Shown one piece after another: positions 1-64,000 of a DNA stretch of 64,000 bases (positions within the stretch are counted from its first letter, which is position 1; each line of letters opens with the position of its first letter). The stretch is taken from NCBI RefSeq assembly GCF_030271835.1, contig NZ_CP127389.1:2206001-2270000 (forward strand), in the 5' to 3' direction. The notes below the pieces were generated by a model, which had not been told where the DNA came from, made no database searches, and saw nothing but the letters and a program-made list of their open reading frames with translations. The DNA comes from Proteus appendicitidis. Lineage in GTDB: Bacteria > Pseudomonadota > Gammaproteobacteria > Enterobacterales > Enterobacteriaceae. The position numbers and the translations under genes are program-made.

Positions 1-39
1 TATTTTACTGCTTATCTTTGTTGAAGGAGTTATTTGGCT

Positions 40-882
40 ATGGTAATAAATCTTCAACAATTTAGTTTTTCCCCTAAAGGCGACGAGCAACCTATTATTG
101 GCCCTATTGATCTGCAATTAAAACAAGGCGAATGGCTTGTTGTTTTCGGAGGAAATGGCAGTGGAAAAAGTCTTCTAGCTCAACTACTAGCAGGTTGGCA
201 TCCCGATTTATTAACTGGCTCAGTGCAAGGTTTGGGAATTGTACAAAATATTGCACTAGATAAAAGCCGATTAGTCTCTCTAGCCCCCGGTAGACAACTC
301 GTTCAACAATCTCCTCAATTACAACTTTCAGGTTGTGCTTTTACCGTAGAGCAAGAGATTGCTTTTGGCCCTGAAAATTTAGGCTTAAGTGAGAATGAAG
401 TTCGATTTCGCGTAAAAGAAGCAATGATATTAACGCAATGTGACAGCCTGCGTTTTCGCCACCCTTCTACACTTTCAGGTGGAGAAGCCCAGCGTGTTGT
501 CATTGCAAGCGCCCTTGCCATGCACCCTAAATTATTATTGCTTGATGAAGCATTTAGTCGTTTAACACCTAATGCAACACAACAATTACAGCAACGTATT
601 AAGCGGTACGCACAAGAGCACAAATGTAGTGTGATTATTTTTGAACGCAATTTATTGCCCGCAATAACACTTAGTGAACAATTTTTATTGTTAGAAGCCG
701 GAAAAACAAAAGCAACAGGCACCTTAGAAGATATATTTCCTTTCTTATTTGCAACAATTAATGCTCCTGATGCATGGCTAGCGTTAAATTGGTTAATTGA
801 AAACCATCATTGGAACAAAAATATTGTAAATAACGATAAAGCTTTACTTAAGGCTTTTAAGGAGTTTTATGTTACAGCTTGA
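40..882 (+). CDS. ECF-type ABC transporter ATP-binding protein, first subunit
   Basis: This is a cytoplasmic ATPase of the CbiO/EcfA type (280 aa), expected to pair with the next gene's product and drive an energy-coupling-factor vitamin or metal importer. Walker A GGNGSGKS lies at residues 37-44, signature LSGGEAQ near 145 and Walker B LLLLDE near 165. The switch histidine after beta-strand IIF is absent (sequence FERN where T-H-D is usual). I chose ATG 40 because AAGGAG at 24-29 sits 10 nt upstream; the TTG at 34 would leave only 4 nt. It overlaps the next gene by 14 nt. The T and S membrane components are not visible and probably lie upstream of the window. The substrate cannot be told from the sequence. 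Confidence 0.85.
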   Translation: MVINLQQFSFSPKGDEQPIIGPIDLQLKQGEWLVVFGGNGSGKSLLAQLLAGWHPDLLTGSVQGLGIVQNIALDKSRLVSLAPGRQLVQQSPQLQLSGCAFTVEQEIAFGPENLGLSENEVRFRVKEAMILTQCDSLRFRHPSTLSGGEAQRVVIASALAMHPKLLLLDEAFSRLTPNATQQLQQRIKRYAQEHKCSVIIFERNLLPAITLSEQFLLLEAGKTKATGTLEDIFPFLFATINAPDAWLALNWLIENHHWNKNIVNNDKALLKAFKEFYVTA

Positions 883-1669
883 TAAAGTCACTTATCGTTG
901 GGATGAAGATGTTCCCCCTTGTATTTCCCAATTATCTTTAACGTTAAATCAAGGTGAATGGATAACACTCGTTGGTGATAATGGTGCGGGGAAATCAACC
1001 CTATTACGTTTAATTGCTGGATTGTTAACGCCTAATGAAGGAGAGATAAAACTCAATAATCAGTTATTATCTCAAATGAAAGCACAGCAACGCGCCCAAT
1101 ATATTGGTGTATTATTTCAAGAGCCTGAACGACAAATATTTCATAACACAGTAGAAAAAGAAGTCTCTTTTGGTCTGAAACAACGTAAGTTTTCTAAAGA
1201 AGAGATTAAAAAACGTTTAGATGAAACATTAATGCTTTGTGGTTTAAGTAATGTCGCTGATGTTCACCCTTTAGATTTACACGCAGGTCAACGTAGAATG
1301 GTTGCCGTCGCAAGTTTAAGTATTTTATCACCTCAAATATTATTGCTTGATGAACCGACTCGTGATTTCGATGCGCATTGGCTAACTTGCTTTGAGAACT
1401 GGCTTCAGGTGCAAAAAACATTAGGTACATCTGTGCTTGCGATTAGCCATGATCTTGATTTTACAGCACGTCATTTTCAGCGAGTTATCCATTTATCTTC
1501 AGGAGAATTAATTGCTGATGGTGCACCTGAAAACGTATTAATGAGTTCAACTCTGCAATCCCTTTCAGATATACCCGCACCGACGTTATACTCATTAAGT
1601 CAGAAATTAAAATTACCAATAAAAAACAATCCGGTAGAATGGGCTAAAATGTTAATTAAAAATAAATAG
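869..1669 (+). CDS. ECF-type ABC transporter ATP-binding protein, second subunit
   Basis: Second CbiO/EcfA-like ATPase (266 aa), translationally coupled to the first by a 14-nt overlap. Walker A GDNGAGKS lies near residue 37, Walker B ILLLDEPT is intact, and the switch histidine is present in AISHDLD. The ABC signature is degenerate: LHAGQ replaces LSGGQ. Taken with the first subunit, which has a good signature but no switch histidine, this predicts a heterodimer with one consensus and one degenerate ATP site. The C-terminus (KLPIKNN region) is lysine-rich. No membrane partner follows, since the next gene is a DedA protein. The transported substrate is unknown. Confidence 0.85.
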   Translation: MLQLDKVTYRWDEDVPPCISQLSLTLNQGEWITLVGDNGAGKSTLLRLIAGLLTPNEGEIKLNNQLLSQMKAQQRAQYIGVLFQEPERQIFHNTVEKEVSFGLKQRKFSKEEIKKRLDETLMLCGLSNVADVHPLDLHAGQRRMVAVASLSILSPQILLLDEPTRDFDAHWLTCFENWLQVQKTLGTSVLAISHDLDFTARHFQRVIHLSSGELIADGAPENVLMSSTLQSLSDIPAPTLYSLSQKLKLPIKNNPVEWAKMLIKNK

Positions 1670-1747
1670 AAATCATAATATTGGCTCCTGATAATCTTAA
1701 AGCTTATTTCTATTATTATCATTTATTTTGTTGCTGGAGATACTAAA

Positions 1748-2260
1748 ATGGAAATTATTCACACTCTATTAGACTCATTGGGTCATTTATCTCCTATTAC
1801 ACTGTTTCTTTCCATTACATTAATCACGGCAGGAAAATCGACTATTGGTATTTCTTCATTTTTGCCACCAGCATCTTTGATGTTGATCTTTATTTTTGGT
1901 GCCTGCTTACCTCTTTATTCACCTATCTTTCTTTGGTTAGCAACCAGCCTTGGTGCCTTATTAGGTTCAATTTTAAGCTATGAATTAGGGCGTTCAATTT
2001 ATCGATTTCCTCGACTTAAAGCATGGGTTATGCGTTATCAATCAAAAATAAATCGAGTTCAACAATTATTAAAAAATAAAACGTACTATATTTTATTTAT
2101 TTCTCGATTCCTTGCTGTGTTTCGTTATTTAACGCCCTTTAGTGCTGGTTTATTAAAACTACCTCTCTACGGTATTTACATTACTAGTGCTATTTCTGCA
2201 TTAATTTGGTCAGCGATATTTGTGCTGATTGCGACAGGCGTCCTTTCTATTGCTTTATAA
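1748..2260 (+). CDS. Short DedA/VTT-family membrane protein
   Basis: Integral inner-membrane protein of 170 aa. It has the family's paired marks: a G-x3-SYELGR segment near residue 78 and the re-entrant-helix motif SRFLAVFRYLTPFSAG near residue 118. At least four hydrophobic segments are visible. DedA proteins are implicated in lipid flipping and membrane homeostasis, and typical members run to about 200-220 aa, so this is a short version. It sits 78 nt after the ATPase pair, and a GGAG element about 10 nt before ATG 1748 supports the start. Whether it belongs to the ABC operon is uncertain. The specific function cannot be assigned. Confidence 0.7.
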   Translation: MEIIHTLLDSLGHLSPITLFLSITLITAGKSTIGISSFLPPASLMLIFIFGACLPLYSPIFLWLATSLGALLGSILSYELGRSIYRFPRLKAWVMRYQSKINRVQQLLKNKTYYILFISRFLAVFRYLTPFSAGLLKLPLYGIYITSAISALIWSAIFVLIATGVLSIAL

Positions 2261-2593
2261 GATCTGAAATTACCAATAAACCTTATTTATTCTCTTAACA
2301 CTAAAATGGTCTATTTTTCCCTTTTTTTATTCGGTTATTTAACGATCCGCTACTCCTTCTATTTTTTTCATTTTATTTTTTTATTATCGACAAATAGGCT
2401 ATTTTTTAGCTCATTTTATCGTTTCTCTAGCAAGTTATTGATATTTTCTTTTGTCTTTTATGACTATCACCATAATTATGATTAAAAATTGCATAATTAC
2501 TATACTGATCACAAATTGTTATCATATTGTTTTAATTTAATCACTTCACTTCACAATTTCTTAACTCACCTGTTTTCTATAAAAGTTGTCATG

Positions 2594-2603
2594 TTGTATA
2601 CAA
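2594..2603. promoter_or_regulatory. Candidate GntR/FCD operator upstream of the TRAP operon
   Basis: The perfect 10-bp palindrome TTGTATACAA lies 47 nt before the ATG of the TAXI receptor gene. Operators of GntR regulators with FCD domains are often of this form, and such a regulator is encoded two genes downstream. The rest of the 390-nt gap (2261-2650) is AT-rich, with no gene that I can support. Confidence 0.5.
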
Positions 2604-2650
2604 GTTGCTGTGAAACATTCACCTGCATTTTTATGTACAGGAACAACATC

Positions 2651-3685
2651 ATGAGAATAAGAAAAACAAAGCTTGCCATCGGTATTGTTGCTGTTATTGC
2701 TGTTGTCTCATTAGCAGTAATCGGCAAAAAAGAGAATGCTAATAAACAATTTCTCTCTGTAGCAACCGCTTCAACAGGAGGAACGTATTATCCGATGGGA
2801 GTGGGTTTAGCAAACGTATGGAGTACGCATCTTAAGGACAGAGGCGTTCAAGTAACAGGACAATCTTCAGCAGGATCGATAGAAAATATCTATCTAATGC
2901 AGAAAAATGAAGCCCAACTTTCAATTTTGCAAAGCCTTTTAGCCGTAGAAGCTTATGAAGGCGTTCGTAATTTTGAAGGCAAACCAGAAAAAGATCTGCG
3001 TTCAATTTCTATGTTATGGCCTAATGTTGAACACTTTGTTTTAATGGATAACAAAGTAAAAACTGGCACATTAGAGGATATTCGCGCGACTAGCTTTTCT
3101 GTCGGTCCTCAAGCTAGCGGTACTGAACAATCCACGATTATTATTCTTCAAGGCGTGAATTTAACTAAAAAAGATATCACACCCGAATATCTTGGATACG
3201 GTGATACCGTTTCTGCCATGCGGGATGGTCGCCTTGATGGTGGCGCATTACCTGCGGGAGTTCCCGCCTCAGCCGTCACCGATATGTATGCCAGTGGTGT
3301 CAGTGCAAAACTACTCGAAGTGACAGATAAGCAACTCGATGATATCAACCATGTGGCGAATTCATGGTTTCGCTTTGAAATTCCCGCCAACACCTACCCC
3401 CGTCAAACTGAAATGGTCAATACGATTGCTCAACCTAATATCTTAATGACCACAACCAGTATTGATGATGATCTGGTTTATGAGTTGACAAAAACCATGT
3501 TTGAGAACCTTCCTGAGGTTCACCAAGTTCATAGCGCAGCCAAGTACATCACCACAGAAAACGCATTAAAAGGTGTTTCTGTACCATTGCATTTAGGGGC
3601 TTACCGCTACTACAAAGAAATCGGATTAGAGATCCCTGATTATCTTATTCCACCAGAAGCTCAAACGCAGACTAATAATAAATAA
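2651..3685 (+). CDS. TAXI-family TRAP transporter solute-binding protein
   Basis: Periplasmic receptor of a TRAP-type secondary importer (344 aa). An N-terminal hydrophobic segment (residues about 8-24) serves as signal or anchor. The TAXI hallmark ATASTGGTYYPMG follows near residue 38, with QSSAGSIENI near 66 and SVGPQASGTE near 140. The reading frame is open further upstream, but ATG 2651 is preferred: AGGA lies 8 nt before it and the signal segment starts there. The fused permease begins 12 nt after the stop, so the two form one transporter. The ligand is unknown. The downstream oxidase gene suggests a C5 hydroxy- or dicarboxylate, which is inference only. Confidence 0.88.
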   Translation: MRIRKTKLAIGIVAVIAVVSLAVIGKKENANKQFLSVATASTGGTYYPMGVGLANVWSTHLKDRGVQVTGQSSAGSIENIYLMQKNEAQLSILQSLLAVEAYEGVRNFEGKPEKDLRSISMLWPNVEHFVLMDNKVKTGTLEDIRATSFSVGPQASGTEQSTIIILQGVNLTKKDITPEYLGYGDTVSAMRDGRLDGGALPAGVPASAVTDMYASGVSAKLLEVTDKQLDDINHVANSWFRFEIPANTYPRQTEMVNTIAQPNILMTTTSIDDDLVYELTKTMFENLPEVHQVHSAAKYITTENALKGVSVPLHLGAYRYYKEIGLEIPDYLIPPEAQTQTNNK

Positions 3686-3697
3686 CAGGAGTGAGTT

Positions 3698-5665
3698 ATG
3701 ACTAACAATGACCACCTAACTCCGGTAGAGCCGCCTGCATTAGATAAAGAAGCAAGCTCCGGCAATCGCCAACTTGCAGGTATTTACCTGAAAATTACCA
3801 CGACTCTTGCAATATTAATTTCGCTTTACGCTATTTATTCTAACGCATTATCAAATACTCAAGAGTTTTACCGTAATACTATTTTTCTTAGTGGTATTTT
3901 AATTTTAGGCTTTATTTTGTTTCCATTCTCTAAGCGTTTTTCAACGCCTAAATTTAATGGATGGGATTATCTTTTTATTGCTTTAACATTAATCAGTTAT
4001 GGGTATTTTTTCTTTAATTATGTTGATCTTCACGTTGTGAGAAAAAGCATTCCAAATACGACTGATTATGTTATGGCTATATTAGGAATTATTGTACTGT
4101 TTGAAGCTGCAAGAAGAACCACTGGGTATTTCATTCCAGGGCTTGCAACGTTTGCCATTATCTATGCTTTATTTGGTCAATATTTTATGGGTATTTTCGG
4201 TCATGCAGGATTCTCTGTAGAAAGATTGTTATACCGTTTATTTATGACCAGTGAAGGTATTTTTGGGATCACCCTTTCAACAGCCTCGACAGCGATTGTT
4301 GTCTTTATTCTTTTTGGCTCGTTCTTAAGTGTGAGTGGTGCAACAGCGCTGTTTAATGACTTAGCACTGGCTCTTGCCGGTCGTCGCCGTGGTGGTCCTG
4401 CTCAAGTTGCTGTTATTTCATCTGCATTAACAGGTTCATTAAGTGGAAGTGCTGTTGCCAACGTAGCAACAACAGGGACTTTTACCATTCCTTTGATGAA
4501 AAGCATTGGATTAACGCCTCGTTTTGCTGGTGCCGTAGAAGCAACAGCATCAACAGGCGGTATGATAATGCCACCTATTATGGGCGCCGCTGCATTTATT
4601 ATGGCTGGCTTTTTAGGTATTTCTTATACCACTATCGTTATTGCGGCGATTATTCCAGCGTTGTTATATTACGCAGCTTTAATTATGGCGATTGATATCG
4701 AAGCCAAAAAACAAGGATTAAAAGGTTTAAGTAAAGAGAATATTCCACAAGTTAAAGCGGTATTAAAAGCGCGTGGTTTATTATTACTGCCTTTAGTGAT
4801 TGTTATTGGTACCTTACTCGTGGGTAAAACACCTATTTATGCTGGCTTTTTAGGCATTTTGACCATTATTGTGGCAAGTTGGATAACGCCTGATAAATCA
4901 GTCCGTATGACATTAACTAAAGTTGCTGACGCTTTAGCTGAAGCGGCTAGAGGCTCTGTTCAAGTGACTGTCGCTTGTGCTGCAATCGGTGTCATTATCT
5001 GTGTTGTTACAATGACGGGTATCGGTGCAACATTGGCATTTAATATCGTCTCAATGACAGATAACACATTATGGATGATCTTATTAGTCGTTATGTTAGT
5101 GTGCATTGTATTAAGCATGGGTTTACCTTCAACGGCGTTATATATTGTTGTAGCCGTTACAGTGTCACCTATCTTAATTAAAGCGGGTGTTATGCCTTTA
5201 GCGGCTCACTTCTTTGTTTTCTGGTTTGGTGCTTTATCCAATATTACACCACCAGTCGCATTAGCCAGTTACACCGCAGCCAGTATTGCAAGAGCTGATC
5301 CAATGCAAACATCATGGGATGCGGTTCGTTTAGCACTTCCCGGTTTTATTATTCCGTTTATTTTAGTCTATAACCCTGCTTTACTGATGCAAGGTGATAA
5401 TTTAGGTGTACTTTCTATTGGATTAATGATTATTAGTGCATTAATCGGAATTTATGCACTCAGTATCGCAACGGCAAACTTCTGGATGATTAAAACAACG
5501 TGGTTTGAGCGCATTGCATTTGCAGCAGCGGCAATTCTAATGATTAAACCGGGCTTATATACTGACCTTTTAGGTGTCGCCCTGATCCTATTAACCGGTG
5601 CATTCCATTTATTACGGTCTAAAAAACAGTTAGTTAATATGGGGCATGCATCTGGAGAAAATTAG
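3698..5665 (+). CDS. TRAP transporter fused permease (4TM/12TM)
   Basis: Inner-membrane permease of 655 aa in which the small DctQ-like and large DctM-like TRAP subunits are fused, the normal arrangement for TAXI-type systems. The first 40 or so residues are hydrophilic and the remainder is almost entirely transmembrane helices. Conserved glycine- and serine-rich segments are visible, such as SGSAVANVATTGTFTIP near 250 and GGMIMPPIMGAAAF near 286. Symport with a cation is expected from the family. It lies 12 nt after the receptor gene, and its stop codon is immediately followed by the regulator's ATG, so cotranscription is very likely. Confidence 0.9.
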   Translation: MTNNDHLTPVEPPALDKEASSGNRQLAGIYLKITTTLAILISLYAIYSNALSNTQEFYRNTIFLSGILILGFILFPFSKRFSTPKFNGWDYLFIALTLISYGYFFFNYVDLHVVRKSIPNTTDYVMAILGIIVLFEAARRTTGYFIPGLATFAIIYALFGQYFMGIFGHAGFSVERLLYRLFMTSEGIFGITLSTASTAIVVFILFGSFLSVSGATALFNDLALALAGRRRGGPAQVAVISSALTGSLSGSAVANVATTGTFTIPLMKSIGLTPRFAGAVEATASTGGMIMPPIMGAAAFIMAGFLGISYTTIVIAAIIPALLYYAALIMAIDIEAKKQGLKGLSKENIPQVKAVLKARGLLLLPLVIVIGTLLVGKTPIYAGFLGILTIIVASWITPDKSVRMTLTKVADALAEAARGSVQVTVACAAIGVIICVVTMTGIGATLAFNIVSMTDNTLWMILLVVMLVCIVLSMGLPSTALYIVVAVTVSPILIKAGVMPLAAHFFVFWFGALSNITPPVALASYTAASIARADPMQTSWDAVRLALPGFIIPFILVYNPALLMQGDNLGVLSIGLMIISALIGIYALSIATANFWMIKTTWFERIAFAAAAILMIKPGLYTDLLGVALILLTGAFHLLRSKKQLVNMGHASGEN

Positions 5666-6379
5666 ATGATACAAAAGATCTCACGCCAAAAAGCGTCGCA
5701 TCAAATTCTTGAGCAGATAAAGCAAAATATTAGCAACGGAACTTATCCTATTGGTGAAAAGTTACCCTCTGAAAATGTACTTGCTGACGCCTTTGGCGTC
5801 AGTCGAGTCCCCATCAGAGAAGCATTAGGCGTCTTGGAAGCCAGTGGCATAGTAACCTCTCGCCAAGGAGGCGGTCGCCGTGTAATTGACCATTCTATAC
5901 TCAGTAAATATGAACCCTTAGTTATGGAAATTGCTTGCCCTGAAGAGATAGATTCACTGCTTGAAATGCGTGAGGTCATTGAACATGAAGCGGCAGCTAT
6001 TGCCGCTTTACGTCGAACACCAGAAGAATTACGCGCTATCGAAATTGCCCACGATGCCTTTGTTTTAGCAACAAGACAAAACAAAAGCATTGGTCATAAA
6101 GAGGACTATCAATTTCATCGTTCTATTATGGTTGCCTCTCATAATCCTTTTTTTGTCCGGATCTTAGATAACTTACACGAACTCTATCTTGGCGTATTAA
6201 TGTATTCGTTAAGTAAAAACAAAGGGCGAGATACTGAAATTGAGCGAGTGATTGCAGAACATGAGGCAATTGTTGAATCAATACGCCAACAAGATCACGA
6301 TGAAACAAGCAATAGAATGCGTCTTCATTTAACCAATGTGCGTGGCAAATTAAAGCGATTACAACAAGAACCCTGTTAA
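5666..6379 (+). CDS. GntR-family transcriptional regulator (FadR/FCD subfamily)
   Basis: Cytoplasmic DNA-binding regulator of 237 aa. The N-terminal winged helix-turn-helix spans residues about 10-75 (GEKLPSENVLADAFGVSRVP region). The C-terminal all-helical FCD ligand-binding domain contains the EMREVIEHEAA-type start, a D/H-rich metal or acid pocket (DYQFHRSIMVASHNP) and a late EHEAIVESI helix. It starts directly after the permease stop, with CTGGAG as ribosome site. It probably controls its own operon through the TTGTATACAA palindrome at 2594. FCD regulators usually respond to small organic acids, which fits a transporter plus a 2-hydroxyacid oxidase. In E. coli the lhgO operon is also governed by an FCD regulator (CsiR), but orthology is not shown here. 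Confidence 0.87.
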   Translation: MIQKISRQKASHQILEQIKQNISNGTYPIGEKLPSENVLADAFGVSRVPIREALGVLEASGIVTSRQGGGRRVIDHSILSKYEPLVMEIACPEEIDSLLEMREVIEHEAAAIAALRRTPEELRAIEIAHDAFVLATRQNKSIGHKEDYQFHRSIMVASHNPFFVRILDNLHELYLGVLMYSLSKNKGRDTEIERVIAEHEAIVESIRQQDHDETSNRMRLHLTNVRGKLKRLQQEPC

Positions 6380-6406
6380 TTTAAAATTTATAAAATGGAT
6401 AATATT

Positions 6407-7597
6407 ATGACTTATGACGTGATTATTATTGGTGCGGGATTAGTCGGATTAGGGGTTGCAAGTGCGCTACAAGAGAGTCAGCCTGAATTGAAATTGCTTG
6501 TGATTGATAAAGAATCAGGCCCTGCGGTTCACCAAAGTGGACATAACAGTAATGTTGTTCATTCAGGTATTTACTACACACCAGGAAGCCTTAAAGCAAG
6601 GTTGGCAAAACAAGGCAACATGACGACATATGCATTTTGCCAACAACATAATCTCTATTATGACCGTTGTGGCAAAGTTATTGTCGCTACCAATGAAAAA
6701 GAGTTGAAAGCTTTAGAAAATATCTATCAGCGTGGCATTGAAAATGGGCTTGAAGTTATCAAAATGACTGAGGCAGAGCTTAAAGTCAGAGAGCCTTATG
6801 TCAATGGTATTGCGGCTCTATTAGTTCCTGATGCAGGTATTGTGAATTACCCTGAAATTGCGGCAAAACACGTTGAAATAATTCAATCTCGAGGCGGTGA
6901 GTTTGCGTTTGGACAAGCGGTTACAGCAATTAATGAAACCGATGATACTGTTACTGTCACCACATCCAATAATCAATTTACAGGCAAATGGTTAATTAAT
7001 TGCGCCGGCTTATTTAGTGATCGTATTGCTAAAATGGCAGGTTATGACACCGGAATGAAAATAGTCCCATTCCGTGGTGAATATTTTATGCTTAATACTA
7101 ATAAAAACTACTTAGTAAACCATCTTATCTACCCTGTTCCTAATCCTGATTTTCCCTTCTTAGGTGTACACTTTACGCGTATGTATAACGGGCATCGTGA
7201 TGTTGGGCCTAATGCAGTATTAGCATTTAAGCGTGAAGGCTATAAAAAAAGCGATATTAACTTAAAAGATCTTGCTGAAGTCCTGACTTATAAAGGATTT
7301 TGGAAAATCGCTGGAAATTATTTAGATGAAGGAATGGCAGAGCTTCGCCGCTCATATTCACGTAAATTATTTACTGCAAATGCACAAAAACTCATTCCTG
7401 ATTTACGTGAAGCAGATATTCATCCGGGGCCTGCTGGTGTTCGTGCTCAAGCATTAACTCGTGAAGGAAAACTAGTCGATGATTTCCATTTTGTAAAAGG
7501 CAAACGCTCGCTGCATGTTTGTAATGCTCCATCACCTGCTGCAACCGCATCTATTGAAATAGGCAGAGAAATAGTAAAAGAGCACTTTTCTTTGTAA
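6407..7597 (+). CDS. lhgO: L-2-hydroxyglutarate oxidase
   Basis: FAD-dependent oxidase of 396 aa that converts L-2-hydroxyglutarate to 2-oxoglutarate and passes electrons to the quinone pool at the membrane. The dinucleotide-binding motif IIIGAGLVGLGVAS opens the protein. The conserved HQSGHNSNVVHSGIYYTPGS block (residues about 42-61), PFRGEYF near 222 and CNAPSPAATASIEIG near the C-terminus match remembered E. coli LhgO closely. ATG 6407 aligns with the family start; an in-frame ATG at 6395 would add four residues, and neither has a good ribosome site. It is the last gene of the TRAP/GntR unit, 27 nt after the regulator, and is followed by a terminator. CsiD and gab genes, its partners in E. 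coli, are absent. Confidence 0.9.
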   Translation: MTYDVIIIGAGLVGLGVASALQESQPELKLLVIDKESGPAVHQSGHNSNVVHSGIYYTPGSLKARLAKQGNMTTYAFCQQHNLYYDRCGKVIVATNEKELKALENIYQRGIENGLEVIKMTEAELKVREPYVNGIAALLVPDAGIVNYPEIAAKHVEIIQSRGGEFAFGQAVTAINETDDTVTVTTSNNQFTGKWLINCAGLFSDRIAKMAGYDTGMKIVPFRGEYFMLNTNKNYLVNHLIYPVPNPDFPFLGVHFTRMYNGHRDVGPNAVLAFKREGYKKSDINLKDLAEVLTYKGFWKIAGNYLDEGMAELRRSYSRKLFTANAQKLIPDLREADIHPGPAGVRAQALTREGKLVDDFHFVKGKRSLHVCNAPSPAATASIEIGREIVKEHFSL

Positions 7598-7631
7598 TTG
7601 AAAAAACAGACTGCAAGTAAAAATAACAAAT

Positions 7632-7658
7632 AGCACTGAAATTAATCAGTGCTTTTTT
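7632..7658 (+). terminator. Intrinsic terminator after lhgO
   Basis: Perfect 8-bp stem AGCACTGA / TCAGTGCT (7632-7639, 7646-7653) with a 6-nt loop, followed by a run of T. It separates lhgO from the convergent cumR gene. Confidence 0.85.
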
Positions 7659-7667
7659 ATTTTGATA

Positions 7668-8561
7668 TTATTCACAGTTTTCTTTTAATGCTTCATTCAT
7701 TAGCCATTGTTGGAATATTTCCATTGAGGCTGTCATTGGCTTTGATTTTAAATATGTTAGCCAATATTTTCCCAATTCGACTTCTATTTTAAAGGGTTGT
7801 ACCAACTGGCCATTTTTAATTTCTCTTGAAAACATTTTTGCAGGTGCTAATGCAACGCCCCCTTCATAAATTGCGCTTTCAATCATTAAACGCGAAGAGT
7901 CAAAAATAGATCCCGTGATTTTTATCGGCGGCATCTCTGCTTTTTCAAACCATTGTAACCACTCATCTTCTCGATAAGAACGATATAAATTTTCATTTAT
8001 TAAATCAGTTGGATGTTGTAAACGTTTTGCAGTATTTGATGAACATAACACCGTTAATGGCGCAGAAAATAACGCTTTATTATGTGTCAATGGCCATAAA
8101 CCTTCACCAAACCGAATAGCAAAATCTAATCCTTCAGTAGCCAAATTAACCACATTATTATTGGTTCTTAAATTTACTTCTATTCTTGGATATTGTTGCC
8201 TAAATTCAGCCAACCTAGGTAATAACCATCCCACAGCAAATGTACCTACAGCCGCAATTGAAACAACATCGCGATATTCACCCCGTTCAAATTGCTTAAA
8301 TACACGCTCAATATCACTAAAAGCCGTTGTTAATACAGCAAATAAAATCTGGGCATCATCCGTCATTTCTAAGCCACGCGGCAAACGCTTAAAAAGGCTC
8401 ACGCCAAGTCGCTCTTCTAACATTCTTACTTGTTGGCTAACAGCACCTTGAGTGACATACAGCTCTAATGCTGCTTTGGTAAAATTAAGGTGTCTTGCTG
8501 AAGCTTCAAATGCACGCAATGCATTTAGGGGAAGATGGGTTCGCATAATATTCTTAGCCAT
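7668..8561 (-). CDS. cumR: LysR-family activator of the chromosomal beta-lactamase (AmpR-like)
   Basis: 297-aa LysR-type regulator transcribed divergently from the class A beta-lactamase. The N-terminal winged helix (LNALRAFEASARHLNFTKAA, then VTQGAVSQQVRMLEERLG) is of the AmpR/GcvA type. The effector domain has the AmpR-like segments FAVGWLLPRL and DFAIRFGEG. By homology with Proteus CumR and Enterobacterales AmpR, it should sense muropeptides and switch from repressor to activator of cumA when cell-wall recycling is disturbed. A second in-frame ATG lies 15 nt into the gene (codon 6), and neither start has a convincing ribosome site. The probable operator lies in the shared intergenic region at 8583-8610. 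Confidence 0.88.
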   Translation of the reverse strand: MAKNIMRTHLPLNALRAFEASARHLNFTKAALELYVTQGAVSQQVRMLEERLGVSLFKRLPRGLEMTDDAQILFAVLTTAFSDIERVFKQFERGEYRDVVSIAAVGTFAVGWLLPRLAEFRQQYPRIEVNLRTNNNVVNLATEGLDFAIRFGEGLWPLTHNKALFSAPLTVLCSSNTAKRLQHPTDLINENLYRSYREDEWLQWFEKAEMPPIKITGSIFDSSRLMIESAIYEGGVALAPAKMFSREIKNGQLVQPFKIEVELGKYWLTYLKSKPMTASMEIFQQWLMNEALKENCE

Positions 8562-8582
8562 TAGATTTTCTATAGGCTAAGG

Positions 8583-8610
8583 TGATTTATTATCGATTGT
8601 CAATAAATCA
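8583..8610. promoter_or_regulatory. Probable CumR operator between cumR and cumA
   Basis: Perfect 9-bp inverted repeat TGATTTATT / AATAAATCA with a 10-nt spacer. It lies 22 nt before cumR and about 100 nt before cumA. The size and symmetry suit a LysR-type regulator box. No other dyad of this quality was seen in the 150-nt control region. Confidence 0.6.
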
Positions 8611-8717
8611 ATTAAATAGGATATTGCAGCTCATAAATAAACAGCGCTATCTCTACTCAATAACTGTCTATTTATATTGATCTTTTCTTTATTAACTTAA
8701 TATGAGCAACAATGACT

Positions 8718-9611
8718 ATGTTTAAAACCACATTTCGCCAAACAACCGCGATTGCAGTTTCATTAATATATCTATTGGCATCTCCAATGTTATGGGCTAA
8801 CACCAATAATACAATTGAACAGCAATTAAGTACGCTTGAAAAATATAGTCAAGGTCGTTTAGGTGTTGCTTTAATCAACACGGAAGATAATTCACAAATA
8901 ACATACCGTGGTGAAGAACGCTTTGCGATGGCAAGTACAAGTAAGGTTATGGCTGTTGCGGCTGTTTTAAAAGAGAGTGAAAGACAAGCGGGATTATTAG
9001 ATAAGAATATTACGATTAAAAAATCCGACTTAGTTGCTTACAGCCCTATTACAGAAAAACATTTAGTAACGGGAATGTCTTTGGCGCAATTAAGCGCGGC
9101 TACGTTGCAATATAGCGACAATACAGCAATGAATAAAATCTTAGATTATTTAGGCGGACCTTCGAAAGTCACTCAATTTGCACGTTCAATTAATGATGTA
9201 ACTTATCGTCTAGATCGTAAAGAGCCTGAATTAAATACAGCAATTCATGGTGATCCTCGTGATACCACCTCTCCAATTGCCATGGCGAAAAGCCTTCAAG
9301 CATTAACATTGGGTGACGCACTAGGTCAATCTCAACGTCAACAACTTGTTACTTGGTTAAAAGGCAATACAACGGGTGATCACAGTATTAAAGCGGGTTT
9401 ACCAAAACACTGGGGTATTGGGGATAAAACCGGCAGTGGTGATTATGGTACAACTAACGATATTGCCGTTATTTGGCCTAAAAACCATGCACCATTAATT
9501 TTAGTGGTTTACTTTACACAACAAGAGCAAGATGCAAAATACCGGAAAGATATTATTGTTAAAGCTACTGAAATTGTAACAAAACCATTTATCACATCAC
9601 CCAAAAAATAG
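8718..9611 (+). CDS. cumA: Class A beta-lactamase (cefuroximase, HugA/CumA type)
   Basis: Secreted serine beta-lactamase (297 aa) that hydrolyses penicillins and oxyimino-cephalosporins such as cefuroxime. The signal peptide probably ends at LWA-NTN (residue 27). Catalytic STSK lies at residues 73-76 (Ambler S70-K73), followed by the SDN loop (YSDNTAMN), the omega-loop glutamate in KEPELN and the KTGSGDYG strand. The sequence is nearly that remembered for P. vulgaris K1-type enzymes, with scattered substitutions. I preferred ATG 8718 because known homologues begin MFKTTF; ATG 8712 is in frame. Expression should be inducible through CumR. This gene is the best species marker in the window. Confidence 0.95.
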
Positions 9612-9644
9612 TAATAACACGCTATTGCAAATATAAATAACAAT

Positions 9645-9683
9645 AAAAAAGCTGAGTACAATCTTATTTGTCTCAGCTTTTTT
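9645..9683. terminator. Bidirectional terminator between cumA and the Lrp-type gene
   Basis: 12-bp stem formed by six A, GCTGAG, then CTCAGC and six T (9645-9656, 9672-9683), with a 15-nt loop. A and T tracts flank both sides, so it can end both cumA and, less directly, leftward transcription. Confidence 0.85.
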
Positions 9684-9766
9684 GCTTTAATTCTTATTAT
9701 ATTTTTAATCTAACTGGGCTATGTAATATGTATTAAGTTATCTCAAATAAGAGAGTTGTTATCATA

Positions 9767-10231
9767 TTAAAGGGGTAAAGCAAAACTCACTTTTACCGTT
9801 TCCATGGGTACTTCTGTTTTTATACTTTGGATGCTTGGAATTTGCGTTAAATAATCAGCATGAAAGCGACGATACGTTGCTAAATCTTTCGTCACAATTC
9901 GAATTAACGCATCGCATTCGCCTGCCATTAAATGACACTCAACCACTTCAGGTAACACCTTGATAGCCTTTACAAATTCTTCAATAGTTTCAGCATCTTG
10001 CGCTCTAAACCAAATTCTTGCAAATAAAGATAACCCTGCATCAACCTTACTGCCATCTAATACAGCAACATAACGAGTGATCACACCAGATTCTTCGAGT
10101 AAACGCACGCGACGAAGACAAGGAGAAGGTGAGAGTCCAACCTCTTTTGCCAGCTCAATGTTTTGGATTTTGCCATCACGTTGAAGCACCTGCAAAATAT
10201 GTTTATCTATCTTATCTAATTTTATTGACAT
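9767..10231 (-). CDS. Lrp/AsnC-family transcriptional regulator
   Basis: 154-aa feast/famine regulator. The N-terminal helix-turn-helix (LDKIDKHILQVLQRDG, then LAKEVGLSPSPCLRRVRLLEESG) is followed by the RAM domain, with the ligand-loop pattern HLMAGECDALIRIV near residue 100. ATG 10231 is preferred over the in-frame TTG at 10234. It is divergent from a LysE-type exporter gene 162 nt away. In this common arrangement the regulator senses an amino acid and activates its exporter. It is not Lrp itself, which is longer and much more conserved. The effector is unknown. Confidence 0.88.
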   Translation of the reverse strand: MSIKLDKIDKHILQVLQRDGKIQNIELAKEVGLSPSPCLRRVRLLEESGVITRYVAVLDGSKVDAGLSLFARIWFRAQDAETIEEFVKAIKVLPEVVECHLMAGECDALIRIVTKDLATYRRFHADYLTQIPSIQSIKTEVPMETVKVSFALPL

Positions 10232-10392
10232 CAAAGATTAACCTTAATTCTATTTGTGGAATTTTATTGCCAATTAATTATTTTTGTTAGCAACAAAACA
10301 ACCCGATTTTTTCGAAAACATCATATAATCTTTCCGCTAAATTTCACAGTAAAAACGATATTTCTCTTAAACTATCTCTATCAGGTGAAAAG

Positions 10393-11004
10393 ATGGAATT
10401 TAACACTTTATTATTATTCGCATTAACGGTTCTACCACTTATCTGCACACCAGGACCAGATATTCTTTTTATCTCATCCCAAGGGCTATCAGGCGGTATG
10501 AAATCTGCATGGATTGCTAACGCTGGCGTTATATCAGGCTATTTAACCCATGCATTACTAAGCGCGCTAGGGCTTGCTGCCTTAGTATCCGCATCACCCA
10601 TTTTATTTTATTTACTTAAATGGGTTGGCGTGTTCTATATCAGTTATCTTGCAGTCAAAATGTTGATATCTGCCTGCAAAAAAGGTCAATTAGCCCTCGA
10701 TGCCTCAAAAACCTCACACTTATTTCGTAAAGGTTTTTTAACCAGTTTTCTTAATCCTAAAGGGCTATTAGTTTATCTCGCTATTTTACCAAACTTTATT
10801 GATAATCATAATGATATCGCAACACAATCATTGCTGTTATCTGGGATATTTATCACGACTTGCTTAATTATTTATGGTTTGCTCGGCACATTTTTTGCCT
10901 ATATTGGCTTAAAAGGCGGTTTAAGTGAAAAACGTCGCCGCTATAACGATGGCATTGCGGGTGGATTACTCACATTAGCGGCAATTAATCTGGCTTTAAA
11001 TTAG
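10393..11004 (+). CDS. LysE/RhtB-family amino acid exporter
   Basis: Inner-membrane exporter of 203 aa with about six hydrophobic segments. The family signature CTPGPDILFISSQGLSGG lies at residues 19-36, and the mid-protein loop FLNPKG near 116 is also typical. RBS AGGTGA lies 7 nt before ATG 10393. The divergent Lrp-type gene is its likely regulator. The substrate is probably an amino acid or derivative; the sequence does not decide between homoserine/threonine, leucine or others. Confidence 0.88.
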   Translation: MEFNTLLLFALTVLPLICTPGPDILFISSQGLSGGMKSAWIANAGVISGYLTHALLSALGLAALVSASPILFYLLKWVGVFYISYLAVKMLISACKKGQLALDASKTSHLFRKGFLTSFLNPKGLLVYLAILPNFIDNHNDIATQSLLLSGIFITTCLIIYGLLGTFFAYIGLKGGLSEKRRRYNDGIAGGLLTLAAINLALN

Positions 11005-11061
11005 CCTTAATCCTAAGCACTATTTATTATTCTAATCAGAATTTGACCACAAGAATGCCCT

Positions 11062-11631
11062 CTATTTAAGTGGTCGAATATCTGCCCATAATAATTGACA
11101 ATTCGCGGTTAACGGTCTTATTTCACCTTCTCGAATATCAGGTAACCACCAAGCCCCCTGTCCTTTTGATAAACGCTGGCAAGTCGCACCAATTAAAGTC
11201 CATTCACCTTGAGTGACATAAATTAATCCTGCATGAGAACTAGGTAAAATAAGCGGTTGTGTTACTAAGGTCGTCTCTGCTTTCCAACATGTACGACGCA
11301 CCATAATATTTAGGCACTTTACGCTACCTTTAATTAGTTCAGATTTAACATGAATATCACCTGAAAAATCAAAAGGCTGATAAGAGTCGGTAACGGAATG
11401 ATTAAGAAAACCGGGGCTATTTAAATTGATGCCATTACCTTCTAATAGCACCATTTGCCGTTCAATGTCAGGAAACTGTCCTAATGAGCTATTCTCTTCG
11501 ATAGAGGTTAAACACGCTCGCCATGAAAAATCATTATTAACCGGCCAACACACAATTTCTTGCGTTGTGCCTTTTTGATTATTCCATGATATAAACGGTA
11601 ACTCTTGTTGATCAAAACAACGTAGCTTCAT
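11062..11631 (-). CDS. ves: HutD/Ves-family cupin protein
   Basis: 189-aa cytoplasmic bicupin of the HutD/Ves family. Matches to E. coli Ves include WNNQKGTTQEIVCWP near residue 12, FSWRACLTSIEENS near 32, the FPDIERQMVLLEG block near 52 and a C-terminal QGAWWLP strand. The in-frame TTG at 11646 is rejected because AAGGAGG at 11637-11643 lies 5 nt before ATG 11631. HutD is linked to histidine use, while Ves has been discussed in cold response; the biochemical role is unsettled. No hut genes are nearby. It runs in the same direction as the MocR regulator behind it, with a 114-nt gap. Confidence 0.8.
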   Translation of the reverse strand: MKLRCFDQQELPFISWNNQKGTTQEIVCWPVNNDFSWRACLTSIEENSSLGQFPDIERQMVLLEGNGINLNSPGFLNHSVTDSYQPFDFSGDIHVKSELIKGSVKCLNIMVRRTCWKAETTLVTQPLILPSSHAGLIYVTQGEWTLIGATCQRLSKGQGAWWLPDIREGEIRPLTANCQLLWADIRPLK

Positions 11632-11745
11632 TGTATCCTCCTTCAATATCTGGCTATCAGTCTGATAATGAGGTTAAGGATCAATCATTGGAGATTACCG
11701 TCAATAAATCAATAGCTAACTTTTAAAAATGTGCGCTGGCGTCAG

Positions 11746-13161
11746 CTATTTACGTCGTAATTTTCTGCACCCTTCTCCAATAATTTCCATTCCTTTTTCA
11801 GTACGACTATTCCATTGAAAAGAAGCGTTTAAACGAAATGCATGATTAAATTGAGAGCTGGTGGAAAACATTGAACCCGGTGCAATACTGACACTTCTTT
11901 CTAATGCAAAATGATAGAGTTTATTCGCATCAAATGTTGATTCAAACTCTAACCAGAGAAAATACCCTCCTGATGGAATATTCACTTTTACATCTTCAGG
12001 TAAATGCGTTTGTATCGCTTGTAACATACGATAACGCCTTTGTTCTAATAATAATCTTAATCGACGAAGATGCGTATCATAGCCACCTTGTGACAAATAA
12101 TCGGCAATAGCTTGTTGTGTTGGCATACTTGCAGATACTGTACTCATCATTTGTAACTGCTGTATTTTTGTTGCGTGTTTTCCGGCTGCCACCCAACCCA
12201 CACGAAATCCCGGTGCAAGACATTTAGAAAAAGAAGCGCAATGTAAAACGCTATTTGTTTTATCAAAACCTTTTACTGGCATAGGTGCTTTCTGGCTGTT
12301 ATAGAGTTCGCCATAGACATCATCTTCAATTAACGTTATCTGCTTCTTCGCTAATATATCCACCAGTCTTACTTTATTTTCATCAGGCATTGTTCCACCT
12401 AATGGATTTTGACAATGGCTCATCAACCAACAAGCTTTAATATCGTATTGTTCAACCACTTTTTCGAGTTCATCTAAACAAATTCCTGTTACTGGATCTG
12501 TTCTAATGGCAATCGCTTTTAATCGTAAACGCTCAATTGCTTGTAATGCACCATAAAATGCAGGTGATTCAATCACGACCCAGTCACCCGGTTCAGTAAC
12601 AGCTTGCAAACTAAAACTGAGTGATTCCATTGCACCAGCCGTAATCACAATTTCATCTGGAGAGACATGAATTCCTTGTAATGCATAGCGTTGTGCAATG
12701 TTACGGCGTAACTTTTCATTTCCCGGAGGTAGATTAATCACTGAACTTTGGGGCGCTAAATGTCTGGCAGCAGAAGCCAACGCGCTACTTAATTTAGGCT
12801 GAATAAATAAACTGGGATCGGGGAAAGCGGAACCAAAAGGAATAATTTCAGGATCTTTACACGCTTGAAGTACGTTGAAAATCGAGGTGCTTATTTCAAC
12901 ATTTTCACTCATGTGTAGCCCTTTGCTGGCTGTCACCTGACCGAAACGGTTATTGCGATGTGCAACGTAATAACCTGATTGTGGTCGCGCTGTTATCCAT
13001 CCTTGGCTTTCTAATAACTGATACGATTGTAAAACAGTCATCAAACTTAAACCTGATTGTTTCACCGTATCCCGCAATGAAGGTAAACGGTCGCCAGATT
13101 GCCAGATATTATCTTCAATTTGTTGGCGTATTTGCGCTGCAAGCTGTTCATATCGAGTCAT
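11746..13161 (-). CDS. ydcR: MocR-type regulator with aminotransferase domain (YdcR-like)
   Basis: 471-aa fusion of an N-terminal GntR winged helix (residues 1-70; SGDRLPSLRDTVKQSGLS) and a fold-type I aminotransferase-like domain that binds PLP. The likely PLP lysine is in SFSKCLAPGFRVGW, and the aspartate loop IEDDVYGELY is present. Similarity to remembered E. coli YdcR runs through the whole length (LPPGNEKLRRNIAQRYALQG, EPGDWVVIESPAFYGALQA region). MocR proteins act as regulators using PLP or an amino acid adduct. The target is unknown; the divergent cio operon starts 138 nt away and is a candidate only by position. Confidence 0.85.
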   Translation of the reverse strand: MTRYEQLAAQIRQQIEDNIWQSGDRLPSLRDTVKQSGLSLMTVLQSYQLLESQGWITARPQSGYYVAHRNNRFGQVTASKGLHMSENVEISTSIFNVLQACKDPEIIPFGSAFPDPSLFIQPKLSSALASAARHLAPQSSVINLPPGNEKLRRNIAQRYALQGIHVSPDEIVITAGAMESLSFSLQAVTEPGDWVVIESPAFYGALQAIERLRLKAIAIRTDPVTGICLDELEKVVEQYDIKACWLMSHCQNPLGGTMPDENKVRLVDILAKKQITLIEDDVYGELYNSQKAPMPVKGFDKTNSVLHCASFSKCLAPGFRVGWVAAGKHATKIQQLQMMSTVSASMPTQQAIADYLSQGGYDTHLRRLRLLLEQRRYRMLQAIQTHLPEDVKVNIPSGGYFLWLEFESTFDANKLYHFALERSVSIAPGSMFSTSSQFNHAFRLNASFQWNSRTEKGMEIIGEGCRKLRRK

Positions 13162-13298
13162 ATAAAACTGTTTACCTCAAAACTGTTATAGTCATTTTTA
13201 AACTTATTGTCACTATTATAGCTTACTGTCATATGGTCTACTAATCCACACGATTTACCTGCAATTTACATGTTTATATCAATAAAACGAGGTTTTTT

Positions 13299-14633
13299 AT
13301 GCTTGGGTTAAGTGCCTTTGACTTGGCGCGTATCCAGTTTGCGTTCACAGTTTCTTTTCATATTATCTTCCCCGCAATTACTATCGGACTGGCTAGCTTT
13401 TTAGCAGTATTGGAAGGTTTATGGTTAAAAACCCGCAATAAGGATTATTTAGCGTTATTCCATTTTTGGTCAAAAATATTCGCTGTTAACTTTGCTATGG
13501 GCGTTGTCTCTGGTTTGGTCATGGCATATCAATTTGGAACCAACTGGAGCTTTTTCTCTGATTTTGCTGGCTCTATTACAGGTCCGCTACTCACTTATGA
13601 AGTACTTACCGCTTTCTTTTTAGAAGCGGGTTTCTTAGGTGTGATGCTGTTTGGCTGGAATAAAGTAGGTGAAAAACTTCACTTTTTCGCAACCTGTATG
13701 GTGGCATTAGGTACATTAATGTCTACGTTTTGGATCTTGGCTTCAAATAGCTGGATGCAAACACCGCAAGGATTTGAAATTATAAATAACCAAGTCGTTC
13801 CCGTAGATTGGATAGCCGTTATTTTTAACCCATCATTCCCTTATCGCCTTGCTCATATGGGTGTTGCCGCTTTCCTTGCTTCTGCCTTCTTTATTGCTGC
13901 ATCTGCTTCATGGCATCTGCTCAAAGGTCATAAAACATCTGCAATGAAAAAGATGCTTTCAATGTCTTTATGGATGATTTTAATTTTAGCACCAATTCAA
14001 GCACTCATTGGCGATGTCCATGGTTTAAATACCTTAAAACATCAACCCGCTAAAATTGCCGCAATTGAAGGTCACTGGGAAAATGAACCAGGAGAAGCAA
14101 CACCGTTAATTCTCTTTGGTGTGCCTGATATGGATGCTGAAGAAACGAAATATAAGATAGAAATTCCTTATCTTGGCAGCATGATCTTAACTCACAGCTT
14201 AGAAAAACAAATTCCAGCATTAAAAGAGTTTCCTAAAGAAGACCGCCCGAACTCACTTATCGTTTTCTGGTCTTTCCGCGTTATGGTTGGTCTGGGTATG
14301 TTAATGATTTTAGTGGGTGTATGGGGAACTTGGCTGCGATATAAAAAGAAACTTTATGAATCTAAAGCTTTCTTACGCTTAACTTTTTTAATGGCACCTT
14401 CAGGTCTTATCGCTATTCTTGCCGGTTGGTTTACAACAGAAGTAGGACGTCAACCTTGGGTTGTTTATGGCATACAGCGAACACGAGATGCCGTCTCTGC
14501 ACATGGTGAAATGCATATGAGTATAAGCCTGCTGATCTTCTTAGTTGTTTATGGCTCTGTATTCGGTGTTGGATATGCCTATATGTTAAAACTGATCCGT
14601 AAAGGTACACCGGAGGTTCATCATGGGAATTGA
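13299..14633 (+). CDS. cioA: Cytochrome bd-type quinol oxidase subunit I (CioA-like)
   Basis: Membrane subunit of 444 aa carrying haems b558, b595 and d, which oxidises quinol and reduces oxygen. Axial-ligand histidines are in TVSFHIIFPA (residue about 21) and RLAHMGVAAF (near 187). The conserved EVLTAFFLEAGFLG glutamates lie near 100, and the late GWFTTEVGRQPW motif near 380. At 444 aa, with a short Q-loop, it resembles the cyanide-insensitive CioA branch and not E. coli CydA (about 520 aa). It overlaps subunit II by 11 nt. Bd oxidases of this kind support respiration at low oxygen or under cyanide, sulfide or nitric oxide stress. Confidence 0.92.
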   Translation: MLGLSAFDLARIQFAFTVSFHIIFPAITIGLASFLAVLEGLWLKTRNKDYLALFHFWSKIFAVNFAMGVVSGLVMAYQFGTNWSFFSDFAGSITGPLLTYEVLTAFFLEAGFLGVMLFGWNKVGEKLHFFATCMVALGTLMSTFWILASNSWMQTPQGFEIINNQVVPVDWIAVIFNPSFPYRLAHMGVAAFLASAFFIAASASWHLLKGHKTSAMKKMLSMSLWMILILAPIQALIGDVHGLNTLKHQPAKIAAIEGHWENEPGEATPLILFGVPDMDAEETKYKIEIPYLGSMILTHSLEKQIPALKEFPKEDRPNSLIVFWSFRVMVGLGMLMILVGVWGTWLRYKKKLYESKAFLRLTFLMAPSGLIAILAGWFTTEVGRQPWVVYGIQRTRDAVSAHGEMHMSISLLIFLVVYGSVFGVGYAYMLKLIRKGTPEVHHGN

Positions 14634-15630
14634 TTTACCAGTTATTTGGTTCGTCATTATCGTATTTAGTACGCTAATGTATATTGTCATGGATGGTTTC
14701 GATCTTGGTATCGGTATGCTTTATCCATTTATTAAAAGTGACCAAGATCGTGACTTAATGATGAATACTGTTGCCCCTGTATGGGATGGTAACGAAACAT
14801 GGTTAGTCCTAGGTGGCGCCGCATTATTTGGTGCCTTCCCATTAGCTTACTCGGTTATTCTTGATGCTTTGGCAATGCCGTTAACATTAATGCTTGTCGC
14901 ATTAATTTTCCGTGGCGTTGCTTTTGAATTTCGTTTTAAAGCCGATGCCAGTCACAAAGGTTTTTGGGATAAAGCATTTATCTTTGGCTCTATCTTAGCC
15001 ACCTTTATGCAAGGTGTTGTCGTAGGTAGCGTTGTACAAGGCTTGCCAGTTGTTAATCGTGCCTTTGCGGGTGGCTATTTTGACTGGTTATCTCCTTTCG
15101 CACTCTTTTGTGGATTTGGATTAGTTATCGCCTATTCATTATTAGGATGTGGCTGGCTGATTATGAAAACCGAAGGTCATTTACAACAGAGTCTATATAA
15201 GGTCGCTAAACCTCTTACACTCATTATGCTTGCCGTTATTGCAGTCGTCAGTGCATGGACACCATTAGCACAACCTGCAATTGCTGAACGTTGGTTCACA
15301 TTACCAAACCTGTTCTTCTTTTTACCTGTTCCTCTTTTGGTGTTGTACAGCACTTGGTTAATTTTACGCTCAGTGAAAAAACAAGGGCATTACCTTCCTT
15401 TCTTTGGTGCGCTGGCGTTAATTTTCTTAGGTTTTGCAGGATTAGGAATTAGCATTTGGCCTAACATTATTCCACCGGCAATTAGTTTTGTAGAAGCCTC
15501 TGCACCACCAGAAAGCCAAGGATTTATGCTAGTTGGCGCACTGTTTATTATTCCAATTATTCTCGTTTACACATTCTGGAGTTATTACGTCTTTAGAGGA
15601 AAAACAAATTATGAAGAAGGTTATCACTGA
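14623..15630 (+). CDS. cioB: Cytochrome bd-type quinol oxidase subunit II (CioB-like)
   Basis: 335-aa integral membrane partner of CioA. The opening LPVIWFVIIVFSTLMYIVMDGFDLGIGML region and the downstream WDGNETWLVLGG block (near residue 56) are diagnostic for subunit II. Eight or so transmembrane helices are visible. The start overlaps the cioA end by 11 nt, with GGAGG (14610-14614) inside cioA as ribosome site, so translation is coupled. The last 20 nt overlap the small third gene. Confidence 0.92.
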   Translation: MGIDLPVIWFVIIVFSTLMYIVMDGFDLGIGMLYPFIKSDQDRDLMMNTVAPVWDGNETWLVLGGAALFGAFPLAYSVILDALAMPLTLMLVALIFRGVAFEFRFKADASHKGFWDKAFIFGSILATFMQGVVVGSVVQGLPVVNRAFAGGYFDWLSPFALFCGFGLVIAYSLLGCGWLIMKTEGHLQQSLYKVAKPLTLIMLAVIAVVSAWTPLAQPAIAERWFTLPNLFFFLPVPLLVLYSTWLILRSVKKQGHYLPFFGALALIFLGFAGLGISIWPNIIPPAISFVEASAPPESQGFMLVGALFIIPIILVYTFWSYYVFRGKTNYEEGYH

Positions 15631-15772
15631 TCCACAAATACAAAGTAAGCCCTCATTATTAAAAAAATGGGGATGGTTGATTACTATTTGGTTTTGTAGT
15701 GTTTTAGCCTTATTCGCCGTGTCTTCCCTCTTCCGTTTTTTAATGACGTTAGCCGGAATGAAAGTCAAGTAA
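15611..15772 (+). CDS. DUF2474 small accessory protein of CioAB
   Basis: 53-aa single-span membrane protein. A basic N-terminus (KKVITDPQIQSKPSLLKKWGW) precedes one helix at about residues 21-47. Size, position and the KKWGWLITIWFCSVLALF pattern fit DUF2474, a family usually found after CioAB-type oxidases and thought to act like CydX in stabilising the oxidase. It starts 20 nt before the cioB stop in another frame; the AGAGG motif at 15596-15600 lies 10 nt upstream. An earlier in-frame start deep inside cioB is rejected. Confidence 0.8.
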   Translation: MKKVITDPQIQSKPSLLKKWGWLITIWFCSVLALFAVSSLFRFLMTLAGMKVK

Positions 15773-15840
15773 AGGCAAAGTACATACAGCAATATAATTA
15801 ACTAGCGCCGAATACGGTAAGCTATAAAATAAAAGTAAAG

Positions 15841-15872
15841 AAAGGGCTGGCGTTATCTTCAGCCCTTTTATC
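15841..15872 (+). terminator. Intrinsic terminator after the cio operon
   Basis: 9-bp stem AAAGGGCTG / CAGCCCTTT (15841-15849, 15860-15868) followed by TTATCTTT. It lies 70 nt after the DUF2474 gene. Confidence 0.82.
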
Positions 15873-15879
15873 TTTATTT

Positions 15880-16385
15880 AAGACAGTGGATTACCGTTTA
15901 ATCGCATTAAAACTTAACCTATACTTATTAGAATGCTCTTTTAACAGCTAAGTTGATCTAAATATTTTGTTATAAAAAGAAAATACAAAAGCAAATATTT
16001 TTACTTTTCCATGATTAACTAAATTTAAACCAAACTACTTGATAAAATCATTTTAAATACATCATTTTTGATTAACCATAAGAGATAAAATCTTTTTTAT
16101 GCATGTATTGCGATAAATAAAAATATAAGTAATCCTATAAAAAGCTATCTTCTCTAGACATAAGATAGAATGAATGTTGAATTAGGCTTCCAAAGTAATT
16201 ATGATATCGCCGCCTAGAAGATCCATATCTGTATTATTCTATAAAGACACACGCTATTAAAAGTGTGGATATGGCTGATGTCTGTTCAAAATACATGTTT
16301 TGATAATTTAGATTTATCTTAATTGCTAAGAAAGATCTCTTACACTAGGCTTACGTATTGTTGCTACTAAATTAAGGATGAAGTC
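15880..16385. other. AT-rich gap of about 500 nt without a supported gene
   Basis: No open frame with a ribosome site was seen on either strand. The right-hand end must hold the promoter of the DUF805 gene; an AAGGA ribosome site is visible at 16374-16378. I see no convincing hairpin or operator elsewhere in it. Confidence 0.5.
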
Positions 16386-16769
16386 ATGAATTGGTATTTG
16401 GAAGTCATTAAAAATAATTACGCTAACTTTTCAGGCCGTGCTCGTAGAAAAGAATATTGGATGTTTACTCTAGTAAATACCATTATTATTGCTGTTTTAT
16501 ACGCTATTTTAATTTCATCAGTAGATATGAATACAGGTGAAATGAGTTCACTAGGTTCAATTGCAGGTATTATTATAGGTATTTATTCTTTAGCAATTAT
16601 CATACCTAGTCTTGCAGTGACTATTCGTCGTTTCCACGATCAAGATAAATCAGGTTGGATGTTCTTACTTGCATTTATTCCTGCTGTTGGTGGATTAATT
16701 GTTTTTGTCTTTATGTGCCTTGAAGGTACTAGAGGTGACAACAGATTTGGCCCAGATCCTAAAGCTTAA
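16386..16769 (+). CDS. DUF805 inner-membrane protein (YhaH/YhaI-like)
   Basis: 127-aa membrane protein with the DUF805 hallmark FSGRARRKEYWMFTL at residues 15-29 and the conserved RRFHDQDKSGWM loop near 80. It ends with the GxNRFGPDP tail typical of the family. Three or four transmembrane segments are visible. Close to remembered E. coli YhaH/YhaI; no molecular function is established. It stands alone, flanked by long intergenic regions. Confidence 0.85.
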   Translation: MNWYLEVIKNNYANFSGRARRKEYWMFTLVNTIIIAVLYAILISSVDMNTGEMSSLGSIAGIIIGIYSLAIIIPSLAVTIRRFHDQDKSGWMFLLAFIPAVGGLIVFVFMCLEGTRGDNRFGPDPKA

Positions 16770-16793
16770 TCTCGTGCTGAATTAATATAACAA

Positions 16794-16831
16794 TACAGTG
16801 AGTATACCTACTATTAAGTTTACTCACTGTA
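16794..16831 (+). terminator. Inverted repeat after the DUF805 gene, possible terminator
   Basis: Perfect 11-bp stem TACAGTGAGTA / TACTCACTGTA (16794-16804, 16821-16831) with a 16-nt loop, 25 nt after the stop. The following T tract is weak (TTAATTGATTTT). Confidence 0.55.
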
Positions 16832-17083
16832 TTAATTGATTTTCCTACCTTTTTTACAATCATCTAAAAACACGCCTTCCTTTAAAAAATAACACCTCTT
16901 CATCTCATGAAGTATTGTAATTTAGTATTTTATTTACTTCTGACTTTTTTGATTAATGATCCTAAGTTATTACATTAAGCTTATTGCATTGATTTTTAAG
17001 TTTTTTCTTTATTGTTAATTTGAACTTAATCACATTATATAAGTAAAAAATACGCATTCCTTTACTAAACCAACGTTAATGTT

Positions 17084-17121
17084 GATAATGACTATCATTA
17101 TTAATTGAAAATGATAATATC
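17084..17121 (+). promoter_or_regulatory. Tandem Fur boxes upstream of the siderophore-interacting protein gene
   Basis: The 19-mer at 17084-17102 (GATAATGACTATCATTATT) matches the Fur consensus GATAATGATAATCATTATC at 16 of 19 positions. A second partial box, GAAAATGATAAT (17107-17118), follows directly. They lie 40-77 nt before the GTG start, a position expected to block transcription when iron is plentiful. Confidence 0.85.
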
Positions 17122-17160
17122 TACGTCGATAAAACAATTAAATGAGTCAGGTAAAAAAAC

Positions 17161-18006
17161 GTGAGTAACCAAAAAACACCTCAAGAAAAAAATATTTATA
17201 AACCAGCGCCTCCTCGCCTAGTTCAAGTAAAGCGTATTACTGATGTTACACCGGGAATGCGTTGTATCACCTTTACGAGTGATGATTTAGATACTTATCC
17301 AGCAGATACTGCCGGGGCGCATTTAAAAATATTCTTACCTTTAGAAGGCCAAGTTAAACCAACAGTGCCGGGCTTTTCTGAAAAAGGTCCTAAATGGCCT
17401 GAAGGCGAACCAAGATCGATTGTACGTACTTATAGTGTTCGTGCTATTCGCCCTGAACAAAAAGAGTTAGATATTGAATTTGCAGTACATGACGATGAAG
17501 GCCCTGCTATTCATTTTGCGCTAAATGCTAAACAAGGCGACTATATTGGGATCACTAATCCCGGTGGCCCTGATCCTTTATTAGCACCCGCATCACATTA
17601 CTATATGGCAGCAGATCCAAGTTCATTACCTGCTTTAATGGCTTTAATTGAAACCATGCAGCCTAATGTTCAAGGGAAAGTCGTTATACGAGTAGAAGAC
17701 GAAACGCATCGTCAAGAAATTAAACGTCCTAGTGGCTTAGAGATAATCTGGTTAATTGGTTCTGTTGAAGAACAAACTCAAAACTTAATTAATGAATTTA
17801 TGTCGTGGGAATTACCTGCTGAAGATGTCGCATTTTGGATTGCAGGTGAAGACAAAATTATTCGTGCATTAAGACGTCATATACGCCGTGATAATGGTTA
17901 CGATCGTAGCTTGATTTATGCCATTCCTTATTGGCGTTTTGGTTATGACGAAGAAGGCTATCACGCTGAACGTCACCATGTTATGGATAACGAAGACGTA
18001 AGCTAA
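17161..18006 (+). CDS. Siderophore-interacting protein, NAD(P)H-dependent ferric-chelate reductase
   Basis: 281-aa cytoplasmic flavoprotein of the ViuB/YqjH family, which releases iron from imported ferric siderophores by reduction. The FAD-binding motif RTYSVR lies near residue 97, and the SIP C-terminal motif (YAIPYWRFGYDEEGYHAERHH region) closes the protein. Translation starts at GTG 17161 after an AGGT element; no ATG is available near the N-terminus. Two Fur boxes just upstream imply iron-repressed expression. No siderophore receptor or biosynthesis gene is adjacent, so it may serve several siderophore systems. Confidence 0.88.
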   Translation: MSNQKTPQEKNIYKPAPPRLVQVKRITDVTPGMRCITFTSDDLDTYPADTAGAHLKIFLPLEGQVKPTVPGFSEKGPKWPEGEPRSIVRTYSVRAIRPEQKELDIEFAVHDDEGPAIHFALNAKQGDYIGITNPGGPDPLLAPASHYYMAADPSSLPALMALIETMQPNVQGKVVIRVEDETHRQEIKRPSGLEIIWLIGSVEEQTQNLINEFMSWELPAEDVAFWIAGEDKIIRALRRHIRRDNGYDRSLIYAIPYWRFGYDEEGYHAERHHVMDNEDVS

Positions 18007-18039
18007 GCAATAAATTAAAAACTAAGCGTTGGCTGTACA

Positions 18040-18079
18040 GGCTGCATATTAATTTCATTAATAGTATGCGGCCTTTTTT
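18040..18079 (+). terminator. Intrinsic terminator after the siderophore-interacting protein gene
   Basis: Stem GGCTGCATA / TATGCGGCC (18040-18048, 18065-18073, one G-U pair), extended inward by ATTAAT pairs and followed by six T. It also separates this gene from the convergent fimbrial cluster 1. Confidence 0.82.
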
Positions 18080-18094
18080 ATTGTACAAATATAA

Positions 18095-18787
18095 TTAATG
18101 TATATTCTTCTTATCTTGCTGATAATTTCCATCATCATCGATATAGATAACCGTAATTACTTGGTTCATATCAGTTTGCTTTTGATATTGAATGTGCTGT
18201 TTTGCAAAAGGAGCCACCATAATAGCATTTGTTAATAGTGCTTCTTTATCATCAAAATACATCTTTGAAATTGTAAAGTAATAAGCTGTAGGGTTATTTA
18301 TTGCTAAATATTCTCCATGATGAGTTATTTCTATTTGTTTAAAAACGTCCTCTGTCGTTAACTTAAGTTGCGCTGGACGATAAAAAAGCTTGATTCGTGT
18401 TTGCAATGCTAATTGCAACGTACTGAAGTTTTCTTTATTTTCTGGTTTAGGTGCTATATCTAATACATTTAAATAAAAAACAGATTCTCTATCTTTAGGT
18501 AACCTATTTTCTAATTGTTGTATTTTTAATTGTAACCCACCATTTGCAGTCATTTTCGCCATAGGTGGAATAACAATAAAGGGTGCCGTTGTTGTTTCTG
18601 GTGTGGAAGCAACATTTCCTTCATCCACCCAACTTTGTATTAATGTTGACTGCTCACTTTGATTAAAAACTTGTAACAATATTATTGAGTTGTCGGTAGG
18701 AAATATTAAACGAGTGCGCTCAAGTACCACACTTGCATAAGTAAAATGTGTTATTAACATGAATAATAGAATTAAAACACCTTTCAT
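18095..18787 (-). CDS. Fimbrial periplasmic chaperone, second copy of cluster 1
   Basis: 230-aa PapD-like chaperone and last gene of fimbrial cluster 1. The signal peptide ends near THFTYA (residue 19). Chaperone marks include VLERTRLIFP at the mature start, the LLQVFNQSEQ strand, FIVIPPMAKM near 80 and the RIKLFYRPAQL strand-G1 region near 136. ATG 18787 is chosen because GGAAG lies 6-7 nt upstream; ATG 18799 lacks a site. A second chaperone dedicated to the tip adhesin encoded just upstream (25-nt gap) is a plausible role, but it is inference. Confidence 0.88.
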   Translation of the reverse strand: MKGVLILLFMLITHFTYASVVLERTRLIFPTDNSIILLQVFNQSEQSTLIQSWVDEGNVASTPETTTAPFIVIPPMAKMTANGGLQLKIQQLENRLPKDRESVFYLNVLDIAPKPENKENFSTLQLALQTRIKLFYRPAQLKLTTEDVFKQIEITHHGEYLAINNPTAYYFTISKMYFDDKEALLTNAIMVAPFAKQHIQYQKQTDMNQVITVIYIDDDGNYQQDKKNIH

Positions 18788-18812
18788 TTTCGCTTCCATT
18801 TTTTATGGCTTA

Positions 18813-19892
18813 TTAATCGTAAGACATCACAAGTGTTGCTGTACTTGTCATTTTTCCTTGAGTGACTGAATTAATATTATAAGGGTAATAATAAGCACCC
18901 ATATTTATCGAAAATGCAGAGGATATGCTGCCACCTTGATTAACACTAAAAATACTAGTCGCACTACCTTGTGTATTAATATTGTCAGATAAAATAAGCG
19001 GGCTTGCCGTGTTATCACTTTTTACTACACGGAATCCGACACCACCTGCACCTTGTGCTGTTGTGTTGGTTAATATAGTTTTGTCCGTTGCCAATAAATT
19101 CTGGCTTGATAAAAACATATTAATGTTACGTGATGCTTTTGAACCGCTCAAAAAGTCTTGGCAAGTAAAGTTTAATGTAAAAGGGGTATATCCTGCTTTA
19201 TCTACCGTTTTTGCATCTTTGACGCTAATTAACGGCAATGAAACAATTAAACCTGCATTAGAAAAATTACATGTTGTCATCACAGGATTATATGTAATTT
19301 GCATTGGCTGTAAGAAAATATCGTTTTGATCAACCGGCCACTGCCACGTTAATAAAAATTGAATTAATTTAGTGACAATATTCAATAACCATTGAACAAG
19401 CCCCAAACTGGATGCATCAGAGGCTAAAATAACTGGTGAAACAATTGCTGTACTGCCACTAACTTCTGTGTAATTACTTGAGGGTTTGCTACTTAATAAC
19501 GTAAATTTCAATGTAAAGTTAGTATCTAAATCTGAAGCAGGATGTGTTCCCGCTTGAATATTCGTTACATTATCTTTTTCTAATGACGTTAACGTAATAG
19601 AGACAAACTGCTTACCACCATTAAAACCAATTGTCCCTGTCCGTCCATCATTAAAAGGTGAAGCGATACCCACTGTATTAGGAAATAATATTCCTCTTGC
19701 TGTGCATGTAAATGTGCCCGGAAATGTTGTTCTACTCGGTTTTGTGGTCGTTGTTGAAAGACTATTTAAATCTGCAGATAAATCAAAATTAATGTTGGGT
19801 GCAGTAATAGTGCTAGTGGGTTTACAGTTAGCAATTGCCTGCTGGCTTATTGTTCCTAATAGCATTAAAAATATAAAGGCAGATGATTTCAT
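18813..19892 (-). CDS. Fimbrial tip adhesin-like protein, cluster 1
   Basis: 359-aa secreted protein with a signal peptide ending at AIA-NCKP (residue 21). It appears to have two domains: an N-terminal part with C-x-C cysteines (about residues 23-62) and a C-terminal pilin-like part beginning near MTTCNF (about 208) and ending in the alternating strand ATLVMSYD typical for donor-strand subunits. An unusual hydrophobic stretch (LVQWLLNIVTKLIQFLLTW) sits between them. Position after the usher and length of about 360 aa suit a tip adhesin. It starts 11 nt after the usher stop with a strong AAGGAAAG site. The receptor is unknown. Confidence 0.75.
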   Translation of the reverse strand: MKSSAFIFLMLLGTISQQAIANCKPTSTITAPNINFDLSADLNSLSTTTTKPSRTTFPGTFTCTARGILFPNTVGIASPFNDGRTGTIGFNGGKQFVSITLTSLEKDNVTNIQAGTHPASDLDTNFTLKFTLLSSKPSSNYTEVSGSTAIVSPVILASDASSLGLVQWLLNIVTKLIQFLLTWQWPVDQNDIFLQPMQITYNPVMTTCNFSNAGLIVSLPLISVKDAKTVDKAGYTPFTLNFTCQDFLSGSKASRNINMFLSSQNLLATDKTILTNTTAQGAGGVGFRVVKSDNTASPLILSDNINTQGSATSIFSVNQGGSISSAFSINMGAYYYPYNINSVTQGKMTSTATLVMSYD

Positions 19893-19903
19893 AAGACTTT
19901 CCT

Positions 19904-22417
19904 TTATCGACAGATATTACTATTTTTATCCATCGAATTAACTAAATGATTAATCACACACTCTGTTTTTCCTGCTTCATTTAATTTAATCGAGACAGAA
20001 GAAGGTAACGCATCACTTTTTAAATAAAGTACACTCGATTGCCCAACATAACCGATACTCTGTTTCTTATTATTTAAAACTTCAGTACCAAAAGGTAAGC
20101 TTTCATCATTTTCTAAAGAAGCTCTGATAATGAACGTTTTTCGCTGATCCGTGGTTAATGTGAGATGATTAACAGCACCTAAATAAGGCGTAACATGCGT
20201 TATATTTCCTAAAACTTCTGCATTCGATGGATATTCTGTATTTGTTAATGTATAGGTATTCGTTCGATAAGGGATCGTATTCGCGACTAAAACAACACCT
20301 TGATTATTGGTTAATGTCGCTTTATTCCCATTGACCATCATATTATTCGCCATAGGCGCTTCAATAATGGTATAAGTTTTCCCAGTATCCCCAGAAAACG
20401 CAATATGGCTAGGAATAGCAACGATAGTCCCTCGGGTTCCCAACCCACCTTGGCGATAATTATTTGCTTCAGTATAAGAGGCAGATAAAGTGCTATAAGG
20501 ATGGCGATAGCTCACATTAGCACCGACTAAATTATTTCCACCCGTTTGGTTAGAGCCTGTTAAGGTATAATTAACCAAGTCATCTTTACCTGCTGTTCCA
20601 CTCATACTTAATGTAGATTGCTGATAGTGTGAATCAGTGACATAAACCGAAGTATTAATATTTGCTCTTTTATCAAAAAATGAAATGGGCACACTGACGT
20701 TTAAATAATAACGAGTTTCTTCTTTATTATCGTAATTTCTTAATTTCGATACCGAAAGATTATAAGCAATATCTTTATAGTTATTTGAATAACCTAGTTG
20801 ATACTCTCGATTAGTCTCATCAGTATTCCAATAATTTCGATGCGTTCCTGAAAGGAAAATAACACCACGCTGCCCACCTAAATATTGATTAAGATTTATG
20901 GTAAACGTATTTTTTGCTCTAGAACCGCGTAGTGCATCAAAGGTTGTGAGATCTAAATCCGAAGCGGCATTATTATTTCCCTGCTGTTTAGCAAGATCAT
21001 TTTGATAATCTTTCCAAGCTTGGTAATTATCATGAGAGTAAATCGAATCCACAAAGCTATAATAATCACGGGTAGAGTAACGGTAAGCCGCCAGTGTTAA
21101 ATTAGTTAGTGTGGCATCCATATATTTACTATATGCAAGACGAAAACTTTGCCCTGTTTTTTTGCCTGTTTGCAGATCTGCACTTGCATGAGTGATATCT
21201 GCGGAAATCGCCCCAAATTTGAAATTCCAACCACTACCAATCAATGCCGAATAATAGTCTTCGCTGGCAATTCCCCCTGCATAAAGCGTAACAAGGTTAT
21301 TAACACCATAATGGAATTCACCTTGGGCAAATTTAGGTCGATAATCGGTATTATTAATACGTGACTCCCCTACCATCACGTTATAGCGATATACACCTTC
21401 TTTTAGCATATCGGGAACGGCTGAAAATGGCACAGTAAATGACTCTCTTCTGCCATCCGCTTCTTGAACCACCACTAACAGATCACCACCACCAGCTGTT
21501 GGCTGAATATCACGAAAAGAAAATTCACCAGGGGGCACATTTTCTTGAAAAACTAAGTTTTCATTTTGATAAACACTAACTAATGCGTTTGTTTGTGCAA
21601 CGCCACGAATAATAGGCGCAAATCCTTGACTTGAATTAGGTAGCATTCCCATTTCAGTCGCCAATGAAGCGCCTCTAAATGAAATACTAGTAAAAAGTGC
21701 GGCTGGCGTATAAAAATCACCTATCGTTAATCCCGCAGTTATTTGACTTAATGCTTTATAAATATAACGGGTATTGTTTTTCCATTGACTTTTACCATGA
21801 GAGTAATAGGAATAGTTTGATTCATCTCGAAATTGCCATGTGCCTAAATTAATGCCTGAATTAATATTGGCAAAAAAACTCTCGTTATTACTCTTATTTC
21901 CTTTTTTCTCTTTATAGTTATAGTAATTTAAATTATAAGATAAAATCAGTGCAGAAATACCTTGTTCCCAATAGCTAGGATCAACATATCCTACTTCTGA
22001 TTGTTTGACAGAAATCTGAGGTGCTGTGATATCTAGTCTTAATCTATTAATATCTAATGTTGAAGCAACCCCCGTCGCCAGTTCATTAGATAAAATTGTT
22101 TTTTGCTGTGTTATTTTTTGCTTTGCTGACAAAGACAAGTTTAAACCTAACTTATTTACATCATCCGATTCAAAACTAATCCCTGCATTATTTCCTAACA
22201 CATTGACTTCAAATTGCCCTTTCCATGCCTGATTAACATAGACATCAACAAGTTGCTTTCCTTCTGGTATTTTATCATCAATATAAAATCGTGAAATATC
22301 GCCATTCTTTGATTTCCCTACTAGTAAAGATGTATCAAATCCCTCTGCATACAGATTTTGAGTATAATTTTGCATTCCTAAAAAGATAAGAACTGAGAGG
22401 TATTTTGAATTATTCAC
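19904..22417 (-). CDS. Fimbrial outer-membrane usher, cluster 1
   Basis: 837-aa PapC/FimD-type usher that threads chaperone-subunit complexes through the outer membrane. After a signal peptide ending near QNLYA-EGF, the order is N-terminal periplasmic domain, a 24-strand barrel with the conserved IRGVAQTNALVSVYQN and PPGEFSFRDIQP motifs of the middle or plug region, and C-terminal domains with AGKTECVINH near the end. The frame is open farther upstream, but GTG 22417 is chosen: AGAGA lies 7 nt before it and the signal peptide follows. The intergenic distance from the chaperone gene is 13 nt. Confidence 0.9.
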   Translation of the reverse strand: MNNSKYLSVLIFLGMQNYTQNLYAEGFDTSLLVGKSKNGDISRFYIDDKIPEGKQLVDVYVNQAWKGQFEVNVLGNNAGISFESDDVNKLGLNLSLSAKQKITQQKTILSNELATGVASTLDINRLRLDITAPQISVKQSEVGYVDPSYWEQGISALILSYNLNYYNYKEKKGNKSNNESFFANINSGINLGTWQFRDESNYSYYSHGKSQWKNNTRYIYKALSQITAGLTIGDFYTPAALFTSISFRGASLATEMGMLPNSSQGFAPIIRGVAQTNALVSVYQNENLVFQENVPPGEFSFRDIQPTAGGGDLLVVVQEADGRRESFTVPFSAVPDMLKEGVYRYNVMVGESRINNTDYRPKFAQGEFHYGVNNLVTLYAGGIASEDYYSALIGSGWNFKFGAISADITHASADLQTGKKTGQSFRLAYSKYMDATLTNLTLAAYRYSTRDYYSFVDSIYSHDNYQAWKDYQNDLAKQQGNNNAASDLDLTTFDALRGSRAKNTFTINLNQYLGGQRGVIFLSGTHRNYWNTDETNREYQLGYSNNYKDIAYNLSVSKLRNYDNKEETRYYLNVSVPISFFDKRANINTSVYVTDSHYQQSTLSMSGTAGKDDLVNYTLTGSNQTGGNNLVGANVSYRHPYSTLSASYTEANNYRQGGLGTRGTIVAIPSHIAFSGDTGKTYTIIEAPMANNMMVNGNKATLTNNQGVVLVANTIPYRTNTYTLTNTEYPSNAEVLGNITHVTPYLGAVNHLTLTTDQRKTFIIRASLENDESLPFGTEVLNNKKQSIGYVGQSSVLYLKSDALPSSVSIKLNEAGKTECVINHLVNSMDKNSNICR

Positions 22418-22430
22418 GATGTTATCTCTA

Positions 22431-23123
22431 TTAGAGTTTAATATTCTGTGATTTATAAACACCAAAATCATCAACATAAATAACAACAGCGGAATTGCTT
22501 TTTAATTTATTAATTAAAGGTAACTCACGAGAAGATAACGGTGGGATCATTTCAGAATCGACAAGCGTAATACGGGGTGTCTCTTGTGTAGAAATAGAGG
22601 CTATCGTGAAATGATACTGTGAGTTATTTTTAACTAAAACTTTATCACCATTTAATTGATAAGTTATTTTCTCATTAACAAGTTCTGGTTTATCAGTTAA
22701 ATCTTTTGGACGATAGAAAACTTTAATTCTTGTTTTCATTGCTAATTGTAAATAGCTTTTTCCTTTTAATGCTTCGGCATTTTCTGGGATATCGAGAATA
22801 TTTAAATAGTATACTTGTTCAACATTTCCTGATGATTTTTCATTGGAATTTTTTATTCTTAATGTCTGACCTTGTCTACCTGCTATTTTTACAATTGGTG
22901 GATATAAATAAAAAGGAGAGTTTGCATCTTCAGGCGTAGAGTTTATATCGCCATCATCAATCCAACTTTGCACGAGTGAAGCTAAATCACCATTGTTGGT
23001 TAATTGAAGATTAACACTATCTGTTCCTTCATAATAAATAACCCGTGTACCATTAATAATAATATTAGCAAATACACTCGTTGGTAATATCAATGCCATT
23101 AAAAAAACGATTAACTTTTTCAT
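22431..23123 (-). CDS. Fimbrial periplasmic chaperone, cluster 1
   Basis: 230-aa PapD-like chaperone. The signal peptide ends near TSVFA (residue 19). Mature-part marks are INGTRVIYYEG, LVQSWIDDGD near 47, the FYLYPPIVKI strand and KTRIKVFYRPKDL, which contains the conserved strand that completes subunits. I chose ATG 23123 because AGGA lies 8 nt upstream; the ATG at 23132 sits on top of that site. It is the second gene of the cluster, separated from the major subunit by a terminator-like hairpin. Confidence 0.9.
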   Translation of the reverse strand: MKKLIVFLMALILPTSVFANIIINGTRVIYYEGTDSVNLQLTNNGDLASLVQSWIDDGDINSTPEDANSPFYLYPPIVKIAGRQGQTLRIKNSNEKSSGNVEQVYYLNILDIPENAEALKGKSYLQLAMKTRIKVFYRPKDLTDKPELVNEKITYQLNGDKVLVKNNSQYHFTIASISTQETPRITLVDSEMIPPLSSRELPLINKLKSNSAVVIYVDDFGVYKSQNIKL

Positions 23124-23135
23124 TATAAACATCCT

Positions 23136-23169
23136 AAAAAACCAGACCCAATATTGAGTCTGGTTTTTT
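23136..23169 (-). terminator. Partial terminator between the major subunit and chaperone genes, cluster 1
   Basis: 12-bp stem formed by AAAAAACCAGAC and GTCTGGTTTTTT (23136-23147, 23158-23169) with a 10-nt loop. Read leftward it ends in six U just before the chaperone's ribosome site. It should cut readthrough so that pilin is made in excess over chaperone and usher. Confidence 0.85.
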
Positions 23170-23173
23170 TATA

Positions 23174-23764
23174 TTATAAATAAGAAACAGTATAGATAAC
23201 GTTAGAGTGTACTGGCCCTGTTTTAGCGGCTGTCGCATTTGTTTTATAGTAACTGGCAATTAAACGTAGAGTATCTGAATCAGGGGCGGTTTTATCGCCT
23301 TTAATACCTGTATCAAAAGTTGCGTTCAATGGTATAGCAACTGTTGGTGCCGCAGGTGTTGATAAACTAAAGCCAACATTCTTTGCCACTAATGGATCAT
23401 TTTCATTCGCGGTATCATTGACTAAATATAATCCACTGGTGGAAATCGTATTTGCAGATGAGAAATGTATCTTTAAATTACTTCCACTTGGCGTAGATGC
23501 AGGAGCACAATCAGAGAATGTCAAAGCAAACTCTTTTTGGTTTTTGGCAATAACAGTACTCGCCGTTGTTCCAGCATCTGTTACGGTAATAGGATCTAAT
23601 AAAATAGAAAAGTCCGCACTGTTTCCTCCATTAATTGTACAGGTGGTATCACTAATAGCACCAGAGAAAGAGATTATTCCACCAGCGCTGTTGGTTGCAG
23701 CAAATGCCGACGTCGACAATATAGCCACTGATAATAATGACAGTGGGAGTTTATTTTTAAGCAT
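23174..23764 (-). CDS. Major fimbrial subunit (pilin), cluster 1
   Basis: 196-aa type 1-like pilin. The signal peptide ends at AFA-ATNSAG (about residue 22). The mature part has the conserved pair of cysteines (TTCTINGG near 43, FSDCAP near 87) and the C-terminal alternating strand ending SNVIYTVSYL. ATG 23764 is chosen: GGGG lies 6 nt upstream, while the TTG 12 nt earlier overlaps that site. It is the promoter-proximal gene of the cluster and is followed by a hairpin that favours its own overexpression. Confidence 0.9.
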   Translation of the reverse strand: MLKNKLPLSLLSVAILSTSAFAATNSAGGIISFSGAISDTTCTINGGNSADFSILLDPITVTDAGTTASTVIAKNQKEFALTFSDCAPASTPSGSNLKIHFSSANTISTSGLYLVNDTANENDPLVAKNVGFSLSTPAAPTVAIPLNATFDTGIKGDKTAPDSDTLRLIASYYKTNATAAKTGPVHSNVIYTVSYL

Positions 23765-23918
23765 ATATAACCCCAAGAATAGACAAATATTTAATTAGCA
23801 AAAATAAGCTTCTATTATTGCCATCATTAACTAAAGGTGATGAAAGGAGACCCTAGTCAATTTGATATTAGTCATAATTTAAAAAACCAACAAATGAATT
23901 TATCCGCTTTTTTAAATA

Positions 23919-23934
23919 TGTGACTTAAGTCAAA
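23919..23934. promoter_or_regulatory. CRP-like site in the cluster 1 promoter region
   Basis: TGTGA-N6-TCAAA differs from the CRP consensus TGTGA-N6-TCACA at one of ten conserved positions, and its core GACTTAAGTC is a perfect palindrome. It lies 155 nt before the pilin start. The surrounding 425 nt (23765-24190) are very AT-rich, which favours H-NS-type silencing; I saw no invertible-element repeats or recombinase gene. Confidence 0.4.
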
Positions 23935-24190
23935 TTAAATTTATGGTTATATTTAGTTAATATATAAATGTATTAATATTTAGCATTACCATATAATTAG
24001 AAAATCATAAATAAAAAAACAATAACAATTAATCTATTAATAACCAATCAAAAAAGGAGTGTCTATAAATGAGCTGATTTATTTGGGAATTATTTATTTT
24101 AATTAAATATTCCAAAGCTAATAAAAATAAAAAAATAGAAATAAACTCACAAAAAAACTTAATTTTAAAAATAAGAATCAATAAAGATAA

Positions 24191-24212
24191 AGGCCACATT
24201 AATATGTGGCCT
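24191..24212 (-). terminator. Terminator downstream of phoH
   Basis: Perfect 9-bp stem AGGCCACAT / ATGTGGCCT with a 4-nt loop, followed leftward by TTATCTTTATT. It lies 31 nt after the phoH stop. Confidence 0.75.
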
Positions 24213-24243
24213 GTTTATTTTACATAGCGATCTTAGATCCTAT

Positions 24244-25029
24244 TTAATCGTTATAAGCTGCTAATACATGCTGACATAATGTAGAGCGTACACAATCTTC
24301 TTGCATAAATTTAATCACACCCACTCGATTATTAGCCTTAAATCGAATCAAACCATCCGCTAATCCAGACGGTACATTTGCAGGTAAATCACACTGTGTA
24401 ATATCTCCATTAACCACAACGGTGACATTTTCCCCCATTCTGGTGAGAAATAATTTCATTTGATTGACAGTAACATTCTGCGCTTCGTCTAAAATAACAA
24501 ATGCATTTTCGAAAGTACGACCTCGCATATAAGCGAAAGGCGCAATTTCGACTTTACCGATTTCAGGTCGTAAACAATATTGTAAGAATGAAGCGCCTAA
24601 ACGTTTAACTAATACGTCGTAGACAGGACGAAAATAGGGTGCAAACTTTTCAGCAATATCACCAGGTAAGAAACCGAGATCTTCATCCGCCTGCAACACA
24701 GGTCGAGTAACAATGATACGTTCTATTTCTTTGTTAATTAAGGCATCGGCTGCCATTGCAGTACTGAGAAAGGTTTTACCACAGCCCGCTTCTCCTGTAG
24801 CAAAAATAAGATCTTGATGTTTAATTGCATTCATATATTGGCGTTGTACTTCATTGCGAGGAGATAACACACGTTCATCACGTTTTTCTCTCGCCATACC
24901 AATAGTATTGATATCCCCAAATCCCGGTAAAACCATAACATTATCTCGATGCGCCCCATTACGTTGTTCTTTACGTGAGGTGCGTTTATTTTCTCGGCGT
25001 AAACGTGTTGCTGCTTTTTGTCTACTCAT
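24244..25029 (-). CDS. phoH: PhoH, phosphate-starvation-inducible ATPase
   Basis: 261-aa cytoplasmic P-loop ATPase. Walker A GEAGCGKT lies near residue 80 and Walker B VILDEAQN near 175; the long block around RPVLQADEDLGFLPGDIAEK is almost identical to remembered E. coli PhoH. The first 35 residues are strongly basic (RLRRENKRTSRKEQR). RBS AAGGGT lies about 10 nt upstream. PhoH-family proteins are linked to RNA metabolism, but the exact role is unsettled. A Pho box at 25275-25292 shows PhoB control, and a strong terminator lies inside the leader between that promoter and the start codon. Confidence 0.93.
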   Translation of the reverse strand: MSRQKAATRLRRENKRTSRKEQRNGAHRDNVMVLPGFGDINTIGMAREKRDERVLSPRNEVQRQYMNAIKHQDLIFATGEAGCGKTFLSTAMAADALINKEIERIIVTRPVLQADEDLGFLPGDIAEKFAPYFRPVYDVLVKRLGASFLQYCLRPEIGKVEIAPFAYMRGRTFENAFVILDEAQNVTVNQMKLFLTRMGENVTVVVNGDITQCDLPANVPSGLADGLIRFKANNRVGVIKFMQEDCVRSTLCQHVLAAYND

Positions 25030-25135
25030 AGTGGTATTTACCCTTGTTAGTCTTCAAAAAGTCATCGACATCTCTGTTTGTATTCCATTCACTTACCGAT
25101 GAGTCCCCTTCAGACTCTGTTTAGTCGCAGAAAAC

Positions 25136-25193
25136 AAAAAAACCGGTCACAATCCTGAACATTAAACATCAATGAACGGTTGTTGCCGGTTTT
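25136..25193 (-). terminator. Strong intrinsic terminator inside the phoH leader
   Basis: Read leftward, AAAACCGG (from 25193) pairs with CCGGTTTT (to 25139), and an inner stem of about six pairs (ACAATC with GGTTGT) extends it. The RNA would end CCGG followed by seven U. It lies about 110 nt before the phoH ATG and about 60-120 nt after the predicted start site. It could release a short RNA or act as an attenuator. Confidence 0.8.
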
Positions 25194-25258
25194 CTGTGAG
25201 TAACGAGATATTTCCATTGCTTCTATCATTCATATTCCCCATCATGGAGTTAGAGTGA

Positions 25259-25292
25259 AAATTAACGAAGCTTTATGACAGTATAATGACAA
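25259..25292 (-). promoter_or_regulatory. Pho box and promoter of phoH
   Basis: On the minus strand TTGTCAT-TATA-CTGTCAT (25292 to 25275) gives two direct 7-bp repeats with a 4-bp spacer, close to the consensus CTGTCAT-N4-CTGTCAT. A weak -10, TAATTT (25264-25259), follows at the right distance, placing the start site near 25252. Confidence 0.85.
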
Positions 25293-25379
25293 AAGAAAAA
25301 TATTTTCAATACTGAGATGATTTATAATGAGATGAACTTAACATAAAAATAACAATAAGTGTTATTTTTGGGGGAGTAA

Positions 25380-25823
25380 ATGAATTTCTTGCGATTACCT
25401 TTTATTTATTGGTTACTACTTAACCTAATTCCATTTATTGGCTTTGAACTTCATTCTGGCTCTCTCAAAATGGGCTTCTTTTTTTACCTCGGTTTACTCA
25501 CCATTACCACTTCTGGGATCTGGCTTTTTTATTGCCTCTCATTTTTTATTAAACAAAAAACATCGCCTAATCCCAATCACACACCACGACAATTAGTAAC
25601 AAATGGCCCTTATAAAATAAGTCGCAATCCTATGTATCTTGGTTTCTTAGATATTAGTATCGGGCTATTTTTTATTTTTGGTAATTGGGGATTTTTGGGC
25701 GCGGCTATTGCGTTTTATTTTATTACTGATCGCTATACGATAATACGTGAAGAGAAAATCTTAAGTGAATTATTTCCACAAGCGTGGCAACAATATTGTC
25801 GCCACGTTCGTCGTTGGATGTAA
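25380..25823 (+). CDS. Isoprenylcysteine methyltransferase-like membrane protein
   Basis: 147-aa integral membrane protein. The C-terminal half carries the ICMT/PEMT-like signature GPYKISRNPMYLG (near residue 78), the conserved E-E pair in IREEKILSELFPQAWQQY, and a final RHVRRW. Four hydrophobic segments are present. Bacterial members are presumed SAM-dependent methyltransferases with unknown acceptors. GGGGGAG directly before the start is an unusually strong ribosome site. It ends 15 nt before the convergent endonuclease gene. Confidence 0.78.
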   Translation: MNFLRLPFIYWLLLNLIPFIGFELHSGSLKMGFFFYLGLLTITTSGIWLFYCLSFFIKQKTSPNPNHTPRQLVTNGPYKISRNPMYLGFLDISIGLFFIFGNWGFLGAAIAFYFITDRYTIIREEKILSELFPQAWQQYCRHVRRWM

Positions 25824-25838
25824 TCTAAATAATTACGA

Positions 25839-26822
25839 TTAAGGCTGTTTACAGTTATTAGCTAAACGGTAACCCGCCTTAATGGCATCACTCTCTGTTT
25901 TAAACAAAACCGCATTTTTATCTGACATTGTTTTATAACCTGAGCAATGCGCAAAATGGTAGATCTTGCTATTCACATTACCTTTAATATATTCAGATTG
26001 TGATGCATTGGCTTGCTTAGGTGTTTCAGTTTTAGCTTTAGTGACTGGCGTACTATTTGTTGCAGATAATCCCGCACCACTGTTTTTATGTCCTAATTGC
26101 CATTTCATTTCACCTGTCACAAAGGGATTGTGATATCCAACAATACGAGCAATACGGCTATCACGCTCTTTTTCCCATGCTGTTGGTGGATAAGCATTAT
26201 CCCAAGCCATTAATAACTGTTGCTGCTGGCGTGACATCGAGAGGTTATAACGATCATGTAAGTAGAAATAAACCCTTGCTACTTGTCCTTTAACTTCATT
26301 ACGCGGTTCAAAGGTACGTGAAGCAAAGTCAACACGGCTACGGCATTGACCATATTGGTAAGGCGCTTGTGCAGGTAATTGACCAAAACTAAAATTGCTA
26401 CGATCACCATTAACTTCACCAATAGATGGAGCTAAATTATGTAAATCTGCTTCAATTTTGCCAAATACAGGATCGTTTTTCACACAATTAGCTCGGCCAC
26501 CATTTTGCCAACATTGGCGTTGATGACCAAAAACCCATGCAGGAACAATATGCTCCCACTCAATACGTTCCGCTCTTGTTTGTTGAGTTCTAACTTTATA
26601 ACCACAACTGGCTAAATCAACACGTCCCCCCGATTTACCTACCCATTTCCAATCACAGCCACAATAAAGAGTCCCTTGTGAGTTTTGATTTTGATCATAA
26701 TAAATACGTTCTTTTGCTATCTCTTTCGCTTTTGTAAAATTTTCCGGTGCTTGAGCTTGCACATTTAACGTAATAAAAAACAAACCCAACACAACCGCGG
26801 TATAGTGTAATATTTTTCTCAA
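25839..26822 (-). CDS. endA: Endonuclease I with an additional C-terminal domain
   Basis: 327-aa secreted or periplasmic DNase. The signal peptide ends near VQAQA (residue 24). The beta-beta-alpha-metal core shows WEHIVPAW near 89 and the conserved DLHNLAPSIGEVNGDRSN near 126; several cysteine pairs (CGCDW, C-W-Q) suggest disulfides. The nuclease domain ends near residue 240. After a T/K-rich linker comes a C-terminal segment (YIKGNVNSKIYHFAHCSGY region, about 280-327) resembling the Ada metal-binding fold. Typical EndA has about 235 aa. Translation probably starts at TTG 26822, with AAGG 8 nt upstream and no earlier usable ATG. Confidence 0.87.
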   Translation of the reverse strand: MRKILHYTAVVLGLFFITLNVQAQAPENFTKAKEIAKERIYYDQNQNSQGTLYCGCDWKWVGKSGGRVDLASCGYKVRTQQTRAERIEWEHIVPAWVFGHQRQCWQNGGRANCVKNDPVFGKIEADLHNLAPSIGEVNGDRSNFSFGQLPAQAPYQYGQCRSRVDFASRTFEPRNEVKGQVARVYFYLHDRYNLSMSRQQQQLLMAWDNAYPPTAWEKERDSRIARIVGYHNPFVTGEMKWQLGHKNSGAGLSATNSTPVTKAKTETPKQANASQSEYIKGNVNSKIYHFAHCSGYKTMSDKNAVLFKTESDAIKAGYRLANNCKQP

Positions 26823-27075
26823 AGTGGTATCTGCCTTACTTTTTATTTTATTAAAACTAATAAGAATTATCTTTAATAACCAACTGATAATCTTATTTTT
26901 GTTTAGCCTAATCTTACCTTTTTTTTATTTATTTTGGGCAATCTTTCTTGCTATTTTTTGTATAAAAAATAAAACAATAAGCGTGAATGGTGATAGAAAA
27001 AGCCGTTATTCTCGACATTAACGCAAAAGGGATTTGCTATGGTTTAGTCCATCAATGATTTGGAGAAATTTAAAA

Positions 27076-27258
27076 ATGAATGAGAATATGCTGAATTTGA
27101 TGGATGAATTAGTCGAGATAACAAAAAAGCATGCGAATAACGAAGATGTTAAAGCGCATGCCAGTTTAGAATCTGAGAATAAATTACGAATTCAAATTAT
27201 TATTTCCGATAAAAATGAACTGGACATAACATTAAACTCTCTGCAACACGCGATGTAA
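27076..27258 (+). CDS. Small protein of unknown function
   Basis: 60-aa acidic and basic soluble protein (NMLNLMDELVEITKKHANN start). I do not recognise the family. GGAG about 11 nt before ATG 27076 supports this start over an upstream ATG at 27034 that lacks a site. Predicted secondary structure from the pattern is helix, then two strands, then helix. It ends 4 nt before the convergent yjjB stop, with no terminator between them, so the two mRNAs probably overlap at their 3-prime ends. Confidence 0.55.
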   Translation: MNENMLNLMDELVEITKKHANNEDVKAHASLESENKLRIQIIISDKNELDITLNSLQHAM

Positions 27259-27262
27259 GTCA

Positions 27263-27724
27263 TTATACACTCGGACGCTTGCGATATAACCACAATCCCG
27301 GCAAGGATAGCCCGATAGAGAGCGCACCGACAATAAATGAAGCTTTAAGGAAATTAGTAACTAAAGCTTCAAAAATTTCCGCGCTATAACCAATTTGCGT
27401 TAACTTCACCACTGAGATCATCGCTATATATGCATTTATTCCGGGGAACATCGGAATAACCGCTGCAACAGTAAAGACTTTAGGGTGTGCAAGCCACCAG
27501 CGTGACCATTGAATACCAATGCACCCCACTAAAATCGCGGCACAAAAACTTGCCCATTCAATGTTCATACCACTCATTACTAAAACCGTACGAGAGCCGT
27601 GACCTATTGCGCCTAATAATGCACAATATTTTAATGCCCTTGAAGGCACATTAAATACCATCGCAAAACCCACAGCAGGAATAGCGGCTAAAATCATATC
27701 TTCAATTAGGGTAAGAATTATCAT
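27263..27724 (-). CDS. yjjB: YjjB, small subunit of a ThrE-type exporter
   Basis: 153-aa membrane protein matching E. coli YjjB almost throughout ([17 protein letters not shown] near residue 11, [23 protein letters not shown] region near 76, [14 protein letters not shown] end). It pairs with YjjP to make a split ThrE-like exporter, reported in E. coli to export succinate. I chose ATG 27724, 2 nt after the yjjP stop; the frame is open upstream, but that part lies within yjjP. Confidence 0.9.
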
Positions 27725-27726
27725 TA

Positions 27727-28530
27727 TTATGCCCAATCTCTTAACCCCCATACCGCCATGGCTAAAATAACCCCTAAACAGGTTGCCAATGTTAACATTG
27801 TTGCCATTGCCCAACGCGCTAAGCCAGTATTAACGTGCCCTTTAAACATATCAGCAACAGCATTAATTAAAGGAAATCCGGGAACCAACAATAAGACGCT
27901 GGCAGCCATCGAAATAGTCGCCGTCGTTTGAAAATAAGAGAGCTTTAATAATAGACCTGAAACTGAAGTCGCCACAAATGCCGTAATACAGAAATTAATT
28001 AATGGATTCATTTGACGATGTGTTAATGCTTGGCGTACAAACATACCAAGACCACCACCAATGGCAGAAACTAAAAAGCCATCCCAATTACCACCATTTA
28101 ATTTAGAGAAACAACCACAAGATAAGGCAACCATAAAAATAATCGCCCAACGTGGATAACGTAATGGTTTTATATGCTCAAAGCGTTTTCTGGCTTCATG
28201 AATATCTGCAAGATGATGTTCAACCAAAATAACAATATGCTGAACTTCGGTTACAACATGCATATTAATGCCACGATCGACTATCTTTCGTGTTGATGTT
28301 TGGCAATGCCCGTTAACAATCGTGGTTAATACAACTGCATTAGCAGAAATTGCGCTTTCGACTTGATGTACACCTAAAGCTAAACCTAGACGGGTTGAAA
28401 GCTGTTCGACTAACATACTTTCTGCGCCATGTTGCAATAACAACAACGCAGTTTGAATACATAACTTGGTAATTTCCCGCTGTTTATCTTGTGAAATGGC
28501 TGTACACTCCGCCATTATCTCATTATCCAT
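27727..28530 (-). CDS. yjjP: YjjP, large subunit of a ThrE-type exporter
   Basis: 267-aa protein with a soluble N-terminal half carrying the ThrE motifs [19 protein letters not shown] (near 33) and [19 protein letters not shown] (near 88), and a membrane C-terminal half ending [19 protein letters not shown]. Similarity to E. coli YjjP is strong. First gene of the yjjPB pair. Upstream lies a 300-nt region with the terminator of the next gene; no operator was recognised. Confidence 0.9.
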
Positions 28531-28766
28531 ACTATGCCTTAGTTTTAATCAAAAACGTGCCACTGCTAATATAAAGTTTATCAGCATAGCTCGTTTCTCG
28601 CTCTATTATCTTTCAATACTATTATGAACAAATAAAATATTTTAGGCAGTAAGTAGATCAATTTTATCGATGGATAGCCATAAATATTGGCATAGGAAAG
28701 TACAATACAATGATAAATACCCATTCTTGTTTTTAAATCGCATCATCAAATAGCTATCACTTTTTT

Positions 28767-28794
28767 AATAAAAAAGCACTCATACAAGTGCTTT
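28767..28794 (-). terminator. Terminator of the Fur-box gene
   Basis: 8-bp stem AAAGCACT / AGTGCTTT (28773-28780, 28787-28794), 6-nt loop. Read leftward it is followed by a T run (GCTTTTTTATT). It lies 38 nt after the stop of the 28832-29254 gene. The rest of the 28531-28831 gap shows no gene. Confidence 0.8.
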
Positions 28795-28831
28795 ATAAAC
28801 TAATTTAATGCAGGAAATTAATAAGATTTAA

Positions 28832-29254
28832 TTACTTCATTAATTCATCAGCTTGGATATACGATCCATCCAGCGTTTCTGCAACAAATACAGAAACACC
28901 ATAAACAGCAGAAATAACAGAAGAGAGTTGTACTAATTGCTCTTTATCATTTTTTTGTGGATCGGCAGTCATTATCATGCCAGCGCAATATTCACTAAGA
29001 AGCGCTTTCCCCTCTTTAAGCCAGCGCCTAACCGCTTTCATCCCCTCCATATCTTCTTTTTTATGCTCTTTATCTTTTTTGTTGATAGATGGGTAAACCA
29101 AGGCAAATTTTCTTTTTTCGTTTAGTACAACATCCATTTCTGCAATCCAGTTATTTGCATCTTCCAATGTTTCTGGAAAAATTTTCATCGTAATAACAGG
29201 AAATTGTTCAACATCCATAACAACAAAATTTTTATTATTCAACATAATACTCAT
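28832..29254 (-). CDS. Protein of unknown function, probably iron-regulated
   Basis: 140-aa soluble protein with no signal peptide. I do not recognise a named family. It looks alpha/beta: a strand (FVVMDVEQFPVITMKIF), a helix (DANNWIAEMDVVLN), a strand (KFALVYPSI), a lysine-rich loop (KKDKEHKKED), a helix containing RRWLKEGKALLSEY, a strand (AGMIMTA) and a C-terminal mixed region. The only cysteine is near residue 89. An ATG nine nt downstream could be the true start. A Fur-like palindrome 28-46 nt upstream suggests expression under iron limitation. It is a single-gene unit with its own terminator. Confidence 0.72.
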   Translation of the reverse strand: MSIMLNNKNFVVMDVEQFPVITMKIFPETLEDANNWIAEMDVVLNEKRKFALVYPSINKKDKEHKKEDMEGMKAVRRWLKEGKALLSEYCAGMIMTADPQKNDKEQLVQLSSVISAVYGVSVFVAETLDGSYIQADELMK

Positions 29255-29281
29255 CTCTAATTAATAATAATCACCTCACTT

Positions 29282-29300
29282 TAGAATGACTATCATTCTC
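29282..29300. promoter_or_regulatory. Fur-like box upstream of the 140-aa orphan gene
   Basis: The 19-mer centred at 29291 (core GAATGA-CTA-TCATTC, a perfect dyad) matches the Fur consensus at 14 of 19 positions. It shares the motif GACTATCATT with the strong Fur box at 17084. Confidence 0.68.
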
Positions 29301-29393
29301 AATCAATAAAGATCCGAGTATTTAAAATAAAACCGCATTAATAAGCAATCACACGCGCAGATCAATTTAAAATAGCAATGCTTAAATACAAAA

Positions 29394-29426
29394 ATAAAAA
29401 ACCCCTAAATAGATATCTAGGGGTTT
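29394..29426 (-). terminator. Terminator of the first universal stress protein gene
   Basis: 9-bp stem AAACCCCTA / TAGGGGTTT (29399-29407, 29418-29426) with a 10-nt loop. Read leftward it continues into TTTTTATTTTTG. It lies 30 nt after the stop. Confidence 0.85.
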
Positions 29427-29455
29427 CATACTATTTTCTAATATTTATAAAGATT

Positions 29456-29893
29456 TTAGCGAACAACTAATACGGATTGTTTGGCATAAGCGACAATACC
29501 TGATGCATTGGAGCCTAATAGGTGTGTTGAAATACTTGGACGACGAGAGCCTATTACAATCAAATCAGCATGAATTTTTTCAGCAAGCTCTAAAACTTTA
29601 TCTCTCGCAGAACCAAATACGGCTGAAAATTCAACTTGTTCAGTTGGTAAATCGATACCATTAGCTAATTCTTGCAGTTGTTCTTGTACACGCTCAAGTG
29701 CTTTATTTGCAAAAGAACTGAGCATGTCATAATGGTAACTATAACTAATAGAGAAACGTGAAATATCAGGAATAGCATGGAAAAGATGCAGTTTTGCACC
29801 TTCTAATTTGGCAATATAAACAGCGTGTTGTAAGGCTTTAGTCGTTAACTCATCTTCTGAAATATCAACAGGTACTAGAATTGTCTTGTACAT
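29456..29893 (-). CDS. Universal stress protein, UspF/UspG-like
   Basis: 145-aa single UspA domain. The N-terminal strand MYKTILVPVDIS with its aspartate and the C-terminal ATP-binding motif GSRRPSISTHLLGSNASGIV (G-2x-G-like pattern, residues about 117-136) are intact, so nucleotide binding is likely. The GAGGAG ribosome site is strong. A near-paralogue lies at 30417-30845, with a small membrane protein between them. USPs of this branch are linked to adhesion, motility and stress survival in E. coli; the role here is not known. Confidence 0.88.
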   Translation of the reverse strand: MYKTILVPVDISEDELTTKALQHAVYIAKLEGAKLHLFHAIPDISRFSISYSYHYDMLSSFANKALERVQEQLQELANGIDLPTEQVEFSAVFGSARDKVLELAEKIHADLIVIGSRRPSISTHLLGSNASGIVAYAKQSVLVVR

Positions 29894-29959
29894 AGCAACT
29901 CCTCATTATCAGATTATTGTCTGTTTATTATTGTAGCGTTGAACCCACAGCTTGCTTAT

Positions 29960-30298
29960 TTAATCTTCCTCAAGATGCCATTTATGCAATTGTCGATGAA
30001 TAAAAGGTGTCACTACAAGCCCAATTGATAAAATAAAAACACACTGAAGAAATAAACCATAGATTGCAATAAAAAAGCGCCCTGTTGGGGTTGCAGGTGC
30101 TGGCTCTACCGGTTGACCACTTAACATAGAGATTGCATTTAATGAAGATTCCATAAAGGTATGCCCTTCAATTAAATAAAACCCTAATACGCCGGGTAAT
30201 AAACCTAAGAAAAAGAAAATAGAGCCTATTACATAATAGCGTAAGATGCGTAGAATAAAATGATCGAGCCTTAAAAGTTCTTCGGTAAATTTTTCCAT
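29960..30298 (-). CDS. Small two-helix membrane protein, ion-channel-like
   Basis: 112-aa membrane protein with two long hydrophobic segments (residues about 18-45 and 73-98). Between them lies a segment, EGHTFMESSLNAISMLSGQPVEP, that resembles the pore helix and filter region of two-TM channels in spacing, though no canonical TVGYG filter is present. The end HRQLHKWHLEED matches a family of uncharacterised proteobacterial proteins that I remember only by pattern. It lies between two universal stress protein genes in the same orientation, which suggests a functional link. Confidence 0.65.
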   Translation of the reverse strand: MEKFTEELLRLDHFILRILRYYVIGSIFFFLGLLPGVLGFYLIEGHTFMESSLNAISMLSGQPVEPAPATPTGRFFIAIYGLFLQCVFILSIGLVVTPFIHRQLHKWHLEED

Positions 30299-30371
30299 TC
30301 TTACCCACGTTCTAGACTATTTATTCAATAAACTGCTTATTGAATAAATAAGTTAAGCTACGCAAAAAAAC

Positions 30372-30406
30372 TAAAAAATATGCTATGAGGAATGCTCATA
30401 GCATAT
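30372..30406 (-). terminator. Terminator of the second universal stress protein gene
   Basis: Perfect 12-bp stem ATATGCTATGAG / CTCATAGCATAT (30378-30389, 30395-30406) with a 5-nt loop, followed leftward by TTTTTAG and a second T run. It is a very strong structure only 11 nt after the stop, so readthrough into the small membrane gene should be low. Confidence 0.9.
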
Positions 30407-30416
30407 TAGTAATATA

Positions 30417-30845
30417 TTAACGAACAACTAACACTGAAATTTCAGCATAGCGAACAACGCCCGCAGCCGTAGAGCCTAATAAATGAGTGCTAATATTAGG
30501 TCTACGTGAACCAATCACAATTAAGTCTGCTTGAATATCTTTTGCTGTGACTAAAATTTCATCACGAGGGGAGCCAAAAGTAACCGTATAAGCGACCTTT
30601 TCAGCAGGCAAATCCACCGAATCTACCAACATTTGCATATCATTTTCTGCTTTTACTGTCGCTTTATCTTTAATTTCTGGATAACCCAATGAATAAGCAT
30701 TAATGATTGCTGAAGAGATAGGAAGAACATGAATTAAGTGTAAGTTAGCTCCTGTTTCTTTTGCTAAATACACAGCATGTCGTACCGCTTTACTGGTTAA
30801 CTCTTCTTCCACAATATCAATAGGCACTAAAATCGTTTTATACAT
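30417..30845 (-). CDS. Universal stress protein, UspF/UspG-like, second copy
   Basis: 142-aa UspA-domain protein, clearly paralogous to the gene at 29456 (same MYKTILVP start, GSRRPNISTHLLGSTAAGVV ATP motif and final VLVVR). ATG 30845 is chosen because AGGAG lies 6 nt upstream; the longer frame to 30896 has no site. It has its own strong terminator. Divergence is largest in the middle helix (INAYSLGYPEIKDK). Confidence 0.88.
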   Translation of the reverse strand: MYKTILVPIDIVEEELTSKAVRHAVYLAKETGANLHLIHVLPISSAIINAYSLGYPEIKDKATVKAENDMQMLVDSVDLPAEKVAYTVTFGSPRDEILVTAKDIQADLIVIGSRRPNISTHLLGSTAAGVVRYAEISVLVVR

Positions 30846-30987
30846 AATAACTCCTCTCAACTCTCCATTTGCCTTAATCTTATCGCAATAACCCAAAGAT
30901 TACTGTGAGTGAATTAACTAAAAACAACCTAATCTTAATATAAACCTACTTTAATTATTAATACGTTAAGCTAAAAAATAAAAGTGA

Positions 30988-31872
30988 TTATTCAAAATAG
31001 TTTGCATTATGTTGCTGTGTTAACGTCCATATTTGATTGCGAATATTTCGGATAGCATCAATCAATTCTGATGCAGTTAATCCTATTGGTCCAATACCTT
31101 TTTTAACTAAGAGATCTGCCGACATTCCGTGTATCCAAACGGCACTTTTCACCGCATCCGACATTGACATTCCTTGTGCTAAAAAACTGCCCATAACGCC
31201 TGTTAGCACATCACCACTCCCTGCTGTTGATAATCCACTATTACCGGTTGTATTAATTGTGATTTCGCCTTTCGGAGAAGTCACTACGGTATGTTGACCT
31301 TTAATAATTGCCCAACAATGATAAATCTTCGCAATTTCTTTCGCTGCTTCTTCTCTATTATTTTGAATATCATTTAGCGTGCAATTAAGCAAAATAGACG
31401 CTTCTTTAGGATGTGGGGTTAATACACAGTGCTGATTAAGTGAGAGTTCTGATTTAAAATTGGCCATGAGTACTAATGCATCCGCATCAAAAACATAAGG
31501 TCTATTTTCATTACGCTGTACTAAAACTGTTGATAAGATTTCTTCAGAATTTGCAGATAATCCCAATCCACACCCAATCGCCCAAGCAGAAATATCTTGC
31601 TGATTTATCAATGTTTGTGCTGTTTTAAGCATAAGCTCTGGCGCACTATCAATAAAAGGAATAGGAAGTTGTGACTGAGCAAAACCAAGAAATACCTTCC
31701 CACACCCTGCTTTTAATGCACTTTTACCTGCTAATACAATAGCACCGCTCATTCCTTCTGAGCTACCTACAAGACCTAATGTGCCGAATGTTCCCTTATG
31801 TGTATTTCCTGATTTGCGCTGATAAAGTGCGGGATAATGAGTGATGGCATGTAATAGTTGTTCTTCATTCAT
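30988..31872 (-). CDS. nnrD: ADP/ATP-dependent (S)-NAD(P)H-hydrate dehydratase (stand-alone NnrD)
   Basis: 294-aa ribokinase-like enzyme that repairs hydrated NAD(P)H. Family marks are GTFGTLGLVGSSEGMSGA near residue 30, VFDADAL near 130, the LTPHPKEAS motif near 150 and the catalytic GSGDVLTGVMG near 220. In E. coli this domain is fused to the NnrE epimerase; here it stands alone. ATG 31872 is chosen because AGGGAG lies about 10 nt upstream; the longer frame would add a basic segment (KKKCRKRRENK) with no such site. Cytoplasmic, and probably its own transcription unit. Confidence 0.85.
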   Translation of the reverse strand: MNEEQLLHAITHYPALYQRKSGNTHKGTFGTLGLVGSSEGMSGAIVLAGKSALKAGCGKVFLGFAQSQLPIPFIDSAPELMLKTAQTLINQQDISAWAIGCGLGLSANSEEILSTVLVQRNENRPYVFDADALVLMANFKSELSLNQHCVLTPHPKEASILLNCTLNDIQNNREEAAKEIAKIYHCWAIIKGQHTVVTSPKGEITINTTGNSGLSTAGSGDVLTGVMGSFLAQGMSMSDAVKSAVWIHGMSADLLVKKGIGPIGLTASELIDAIRNIRNQIWTLTQQHNANYFE

Positions 31873-32153
31873 ATTATTCTTATTCTCCCTTCTTTTTCTG
31901 CATTTTTTCTTATTGCTCACAATGGTTGCTTTACCACATTTTGTTTGTATTAACGTTCAATGCATAACGTTCAAAGTATAGCGTGATTTCAACAAACAAA
32001 TGGGATCACTGGCTATTTTGTCTCTTTATCATGCTAACAATTTCGATATGATAAAATGCTTTCATTATCACTATTCATACCTCGCTGAGACTTTGCTATT
32101 CTTATGACCTAGCTTGATATGATTTATAAATTAAAGACAAAGGAACGTAGATA

Positions 32154-32375
32154 ATGAACGAAAAGTTTAAAACACAAGCAGATGTAGAAACATTGGCAGA
32201 AGAAGTGGCTTGCTTAAAAACACTAGTCACCTATATGTTAAAAGCATTAGGTCAAGCAGATGCTGGGCGTGTTATTTTAAATATTGAACGTGCTATTGCA
32301 GAAGTTGATGACGAAAAACAAGCAGAGACATTCCGTAATACGATTAGCCAAATTAAGACAGCCTATCGTCAATAA
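32154..32375 (+). CDS. yecF: YecF-like small protein (DUF2594)
   Basis: 73-aa cytoplasmic helical protein matching E. coli YecF: ACLKTLVTYMLKALGQADAGRV in the middle and QIKTAYRQ at the end. AAAGGA lies 9 nt before ATG 32154. Function unknown in any organism that I know of. It stands alone, followed by a terminator about 145 nt downstream. Confidence 0.88.
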   Translation: MNEKFKTQADVETLAEEVACLKTLVTYMLKALGQADAGRVILNIERAIAEVDDEKQAETFRNTISQIKTAYRQ

Positions 32376-32517
32376 TCCGTTTATTTTCGAATTGAGTATT
32401 TGCACATATTTTTATTCTGTTTTCTAACCTTTTTGTGCTGCACAAATAAACAAAATTTGATTTCAAATTTCCTATATACTCAATCTCGAAATAAACCATT
32501 CTTTATTCATTTAGCTA

Positions 32518-32547
32518 CCCCTCTATCCTTGTAGAGGGGATTTTTTT
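32518..32547 (+). terminator. Terminator downstream of yecF
   Basis: Perfect 8-bp stem CCCCTCTA / TAGAGGGG (32518-32525, 32532-32539) with a 6-nt loop and seven T. The 140-nt interval between yecF and this hairpin has no gene, so it is either a long 3-prime UTR or a separate short RNA. Confidence 0.87.
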
Positions 32548-33121
32548 CTCTTTTACCCACTTCAATATTTCTATTCAAATTATTTTTATATTACTCAAAT
32601 GATAATGAGTTTGTTTTCTTTGGGTGTTTTTAACTAATAGTTACCATCAAACATTCTTTTTGTTTAATATTTTTAATGTTATTTAGATTAAATAATAAAA
32701 TTAGAGTCTTTGCTATCATTGCCCGCATGAGCACAAATTAACCTATTAAATACAATGTGTTAAAATCACCTTAATGATAGCTAATGATCATTTAACTATT
32801 TTTTATTCTGAACTTTATATTTAAAACATACATTTTATTATTTTTAACACAAATAAAAACTGACCATTTGAAATGTAAATAAAGATAAATCCTAATATTA
32901 TTATATTTTTAGTTATTTTATTTATTGTGAATTGTAAAATTTATTAAGACAAAAGTTGCTAGCTTATTGTCCCTAAACGCAATTATAACGAAAATAGTTA
33001 AAACCAATAGGGTTAAAAACATTAACCATTTATATTTTTACACTTATTCTGATTTATCGTCACTCCTGTTTATATGTTACACTACAATAAGTATGTACTA
33101 AAAAATAAACATGAGGCTAAA
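32548..33121. other. Very AT-rich gap of about 570 nt
   Basis: No credible ORF on either strand. It must contain the promoter of the small periplasmic protein gene that starts at 33122, but no operator was recognised. Confidence 0.5.
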
Positions 33122-33487
33122 ATGAAACCACTTCTCTTATCTCTGCTATTATTACCTGCTGTTGCGTTCGCAAACCCAACAAAAATGGCTGATGATTACT
33201 GCGATACCTTTAAAGATATCTCAATTAAAGCTTATGATACAAAAGAGCCAGCAGAGAAAATTGCTAAAGATGCAATGGCCTCTCTGAGTGCGAAGAAATT
33301 TGATTTTGCAAAACTAGAAGCAACTGAAGCGCAATTCACTGAAGGTGCTATTGAAGTTGTTAATTCTTTACGTGAAGCCAAATCTGAAATTGGCTCTCGC
33401 GCAGAATTCCAAGACGGTTTAACTCAAATTGTTGCGGCTTGTAAAATTCAAATGGTCGCTGCATTAGAAGAAGAGACAAAAAAATAA
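33122..33487 (+). CDS. Small secreted protein of unknown function
   Basis: 121-aa protein with a clear signal peptide (MKPLLLSLLLLPAVAFA, cleavage before NPTK). The mature part is about 104 aa, mostly helical and rich in Lys, Ala and Glu, with two cysteines (YCDTF near residue 26 and ACKIQ near 109) that could form a disulfide. I do not recognise a family. GAGG about 6 nt before ATG 33122 fixes the start; the frame is open upstream to 33074 without a site. Monocistronic as far as visible. Confidence 0.75.
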   Translation: MKPLLLSLLLLPAVAFANPTKMADDYCDTFKDISIKAYDTKEPAEKIAKDAMASLSAKKFDFAKLEATEAQFTEGAIEVVNSLREAKSEIGSRAEFQDGLTQIVAACKIQMVAALEEETKK

Positions 33488-33606
33488 TCTTCTCATTAAA
33501 AAATGAGTAGCAATCAATTTAAAGAGTAGAAATTATCCTGCTCTTTTTTCTTTCCCCCTCACCTATTCTTCTATTCTTCTATTCTTCTATTCTATAACTA
33601 ACTTCC

Positions 33607-33731
33607 TATACTCTAAATAATTCAAAATGTAGCTAGGCGACAAGTGAATGAGTCGCTAGGAGCATACATAAGTATGTGACTAGTGCGAATGAACATAGCC
33701 AACAACGCTACAGTTTGAAGTATGACGAGTA
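33607..33731. repeat. Dispersed imperfect-palindrome repeat element
   Basis: A 125-nt element starting TATACTCTAAATAATTC and ending near TATGACGAGTA. TTCAAAATGTAGC (33621-33633) pairs with GCTACAGTTTGAA (33707-33719) at 12 of 13 positions, and the centre folds as CATAC-ATAA-GTATG (33663-33676). The layout resembles intergenic repeats that I remember from Yersinia, Serratia and Photorhabdus (same CTCTAAATAATTC start and TTGAAGTATGACG end). Confidence 0.72.
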
Positions 33732-33821
33732 ATGAATGAACATAGCCAACAACGCTACAATTTGAAGTATGACGAGTAATGAATGAACATAGCCAACAAC
33801 GCTACAGTTTGAAGTATGACG
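33687..33821 (+). repeat. Tandem 47-bp repeat, nearly three copies
   Basis: Units at 33687-33733, 33734-33780 and 33781-33821 (last truncated). They are identical except for one G/A change in unit 2 (CTACAG versus CTACAA). The unit is the right arm of the palindromic element, so that arm has been duplicated in place. It ends about 80 nt before hemB. Confidence 0.92.
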
Positions 33822-33899
33822 TGTATTCTATCTATTGATATTAAGGTTTATACTACCTCGGTAAATACTTGTTAGTACTGGCCATAAAAAGGAGATATT

Positions 33900-34877
33900 G
33901 TGAGCAACGAACAATCCATCCAGCGTTTAAGAAGACTACGCCAGTCCGAAAACCTGCGCGCGCTCTTTCAAGAAACAACACTGACTAAAAATGATCTCGC
34001 TCTGCCTATCTTTGTAGAAGAAGGGCTTGATGATTACCAACCGATTAAAAGCATGCCAGGTGTCGTTCGTATTCCTGAAAAACGTCTTGCTTATGAAATT
34101 GAACGTATTGCAAAGGCTGGCATTAAAACTGTCATGACTTTTGGGGTATCCCATCACCTTGATGAAACAGGAAGTGATGCTTGGAAAAGTGATGGCTTAG
34201 TTTCTCGCATGTCTCGTATTTGTAAAGATGCAGTACCAGAAATGATTGTCATGTCTGATACCTGTTTTTGTGAATACACATCGCATGGTCACTGTGGTGT
34301 TTTACATGGTGAACATGTTGATAATGACGAAACTATCTATAATTTAGGGCTTCAAGCGGTTGCTGCTGCACAAGCGGGTGCTGATTTTATTGCGCCATCA
34401 GCAGCAATGGACGGTCAAGTTGCCGCTATTCGTGCCGCTCTTGATAAAGCAGGATTTAGCGACACCGGTATTGTTTCTTATTCGACTAAATTTGCTTCTG
34501 CCTTATATGGTCCTTTCCGTGATGCAGCAGGCTCTCGCTTAATTGGTGATCGTAAAACTTATCAAATGAATCCAATGAACCGCCGTGAAGCGATCCGTGA
34601 ATCATTAATTGATGAGCAAGAAGGCGCTGATATGCTGATGGTAAAACCAGCGGGTGCTTATTTAGATATTATTCGTGATGTACGTGAACGCACTTTATTA
34701 CCTTTAGCCGCTTATCAAATCAGCGGTGAATATGCTCAAATTAAATTTGCAGCATTAGCTGGTGCAATCGATGAAGATCGTGTGGTAATGGAAACTTTAG
34801 GCTCAATAAAACGCGCAGGTGCAGATTTAATTCTGTCTTACTTTGCGCTTGATTTAGCGGAAAGAAACCTTCTGTAA
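33900..34877 (+). CDS. hemB: Delta-aminolevulinic acid dehydratase (porphobilinogen synthase)
   Basis: 325-aa cytoplasmic enzyme that condenses two 5-aminolevulinate molecules to porphobilinogen in haem and sirohaem synthesis. The zinc site [14 protein letters not shown] lies near residue 119, the first substrate lysine in [14 protein letters not shown] near 198, and the Schiff-base lysine in [13 protein letters not shown] near 250. Start GTG 33900 follows AAGGAG at 6 nt. The gene stands alone. Its promoter region contains the repeat element and tandem array just described. Confidence 0.96.
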
Positions 34878-34892
34878 TTTGCAGCTATTCCG

Positions 34893-34931
34893 AACCCTTA
34901 GTAAGTTTCGTTACTCGCTAAGGGTTTTTCT
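34893..34931 (+). terminator. Terminator after hemB
   Basis: 9-bp stem AACCCTTAG / CTAAGGGTT (34893-34901, 34918-34926), 16-nt loop, followed by TTTCTTTTT. It lies 15 nt after the stop. Confidence 0.85.
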
Positions 34932-35088
34932 TTTTAATATCTTCTTTCTTCCCCCCTTTCCTTTTATTCTTATCATTTTGATTTTTATTATCATTACTTG
35001 GTTAAGTTTTGAAAAAAATTACACATAAAGCTATCTTTTTAGCATTAATTTTGCTGAGATATCAGCTCATTTTTGGCTAGAGGTTACT

Positions 35089-35553
35089 ATGGATAATTGT
35101 ATTTTCTGTCAAATCGTTGCTGGAAAGGCACCTTGCCATAAAATTTGGGAAGACGAGCACCACCTTGCATTTCTGTCTATATTTCCAAATACCAAAGGCT
35201 TTACCGTTGTTATTCCTAAAAAACACTATCCAAGTTACGCTTTTGATCTTAGTGATGAAGCCTTAGCTTTATTAGTGATTGCGACAAAAAAAGTGGCAAA
35301 AATCTTAGATAAAACATTTCCTGATGTTTCTCGTTCAGGAATGTTTTTTGAAGGATTTGGCGTTGATCATGTTCATAGCAAACTTAGTCCGATGCACGGT
35401 ACTGGTGATATGACAAAATGGGCGCCTATTGAAAATAAACAGAAAATTTTCTTTGATAAATATCCGGGTTATCTTTCATCGCATGATTCTGAACGTGCTA
35501 GTGATGAAGAACTTGCACAATTAGCGGCGCTGATCAGAAAAAATAGCCGATAA
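35089..35553 (+). CDS. HIT-family protein with an altered histidine triad
   Basis: 154-aa member of the histidine triad nucleotide-binding family. The start DNCIFCQIVAG and PCHKIWEDEHHLAFL are typical, and the catalytic region reads DHVHSKLSPMHG near residue 104, so the usual H-x-H-x-H-x-x has lysine at the third position. It is longer at the C-terminus than HinT (about 120 aa). A nucleotide hydrolase or transferase role is expected from the family, but the altered triad makes this uncertain. It is monocistronic, with GAGG before the start and a terminator after it. Confidence 0.82.
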   Translation: MDNCIFCQIVAGKAPCHKIWEDEHHLAFLSIFPNTKGFTVVIPKKHYPSYAFDLSDEALALLVIATKKVAKILDKTFPDVSRSGMFFEGFGVDHVHSKLSPMHGTGDMTKWAPIENKQKIFFDKYPGYLSSHDSERASDEELAQLAALIRKNSR

Positions 35554-35608
35554 TGAAAATCTAATCCGTTCTTCTGATATTTATCCATATATAAAATTTT
35601 CAGATATA

Positions 35609-35647
35609 AAAAACGCCCAGTCTTATTTTAGGCTGAGCGTTTTTTTA
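35609..35647. terminator. Bidirectional terminator between the HIT and phosphatase genes
   Basis: AAAACGCCCAG pairs with CTGAGCGTTTT around a 12-nt loop (35610-35620, 35633-35643) with one mismatch, flanked by A and T runs on both sides. It serves both convergent genes. Confidence 0.8.
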
Positions 35648-35661
35648 TCAAGATCAAAACA

Positions 35662-36006
35662 TTATTTAGTTTGAAGCTGTGCTTCCATTGGTAAATAAGG
35701 CCGAACTTTCTGTTCGAGGAGTTCAATTAATGCCGGATCATTAAAGCGATAATTATCAGATATTCCTAATACATGGGCTTTTTTATAGCGCATGGCTGCC
35801 GGAAAATGTGCAGATAATCGATTTAAATGTTTAGATTCCATGACAAGCACTAAATCAGCCCATTTTAGTAATTCATTATCAACCACACATTGCGCATCTT
35901 TGCGCGTACCCGCTGAAAGTGTATTAATGCCTTCTCTATCTGCAAACAACAGTTCTGCGGTCGGGCTTCGCCATTGATTTTTACTGCAAATAAATAAGAT
36001 ATTCAT
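35662..36006 (-). CDS. Low-molecular-weight protein tyrosine phosphatase-like protein
   Basis: 114-aa protein with the CX5R phosphate-binding loop as CSKNQWRSPTAE near residue 7 and a possible general-acid aspartate in NDPAL near 88. It is shorter than canonical LMW-PTPs (about 150 aa) and matches the short bacterial branch. The start lies 2 nt after the stop of the upstream 72-aa gene, so translation is probably coupled. The substrate is unknown; arsenate reductase activity is another possibility in this fold. Confidence 0.82.
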   Translation of the reverse strand: MNILFICSKNQWRSPTAELLFADREGINTLSAGTRKDAQCVVDNELLKWADLVLVMESKHLNRLSAHFPAAMRYKKAHVLGISDNYRFNDPALIELLEQKVRPYLPMEAQLQTK

Positions 36007-36008
36007 TA

Positions 36009-36227
36009 TTACTCACTATCAGATAACGCATTTAATCGACGCTGACTACGAGAAATTCTTGGGTATTCAATTCCAAGTTGCTCAGCTCTGGTCATTTTTA
36101 GTGATCGAGTATATAAATTAGACCATTTTTTTTCTGGTTTAAACATCTCTCGTGAACAACCCATTTCTTGATGTTTATTTTTGCGGTTAACACATTGGCG
36201 CCAACCACGATCTCTTTGTATAGACAT
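36009..36227 (-). CDS. Small basic protein of unknown function
   Basis: 72-aa arginine- and lysine-rich protein (SIQRDRGWRQCVNRKNKHQ start) with two cysteines and no signal peptide or membrane segment. I do not recognise it. It is supported by an AGAGG ribosome site before ATG 36227 and by tight coupling to the phosphatase gene (2-nt gap). A nucleic-acid or membrane-surface role would fit the charge, but that is speculation. Confidence 0.58.
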   Translation of the reverse strand: MSIQRDRGWRQCVNRKNKHQEMGCSREMFKPEKKWSNLYTRSLKMTRAEQLGIEYPRISRSQRRLNALSDSE

Positions 36228-36414
36228 AAAAAACCTCTCAGATTAAAGGGATAGCAGCCGCAGTAATACGGAGAGGGTCTAACCGTGCGTTATTCTAGTT
36301 GAATCGAGTAAATCTGCAATGGTTTATTTTTACACAAATGCGAATAAGCGAATTTTTATTTATCTGGCAAAATATTTAGCAAAATAAAAAGAAAACAGGT
36401 GTTAAATCTTTATA

Positions 36415-36452
36415 AAAAAATAACGGATAAGTGATTAATCAACTTATCCGTT
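36415..36452 (-). terminator. Terminator of codBA
   Basis: 11-bp stem AACGGATAAGT / ACTTATCCGTT (36422-36432, 36442-36452). Read leftward it is followed by ATTTTTTTAT. It lies 32 nt after the codA stop. Confidence 0.88.
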
Positions 36453-36484
36453 TTATCTGTTATTCGAGGATCTAACTTGTTAGA

Positions 36485-37762
36485 TTATTTATAATTAACT
36501 GGTGTCGGTTTATCTAACATAATTGCTGTTTTCGCAGGCTCTGTTTGTGCAATCACTTTACCGTGACGAATTGAATAACGCACAGGCACTTGACGACGTA
36601 AAGCATCAAATCCATTATCCGCAGGCAGAATAATAAAGTTTGCACTATTTCCTATTTCGACACCATAGTCCGTTAAAGCCAATGTTTTCGCACTGTTATA
36701 GCTAATTAACTGTAACCCATTATCAATTTGACCATAACCCATTAATTGGCAAACATGCAGCCCCATATGTAGAACTTGGAGCATATTTGCTGTGCCTAAT
36801 GGATACCAAGGATCAAAAACATCATCATGACCAAAACAAACATTAATATTGCTTTCTAGCATCTCTTTTACACGAGTAATACCACGACGCTTTGGATAAG
36901 TATCAAAACGACCTTGCAAGTGAATATTAACCAAAGGGTTTGCCACAAAGTTAATACCCGACATTCTTAATAAACGGAATAAACGTGAAGTATAAGCCCC
37001 ATTATAAGAATGCATTGCGGTTGTATGACTTGCTGTCACTCTTGAACCCATATTTTCTTTATGTGCTAAAGCGGCAACAGTTTCAACAAAACGAGATTGT
37101 TCATCATCAATTTCATCACAATGAACATCTATTAAACGATCGTATTTTTGTGCTAATGCAAAGGTTTTATGCAGTGATTCAACACCATATTCACGCGTAA
37201 ATTCAAAGTGTGGAATAGCACCAACAACATCCGCACCTAATTTTAATGCTTCTTCTAATAAAGCGTCACCATTAGGATAAGATAAAATGCCTTCTTGCGG
37301 AAAAGCAACAATTTGCAAATCAACCCAAGGTTTAATTTCTTCTTTCACTTCCAGCATGGCTTTTAATGCTGTGAGTGATGCATCAGAAACGTCCACATGG
37401 GTTCTAACATGTTGAATACCATTAGCAATTTGCCATTGAAGCGTTTGCCATGCGCGTTGTTTAACATCGTCATGAGTTAACAACGCTTTTCTTTCTGCCC
37501 AACGCTCAATACCTTCAAATAACGTTCCCGATTGATTCCAATTCGGTTGCCCTGCGGTTTGAGTTGTATCTAAATGAATATGAGGTTCAACAAAAGGAGC
37601 GTGAACTAAACCACCTTGCGCATCTAATGCTTCAGGATGAAAATTATTTTCAGGTTGTGGCTCTATCGTTTCAATTTTATTGTTCTTAAGCGTAATACGC
37701 CACAAACCGTCTTTTCCAACTAGACGAGCATGATTAATTTGTTCGATATTCTTACCCAGCAT
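36485..37762 (-). CDS. codA: Cytosine deaminase
   Basis: 425-aa amidohydrolase that converts cytosine to uracil and ammonia for pyrimidine salvage. The metal-binding HIHLD motif lies near residue 61, followed by [20 protein letters not shown], which is characteristic of CodA. A conserved HCDEIDDEQ lies near 213, and the late [12 protein letters not shown] loop near 312 carries the catalytic aspartate. ATG 37762 lies inside the end of codB (11-nt overlap), with GGAG 8 nt upstream, so translation is coupled. Regulated with codB by the PurR box. Confidence 0.95.
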
Positions 37763-39002
37763 GACTTATCTCCGCTTGTCGAGCTGTACGACGATTTAAT
37801 ATTGGATTTAACACAGCATAACTAATTGCACCGCCTAATACTGCATTAACAGGTACGATGCCTGGTAACCAGTGCCCTGCCATAATACCAATTGCAACTG
37901 CCAGTAACGCTACCCAGTTAACCGATTGCATCGTGGCAGCATTAAAGGTGTTATAGCGTGCTTTGTTCATCAGATAATCTGCAATAATAACGCCACCAAC
38001 AGGTGGGATCGCAGCAGATAAAAAGGTTAACCAGCCTACAAAGTTATTATAGAGCCATAATGCACACAGTGTACCGACAATGCCATTTATCACTGAAAGC
38101 TTTTTACTTGATAAGCCTGTAATATTGGCAAAGCCTAATCCAGAGGCATATAACGCATTATCATTGGTTGTCCAAATATTTAAGCCGAGCACGATAATCG
38201 CTGGAAGTAATAATCCTTGCGCAATCATCACATCCGAAATATCTGCCATTCCCAGTGAGGCGGCACCAGCAGCACCAAAGACAAACATCAATGTATTACC
38301 TAAGAAGAAGGCAATAATTGCGACTACCACTGCGACTTTAGGGTTTCGTCCAAAGCGAACAAAGTCAGCCGTAAGCGTTCCCGCACTAATAAACGATCCG
38401 ACTACCATTGCCAGCGCCAAATTGAAATCTAATGACTGAGCGGGTTTAACGTCCATTAACGTTGAAAGCCCGCCCATATCATGTATAGCAAGATAAACAG
38501 AGTAACTGCCAAGGATAGCGATAGCTGGAACAGCAATGATAGAGAGAATGGTGAGAGCAGAAATGCCGAAGAATACAGTGATGGTCATTAAAATGCCGGA
38601 AACGGCGATGAGGAGATTAATATCAATACCAGTGGCTTTTCCTACCGGAATGGCAAACATTGCCACACCCACACCAAACCAACCAACCTGAGTACCACCG
38701 AGTAAAAATGAGGGAAGCCAAGAACCTTTAATACCGAAAGAGTAACGCGCGAGAAGATGAGTAGTAAGACCTGTTTTTGAACCAATAAAACCAAGAAATG
38801 CGGTGTAGATACCAAGAAGAAGATTACCAATTAGAACTGCGAGGAAGAAATCATTAAAGGAAAGACCAGTACCAAGAGCGCCGCCAGTCCACATACTGGC
38901 TGAAAAAAACGTTAATCCCAACATCACAAAGGTTAACGCCAATCCACCCTTTCTTGCGGATATGGGCACAGGGCCCTGACTATAATTGTTGTCCTGAGAC
39001 AC
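37752..39002 (-). CDS. codB: Cytosine permease
   Basis: 416-aa inner-membrane symporter of the NCS1 family that imports cytosine. It matches remembered E. coli CodB nearly throughout ([12 protein letters not shown] start, [13 protein letters not shown] near 29, [18 protein letters not shown] segment near 100, [15 protein letters not shown] near 270). It starts with GTG 39002 after AGGGGG. First gene of codBA. Confidence 0.95.
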
Positions 39003-39067
39003 TTTAACCCCCTATTAATTTCACCAGGCCAAAAAAATCTGACGAATTCTATCGACATAAAAATATT

Positions 39068-39083
39068 ATGCAAACGTTTTCGT
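39068..39083. promoter_or_regulatory. PurR operator upstream of codBA
   Basis: ATGCAAACGTTTTCGT matches the PurR consensus ACGCAAACGTTTTCNT at all but one position. It lies 66 nt before the codB GTG, consistent with purine repression known for codBA in E. coli. The remaining gap to 39674 shows no gene that I can support. Confidence 0.9.
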
Positions 39084-39674
39084 TGTCTGTTTATTATAAT
39101 TAATGGAAAGCTTTATTTAAGGAGAGTTGATATTCCTCACAAAAATAGGAGAAAAATCGTTATATTGCTTGAATTTACCTGATTATCTTGAGTGAACTTT
39201 ATTAAGGCATTTTATTTAGAAATATTTATGAAAATTTAAATATCTGTATTTCCCTTCATTTTACACAAGTGATTATCAAATTATTTTTATATAAAAATAA
39301 AAATTTAAAAAAATCTTATGTTACATAATAAAAATAAAAAAGGTGTCGATTTAGCATTTCGACGAGATAGCTTTTTATGGCATAAGAATATTTATGCAGC
39401 AAAAATATGTAATGAAAGAATTGGCGCTGTGGTAAAGCCTAATAATACTCATCATTCAAGTACTCGAAATTCAAATACTCATCATGTAAACAATCAATTA
39501 ACACCCCTTTCTCATCCTCAAGCTTAGCAAGATTAAGTACGACAATAGTCTCTTTCCCCACAGCAAGAGATGAATAAATAATTATTTTTTTATCATATTT
39601 ATTTACTTCTATCTTTTTTTTAGTAATCTATGAGAACTAATAAAACATAGAATAATTTACTTGGGAAACATAAC

Positions 39675-40832
39675 ATGAATCGTCGGTCATTTTTAACTTC
39701 ATCAAGCTTAGTGATTGGTGGTCTTTCATTAAGTTCATTTGTTAGCTCTGCTTATGCCAATGAAACACTAAAAAATAAATTGGTTTTTAATGCAGAAAAT
39801 CCGTTATTGCTAAATTTTAATGAAAATTCACTTGGTATGTCGCAAAAAGCAAAACAGGCAATTATTGATGCTTTACCCAATGCTTTTAGATATCCCGACG
39901 ATGCGCGTAGTGCATTAATTAGCGAGCTGGGTAACGAATTTAAACTTTCAGATAAACATATCACTTTGGGAAATGGCTCATCTGAGACAATTCAAGCAGC
40001 AGTTCAATATGTCGCTAATAAAGGTCAAAAAGAAGGTAAAGCCGTTCAGCTTATTGTGCCTGATCCTACTTTTAATTATGCCGAGCTTTATGCAGAACCT
40101 TTAGGTGTAAAAATCGTTAAAGTACCCGTTGATAATACTTTAGCTTTCGATTTAGTAACCATGCAGAAAAAAGCGCAAGAGTTTGATGGCATCAGCATGG
40201 TGTATTTATGTAATCCTAATAATCCAACCGCGATGTTAACGCCAACTGCTGCTTTAACGAACTGGGTAAAATCAGCAAAAGAGAATGTCTTTTTTATTAT
40301 TGATGAAGCTTATGCCGAGTTTGTTTCAACGCCTGAATTTACCAGTGCTATTGCATTAGTTGAAGCGGGTTATAAAAACCTGATTGTGACTCGTACTTTC
40401 TCTAAAATTTATGCTTTAGCTGGGCTACGTGTCGGTTATGGTGTTGCCGTACCTGAAGTTATTGCCGATGTTGATGTGTTTGTTTCTATTGATAATACCA
40501 ACACTGCGGGTGCAGTGGCTGCATTAGCTTCATTAAAAGATAAAGCCTATGTGGAATATAGCCGCAAATCGATTGATGTTTCTCGCCAAATGGTAATTGA
40601 TGTCTTAAAAGAGCTAAATATTGAATATGCACCTTCTCATGCGAACTTTATATTCCATAAAGTGAAAGGCGATGTAAAAACCTATCAAAATAGAATGAAA
40701 GACGCGAACATTATGGTTGGTCGTGAATTTCCACCCGCTTTGGGCTGGAGTCGTTTAACGTTAGGGACACCAGAAGAGATGAGCTATTTTGTTTCTACAT
40801 TAAAAGCCTTTAGAGCTAAAGGTTGGATTTAA
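39675..40832 (+). CDS. Class I/II aminotransferase with a Tat-type signal
   Basis: 385-aa PLP enzyme of the histidinol-phosphate aminotransferase type. The N-terminus NRRSFLTSSSLVIGG followed by a hydrophobic segment and SAYA-NE is a twin-arginine signal, cleaved near residue 29. The PLP domain shows NENSLGMS near 50, YLCNPNNPT near 178, IIDEAYAEF near 212 and the PLP lysine in TRTFSKIYALAGLRVGYG near 240. Export through Tat would allow folding with cofactor before transport. The periplasmic substrate is unknown. The gene is single, with a terminator after it and no hisC neighbours. Confidence 0.85.
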   Translation: MNRRSFLTSSSLVIGGLSLSSFVSSAYANETLKNKLVFNAENPLLLNFNENSLGMSQKAKQAIIDALPNAFRYPDDARSALISELGNEFKLSDKHITLGNGSSETIQAAVQYVANKGQKEGKAVQLIVPDPTFNYAELYAEPLGVKIVKVPVDNTLAFDLVTMQKKAQEFDGISMVYLCNPNNPTAMLTPTAALTNWVKSAKENVFFIIDEAYAEFVSTPEFTSAIALVEAGYKNLIVTRTFSKIYALAGLRVGYGVAVPEVIADVDVFVSIDNTNTAGAVAALASLKDKAYVEYSRKSIDVSRQMVIDVLKELNIEYAPSHANFIFHKVKGDVKTYQNRMKDANIMVGREFPPALGWSRLTLGTPEEMSYFVSTLKAFRAKGWI

Positions 40833-40876
40833 TCTGATAATAAGATTGCTATAAAATAGGATCTGCGTTGTAAAAC

Positions 40877-40900
40877 AAAGGGAGCATTTCTGTTCCCTTT
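40877..40900. terminator. Bidirectional terminator between the aminotransferase and fimbrial cluster 2
   Basis: Stem AAAGGGA / TCCCTTT (40877-40883, 40894-40900). The T runs are moderate on both sides (ATTATTT; GTTTTAC on the other strand). Confidence 0.6.
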
Positions 40901-40905
40901 ATTAT

Positions 40906-41466
40906 TTAAAGATATTCTAATGTGAACACAACTTCACTATTAGCACTTCCACTCGTTACCAATTCATTAATAGCCTGATAGTAAGCATAAAAGTCAAGTG
41001 TGATAGTATTATTCATATCAGTTGGGTACATGATGCTTCCTTTACCAGGCAACACTTTGCTTTTATTTTTATCTAAAATGGCAATACCAACATTAGTTGC
41101 AGCATTATTTCCCACCAGTTTAAACAAACTATTATCAGTGCCATTAACATCACCGTTAAATGTCACCTTAACGCCTTTCGTTACCACACTACAATCCGTT
41201 AGATTAAGTGTAAATTTAATAGGATCTGTCATATTATTTTGTTTAAAATCTTTCGTTGCCCATTTACCTAAATCAACAAATTTATTTATTGAATCAGGGC
41301 TAACTCTACAAGTATTCGCAACAATATTCGCCTTGATAATAATATTGACGTTCGCTAATTCTGCATTTGCATTTTTAATGACAAAAGTAAAAGCAATAAA
41401 GAATAAGGATATCCATAACAACATAACTTGTGCTATTTTTTTATAGAAATACGATAACTCATTCAT
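40906..41466 (-). CDS. Minor fimbrial subunit, cluster 2
   Basis: 186-aa pilin-like protein and last gene of the cluster. A long hydrophobic N-terminal segment (MLLWISLFFIAFTFVI) acts as signal, ending near KNANA. The mature part has the type 1 pilin cysteines (NTCRVSP near 52, TDCSVV near 91) and an alternating C-terminal strand ending VVFTLEYL. It could be a minor or anchor subunit. Confidence 0.82.
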   Translation of the reverse strand: MNELSYFYKKIAQVMLLWISLFFIAFTFVIKNANAELANVNIIIKANIVANTCRVSPDSINKFVDLGKWATKDFKQNNMTDPIKFTLNLTDCSVVTKGVKVTFNGDVNGTDNSLFKLVGNNAATNVGIAILDKNKSKVLPGKGSIMYPTDMNNTITLDFYAYYQAINELVTSGSANSEVVFTLEYL

Positions 41467-41484
41467 AATGTGAGCCTATAGAGA

Positions 41485-42480
41485 TTAGGGAAAATCAACA
41501 CGCAAAAAACCACTTGAAGTTACAGAGCCTTCATTTGGTGTGTTCCCATCAGTACTGACAGGATAAACACTAATAGTGACATTAGCATCAGAGTTTCCAT
41601 TAAGTTTAAATGGAATAAAACTTGATATATTATTTGGTGTTAATTCTGATCCAGACGAACTCGCAACAACAAATCCAACACTTTTATTATTAGAGACAAT
41701 AGCATTGCCTTTAACGGAATCAGCTTGTAGTCGCATAGTTAAATCTGCGCTTGCATCCATATTGTCACATTTAATACTTAAGTTACGAGAAATTGAACTA
41801 ACACCTTCCGCTTTTTTACCTGCTTCTTTAAAACCTGAAGCCGGTATATTATCAAAATCAATATTAACCACTTGACCAGAATTAATAGTACAAGATTGAG
41901 GTACGGTCATTGACAGGTTTAAATATAATTTGGAAATAACAACTTGTTTAGTTGAACAATTTTGTGGTTGACAAAAACCAAACTCACCAACAAAAATATT
42001 ATTTACATACGTTCCACTAATTATTGCTTTATCAATTCTTATTCTGGTTTGATATTTCCTTGTTGCGACTGCGGTTTCTTCGCCATCAGTATAGCTTCGA
42101 ACACCACAAACATTATCTAATGTTGAAACATTATAAGGCACGTATAGTGTTCTACAATTATTTACAACACTCAATGCAACAGAAATATAGTCATCTATTT
42201 TTGAGTAGTTCCAACTTCCACTACTTGTATTAGACGAAGGTATATTTCCATTTAAATACGTTGCCCATGTTTGAGCTTGTCCGCTATTCCATTTTAGCCT
42301 CGCTAAATTAGTTAAAATAATTTCAGAGGCATCTTTGGTCATACCAATTCTATTTTCAGATTTTGATAATTGCCCACTTAAGGTTGAATATTCACTGACA
42401 TTACAACCACTCACACAAGAAACGGCAAATGCACTATTTGACGTAATTGCAATTACTGCAAATAATAATACTCTAATCAT
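41485..42480 (-). CDS. Fimbrial tip adhesin-like protein, cluster 2
   Basis: 331-aa secreted protein. The signal peptide ends at NSAFA-VSC (residue 19). The N-terminal 180 residues hold several cysteines (SCVSGCN at the start, NNCRTLY, NVCGVR, FCQPQNC) and have no pilin pattern, as expected for a receptor-binding domain. The C-terminal 150 residues form a pilin domain (PQSCTINSGQVVNI to the final SGFLRVDFP). A two-domain adhesin is therefore likely. It lies 24 nt after the usher gene. The ligand is unknown. Confidence 0.8.
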   Translation of the reverse strand: MIRVLLFAVIAITSNSAFAVSCVSGCNVSEYSTLSGQLSKSENRIGMTKDASEIILTNLARLKWNSGQAQTWATYLNGNIPSSNTSSGSWNYSKIDDYISVALSVVNNCRTLYVPYNVSTLDNVCGVRSYTDGEETAVATRKYQTRIRIDKAIISGTYVNNIFVGEFGFCQPQNCSTKQVVISKLYLNLSMTVPQSCTINSGQVVNIDFDNIPASGFKEAGKKAEGVSSISRNLSIKCDNMDASADLTMRLQADSVKGNAIVSNNKSVGFVVASSSGSELTPNNISSFIPFKLNGNSDANVTISVYPVSTDGNTPNEGSVTSSGFLRVDFP

Positions 42481-42504
42481 AATAGACTCACTAAGTTGCT
42501 ATTT

Positions 42505-45087
42505 TTAATGTTGGCAAGTTGAAGATATAAAATAGATCCCTTTTTCTTTAGATGATGTCTCGTCAATTTTATAATTAAATAAACATTGCTTATCTTCTGT
42601 TTGTCCCCATTTGGCTTTTAATTTACCAACTGGTGCTAACCCAGAAATAAACACACGACCATCATCACCTACAATTCCACTAGCAGAACGCGCCTCATCG
42701 ACAACGATCGCTCCAAATGGGATCGCAGAACCACCCTGTTTTGTTAGAGTTACCATTGCTCGATAGCCGATATTTGTTTTAAATTCAGCTTGCACCAATG
42801 CGCCTTTTGTAGGAACAACATTTAGAATCGAATTTTCTAATTCAACATTCTCACCTAATGAATTTACATCTAATGAAACCCGATTATTTTTATAAGTAGA
42901 GGCATAAGGTAAAACGGCATACCCTTGGTTATTCGTAAGTACTCCGTTTGCATTCTCCACTTTTATATTATTTGCATTATTAGCCTTGATAAGAATATTT
43001 GTATCACCTAAAGGTTGGCTTAATGTAATACCACCAGAGTGAGCAACAATACCGCCATTTAAACTATAATTTAACTCATGCCAATCATTACTATAATTAT
43101 AGCCCGTTCCGACATTAGCATATTTTCCTTTATAATTACCGTAAACCATTCCAGAATATCCTCCACCATTGTGAGCATATCCTTGTTGAATATTATAATT
43201 TAAATTATTGTCTTCAAGTAGTGTTCCCGTTAAACCTGCTTGTTGTATTAATACATTATCATTACTTCTATTCATTGAATAAACAGCATACATACTGTTC
43301 TTATTAGATTTTAAATCATTAACTTTATGGGAGTTAAACAGATCATCAATAGGAATGGAAATATTGAAGGCAATATTTTTATTGTCTTCACTCATACCCG
43401 GAGATTTTATTTTTGATAAACTAAGATTATAGTTAATCCTTTTAATATCTCCACTATATCCAATTTGCCATAACTGTTCAGTTTCAGATGTTCTCCAATA
43501 ATTCTGATAAGAACCTAAAATATATAAAGAGCTATTATTAGTTATTTTTTGACTAATATTAATTTGAAAACGCCCTTTTTTAGAATAGTTCAAATCATGG
43601 TAATCAGAGAGTTGATCCTTACCTTCAAATAACCCATCGGGGTGTCTTATTTCATACCCTTTCATTCTTTTATAGCTAACTTCATTTAGCGTATAATAGC
43701 CTTGAGTTGAATATCGATACCCCATGATCTGGAAATTAGTGCCGATCTCATTTATTGACTTGGCATAGAGTAATCGAACAGATTGCCCTTTCTTATGTTC
43801 TTCATTAGGTAATATGCTATTTGCTTGTATAAGATCTGCCGAGATTGCCCCTAGGTTTCCTAAATTCCCGCCCAGTCCAATAGCATATGATTGATAATTA
43901 TTTGAGAACTGACTACCACCATAAAGAGTTGTATTATAAGGTAAACCATAAATTAAACTAAATTGGCCAAAATTAGGCTTATCTTGGTTGCCTGAACCGC
44001 TTCTAAATTCACCCGCGATAAGCTCATATTTTAATCGACCTTCTCTTTGTAAAATAGGCACATTGGAATATGGCACAACAAATTGGGTAATCTTCCCATT
44101 ATTTTCTTCAACTGTAACATCTAAATTACCGCTACTTGAAGTTGCATAAAGGTCTTTTATTTCAAAAGCGCCAGGTGGCACAGAAATCTGATAAATCACA
44201 AAGCCATTTTGTTTCACAGTCACAATGGCATTGCTATTTGCAATTCCCTTAATTGTCGGAGCAAATCCACGCATGCTATCAGGTAGCATATTATCATCAG
44301 ATTCTAATTTAGCACCTCTAAAACCAAGGCTATCAAAGATAGAACCATTAGAAAATGAATCACCTACCGTCAAATCGGCCTTTAATGAAATAATCGGCTT
44401 TTGTGCATATGTTCTAATATTACGCCATTTATTTTGATCGTTTTGTCCTCTAGAATAAATCCAAGAGCTTTCATTCCTAAAACGCCATGATCCTATATTA
44501 ATACCAGGTGTTAAATTTAAAAAATAATTGTTATTATTTGATCCGTCTTTATCATTTTTATTATTTCTACCCGTAAAATTATAATTTAACAAAATAGCAT
44601 TTATTCCATTATCCCATTTTTCTGGTGGGATATAACCACGAATATTATTTTTAAACATTATTTGTGGAATACTTAAAAATAATTTTTGACGTTCAAAATC
44701 AAAACGAACACTGGATTTTTCTATTTCACTTAAGAGATCGATGCAAGCATTATTTATATCTTCTTTTTTATGAGTAAGATTTACACCGAATGCCGTTAAA
44801 TCATCAGCTTTTAAACAAGGTAATAGCCCTGTATCATCTGAAGCACCTTCACTTTCATAAAAAAGAATGTTTTTTGTAGAGACATATTCATTATTAATAT
44901 ATATTTCTACTGAATAAGTTCCCTCTGGCTGTCCTTGCCCTTTATCAAATCTTGATAAATCAGCAACCTCACCCTCTACACTAGAAATTAAGCTAGGATT
45001 AAAAAAACTATCTGCATAAGAAAAACTTGAATATACTGACCCTAATATAATATAAATATTAAAGATTATAGTTCTAGATTTCAGCAT
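42505..45087 (-). CDS. Fimbrial outer-membrane usher, cluster 2
   Basis: 860-aa FimD/PapC-type usher. The signal peptide ends near SSFSYA (residue 25), followed by the N-terminal chaperone-binding domain (VADLSRFDKGQGQPEGTYSV region). The barrel includes the LPDSMRGFAPTIKGIANSNA and VPPGAFEIKDLY motifs. The C-terminal domains include the LPFG-equivalent AIPFGAIV and a closing cysteine pair. It is only distantly similar to the cluster 1 usher. AAGG 7-10 nt before ATG 45087 supports the start. Confidence 0.92.
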   Translation of the reverse strand: MLKSRTIIFNIYIILGSVYSSFSYADSFFNPSLISSVEGEVADLSRFDKGQGQPEGTYSVEIYINNEYVSTKNILFYESEGASDDTGLLPCLKADDLTAFGVNLTHKKEDINNACIDLLSEIEKSSVRFDFERQKLFLSIPQIMFKNNIRGYIPPEKWDNGINAILLNYNFTGRNNKNDKDGSNNNNYFLNLTPGINIGSWRFRNESSWIYSRGQNDQNKWRNIRTYAQKPIISLKADLTVGDSFSNGSIFDSLGFRGAKLESDDNMLPDSMRGFAPTIKGIANSNAIVTVKQNGFVIYQISVPPGAFEIKDLYATSSSGNLDVTVEENNGKITQFVVPYSNVPILQREGRLKYELIAGEFRSGSGNQDKPNFGQFSLIYGLPYNTTLYGGSQFSNNYQSYAIGLGGNLGNLGAISADLIQANSILPNEEHKKGQSVRLLYAKSINEIGTNFQIMGYRYSTQGYYTLNEVSYKRMKGYEIRHPDGLFEGKDQLSDYHDLNYSKKGRFQINISQKITNNSSLYILGSYQNYWRTSETEQLWQIGYSGDIKRINYNLSLSKIKSPGMSEDNKNIAFNISIPIDDLFNSHKVNDLKSNKNSMYAVYSMNRSNDNVLIQQAGLTGTLLEDNNLNYNIQQGYAHNGGGYSGMVYGNYKGKYANVGTGYNYSNDWHELNYSLNGGIVAHSGGITLSQPLGDTNILIKANNANNIKVENANGVLTNNQGYAVLPYASTYKNNRVSLDVNSLGENVELENSILNVVPTKGALVQAEFKTNIGYRAMVTLTKQGGSAIPFGAIVVDEARSASGIVGDDGRVFISGLAPVGKLKAKWGQTEDKQCLFNYKIDETSSKEKGIYFISSTCQH

Positions 45088-45120
45088 AAGAAAAACCTTA
45101 TATTGTCATATTTAACTGAT

Positions 45121-45813
45121 TTATTTTGCAATTGTTTTTATTATTACTGGAGTACTTGCACCATAATCATTCATTGTTTGATAAGAAATTTTATTATGAT
45201 TCTGATTATTAATTCTTACGTTGACCGTTTCCATAGGAGGAACCATTACGCTGCTTAATTTTTCATCACCTAAGTGTAAATTCACTAAAGTCACGTAATA
45301 AGGTGATGGATTTTTAATTGCCATATCATGCCCAGAGAATTTAAACTCTAAGCTATTAGGAATATCATCTAAATTAAATTGTAAGCCATCAGGTCTTACA
45401 AATATTTTTATTCTGGATAACACTGCCAATTGAAGTACATTTTTATCTTTAATTTGCTCTCTTTCAATTTCAGGTATTGACTTTGTATTTAACCAAAATA
45501 AGCTTTCTCTATCTTTCGGCAGTTCTTTTCCCGCATAGATTATTCTTAATGTATTTTCACTATTAGGCTTACTAACAAAAAGAGGAGGTGTAATGATAAA
45601 ATCATTACTCTTTTTATCATCGCTATTATCAACCCACGATTGAATTAAAAAACGTAATTTATTATCTGTATTACTAAGAGTAATTGATGTTTGCTTAGCC
45701 TCTAATGGATAAATAATTCTAGTGGCCGCTAATGCAACACCTCCCGCATAAGATAAAGATGAATAGCAAAAAATAAAAAATAAAACAATATAGTTTCTAT
45801 ATGCTAAATACAT
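45121..45813 (-). CDS. Fimbrial periplasmic chaperone, cluster 2
   Basis: 230-aa PapD-like chaperone with a signal peptide ending near SLSYA (residue 23). The mature start (GVALAATRIIYPLEAKQTSI region), LIQSWVDNSDD near 56, FIITPPLFV near 71 and the SRIKIFVRPDGL strand near 133 fit the family. AGAGG lies 5-9 nt before the start. It serves the usher encoded next, 33 nt away. Confidence 0.92.
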   Translation of the reverse strand: MYLAYRNYIVLFFIFCYSSLSYAGGVALAATRIIYPLEAKQTSITLSNTDNKLRFLIQSWVDNSDDKKSNDFIITPPLFVSKPNSENTLRIIYAGKELPKDRESLFWLNTKSIPEIEREQIKDKNVLQLAVLSRIKIFVRPDGLQFNLDDIPNSLEFKFSGHDMAIKNPSPYYVTLVNLHLGDEKLSSVMVPPMETVNVRINNQNHNKISYQTMNDYGASTPVIIKTIAK

Positions 45814-45837
45814 ATTAACCTCTAGTGATAGACCTAA

Positions 45838-46380
45838 TTAGTTATAATTTAAAACAAACCAAACGACAGCATCTGCTTTGCCGCCTTTAACATGTTCTTC
45901 TGTCGCTAAATAACTTGCTTTAAATTTTAATCTTGATTCATTTTCTTCGAAAAATTTATATTCGCCAACAACGTTAGGTTTTATAATTTCGTTTTCATCA
46001 TCGTATAATGCAATACCAACACCGGAAGCTGAGTTTACCTGCTCTGTGATATTGAATAATCTTTTATCCTTGCTATTTTCATTTCCTAAAATAATCAAAC
46101 TAACTTTATCACTTATATTTTTATTACAATCAGTCAATTTAATAAAAAAAGGTATTTGAATAGAACGACTTCCTACCTGATGAAATTTATTACTACTTAC
46201 AACACCCATATCAATGGTTTGGTTTTCACTTTCAGTTGATACAACACACGCAGGCTCTACAATTCCACCCCTAATATAAAAGATCCCATCTTCAATAAAT
46301 TTTTTATTCACGCCATAAGCTTGAGAGTAGAAAGAGGTAAAAAAAGATAGGACAATAAAATATATAAAACTATATTTCAT
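45838..46380 (-). CDS. Fimbrial subunit, cluster 2 second gene
   Basis: 180-aa pilin-like protein. The signal peptide ends near SQAYG (about residue 20). The mature part has the two pilin cysteines (EPACVVST near 43, TDCNKNI near 84) and ends VVWFVLNYN. ATG 46380 is chosen because GAGGAAAAT lies directly upstream; the frame extends to 46413 but runs through the hairpin. The lower similarity to typical major pilins suggests a minor or adaptor subunit. Confidence 0.83.
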   Translation of the reverse strand: MKYSFIYFIVLSFFTSFYSQAYGVNKKFIEDGIFYIRGGIVEPACVVSTESENQTIDMGVVSSNKFHQVGSRSIQIPFFIKLTDCNKNISDKVSLIILGNENSKDKRLFNITEQVNSASGVGIALYDDENEIIKPNVVGEYKFFEENESRLKFKASYLATEEHVKGGKADAVVWFVLNYN

Positions 46381-46393
46381 ATTTTCCTCGATA

Positions 46394-46425
46394 TAGAGGT
46401 ATGGCTTATTCAAACCATACCTCTA
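46394..46425 (-). repeat. Hairpin between the first two subunit genes of cluster 2
   Basis: Perfect 11-bp stem TAGAGGTATGG / CCATACCTCTA with a 10-nt loop, directly after the major pilin stop. It has no U tract, so it is more likely an mRNA-stabilising or processing hairpin than a terminator. Confidence 0.82.
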
Positions 46426-46440
46426 AATAGCTAATAAGAA

Positions 46441-47001
46441 TTAGTCGTATTGCATTTTGAAAGTGACGTTAGCATCAGCATGACCTGGAGTAACAGTGTC
46501 TAATGTTGATTTATAACGTGCGACGAAATCTAAAGTATTAGCTCCATTAATAAGTTGTTTCGCTGTAGAAAAAACAGAACCGTCTGGTGTTAAGACTTTT
46601 CCTGTATGGTCAATTAGCTCAATACCAACACCAGTTGCTGCACCTGAACCACCTGTAGTGATATTACTAACCGCTAATATTGTCTTATCATTAGCGTCGC
46701 TAACACCAGAAAATGATGCTGATGCGTTTTTTGCTACTGTCGTATCACAGTCTGCTAAATCAATAGAGAAATTAGTATCTCCAACTGTTTTACCTACAAC
46801 ATCAAACTGTGCGGTTCTATATTGACCAATATTAATTGTTTGGTTCATTGATTTAGCACTAACAGCGCAAGCTGCATTCACAATTTGACCAGTGAAATTA
46901 ATTTTACCACCATTAACTACTGTCGCAGCTGTTGCTAAACTACTAGCAGATAAAATAGACACTGCTAATACAGTTTTAATTAGCGTATTTTTTTTAAACA
47001 T
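46441..47001 (-). CDS. Major fimbrial subunit (pilin), cluster 2
   Basis: 186-aa type 1-like pilin. The signal peptide ends at ATA-ATVVNGG (residue 25). The mature part has the family opening GKINFTGQIVNAACAVS, the second cysteine in LADCDTTV near 80 and the C-terminal ANVTFKMQYD strand. AAGGAAAAG lies 5 nt before the start. Abundant threonine and alanine and its first position in the operon mark it as the shaft pilin. Confidence 0.92.
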   Translation of the reverse strand: MFKKNTLIKTVLAVSILSASSLATAATVVNGGKINFTGQIVNAACAVSAKSMNQTINIGQYRTAQFDVVGKTVGDTNFSIDLADCDTTVAKNASASFSGVSDANDKTILAVSNITTGGSGAATGVGIELIDHTGKVLTPDGSVFSTAKQLINGANTLDFVARYKSTLDTVTPGHADANVTFKMQYD

Positions 47002-47074
47002 TTACTTTTCCTTTTTTATATTACAGGTATACAACGGTTTCACTTAAAATCCGAAGAATAGAAATAGCATTGAT

Positions 47075-47109
47075 TACTAATTGATTAGTATCTTATACTT
47101 AATAAGTAT
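47075..47109. promoter_or_regulatory. Two adjacent palindromes in the cluster 2 promoter region
   Basis: TACTAAT-TG-ATTAGTA (47075-47090) and ATACTT-AAT-AAGTAT (47095-47109) are perfect dyads 4 nt apart, about 75-110 nt before the pilin start. Position between an MrpJ-like regulator gene and the pilin operon suggests operators, but AT-rich dyads can arise by chance. Confidence 0.45.
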
Positions 47110-47189
47110 TATTTTAATTAACAGCATTAATCAAAAATATTTATATAAAATTAGCAGTGTATAATCGTGGTACAAGTAAAACATTATTG

Positions 47190-47528
47190 TCATTGAGGAC
47201 AATTTTCTAAAAAAGGGAAATTATGATCAGTTTCATACTTTATTTTATATTTTAATGTAATAATTCGTTTCGAAACCTTTTCAAAAAATTCGCCAATTGA
47301 AACATCAAATATACTTAATACATAAATTAATATATCAACTGGTACTTTATTTAGACCTCTTTCATAACGAGATATTTGTTGTTGTGAGATATTTATTCTT
47401 TTTCCTAATTCAGAACCTGTCATTGAATTACGTTGTCTTAGTAAAGAAAGTTCATAGCCAATAGAATATTGGAGCATCTTTCTTTCACTTATATAATCGT
47501 AGTTTAATGAAAAAATATTTATATCCAA
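47190..47528 (-). CDS. MrpJ-like XRE-family regulator linked to fimbrial cluster 2
   Basis: 112-aa helix-turn-helix protein. The DNA-binding part (MTGSELGKRINISQQQISRYERG, residues about 40-62) contains SQQQISRYERG, a motif that I remember as conserved among MrpJ and its paralogues in Proteus. Those proteins, encoded with fimbrial operons, repress flagellar genes so that adhesion and swarming alternate. The usual position is the last gene of the operon; here it is upstream, in the same orientation, 188 nt before the pilin. Start is uncertain: TTG 47528 has GGGGAAG 6 nt upstream, while ATG 47477 gives a 95-aa form. Confidence 0.8.
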   Translation of the reverse strand: MDINIFSLNYDYISERKMLQYSIGYELSLLRQRNSMTGSELGKRINISQQQISRYERGLNKVPVDILIYVLSIFDVSIGEFFEKVSKRIITLKYKIKYETDHNFPFLENCPQ

Positions 47529-47543
47529 AACTTTCTTCCCCAA

Positions 47544-48049
47544 ATTTATTTTTAATTAATTTACGTGACAAGATTAATAAAATCAAATATCCATAATTAT
47601 CTGACATATTAATCAATCAATAATTAAACACTTATAAAGTGTAAACAAATATATAAAATTCTGCTTAAGTGCTGACGTTTATACATTGTCATTTTTCGAT
47701 AGTCGTTTTAAGTCAATATAAAATTCTGTTACCATACCATGTACTGTCTAAAAAAAACATAAAATGCTAAAGGTAACAGTGATTAAATATGAAGATTTAC
47801 TCGTTCAGCATGTTGCTACTTAGCGAAGTAAAATATGAAGAAAGGTGTGGTGATTACTGTTTAGTCTGTTATTACTTTTTTGAAGTCGGTCACTATAAAA
47901 ATATTCTTTATATCTGACTAGTGATTATTGGATTTAAATGAGATTTATTTAATAAAAATCAATTTATTTACACAGATTGGTTAAAAATAAGACAATTTAG
48001 TGGGTGCAAAAATAAAAAAAAACTGAATAAAAATCTGAATAAATGTACT
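47544..48049. other. 500-nt gap with a possible 42-codon ORF
   Basis: AT-rich region upstream of the MrpJ-like gene. On the plus strand 47789-47917 encodes a 42-aa frame with three cysteines in the order C-x3-C-x2-C (ERCGDYCLVC). AAAGGT lies 14 nt upstream, too far to be convincing. An 8-bp inverted repeat, CTGTTACC / GGTAACAG (47726-47733, 47772-47779), precedes it. I cannot assign a function. Confidence 0.3.
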
Positions 48050-48088
48050 ACACCCCAAAAGTTGAACATCAACTTTGGGGTGTTTTTG
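48050..48088. terminator. Strong hairpin near the end of the EEP gene
   Basis: ACACCCCAAAAGTTG pairs with CAACTTTGGGGTGT (48050-48064, 48070-48083) with one bulged A. T5 follows on the plus strand, while the leftward side has no good T tract. It ends a rightward transcript better than the leftward gene 14 nt away. Confidence 0.7.
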
Positions 48089-48102
48089 TATATCGTTATT
48101 TA

Positions 48103-49002
48103 TTACTGCTCTTGCAGTTCTAACTCGGCAATAACGGGCAAATGATCACTGGCATCTGACCATTTAAATGTCGCTGAATCTTGAGGGATTGTCATATTTT
48201 TGATATCCCAAACTTGTCCTTTAAACGTAAAGATATGGTCAATATCTATGGCTGGATTAATTGCCGGCCATGTCCGCTTATCACTATTTGGTTTTTCAAC
48301 AGGGTTCCAAAAATAGTTAATTTCTTGGATTGGCTGCTCATTGGCGGTAGAGTTAAAATCACCAGCCAATATTTTTATTGATGTTGAAATATTATCAAAG
48401 CCAGTCTCTGTATCACCAATTGCAGCATCTAAAATATGTCTTACTTGACCAATACGAATAGTGGGATCTTTTTGCCAATCAAGGTGTGTTCCCATAATAA
48501 TAATAGGAGAATCAAATCCTGGTTTCGTAATTTGTGATAACAAAACAATACGTTGCTCTGCATTACCTGAAGGGAGATTAACGACCTGTGATTTATCAAT
48601 TTTATATTTTGATAAAATACCAACGCCATATTGCCCACCATCAAAATCGAGCGCTTTACCAAAAGCAAACTGCATATTATTGGCTTTTGCCAACGTTTCA
48701 AGCTGGTTAATATTTTTACTACGTGCTGTTTTATTATCGACTTCAGTAACAACAATGACATCAGCATCGATATTTTTGATTGCTTGATTAAGCTTGTCAA
48801 AATTGGTGACATCTGCTGAAACTTCATTTTTACCGATATTATAAGTAGCTACTTTCAGTGTCGGTTTATTACTTTGGTACACCTTATTGGGTGTACCGCC
48901 TGATTGTACAGCAAGGATTTCTGAGCCAGTGGTATTTGCTACTGCAATTGATGACAGTAATACACCGGTGCTAACTAAGATAGATATTGTGCTTTTTTTC
49001 AT
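48103..49002 (-). CDS. Secreted endonuclease/exonuclease/phosphatase-fold protein
   Basis: 299-aa protein with a signal peptide ending near SIAVA (residue 22). The EEP (DNase I-like) catalytic motifs are all present: TYNIGKNE near 53, VVTEVDN near 84, GTHLDWQ near 171, AGDFNS near 213 and the final SDHLPV near 288. Metal-dependent phosphodiesterase or nuclease activity is expected, in the periplasm or outside the cell. It shares this fold with CdtB and sphingomyelinases, but the substrate cannot be told. GGGG lies 5-8 nt before the start. It lies upstream of the fimbrial cluster 2 regulator in the same orientation but 560 nt away. Confidence 0.85.
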   Translation of the reverse strand: MKKSTISILVSTGVLLSSIAVANTTGSEILAVQSGGTPNKVYQSNKPTLKVATYNIGKNEVSADVTNFDKLNQAIKNIDADVIVVTEVDNKTARSKNINQLETLAKANNMQFAFGKALDFDGGQYGVGILSKYKIDKSQVVNLPSGNAEQRIVLLSQITKPGFDSPIIIMGTHLDWQKDPTIRIGQVRHILDAAIGDTETGFDNISTSIKILAGDFNSTANEQPIQEINYFWNPVEKPNSDKRTWPAINPAIDIDHIFTFKGQVWDIKNMTIPQDSATFKWSDASDHLPVIAELELQEQ

Positions 49003-49649
49003 AATTTCCCCGAAAAATAAACAAAATGCCGATGAATGGTCAACAATAAACTATCACACTGAAAATATGACACAGTGACACAAACCACAAAGTTATTTCG
49101 TGATACAAAAAATCAACCCAATAGTGCTATAAAAGAGTAGCCGCTTTATTAAACTTTCAAATAATATGTCATCACGTTATAAATACTTAATGTTGTTTTT
49201 AATTTATTATTAAAAATAAAGGAATATAATAGCATTAGCTATTTTCATTACTTTAATATACTAAAAATTAACATCATTAAGTTAATTACGTATTATTACT
49301 TGGATTAAAATTTATTTTTGTGAATTTTGCCTTAATAATAAAAATCAACACATTGATAATCAGCGTTTTGCTTGCCATAACACCGACTATAAACTAATAA
49401 TATAGTTTCAACTTCAAGATAATAAATAAGTTTCATTGTCTAGAGCATTGAATAAATAAGATTTTTTTTATATTTTCCTGAAACATGGCTAAGTTGCAAT
49501 ATTCAACAAACAAGGATAGCAATATTATTGAATTAGTATAATGATTATAAATCACAACTTCTGATGGATAACGTGATTAATTTTGCAGTAATAAGATATT
49601 TTCAAATGCTAATACAAGTGAAACGGCATCATCTTAATAAGGATAACCC
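49003..49649. other. 650-nt divergent intergenic region
   Basis: AT-rich DNA between the EEP gene and the lipoprotein gene. It must contain both promoters. I see no credible ORF, terminator or named operator in it. Confidence 0.5.
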
Positions 49650-50405
49650 ATGTTATTACATCAACTTAAATTTCCCTTACTGTTTATTTTAAGTGCCACC
49701 CTATTAACGGGCTGTTTATCATTAAAAGAAAAAGCTGCCATTAAAGAAGCGCAAGATAAAGCCGAACAACAACGTTTAATGACCGAAGAGATTAAAAGTT
49801 ATGGTCCACCCACTGTCATTTATCGTATTGATGACCATCGTTTTTTTACCTTGGAAAAATATAATGAAAGGCGAGAAGGGATCACCTATTACAACAATAC
49901 AAAAAATAATATCCATCAAGAAATATTATATGGATCAGCTTGCTTATACCAAGGTCGCCTAATCTGGGCAACTGAGCGCGATGATGCCTTAGTCTTCCCT
50001 GCAGTACTGAGCCGAAAAACAGATCAATGTGCAGGAACGAAATGGGGCTGTGTTAACGCCATTCTTGTCACCCTTGATGGTGGGGAAAACTTTAGACCAA
50101 CAAATGGTGGTTTTGGTATTCATACTGATCATCCCGGTTACTACTCCTCTTTTTTCGATATTATCGTAACCGATAAGGGATTTTATTTAGGTGAAACGGC
50201 TGTCAGTCGCCGAGAAGCAAACGATCAATTGGCAAAACCTTGGTGGCGAAAATTTTATTTTGAAGCCACTCGTTCAAATTATGTCCATAGTAGCCTCGGG
50301 GATAAAGAATTCCCTTCTCCAGCACTGAAAACCCCTTCAGGGCAAACCCGCTTTGATTGTAGCGCCCCTTCTATTTACCCTATTTCACAGGCAGAGAAAT
50401 TATGA
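49650..50405 (+). CDS. Lipoprotein resembling a Tli3-type T6SS immunity protein
   Basis: 251-aa lipoprotein: signal sequence with lipobox LLTGC (cysteine 22), then a helical linker rich in Lys, Glu and Gln, then a beta-rich domain. Segments SACLYQGRLIWATERDDALVFPAVL (in part, near 95), WGCVNAILVTLDGG near 131 and PGYYSSFFDIIVTDKGFYLGE near 160 recall Tli3-family immunity lipoproteins, which block type VI Tle lipases in the periplasm. This assignment is from memory only. AAGGATAA lies before ATG 49650. It overlaps the next small frame by 4 nt (ATGA). No vgrG or intact effector is in the window. Confidence 0.62.
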   Translation: MLLHQLKFPLLFILSATLLTGCLSLKEKAAIKEAQDKAEQQRLMTEEIKSYGPPTVIYRIDDHRFFTLEKYNERREGITYYNNTKNNIHQEILYGSACLYQGRLIWATERDDALVFPAVLSRKTDQCAGTKWGCVNAILVTLDGGENFRPTNGGFGIHTDHPGYYSSFFDIIVTDKGFYLGETAVSRREANDQLAKPWWRKFYFEATRSNYVHSSLGDKEFPSPALKTPSGQTRFDCSAPSIYPISQAEKL

Positions 50406-50560
50406 ATAACAGCAAACCAACTCGTTGGTTAAAACCAAAGGAATGCTTTGATGGTAGCGAAGAATGGCGTTCTATTACCCACGCAGCCAATATCGGAGCA
50501 GAAATCCATGCTAAACCTCATTTACCCGGTATTATCGAAGATCCATTAAAGAAAAAATAA
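50402..50560 (+). pseudogene. 52-codon frame, possible remnant of a Tle3-like effector N-terminus
   Basis: Too short to be called by length alone, but its ATG overlaps the lipoprotein stop (ATGA), indicating coupled translation. The 52 residues start NNSKPTRWLKPKECFDG and include AEIHAKPHLPGII before an abrupt EDPLKKK end. The LPGII segment resembles the strand that leads into the lipase motif of Tle3/DUF3274 effectors, as I remember it, so this may be a deletion relic. It could equally be an intact small protein. Confidence 0.5.
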
Positions 50561-50592
50561 CAATAAATGTCCGATATTCTAGCTATAAAAAG

Positions 50593-50630
50593 TAAGAAGC
50601 CCGCTTGAATTTATTCAAACGGGCTTCTTA
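50593..50630. terminator. Bidirectional terminator between the lipoprotein unit and oppF
   Basis: TAAGAAGCCCG pairs with CGGGCTTCTTA (50593-50603, 50620-50630), and an inner TTGAA / TTCAA extends the stem after one mismatch. It is GC-richer than most terminators here. Confidence 0.85.
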
Positions 50631-50654
50631 TCTTATTCACACTATTTAATTACA

Positions 50655-51662
50655 TTAAAGCGGGTCCACTTTTAAGCAAGAGACTGCATGGCGGAAGCTT
50701 CCTTCTAATAAAGGACGTGTTTTGGCACATTCTTCATCTGCCAGCGGGCAACGTGTACGGAATATACACCCTGATGGCGGATTAATCGGAGAAGGCAATT
50801 CTCCTTCTAATAAATCAATATGCTTATTGCGCTCTTTATCAGGATCAGGAATAGGCACTGCTGACATCAACGCTTTAGTATAAGGGTGTAATGGATGATG
50901 ATAAACTTCATCATACGTTCCTAACTCCACGGCATGCCCTAAATACATTACCAATACACGATCTGAAATATGTTTCACCACGGCCAGATCGTGGGCAATA
51001 AAGATTAAAGATAATCCCATCTCTTTTTGAATATCTTTCAGTAAGTTAACCACTTGAGCCTGAATTGATACGTCTAATGCTGAAACGGGTTCGTCACAAA
51101 TCACTAATTTAGGTTCTAGAATTAACGCGCGAGCAATACCGATACGTTGGCATTGTCCACCTGAGAATTCGTGTGGGTAGCGGTTGATTAAGTTTGGCAA
51201 TAATCCGACTCGCATCATCATTGCTTTAACTTTTTCAACTACCTGCGCCTGTTTCATTTTAGGGTGATAGGTTTTTAGAGGTTCAGCAATGATATCGCCA
51301 ATCGTCATTCTTGGGTTTAAGGAAGCCAGCGGATCTTGGAAAATCATCTGGATATCTTGGCGAATATCGCGCCATTGCTTATTCCCCATTCCCAGTAAAT
51401 CATTACCTAACCAAGTGACTGTACCCCCAGAGGCTTTGACTAACCCGATAATGGCGCGCGCAAATGTCGATTTACCGCAACCAGATTCACCAACAACCCC
51501 TAATGTTTCACCTTCATATAAACGCAATGTGACACCATCAACGGCTTTGAGGCTTTTTTTAGCTTGCCAGAACCACTGTTTATTATCTTGAACATCGAAA
51601 TAAACTTTTAAGTCATTCACTTCTAGAATAACTTTTCTATCTTGTAATGTGGCTTGCGTCAT
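50655..51662 (-). CDS. oppF: Oligopeptide ABC transporter ATP-binding protein OppF
   Basis: 335-aa ATPase of the peptide importer. Walker A GESGCGKS lies near residue 57, signature FSGGQCQR near 165, Walker B KLVICDEPVSALD near 187, and the C-terminal oligopeptide-transporter cysteine motif CIFRTRCPLADEEC near 300. It overlaps oppD by 4 nt (ATGA type). It forms a heterodimer with OppD. Confidence 0.95.
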   Translation of the reverse strand: MTQATLQDRKVILEVNDLKVYFDVQDNKQWFWQAKKSLKAVDGVTLRLYEGETLGVVGESGCGKSTFARAIIGLVKASGGTVTWLGNDLLGMGNKQWRDIRQDIQMIFQDPLASLNPRMTIGDIIAEPLKTYHPKMKQAQVVEKVKAMMMRVGLLPNLINRYPHEFSGGQCQRIGIARALILEPKLVICDEPVSALDVSIQAQVVNLLKDIQKEMGLSLIFIAHDLAVVKHISDRVLVMYLGHAVELGTYDEVYHHPLHPYTKALMSAVPIPDPDKERNKHIDLLEGELPSPINPPSGCIFRTRCPLADEECAKTRPLLEGSFRHAVSCLKVDPL

Positions 51663-52645
51663 ACCAATTCCTCCACCGCTTTAAAACAGGCACGTAATCG
51701 CCCTTGTGCAAATTGCTCCAATTGAGGTTCACTCGTTAAACATTGCTCTGTTGCATACTGGCAACGAGGTTGGAATGGGCAGCCTTTTGGTAAACGTAAT
51801 AAATTAGGCGGATTTCCCGGAATGGTTGCTAGTCGCTCGTCTTCACCGTCTAAGCGAGGAACAGCCTGTAATAATCCGATAGAATATGGATGTGATGGTT
51901 GATAGAAGATATCACGCGCTTTACCGTACTCCATGGTACGCCCTGCGTACATTACCAATACTTTATCGCAAATACCCGCAACAACCCCCAAGTCATGGGT
52001 GATCATAATAATTGCGGTGTTTAAATCATTCTTAAGCTCATTGAGTAAGGTCATGATTTGTGCTTGAACTGTCACATCAAGTGCGGTTGTCGGTTCATCA
52101 GCAATTAAAAGTTTTGGTTTACAAAGCAATGCCATAGCAATCATTACACGTTGGCGCATGCCGCCTGAAAACTCATGAGGATACATACTCATTCGTTTAT
52201 GGGCTTCTGGCATTTTTACCGCATCTAACATGCGTACTGATTCCGCATAAGCATCATTTTTGCTCATGCCTTTATGCAACATTAGTACTTCAATAAGCTG
52301 CGCACCGACTTTCATATACGGATTTAATGAAGTCATTGGATCTTGAAATATCATAGATATTTCTTCAGCACGCATTTTATTTAATTCGCTTTGGCGAAGA
52401 TTTAAGATCTCACGACCACTAAAGTTTGCACTACCCGCTGTGCGACCATTCTTCGCTAATAATCCCATTAATGCGAATGCCGTTTGGGATTTACCGGAGC
52501 CAGACTCACCGACGATGCCTAGGGTTTCACCAGCAGCTAATTCAAAGTTGAGTTTATTAACTGCGGTTACATCACCATCCGGTGTACCGAAAGTCACACA
52601 GAGATCTTTAACACTTAATAACGACTTGTTTGTTGTATTTGTCAT
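51659..52645 (-). CDS. oppD: Oligopeptide ABC transporter ATP-binding protein OppD
   Basis: 328-aa ATPase. Walker A GESGSGKS lies near residue 42, signature FSGGMRQR near 158, Walker [14 protein letters not shown] near 180, and the C-terminal [14 protein letters not shown] motif near 290 that in relatives binds an iron-sulfur cluster. It starts 10 nt after oppC with a GGAG site. Confidence 0.95.
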
Positions 52646-52655
52646 TTTGTTCTCC

Positions 52656-53564
52656 TTAACGATCTTTCGGGTCTAATGCGTCACGTAAGCCGTCACCGAT
52701 AAAGTTAAAGCAAAACAGTGTGACAACTAAGAACGAAGCCGGGAAAAGTAACAACCAAGGAGAAACTTCCATTGAGTTTGCACCATCACTTAATAGCGCT
52801 CCCCAACTACTTAATGGCTCTTGCGTTCCTAAACCTAAGAAGCTTAAGAAGGATTCAAATAAAATCATACTAGGGACTAATAAAGAGGCATAAACCACAA
52901 CGACACCCAGTACGTTAGGTACGATATGTCTTAACACGATATTGCGTGATGACACACCACAAACTAATGCAGCTTCAATAAACTCTTTACGTTTTAGACT
53001 TAAGGTTTGTCCTCTTACAATACGCGCCATATCGAGCCAAGATACCATCCCGATCGCAACGAAAATCAGTAAGATATTTTGACCAAAGAATGTCACCAAT
53101 AAGATAACAAAGAACATAAATGGAAATGAGTTTAAGATTTCTAGTAAACGCATCATCACAGAGTCAACACGTCCACCAATATAGCCCGCCATTGCGCCAT
53201 ACAGCGTACCAACAATAACAGCAACAAAGGCAGCCGCAATACCGACCATTAATGAAATACGTCCACCAATCGCAACACGGACTAATAAGTCACGCCCAGA
53301 GGAGTCTGTACCAAAATAGTGAGAAGAGGCAAAATCAGGTGCCATTGACATCATTTCCCAGTCGGTATCGTCATAAACAAAAGGCGATAACATTGGGGCA
53401 AAAATAACAAATAATAAAATAAAGAAAAGTAGTACAAGGCTCGTGATGGCCGCTTTATTGTGCATAAAACGACGACGAGCGTCTTGCCATAAACTACGGC
53501 CTTCAATATCTAGCTGCTCCGAGAAATTCCCCAGAGCTTCGCTGTTTTCCTTCAGTGATAACAT
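52656..53564 (-). CDS. oppC: Oligopeptide ABC transporter permease OppC
   Basis: 302-aa inner-membrane permease. It has an N-terminal cytoplasmic region (EGRSLWQDARRRFMHNKAA), six or so helices and the coupling-helix motif EAALVCGVSSRNIVLRHIVPN near 195. It partners OppB. Confidence 0.95.
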   Translation of the reverse strand: MLSLKENSEALGNFSEQLDIEGRSLWQDARRRFMHNKAAITSLVLLFFILLFVIFAPMLSPFVYDDTDWEMMSMAPDFASSHYFGTDSSGRDLLVRVAIGGRISLMVGIAAAFVAVIVGTLYGAMAGYIGGRVDSVMMRLLEILNSFPFMFFVILLVTFFGQNILLIFVAIGMVSWLDMARIVRGQTLSLKRKEFIEAALVCGVSSRNIVLRHIVPNVLGVVVVYASLLVPSMILFESFLSFLGLGTQEPLSSWGALLSDGANSMEVSPWLLLFPASFLVVTLFCFNFIGDGLRDALDPKDR

Positions 53565-53582
53565 AACGCGCTCCAGTATCTA

Positions 53583-54503
53583 TTAATAACGAATTTTCGG
53601 GTCAATAACGGCATATAAAATATCGACAATCGCATTAAATAAAATCGTTAATGCACCGACGATAATGGTTAAACTTAATACCAATGAGTAATCTCGGTTT
53701 AAAGCACCATTAACGAATAATTGTCCGATACCCGGCAATCCAAAAATGGTTTCAATAACCATGGAGCCAGTAATAATACCGACGAATGCAGGTCCCATAT
53801 AAGAAATAACAGGTAGTAGCGCAGGTTTTAAAGCATGACGCAGTACAATTCTTTTCATCGGCAAGCCTTTCGCTTTTGCCGTTCTGATAAAGTTTGAGTG
53901 TAATACTTCAATCATAGAACTACGGGTAATACGCGAGATACTGGCAATATAAGAAAGCGACAGTGCAATCATTGGTAACAACATATATTGCACTGCACCA
54001 CCATTCCAGCCCCCTGCCGGTAACCACCTTAAGGTAATAGCAAAAATAAGTACCAGCAGTGGTGCGACAACGAAACTCGGTATTACAACGCCCGTCATGG
54101 CAAAGGTCATGACGGTATAATCCCATTTGGTATTTTGATTCAGTGCGGCTATCACGCCTGCCCCCACACCTAAAATCACAGCAAAAATAAATGCCGACAA
54201 CCCTAATTTAGCTGAAACAGGGAATGCTTTACCGACTAAGGTGTTTACACTGTAGTCTTTATATTTAAAAGAAGGTCCTAAATCCCCTTTCGATAATTGA
54301 ATTAAATAATCGAAGTATTGTTTATAAATGGGATCGTTTAAGTGATATTTCGCTTCAATATTTGCCATAACCTCTGGTGGAAGTTTCCTTTCCCCTGTAA
54401 AAGGGCTACCAGGTGCTAAACGCATCATAAAAAACGAAATCGTTATTAGAATAAATAGAGTCGGTATCGCTTCTAAAAAGCGACGAAAAATAAATTTGAG
54501 CAT
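53583..54503 (-). CDS. oppB: Oligopeptide ABC transporter permease OppB
   Basis: 306-aa inner-membrane permease. The N-terminus FIFRRFLEAIPTLFILITIS and the motif RTAKAKGLPMKRIVLRHALK near 207 (EAA-type coupling helix) are typical of OppB. First gene after the oppA terminator; readthrough must supply its transcription unless it has its own promoter. Confidence 0.95.
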   Translation of the reverse strand: MLKFIFRRFLEAIPTLFILITISFFMMRLAPGSPFTGERKLPPEVMANIEAKYHLNDPIYKQYFDYLIQLSKGDLGPSFKYKDYSVNTLVGKAFPVSAKLGLSAFIFAVILGVGAGVIAALNQNTKWDYTVMTFAMTGVVIPSFVVAPLLVLIFAITLRWLPAGGWNGGAVQYMLLPMIALSLSYIASISRITRSSMIEVLHSNFIRTAKAKGLPMKRIVLRHALKPALLPVISYMGPAFVGIITGSMVIETIFGLPGIGQLFVNGALNRDYSLVLSLTIIVGALTILFNAIVDILYAVIDPKIRY

Positions 54504-54542
54504 TGCCCGTTCCTATAACACAAACCTATTCAGGCGTGACGA

Positions 54543-54575
54543 TAAAAAGACCTTGCCTTAAAAAAGACAAGGTCT
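54543..54575 (-). terminator. Partial terminator between oppA and oppB
   Basis: Read leftward, AGACCTTGTCTT pairs with AAGGCAAGGTCT around a TTTT loop (12 pairs, one G-U), followed by TTTTTAT. It starts 8 nt after the oppA stop. Such a structure would lower permease and ATPase expression relative to the binding protein. Confidence 0.85.
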
Positions 54576-54582
54576 CGCCCGA

Positions 54583-56220
54583 TTACTTAGCAATAATGTA
54601 CAAGTCTTTAGTATGTAAATTATCTAATGGATCTTTACCTGAATAACCACCCACATAAGGTTTAACTAAACGGGTGTTTACATAGTAGTAAAGTGGAACA
54701 ATGGCCGAATCTTTATCTAATACGCCTTCAGCTTTTTGATAAATAGCGGCACGTTCGTCATCAGATTTCACACGTAAAGATTCTTTGATCAATGCGTCAA
54801 ACTCTGTGTTTTTATAGTGAACAGTATTATTACTGCTGTAAGACAGCATCATGTTCAGGAATGAAGAAGGTTCGTTATAATCTGCACACCAACCCGCACG
54901 CGCAACATCATAAGTTCCTTGGTGACGTGTATCTAAGAACGTTTTCCACTCTTGGTTTTCAAGAGAGACATCGGCACCTAGGTTTTTCTTCCAAATTGAA
55001 GAAGCAGCAATTGCCACTTTTTTATGAAGATCAGAAGTATTGTACAGCAGTTTAAATTTCAGTGGGTTTGCTTTGTTATAGCCCGCCTCTTCTAACAATT
55101 GACGTGCTTTCTCATTGCGCTGTTCTTGTGTCCAAGTCGCAAACCATTCTGGTTTGCTCTCTTTAATTCCATCTGTAAATGGAGGAGTAAAGCCGTAAGC
55201 GGGAATATCACCTTGGTTTTTTACTTTATAAGTGATGATATCTCTGTCCATTGACAGTTTCAGCGCTTCACGAACACGAGGATCGTTAAACGGTGCTTTC
55301 TCATTATTAATTTCATAATAATAAGTACATAAATATGGGCTTATACGCAATTCATCTGGGATCTCTTTTTTCAGTTTTTGGAAAAGTTCGATCGGTAAAT
55401 TGCTATATGTCATATCAATTTCACCCGCACGATAGCGGTTTACGTCAGTGACTTCTGATGAGATAGGTAAGAAGGTGACTTTATCAATAACAGTACTTTT
55501 GTTATCCCAATACGTTGGGCTACGTTCTAAAACAATACGTTCGTTGACTGTCCAGTCTTTTAAATTATAAGCGCCGTTACCGACGAAGTTAGCAGGTTGT
55601 GTCCATTTTTCACCAAACTTTTCAATTACTTTTTGGTTAACAGGTGACATGGAGGAGTGAGCTAATAATTTTGGTAAATAAGGCACTGCTTCGGATAAAG
55701 TGATTTCTAATGTGTTGTTATCTAATGCCTTAACACCTAATTCTGTGGCTTTTTTCTTACCTGCAATAATATCGTCAATATTTACAATATGTGCATATTG
55801 CAGATAGCTTTCATAAGGAGATGCAGTATTAGGATCCGCTAAACGTTGCCAGCTATAAACGAAATCTTGTGCTGTAACAGGGTCACCATTTGACCATTTA
55901 GCGCCTTCACGAATTTTGAATGTCCAAACAGTAAAATCTTTATTTTCCCAGCTAGTTGCAGAGCCAGGTAAAATTTCACCATCTGGACCAACAATAGTCA
56001 CGCCTTCGAAAAGATCACGCGCTAATGCAGATTCAGGTACACCTTCGATTTTATGCGGATCAAGTGATTGTGGTTCAGAGCCATTATTACGGACAAGCTC
56101 TTGTTTTTCAGCTAATTTTACCCCGTCTGGAACAACAGCAGCATTAGCTGTTAGTGCTGACAATCCAAAGATTGCGCTTATTGCAATCGCCAACGCACTC
56201 TTTTTAGTTAAATTACTCAT
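54583..56220 (-). CDS. oppA: Periplasmic oligopeptide-binding protein OppA
   Basis: 545-aa substrate-binding protein. The signal peptide ends at TANA-AVVPDG. Family marks are NNGSEPQSLDPHKIEGVPE near 45, the conserved DFVYSWQRLADP near 120 and the WCADYNEPSSFLN segment near 440 that lines the peptide pocket. ATG 56220 is chosen because GGGAG lies 11 nt upstream; an in-frame TTG at 56229 is too close to that site. First gene of oppABCDF. Confidence 0.95.
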   Translation of the reverse strand: MSNLTKKSALAIAISAIFGLSALTANAAVVPDGVKLAEKQELVRNNGSEPQSLDPHKIEGVPESALARDLFEGVTIVGPDGEILPGSATSWENKDFTVWTFKIREGAKWSNGDPVTAQDFVYSWQRLADPNTASPYESYLQYAHIVNIDDIIAGKKKATELGVKALDNNTLEITLSEAVPYLPKLLAHSSMSPVNQKVIEKFGEKWTQPANFVGNGAYNLKDWTVNERIVLERSPTYWDNKSTVIDKVTFLPISSEVTDVNRYRAGEIDMTYSNLPIELFQKLKKEIPDELRISPYLCTYYYEINNEKAPFNDPRVREALKLSMDRDIITYKVKNQGDIPAYGFTPPFTDGIKESKPEWFATWTQEQRNEKARQLLEEAGYNKANPLKFKLLYNTSDLHKKVAIAASSIWKKNLGADVSLENQEWKTFLDTRHQGTYDVARAGWCADYNEPSSFLNMMLSYSSNNTVHYKNTEFDALIKESLRVKSDDERAAIYQKAEGVLDKDSAIVPLYYYVNTRLVKPYVGGYSGKDPLDNLHTKDLYIIAK

Positions 56221-56492
56221 CTTATACAATACTCCCAGTTAGTAAGCTGGTTGTTAGACAACCATTCTGTGATGTTCAGTTGTGTTTTAGAACGGTTTAC
56301 ACAACTTATTGTTTTTACAAAAAAATAAATCAATCTTGTTTATTTGTTATCAGTGCTTAATTGCCTGATAGCATTATAATTTTTTTATGCCGCTAGCTTT
56401 TTTGTGTAGCTTTTTATTGGTTAACTACTTTTTAAGTCACTTTTAATAATTTAAATCACACATAACTATAGAATTTCGATAATTTACCAGTT

Positions 56493-58130
56493 TTAGTTAT
56501 CTGCCTTTATAAAATAGCGCTTTAAGTCCGTATAATCAAAGGGGTCTTTGCCCATAAATCCGCCCACTTTTGGACTAACTAATCTAACACTAACACGATA
56601 ATAGACAGGTACTATCGCTGAATCCTTGTCTAGCAAGGCTTCAGCACGCTGATAGAGTTGATGGCGAGCCACTTTATCAACGGCCATTGAGGCATTATTT
56701 AATGCATCGTCGTAGTCATTATTTTCATAAAAAACGGTATTGAGACTACTTGTAGAAAGAAACGAATTTAAAAACGAGGTAGGTTCATTGTAATCTGCGC
56801 ACCACGTTGCTCTCGCGACTTGGTAATTTCCTTGGTTACGGCTTTCTAATGCCGTTTTCCATTCTTGGTTTTGCAACGTCACATTTGCACCAATACTTTT
56901 TTTCCACATTGATGCAGTCGCTATTGCCTGCTGTTTATTTTGATCTGAGGTATTGTAGAGCAAAGTAAAAGTCAGAGGATTTTGGCTATCAAATCCTGCT
57001 TCTTTTAATAATTCACGCGCCCTTTCATTACGTTGCTGTTGTGTCCAATAAGCCCATTTTGGTGGCTTAAAATTACCGTTGCCAATAAAAGACGGAGTAA
57101 AAGAATAAGCGGGTATTTGCCCTTGCCCCATTATTTTTTCAGCAATAACTTCTCTATCAAGCGTTAGTTTCACAGCTTCTCGAACACGAGGATCATCAAA
57201 AGGGGCTTTTTTATTATTTAATTCATAATAGAAAGTACATAAATACGGTGTGACATGTAAATTCTCTGGCTGCTCTTGTTTCATTTTTTTATACAGAACA
57301 GGCGGAATAGCGCTATTAGTGATATCTATTTCACCGCTACGATAGCGATTTATATCACTGGTTTCTGAACTAATTGGTAAAAATGTGGCTTGCTCAATAA
57401 TGGTGTTTTTATTATCCCAATAAAGTGGATTTCGTTTTAAAGTCACCTTTTCATTCACGACCCAATTTTCAATAACATAAGCGCCATTACCGACAAAATT
57501 TTCAGGACGAGTCCAATTCACGCCATATTTTTCAACAATCTCTTTTTTAACTGGCTTTAACGGAGTGTGACTGACCATATCGACTAAATAAGGAATTGGC
57601 TTGGTTAAATTGACTTGCAAAGTGTGCGCGTCTATCGCTTTTACACCTAATGTTTCAGGGGATTTTTTACCGCTAAGAATATCTGCAACATTTTCAACAT
57701 AAGCATATTCAAGATAACTGGCATAAGGCGAGCCTGTTTTAGGATCGACGACTCGACGCCAGCTATAAACAAAGTCTTCGGCTGTAACGGGTGTGCCATC
57801 ACTCCACTTTGCGTCTTCTCGCAAATAGAATCTCCACACCTTGTTATCATCAGTTTCCCAGCGTTGTGCAACACCGGGCATGCTTTCACCATTAGGCCCC
57901 ACATAGGTCAGCCCCTCTAATAAATTTAAAATAATATTTGTTTCTGGAGCGCCTTCTACTTTGTGCGGATCAAGTGATGAAACTTCAGTACCGTTATTAA
58001 TCACGATATTCTGTTTTTGGGCCAGAATAGTCCCTTCAGGAAGAGTGACGGCATGAGAAAAAAAGGAGGTTAATACAAGTGACATAATACTGAGTGGAAA
58101 CACTGTTTTTAACGTAACTTTATTTTTCAT
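56493..58130 (-). CDS. Second OppA-like oligopeptide-binding protein
   Basis: 545-aa paralogue of OppA, in tandem upstream of it. The signal peptide ends near SHA-VTLPEG. Motifs NNGTEVSSLDPHKVEGAPE, DFVYSWRRVVDP and WCADYNEPTSFLNSF are shared, but many surface residues differ. ATG 58130 has GGAGAGG 5 nt upstream; the frame extends to 58175 without a site. MppA, the murein-tripeptide receptor that uses OppBCDF, is one possible identity. I saw no terminator between the two oppA genes. Confidence 0.9.
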   Translation of the reverse strand: MKNKVTLKTVFPLSIMSLVLTSFFSHAVTLPEGTILAQKQNIVINNGTEVSSLDPHKVEGAPETNIILNLLEGLTYVGPNGESMPGVAQRWETDDNKVWRFYLREDAKWSDGTPVTAEDFVYSWRRVVDPKTGSPYASYLEYAYVENVADILSGKKSPETLGVKAIDAHTLQVNLTKPIPYLVDMVSHTPLKPVKKEIVEKYGVNWTRPENFVGNGAYVIENWVVNEKVTLKRNPLYWDNKNTIIEQATFLPISSETSDINRYRSGEIDITNSAIPPVLYKKMKQEQPENLHVTPYLCTFYYELNNKKAPFDDPRVREAVKLTLDREVIAEKIMGQGQIPAYSFTPSFIGNGNFKPPKWAYWTQQQRNERARELLKEAGFDSQNPLTFTLLYNTSDQNKQQAIATASMWKKSIGANVTLQNQEWKTALESRNQGNYQVARATWCADYNEPTSFLNSFLSTSSLNTVFYENNDYDDALNNASMAVDKVARHQLYQRAEALLDKDSAIVPVYYRVSVRLVSPKVGGFMGKDPFDYTDLKRYFIKADN

Positions 58131-58175
58131 GGGTACCTCTCCTAATAAACAATAATTTATAGCGGGGTCGCTCAA

Positions 58176-58715
58176 TTAACGATATGTATCGTTGTTAAAT
58201 TTTGATTGTAATATTTGTGGCTCTCAAACGTTTAAAAATATTAACGAGATAAAAATGATACTAATACTCTTCTTTTTTACACTTATCGTAAATTTTGTCA
58301 ATTAATGCGGTATTCTTATCACTTAACTTTATTGAGCCACCTAGAGTTCTATCCTGAGAAAATAAAAAATACATATCAAGAGAAGCAAAACAACAAATAA
58401 ACATTAAATTAACATCATGCAAGTTTTATAGATAGAAAACCTACTTAGCTCACAAAATTAATATATTTAGGATGGATTTTATCCGACTTGCAGAACTTTA
58501 TGATGCTTTATTTGTAAAAAATTTCTTTTTGAAATTAATTAAAAATAACAATAAATTCATCTTTAGAGTGAATAACAATTCTGGGCTAAAAATATTTATA
58601 GATTATTAAATATTCAACTTTATTATTTGTTTTTAAATTTTAATCTATATGTTTAATTGAAATGTTATTAAACAATTTTTTATTTATATTTCTATGTGTT
58701 AGATAAAATGTCAGA
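58176..58715. other. 540-nt intergenic region upstream of the second oppA
   Basis: AT-rich; must hold the promoter of the second oppA gene. No ORF with a ribosome site and no operator that I recognise. Confidence 0.5.
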
Positions 58716-58758
58716 TAAAAAAAACCTCTTTAATATACATATAGAATATTAAAGAGGT
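58716..58758 (-). terminator. Terminator of nirB-nirD-cysG
   Basis: Perfect 13-bp stem ACCTCTTTAATAT / ATATTAAAGAGGT (58724-58736, 58746-58758) with a 9-nt loop, followed leftward by seven T. It lies 36 nt after the cysG stop. Confidence 0.92.
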
Positions 58759-58794
58759 GTTTAATTTTAAGATGATATCATCAATTCTTTTCAG

Positions 58795-60177
58795 CTATTT
58801 AGCTGATTTTGATTGAAACCATTGTAGCTTATCATTCAGTTTGACAACCTCTCCCACAATAATCAGTGCAGGGCTTTCCATTGTTTCTGCCATTTCTGCC
58901 AGTTGGCGTAATTGACCAACAATCACTTTTTGTGTTGTTAACGTTCCCTTTTCGATAATGGCAACGGGCATAGTCGCGCACATGTTTTGGCTAAGTAACA
59001 TTTGCTGAATATACGGCGCTTTACTTAATCCCATATAAAACACCAAGGTCTGATTCTTTTGCGCAATACATTGCCACTGGGCTTCATTTAACCCTTTGCC
59101 ATGTCCCGTAATAAAACGGACACTTTGCGCATAATCTCGATGCGTTAAAGGGATCCCCGCATAAGTGGTACAACCTGATGCCGCCGTAATTCCGGGGATC
59201 ACAGAAAATGGAATATGATGTTCAATCAAGGCTTCTAGCTCCTCACTGCCTCGACCAAAAATAAAGGGATCGCCTCCTTTTAATCTCACCACGCGTTTTC
59301 CTGCTGTGGCTTCTTTGATTAAAATTTGATTGATTTCATCTTGAGGAACACAGTGAAAACCTGCTTGCTTACCAACATAAATACGTTGTGCGTCTCTGCG
59401 GACTAATGCCATGACCTCATCAGACACTAATCTATCATAAACCACCACATCAGCTTGCTGACACTGCTGTAAACCTTTAATGGTCATTAGCCCAGCATCG
59501 CCTGGCCCTGCTCCGACTAAAACAACACTGCCTTTAGGTTGCTGATTTTCAGATAATAGTGCGCTAATGCGTTGCTTAATACCGTCGTCTCTTTGCGCTT
59601 CTATTTCAGCTTGTAGTGATTTATCCTCGAAAAATTGCTCCCAAAAATAACGTCTGGCACTCATCGATGAAAAACGCTGTTTTATTTGCTCACGTAACGT
59701 TCCAGCGAGTTGCGCTAACGCACCAAGATAATTAGGGAGCAGTTGTTCAATTTTTTCTCGCAAAATACGCGCTAGCACAGGCGCTTTTCCGCCCGATGAA
59801 ATCGCCACTACAATAGGTGAACGATCGATAACAGAAGGCATAATAAAGCTGGCTTGCTCTGGTGAATCAACGACATTACAAAATATCTGTTTCTCTGTCG
59901 CGGATTGAAAAACCTGTTGATTCACTTGCTCATTATCTGTTGCAGCAATAACAAGCCATTTACCCGATAGATGATCCGCAGTAAATACACCCATGATGCA
60001 GTTTAGTTTTTGCTCAGAATGCCACTGCATAAATTGCCCTGTAAACGAAGGTGCGATAACAGAAATAATCGCGCCTGCCTCCATAAGCAATCGGGCTTTA
60101 CGTTCAGCAATCTCACCGCCTCCTACTAATAAACAAGGTTTATCTTTGAGCTGACAGAATATTGGAAAGTAATCCAT
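58795..60177 (-). CDS. cysG: Sirohaem synthase CysG (multifunctional)
   Basis: 460-aa enzyme that makes sirohaem from uroporphyrinogen III, the cofactor of NirB and of sulfite reductase. The N-terminal dehydrogenase/ferrochelatase domain has [15 protein letters not shown] near 16 and [19 protein letters not shown] near 120. The C-terminal SAM methyltransferase domain has [17 protein letters not shown] near 217 and [16 protein letters not shown] near 300. ATG 60177 is chosen over 60183 because AGGGGA ends right at the latter. Third gene of the nir operon, 14 nt after nirD. Confidence 0.95.
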
Positions 60178-60191
60178 ATTCATTCCCCTAT

Positions 60192-60536
60192 TTATTGAGA
60201 TGATTTATTACGGCTGCGTACACTGACAGTATTTCCTTCAACCTTGACATCAAAATGAGTGATCGAGAAATTCTCATCCTCAAGGCAAAAACCGTCCGTT
60301 AAACGAAAATGCTGTTTTTTTAATGGGCTGACGATATACAACTCATTTTCATGTTCAGCAATCAGCCCTCGAGACAGAACACTAGAATGTGCAAAGGGAT
60401 CTATATTGCTTAACGCATATAAACGTGCATCAGAGTAAGGGCGAAATATGGCAACATGATCTTGTTCCACCAGCGCACAAACACCTGTTCCTGGCGTAAT
60501 GTCATCTAATTGGCAAACCGCTATCCATTGGCTCAT
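60192..60536 (-). CDS. nirD: Nitrite reductase (NADH) small subunit
   Basis: 114-aa Rieske-like small subunit of the cytoplasmic NADH-dependent nitrite reductase, needed for full activity with NirB. The family start [20 protein letters not shown] is present, and the usual Rieske cysteine-histidine ligands are missing, as in other NirD proteins. It overlaps nirB by 4 nt (ATGA). Confidence 0.93.
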
Positions 60537-63079
60537 GATTGCGCCTCCTCAGTGACCAGTTTGATATCAATACGTTCGTGTAAACGTGCGGGGCGATGTT
60601 GAAATCGTTCTTTTACCGTTTGCACTGTCGGATCAGGCATTGGATTATTAATAAAGTGGGCAAAGCGTTTTAATGCTTTTGGAGAATCAACCGTTTCTTT
60701 CCATTCACAAGCGGCACGTTCTTGTAAGGCTTTCAGTTCTTTTTCTAACTGTACATTTAAGCCTAATTTGTCGTTAATAATGACATCACGTAAATATTCA
60801 ATACCGCCTTCTAGATTATCTAGCCACACTGAAGTGCGTTGCAGCTTATCGGCAGTGCGAATATAAAACATCATAAAGCGGTCGATATAATGCACTAAAG
60901 TTTCTTCATCGAGATCTGAAGCAAATAGATCTCCATGACGTGGTTTCATACCACCATTTCCACCAAAATAGAGGTTCCAGCCTTTATCTGTGGCGATAAT
61001 ACCCACGTCTTTTCCTTGAGCTTCAGAACATTCACGGGTGCAACCTGAAACGCCAAATTTCATCTTATGAGGTGTTCTAATACCTTTATAACGATGCTCT
61101 AATGCAACACCCAAACCGACGCTGTCACCAACGCCAAAACGACACCAACTACTGCCTACACACGTTTTTACCATACGCAGCGCTTTCGCATAGGCATGAC
61201 CTGTTTCAAAACCTGCCGCAATCAGTTTTTCCCAAATCGCGGGCAAATCCTGTTTATGCGCACCGAACATTGCCATGCGTTGCGAGCCAGTAATTTTGGT
61301 ATACAAATTGTATTCTTGAGCAATTTGCCCAATCGCAATAATGCCTGCGGGGGTAATTTCTCCACCAGGAGAACGAGGAATAATGGAATAAGTCCCATCT
61401 TTTTGCATATTCGCGAGGAAGTTGTCGTTAGTATCTTGTAGAGAAACTAAATCATCACGCAAGATATAATCATTCCAACATGAAGCAAGCAATGAACCCA
61501 CGGTTGGTTTACATACTTCACAACCATAACCTTGACCGTGTTTTTGCAGCAGTTCATCAAAACTTTTCAGCCCTTCTACGCGAATAAGATGATAAAGCTC
61601 TTGGCGAGAATAGTGAAAATGCTCACAAAGATGGTGATTAACTTCAATGCCTTGTTTTGCTAATTCTGCATTTAAAACTTGGGTCACAAGAGGAATACAA
61701 CCACCACATCCCGTACCTGCTTTGGTTTCTGCTTTAATCGCAGCGACCGTATGACACCCTCGTTCAATGGCTTGAATAATGTCGCCTTTTGTTACATCAA
61801 AACAAGAGCAGATTTGTGCCGTTTCAGGTAAGGAATCTACACCTATTGCTGGCTTACTTCCTGCATGTGTCGGCAAAATTAAGGCGTCTGGATGCTCGGG
61901 TAATTCAATGGTGTTTAGTGATAGTTGCAAGAGATTGCCATAATCTTCGGTATCGCCTACTAATACGGCACCCAATAGGTATTTATTATCTTCACTAACA
62001 ATCAGGCGTTTATAAATTTCTTTGCCTTCATCAAGATAAATATAACTACGGCATCCTTCTTGACGACCATGAGCATCACCAATACCGCCCACATCAACAC
62101 CTAGCAGTTTTAGTTTTGCACTTAAATCAGCCCCCTGAAAGACAGAGTGATGACCTAATAAATTATCGACGGCAACTTGTGCCATTTTGTAACCCGGCGC
62201 CACTAAGCCGAAGGTTTTATTTTGCCAAGATGCACATTCACCAATGGCGTAAATATCAGGATCGGTTGTTTGGCAATAATCATTGATGACAATACCGCCT
62301 CGTGGGGCAATAGCTAGATCACATTGACGAGCTAATTTATCTTTCGGACGAATACCTGTAGAGAACACAATAAAGTCCACTTCAAGAGAAGTACCATCTG
62401 CAAATTGCAGTGTTTTACGTGCGTTTTCTCCTGTCGATAATATTTCTTGTGTATTTTTAGAGGTATGCACTTTCACTCCCATACGCTCTATTTTTCGCTT
62501 AAGTTGCTCTCCCCCTAATGTATCAAGCTGTTCTGCCATTAATGTGGGTGCAAACTCGATAACGTGAGTTTCGATACCTAAACTTTTGAGTGCGCCAGCA
62601 GCTTCTAGACCTAAAAGCCCTCCACCAATCACCGCCCCTTTACGACTAATACGTGCGCAAGATTCAATAGCATTTAAATCTTCAATAGTCCGATAGACAA
62701 AGCAATCTGGTGAGTTATTTCCCTTAATTGGCGGAACCCATGGATAAGAGCCTGTTGCCATCACTAATTTATCGTAACTAACACAACGCCCTGTATTAGT
62801 GTGTACCACTTTTTCGTCACGATTAATGGTTATCACGCGTTCACCCATTAATACTTCTATTTGGTGTTTTTCGTAATAGCCTTGTTTAACTAAAGAGAGT
62901 TCTTCTGCGGTGTGATGGGAGAAATAAGAGGAGAGATGGACTCTATCGTATGCAACGCGAGGTTCTTCACAAAAGACGACAATATTAAATTCTTCATTGC
63001 CACCTTTATCAATCAGTTCTTCGATATAACGGTGCCCCACCATACCGTTACCGATGATTGCGAGTGTTTTCTTGCTCAT
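60533..63079 (-). CDS. nirB: Nitrite reductase (NADH) large subunit
   Basis: 848-aa flavo-iron-sulfur-sirohaem enzyme reducing nitrite to ammonium with NADH in the cytoplasm. Domain order: FAD/NAD-binding oxidoreductase (IIGNGMVGHRYIEEL at the start, second Rossmann GGGLLGLEAAG near 153), a [2Fe-2S] BFD-like domain (CSCFDVTKGD near 425, GCGGC near 458), and the sulfite/nitrite reductase domains with C-x5-C (CVGSSWC) and C-x3-C (CTREC) cysteines holding [4Fe-4S] and sirohaem near 640-690. GAGG lies before ATG 63079. Controlled by a perfect FNR site upstream. Confidence 0.96.
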   Translation of the reverse strand: MSKKTLAIIGNGMVGHRYIEELIDKGGNEEFNIVVFCEEPRVAYDRVHLSSYFSHHTAEELSLVKQGYYEKHQIEVLMGERVITINRDEKVVHTNTGRCVSYDKLVMATGSYPWVPPIKGNNSPDCFVYRTIEDLNAIESCARISRKGAVIGGGLLGLEAAGALKSLGIETHVIEFAPTLMAEQLDTLGGEQLKRKIERMGVKVHTSKNTQEILSTGENARKTLQFADGTSLEVDFIVFSTGIRPKDKLARQCDLAIAPRGGIVINDYCQTTDPDIYAIGECASWQNKTFGLVAPGYKMAQVAVDNLLGHHSVFQGADLSAKLKLLGVDVGGIGDAHGRQEGCRSYIYLDEGKEIYKRLIVSEDNKYLLGAVLVGDTEDYGNLLQLSLNTIELPEHPDALILPTHAGSKPAIGVDSLPETAQICSCFDVTKGDIIQAIERGCHTVAAIKAETKAGTGCGGCIPLVTQVLNAELAKQGIEVNHHLCEHFHYSRQELYHLIRVEGLKSFDELLQKHGQGYGCEVCKPTVGSLLASCWNDYILRDDLVSLQDTNDNFLANMQKDGTYSIIPRSPGGEITPAGIIAIGQIAQEYNLYTKITGSQRMAMFGAHKQDLPAIWEKLIAAGFETGHAYAKALRMVKTCVGSSWCRFGVGDSVGLGVALEHRYKGIRTPHKMKFGVSGCTRECSEAQGKDVGIIATDKGWNLYFGGNGGMKPRHGDLFASDLDEETLVHYIDRFMMFYIRTADKLQRTSVWLDNLEGGIEYLRDVIINDKLGLNVQLEKELKALQERAACEWKETVDSPKALKRFAHFINNPMPDPTVQTVKERFQHRPARLHERIDIKLVTEEAQS

Positions 63080-63110
63080 TTTTGCCTCAAATTTAAAGAT
63101 TTCTAAGGCT

Positions 63111-63151
63111 AAAATACGAAACTACTCATAAGATATATTGATGAATATCAA
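63111..63151 (-). promoter_or_regulatory. FNR-dependent promoter of nirB
   Basis: TTGAT-GAAT-ATCAA at 63138-63151 is a perfect FNR site. If it is centred at -41.5 the start site falls near 63103, and TATTTT at 63116-63111 serves as -10. A NarL-like heptamer, TACTCAT (63123-63129), lies between. Induction without oxygen is expected. Confidence 0.88.
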
Positions 63152-63409
63152 ATACAGCTTAATCAATTCAGCTAATACAACTTAATAGTCAATGAGTTAC
63201 TACTAAAGGAGTATTTCATCATCCTGTTCTTGCGGTTAATTATTCTTCTACCATAATTAATTATGACCACCTTATAACGAAGAGTTATATATAAGCGTAA
63301 TTAAAACTTTGCGCATTGGTCACGTTTTGCCTAAGTTAATTTCACAAAGTAATAACTAATAAGTTATTGACATAACGACTTTAGCTACACCATTTCAGGG
63401 AGCGTCTCA

Positions 63410-64000
63410 TGAAAGCAAAATTATTATCATTATTGGTTGTGGGTGCCCTTTCCGTACCGGCATTTGCAGCAACTCCTGCTAATACATTAATTGTGGTACA
63501 AGGGCTTGATGATTTAGTCAGTCTTGATCCTGCTGAAAGTAATGAGCTATCGAGTATTCAAACTGTACCGAGTTTATATCAACGTATTGTTCAACCTAAT
63601 CGTGATAATCCAGAAATTAATGAACCGATTTTGGTTGAAAGTTGGCAAGCAAATCCTGAACAAAAAACGATCGTATTTAAAATTAAACCCGAGGCAAAAT
63701 TTGCATCAGGTAACGCTGTGCGTCCTGAAGATATTATCTTCTCTTATCAGCGTGCGATCATCATGAATAAATCACCAGCCTTTATTCTAAATGTATTGGG
63801 TTGGAAAACAGATAACATTAATTCGTTACTCAAAAAAATCAGTGATAACGAATTGGAAGTACGTTGGACAGCCGATGTTAGCCCTAATGTTGTGCTAAAT
63901 ATCCTTTCAACCCCAATTGCTTCTATCGTTGATGAAAAACTAGTTTCTGCTCATATTAAAAATAATGATTTTGGTAATAGCTGGCTGAAAATGAACTCAG
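63410..64000 (+). CDS. Family 5 peptide-type substrate-binding protein, truncated by the window end
   Basis: The N-terminal 197 codons are visible and the frame is open at the right edge. The signal peptide is MKAKLLSLLVVGALSVPAFA. The mature start LIVVQGLDDLVSLDPAESNELSS and the DIIFSYQRAIIMN segment near 115 mark an SBP family 5 (Opp/Dpp-like) receptor for peptides or similar ligands. CAGGGAG lies about 8 nt before ATG 63410. It is not close to the OppA paralogues, and its own permease genes are probably just beyond the window. Confidence 0.85.

Follow-up and report, generated by a model that had tools for sequence, protein, structure and literature searches.

Comparative anatomy of the phoH leader suggests a pyrBI-like attenuator in Proteus and related genera

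Comparison of the phoH leaders of Proteus, Providencia, Morganella and Xenorhabdus indicates that this leader is probably a pyrBI-like attenuator: whether PhoB-driven transcription reaches phoH would depend on the coupling of ribosome and polymerase across a leader open reading frame (ORF). At the level of sequence, the comparison establishes the anatomy of the leader and its conservation, a frame that is kept open and a lack of constraint on the encoded peptide. The gene itself belongs to the Pho regulon and its role is unclear. No description of a phoH leader was found in the open-licence PMC library, to which our search extended.

Results

We analysed a 64,000-nt stretch of Proteus appendicitidis DNA (NZ_CP127389.1; host genome 4.1 Mb, one contig), here called the window, in which phoH (24244-25029) encodes a protein of 261 amino acids matching Pfam PF02562 (E 1e-76). 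Among named records, those nearest in PhoH are from Proteus species. This gene and the leader features upstream of it all lie on the minus strand. The Pho box (TTGTCATTATACTGTCAT, 25275-25292) carries 10/10 core bases in 20/20 Proteus leaders, which bears out an earlier sequence-only reading of this DNA that had seen a near-consensus box here, and supports a PhoB-type promoter. Pho promoters of E. coli keep 10 nt between the box and the -10 element. A probable -10 element, TAATTT (25259-25264), lies 10 nt past the 18-bp box, and TANNNT occurs at exactly that place in 66/66 leaders, a promoter spacing that marks phoH as a member of the Pho regulon. A consensus scan also placed a sigma-70-like site, TTGAAA-18-TATACT, across the box. 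Genome-wide there are 13 exact TGTCA-N6-TGTCA sites, the phoH box among them, compared with 6 for the reversed control pattern; by the criteria of our script, the phoH box is the sole one of the 13 with a hairpin and U tract no more than 330 nt downstream. PhoB binding and regulation have been reported for E. coli phoH in PMC10294691. Further upstream in the window, an other-strand gene with a phospholipid-methyltransferase-like Pfam match (25380-25823) lies between endA and phoH; it holds this place in 20/20 Proteus and in 0/46 loci of the other three genera (Providencia, Morganella and Xenorhabdus).

Transcription is predicted, from the position of the -10 element, to start at 25251-25256, and a predicted intrinsic terminator follows at 25136-25193. 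It comprises a hairpin and a U7 tract (25142-25136) ending 106 nt before the phoH ATG (25029), which confirms the early U7 terminator that had been noted about 110 nt ahead of that ATG. Hairpin and U7 together fold at -22.1 kcal/mol (z -3.67), and 0/200 shuffles were equally good; the whole 236-nt leader folded as one is not unusual (z -0.59). The consensus scan did not have the 25193-25136 hairpin among its terminators, probably because of the interrupted stem and long loop. In the 20 Proteus leaders, 5 of the 23 consensus pairs of the stem show two-sided, pairing-preserving changes, any one of which is confined to one or two leaders; such changes affect 0/20 pairs in Providencia, where the core is invariant. 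No known RNA family matched at its gathering threshold anywhere in the window, and two sub-threshold matches in the leader region (E 0.75 and 3.2) were far under the gathering scores and were taken as chance. The consensus scan gave no minus-strand sigma-70-like site between the hairpin and phoH.

The hairpin could in principle be the terminator of the upstream gene endA, homologues of which lie upstream of phoH in 66/66 loci examined. The Pho box, however, stands between endA and the hairpin, and although 20/20 Proteus loci have an other-strand gene between endA and the leader, the spacing from box to terminator is nearly constant. On Proteus synteny we reject this assignment and give it almost no credence.

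The conserved leader ORF (MIEAMEISRYSQKTGNNRSLMFNVQDCDRFFCFLRLNRV) runs from an ATG at 25229 to 25110, and comprises 39 codons and a TGA (25112-25110), with 80 nt left between its end and the phoH ATG. Its predicted ribosome site, GGGGA (25236-25240), pairs with the anti-Shine-Dalgarno (SD) sequence at -5.5 kcal/mol, the value for 19 Proteus leaders; the remaining one has -6.3. The sequence-only reading had picked another frame, of 27 codons (25162-25245), which exists and ends in the hairpin loop as described, but is not the conserved leader ORF. Its ATG, 16 nt upstream of the one at 25229, has SD pairing of +1.3 to +2.1 kcal/mol in the 20 Proteus leaders, and the frame is shortened or altered in five of them (L008, L014, L018, L019 and L020); SD energy and altered frames together rule it out as the leader ORF. 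The want of a clear ribosome site, which had been taken to favour a small RNA, is thus true of the 27-codon frame but arose because the wrong frame had been chosen, and therefore gives a small RNA no support. By equal measure, 8.2% of 1006 window ATGs reach -5 kcal/mol or better, so SD strength alone is moderate evidence. An SD sequence precedes the leader ATG in all four genera and is stronger in Providencia (-5.9 to -11.1). The frame from 25229 is open through the U tract in 19/20 Proteus leaders, L008 stopping within the hairpin.

We collected phoH loci from 20 Proteus genomes, 24/24 Providencia, 6/6 Morganella and 18/30 Xenorhabdus; the other 12/30 Xenorhabdus genomes had no phoH match at the cut-off used. 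Genera were assigned through named records that gave matches at identical coordinates. Counting as a terminator any hairpin with six or more T among eight bases, and as a Pho box any site with 8-10/10 core bases, we found both in 67/68 loci (20/20 Proteus, 24/24 Providencia, 6/6 Morganella and 17/18 Xenorhabdus). The hairpin is thus conserved in relatives, on which the earlier proposal had been made to depend. The one exception, the Xenorhabdus locus L175, has neither element; the region upstream of its phoH, Pho box included, is swapped for other sequence that by eye resembles part of a transposase gene. Pho boxes with 8-10/10 core bases occur in 66/67 parsed leaders of the four genera. Two rows (L029 and L030, paralogue) were dropped, and the ORF-position and frame counts also leave out L174, for which the script parsed no start, and L175, where other sequence stands in place of the leader and there is no Pho box. 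L162 and L164 were left out of the 64-leader frame control, the TANNNT count and the duplex counts. Read separately, the ORF of L162 passes the U tract, whereas those of L164 and L174 end within the hairpin; L174 was judged by eye without folding.

With the exception of L162, the leader ATG lies 61-64 nt past the start of the box in Proteus, Providencia and Morganella; in Xenorhabdus the distance is 55-78 nt, with 69 the commonest value. The 5' arm of the terminator begins 28-40 nt past the ATG in 62/64 leaders; for two Xenorhabdus leaders, in which our script had picked an in-frame ATG further upstream, the distances are 55 and 57 nt. The terminator sits inside the leader ORF, as in a pyrBI-type arrangement: the ORF reaches into the hairpin in 67/67 leaders, continuing beyond the U tract in 50 and stopping within the hairpin in 17.

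Several loci were read outside these counts, namely those of Photorhabdus, L083, L023 and other named Morganellaceae; those compared by coordinates came from genomes already counted. Six Photorhabdus loci keep the Pho box and have other structures in place of the intrinsic terminator. At L076 (Photorhabdus tasmaniensis) there is neither leader ORF nor terminator and 165 nt separate the Pho box from phoH, a natural deletion of the proposed attenuator. Arsenophonus nasoniae (L083) has a 44-codon ORF that reads past a terminator and no clear Pho box. A search of distant DNA gave, in E. coli genomes, a match over only 12% of the query (E 3) and, among plasmid records, two full-length matches, both labelled Proteus mirabilis, the rest being short and weak. 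The Proteus mirabilis records NZ_OL790812.1 and NZ_OL790811.1 of the plasmid collection, about 4.1 Mb each, look like chromosomes. One further phoH copy (G146:C1:2099005-2099775) has two internal TAG codons and is probably a pseudogene.

The open frame was compared with the two alternative frames. Among 64 leaders, the ORF frame was open to the U tract in 49, frame +1 in 0 and frame +2 in 4; for the 52 distinct leaders the figures were 37, 0 and 2. These counts are given without a P value because related genomes are not independent. When frames were followed up to the 5' arm only, the contrast was weaker in some genera, frame +2 being open in 17/20 Proteus leaders and both other frames in most of the five Morganella leaders. 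An ORF placed before and overlapping a terminator also recalls classical attenuation of the trp type, in which a stalled ribosome picks antiterminator or terminator. Such a leader ORF would be expected to end before the terminator, but 0/67 end ahead of the 5' arm and all enter it; the genera have no run of regulatory codons in common; and sequence upstream of the 5' arm paired with it better than shuffles did (p<=0.05) in only 2/64 leaders, which is not above chance and makes a trp-like switch, with its mutually exclusive antiterminator, highly improbable. Coupling of the pyrBI type needs no competing antiterminator, and the same count is consistent with it.

The peptides of the leader ORF differ from genus to genus, and synonymous changes were not in excess in Proteus, Providencia, Xenorhabdus or Morganella, where synonymous shares lay at expectation. 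(The Proteus same-length sets excluded L008 and L014, and the full-length set also L017, L019 and L020; the Providencia set excluded L162, and 8/16 Xenorhabdus leaders were used.) Purifying selection on the peptide is therefore not supported, and the peptide does not appear to be the thing conserved. Since the frame is nevertheless kept open, we infer that translation itself is what is conserved in the leader. Leader translation, one of two options raised in the earlier reading, is thereby supported as the likely switch. Where the ORF reads past the U tract, as in 50 leaders, a terminated RNA would carry no stop codon for it, and the short RNA is then unlikely to yield a small protein.

A free peptide sequence, and the fact that no sensing element was identified, would also suit a fixed throttle, with the terminator cutting phoH expression by a constant factor and leader translation going unregulated. 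A weaker promoter would suffice for that, yet the layout of an ORF running through a terminator is kept in four genera, and we consider such a throttle distinctly unlikely. Unlikely, too, is a reading in which PhoB chiefly induces a small RNA of about 120 nt that acts on other mRNAs, with phoH made by readthrough and the ORF incidental. The strong predicted U7 terminator and the near-invariant 5' part of the leader within Proteus speak for such an RNA, as do the small RNAs derived from 5' untranslated regions that are known in E. coli (PMC7815308). By eye, however, the genera share only the SD-ATG segment and not the stretch from ATG to hairpin, so no common seed, conserved and unpaired, is seen, and the conserved open frame would be left unexplained. 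As a by-product, a small RNA that acts in trans is possible.

Beyond the terminator, a second hairpin, H2 (GAGTCT-GAAGG-GGACTC, 25101-25117), contains the stop codon of the leader ORF. A stem of this type, whose loop has AAGG or a similar sequence at its end, was matched in 131/153 Enterobacterales phoH leaders, mostly about 70-90 nt before phoH and with several pair types at most stem positions, leaving 22/153 without a match; some Xenorhabdus matches at other distances may be chance. For its AAGG loop, H2 was considered as a CsrA site or a second ribosome site, on the generally known consensus.

Outside the Proteus group, a similar SD-ATG opens a long leader frame in 79/86 loci of other Enterobacterales, E. 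coli K-12 included. The start finder favoured an ATG followed by a TCC..GG motif and found no start in the other seven (L098, L120-L124 and L129). A short inverted repeat, GTCC...GGAC, stands right after the leader ATG in many non-Morganellaceae loci, for example past position 693 of L187. Of the 79 leader frames, 45 end ahead of phoH, 14 overlap it out of frame and 20 are fused to it in frame; the unfused frames have 56-118 codons. The leader frame was open for at least 50 codons in 75/75 distinct leaders, and the alternative frames reached that length in 11 and 2. Within 6/79 leaders (L025, L082, L111, L112, L113 and L136), a U tract adjoins a hairpin folding at -12 kcal/mol or better; weaker hairpins of this kind occur in some others. 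The best 70-nt excess of C over G was higher in the leader than in the phoH coding sequence in 79/79 loci, and an excess of 15 was reached by 91% of leaders as against 9.8% of 2868 background stretches of equal length; no leader of the four Proteus-group genera exceeded 11. Such C-rich, G-poor stretches, found in the other Enterobacterales only, are what a Rho site would be expected to look like.

In E. coli K-12 the leader frame is annotated as part of PhoH (354 amino acids), of which it forms the first 92 residues (L187:693-968, NC_000913); the Pfam PhoH match starts at residue 149. Across 12 genomes, the fused extension has no in-frame stops and a synonymous share of 0.363 (expected 0.296), compared with 0.958 for phoH. 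The upstream part in two further enteric sets gave shares of 0.281 (expected 0.288) and 0.235 (expected 0.294), and the short part from H2 to phoH in six Pectobacterium-type loci gave 0.575 (expected 0.282; 40 changes). These 92 N-terminal residues match the leader ORF of relatives and change in a nearly neutral manner, so that translation of E. coli PhoH may in fact begin downstream of the annotated start. A wider reading, which we offer tentatively as conceivable rather than probable, is that phoH in most Enterobacterales is an AND gate, with transcription started by PhoB and early termination escaped only where a ribosome on the leader ORF keeps close behind the polymerase. The start of the ORF would then have been kept while the type of terminator changed, being intrinsic in the Proteus group and of Rho type elsewhere, and in the E. 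coli lineage, where the ORF became fused to phoH, the first 92 residues would be a regulatory leader and no working part of the protein.

Discussion

In the pyrBI-like mechanism that we propose for the four genera, the PhoB-dependent promoter would make a leader whose ribosome site and ATG lie some 22-27 nt past the predicted start and whose ORF contains the 5' arm of the terminator, 28-40 nt past the ATG. A ribosome tight behind the polymerase would enter the 5' arm and block closure of the hairpin, and transcription would continue to phoH; were leader translation late, weak or lagging, closure of the hairpin at the U tract would set free a leader RNA of about 115-121 nt. The signal read would be ribosome-polymerase coupling rather than the peptide. 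By the precedent of pyrBI, termination would be the default and readthrough would follow when the polymerase slows. Firing of the terminator, its block by translation and a coupling that varies with phosphate starvation (for example through a polymerase slowed by low NTP) are what this scheme infers. We conjecture that nucleotide pools may drop in phosphate starvation, in which case the leader could act as a second check on the PhoB signal. Several observations weigh against the scheme: the 17/67 leaders whose ORF stops within the hairpin, a Proteus SD of a strength reached by about 8% of window ATGs, the lack of two-sided changes in the Providencia stem pairs, the six Photorhabdus loci with a Pho box and no such terminator, and L076.

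Known systems share parts of this layout. In pyrBI of E. coli, according to PMC4824070 and PMC5021804, the terminator lies within a 135-bp leader gene (pyrL) and a close ribosome prevents the hairpin; the phoH leader ORF, of 120 bp, likewise contains an intrinsic terminator. It differs in being driven by a Pho box, in a peptide and a stop position that vary among genera, and in ending within the hairpin in 17/67 leaders; pyrBI, moreover, has a UTP-sensitive pause, whereas the evidence on the phoH leader is comparative. The mgtM leader of Salmonella mgtCBR resembles it in being driven by a two-component system, in the importance of transcription-translation coupling and in a leader peptide that is not conserved, but, according to PMC3641672, mgtCBR relies on alternative stem-loops in place of an intrinsic terminator and senses ATP by way of conserved adenines; no such element was seen in the phoH leader. 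The Rho-dependent mdtU and toiL of E. coli, which place an upstream ORF in a leader under premature termination (PMC7815308 and PMC12121999), would offer a parallel to the E. coli phoH leader, should Rho act on it. In these sources MdtU has a conserved C terminus and toiL acts by stalling, whereas the phoH leader peptide shows no constraint.

A terminator within an ORF is also found in arfA of E. coli, where it yields an mRNA without a stop codon, much as termination in most phoH leaders would. The truncated protein is the product in arfA, whereas in the phoH case it would be the downstream gene.

If the model holds, a single leader-ORF design would be combined, depending on the genus, with an intrinsic terminator or a Rho-like stretch, forming a natural series, and the finding would bear on the annotated start of E. 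coli PhoH. Expression of phoH would need transcription-translation coupling besides PhoB, which would point directly to the conditions under which the gene is required.
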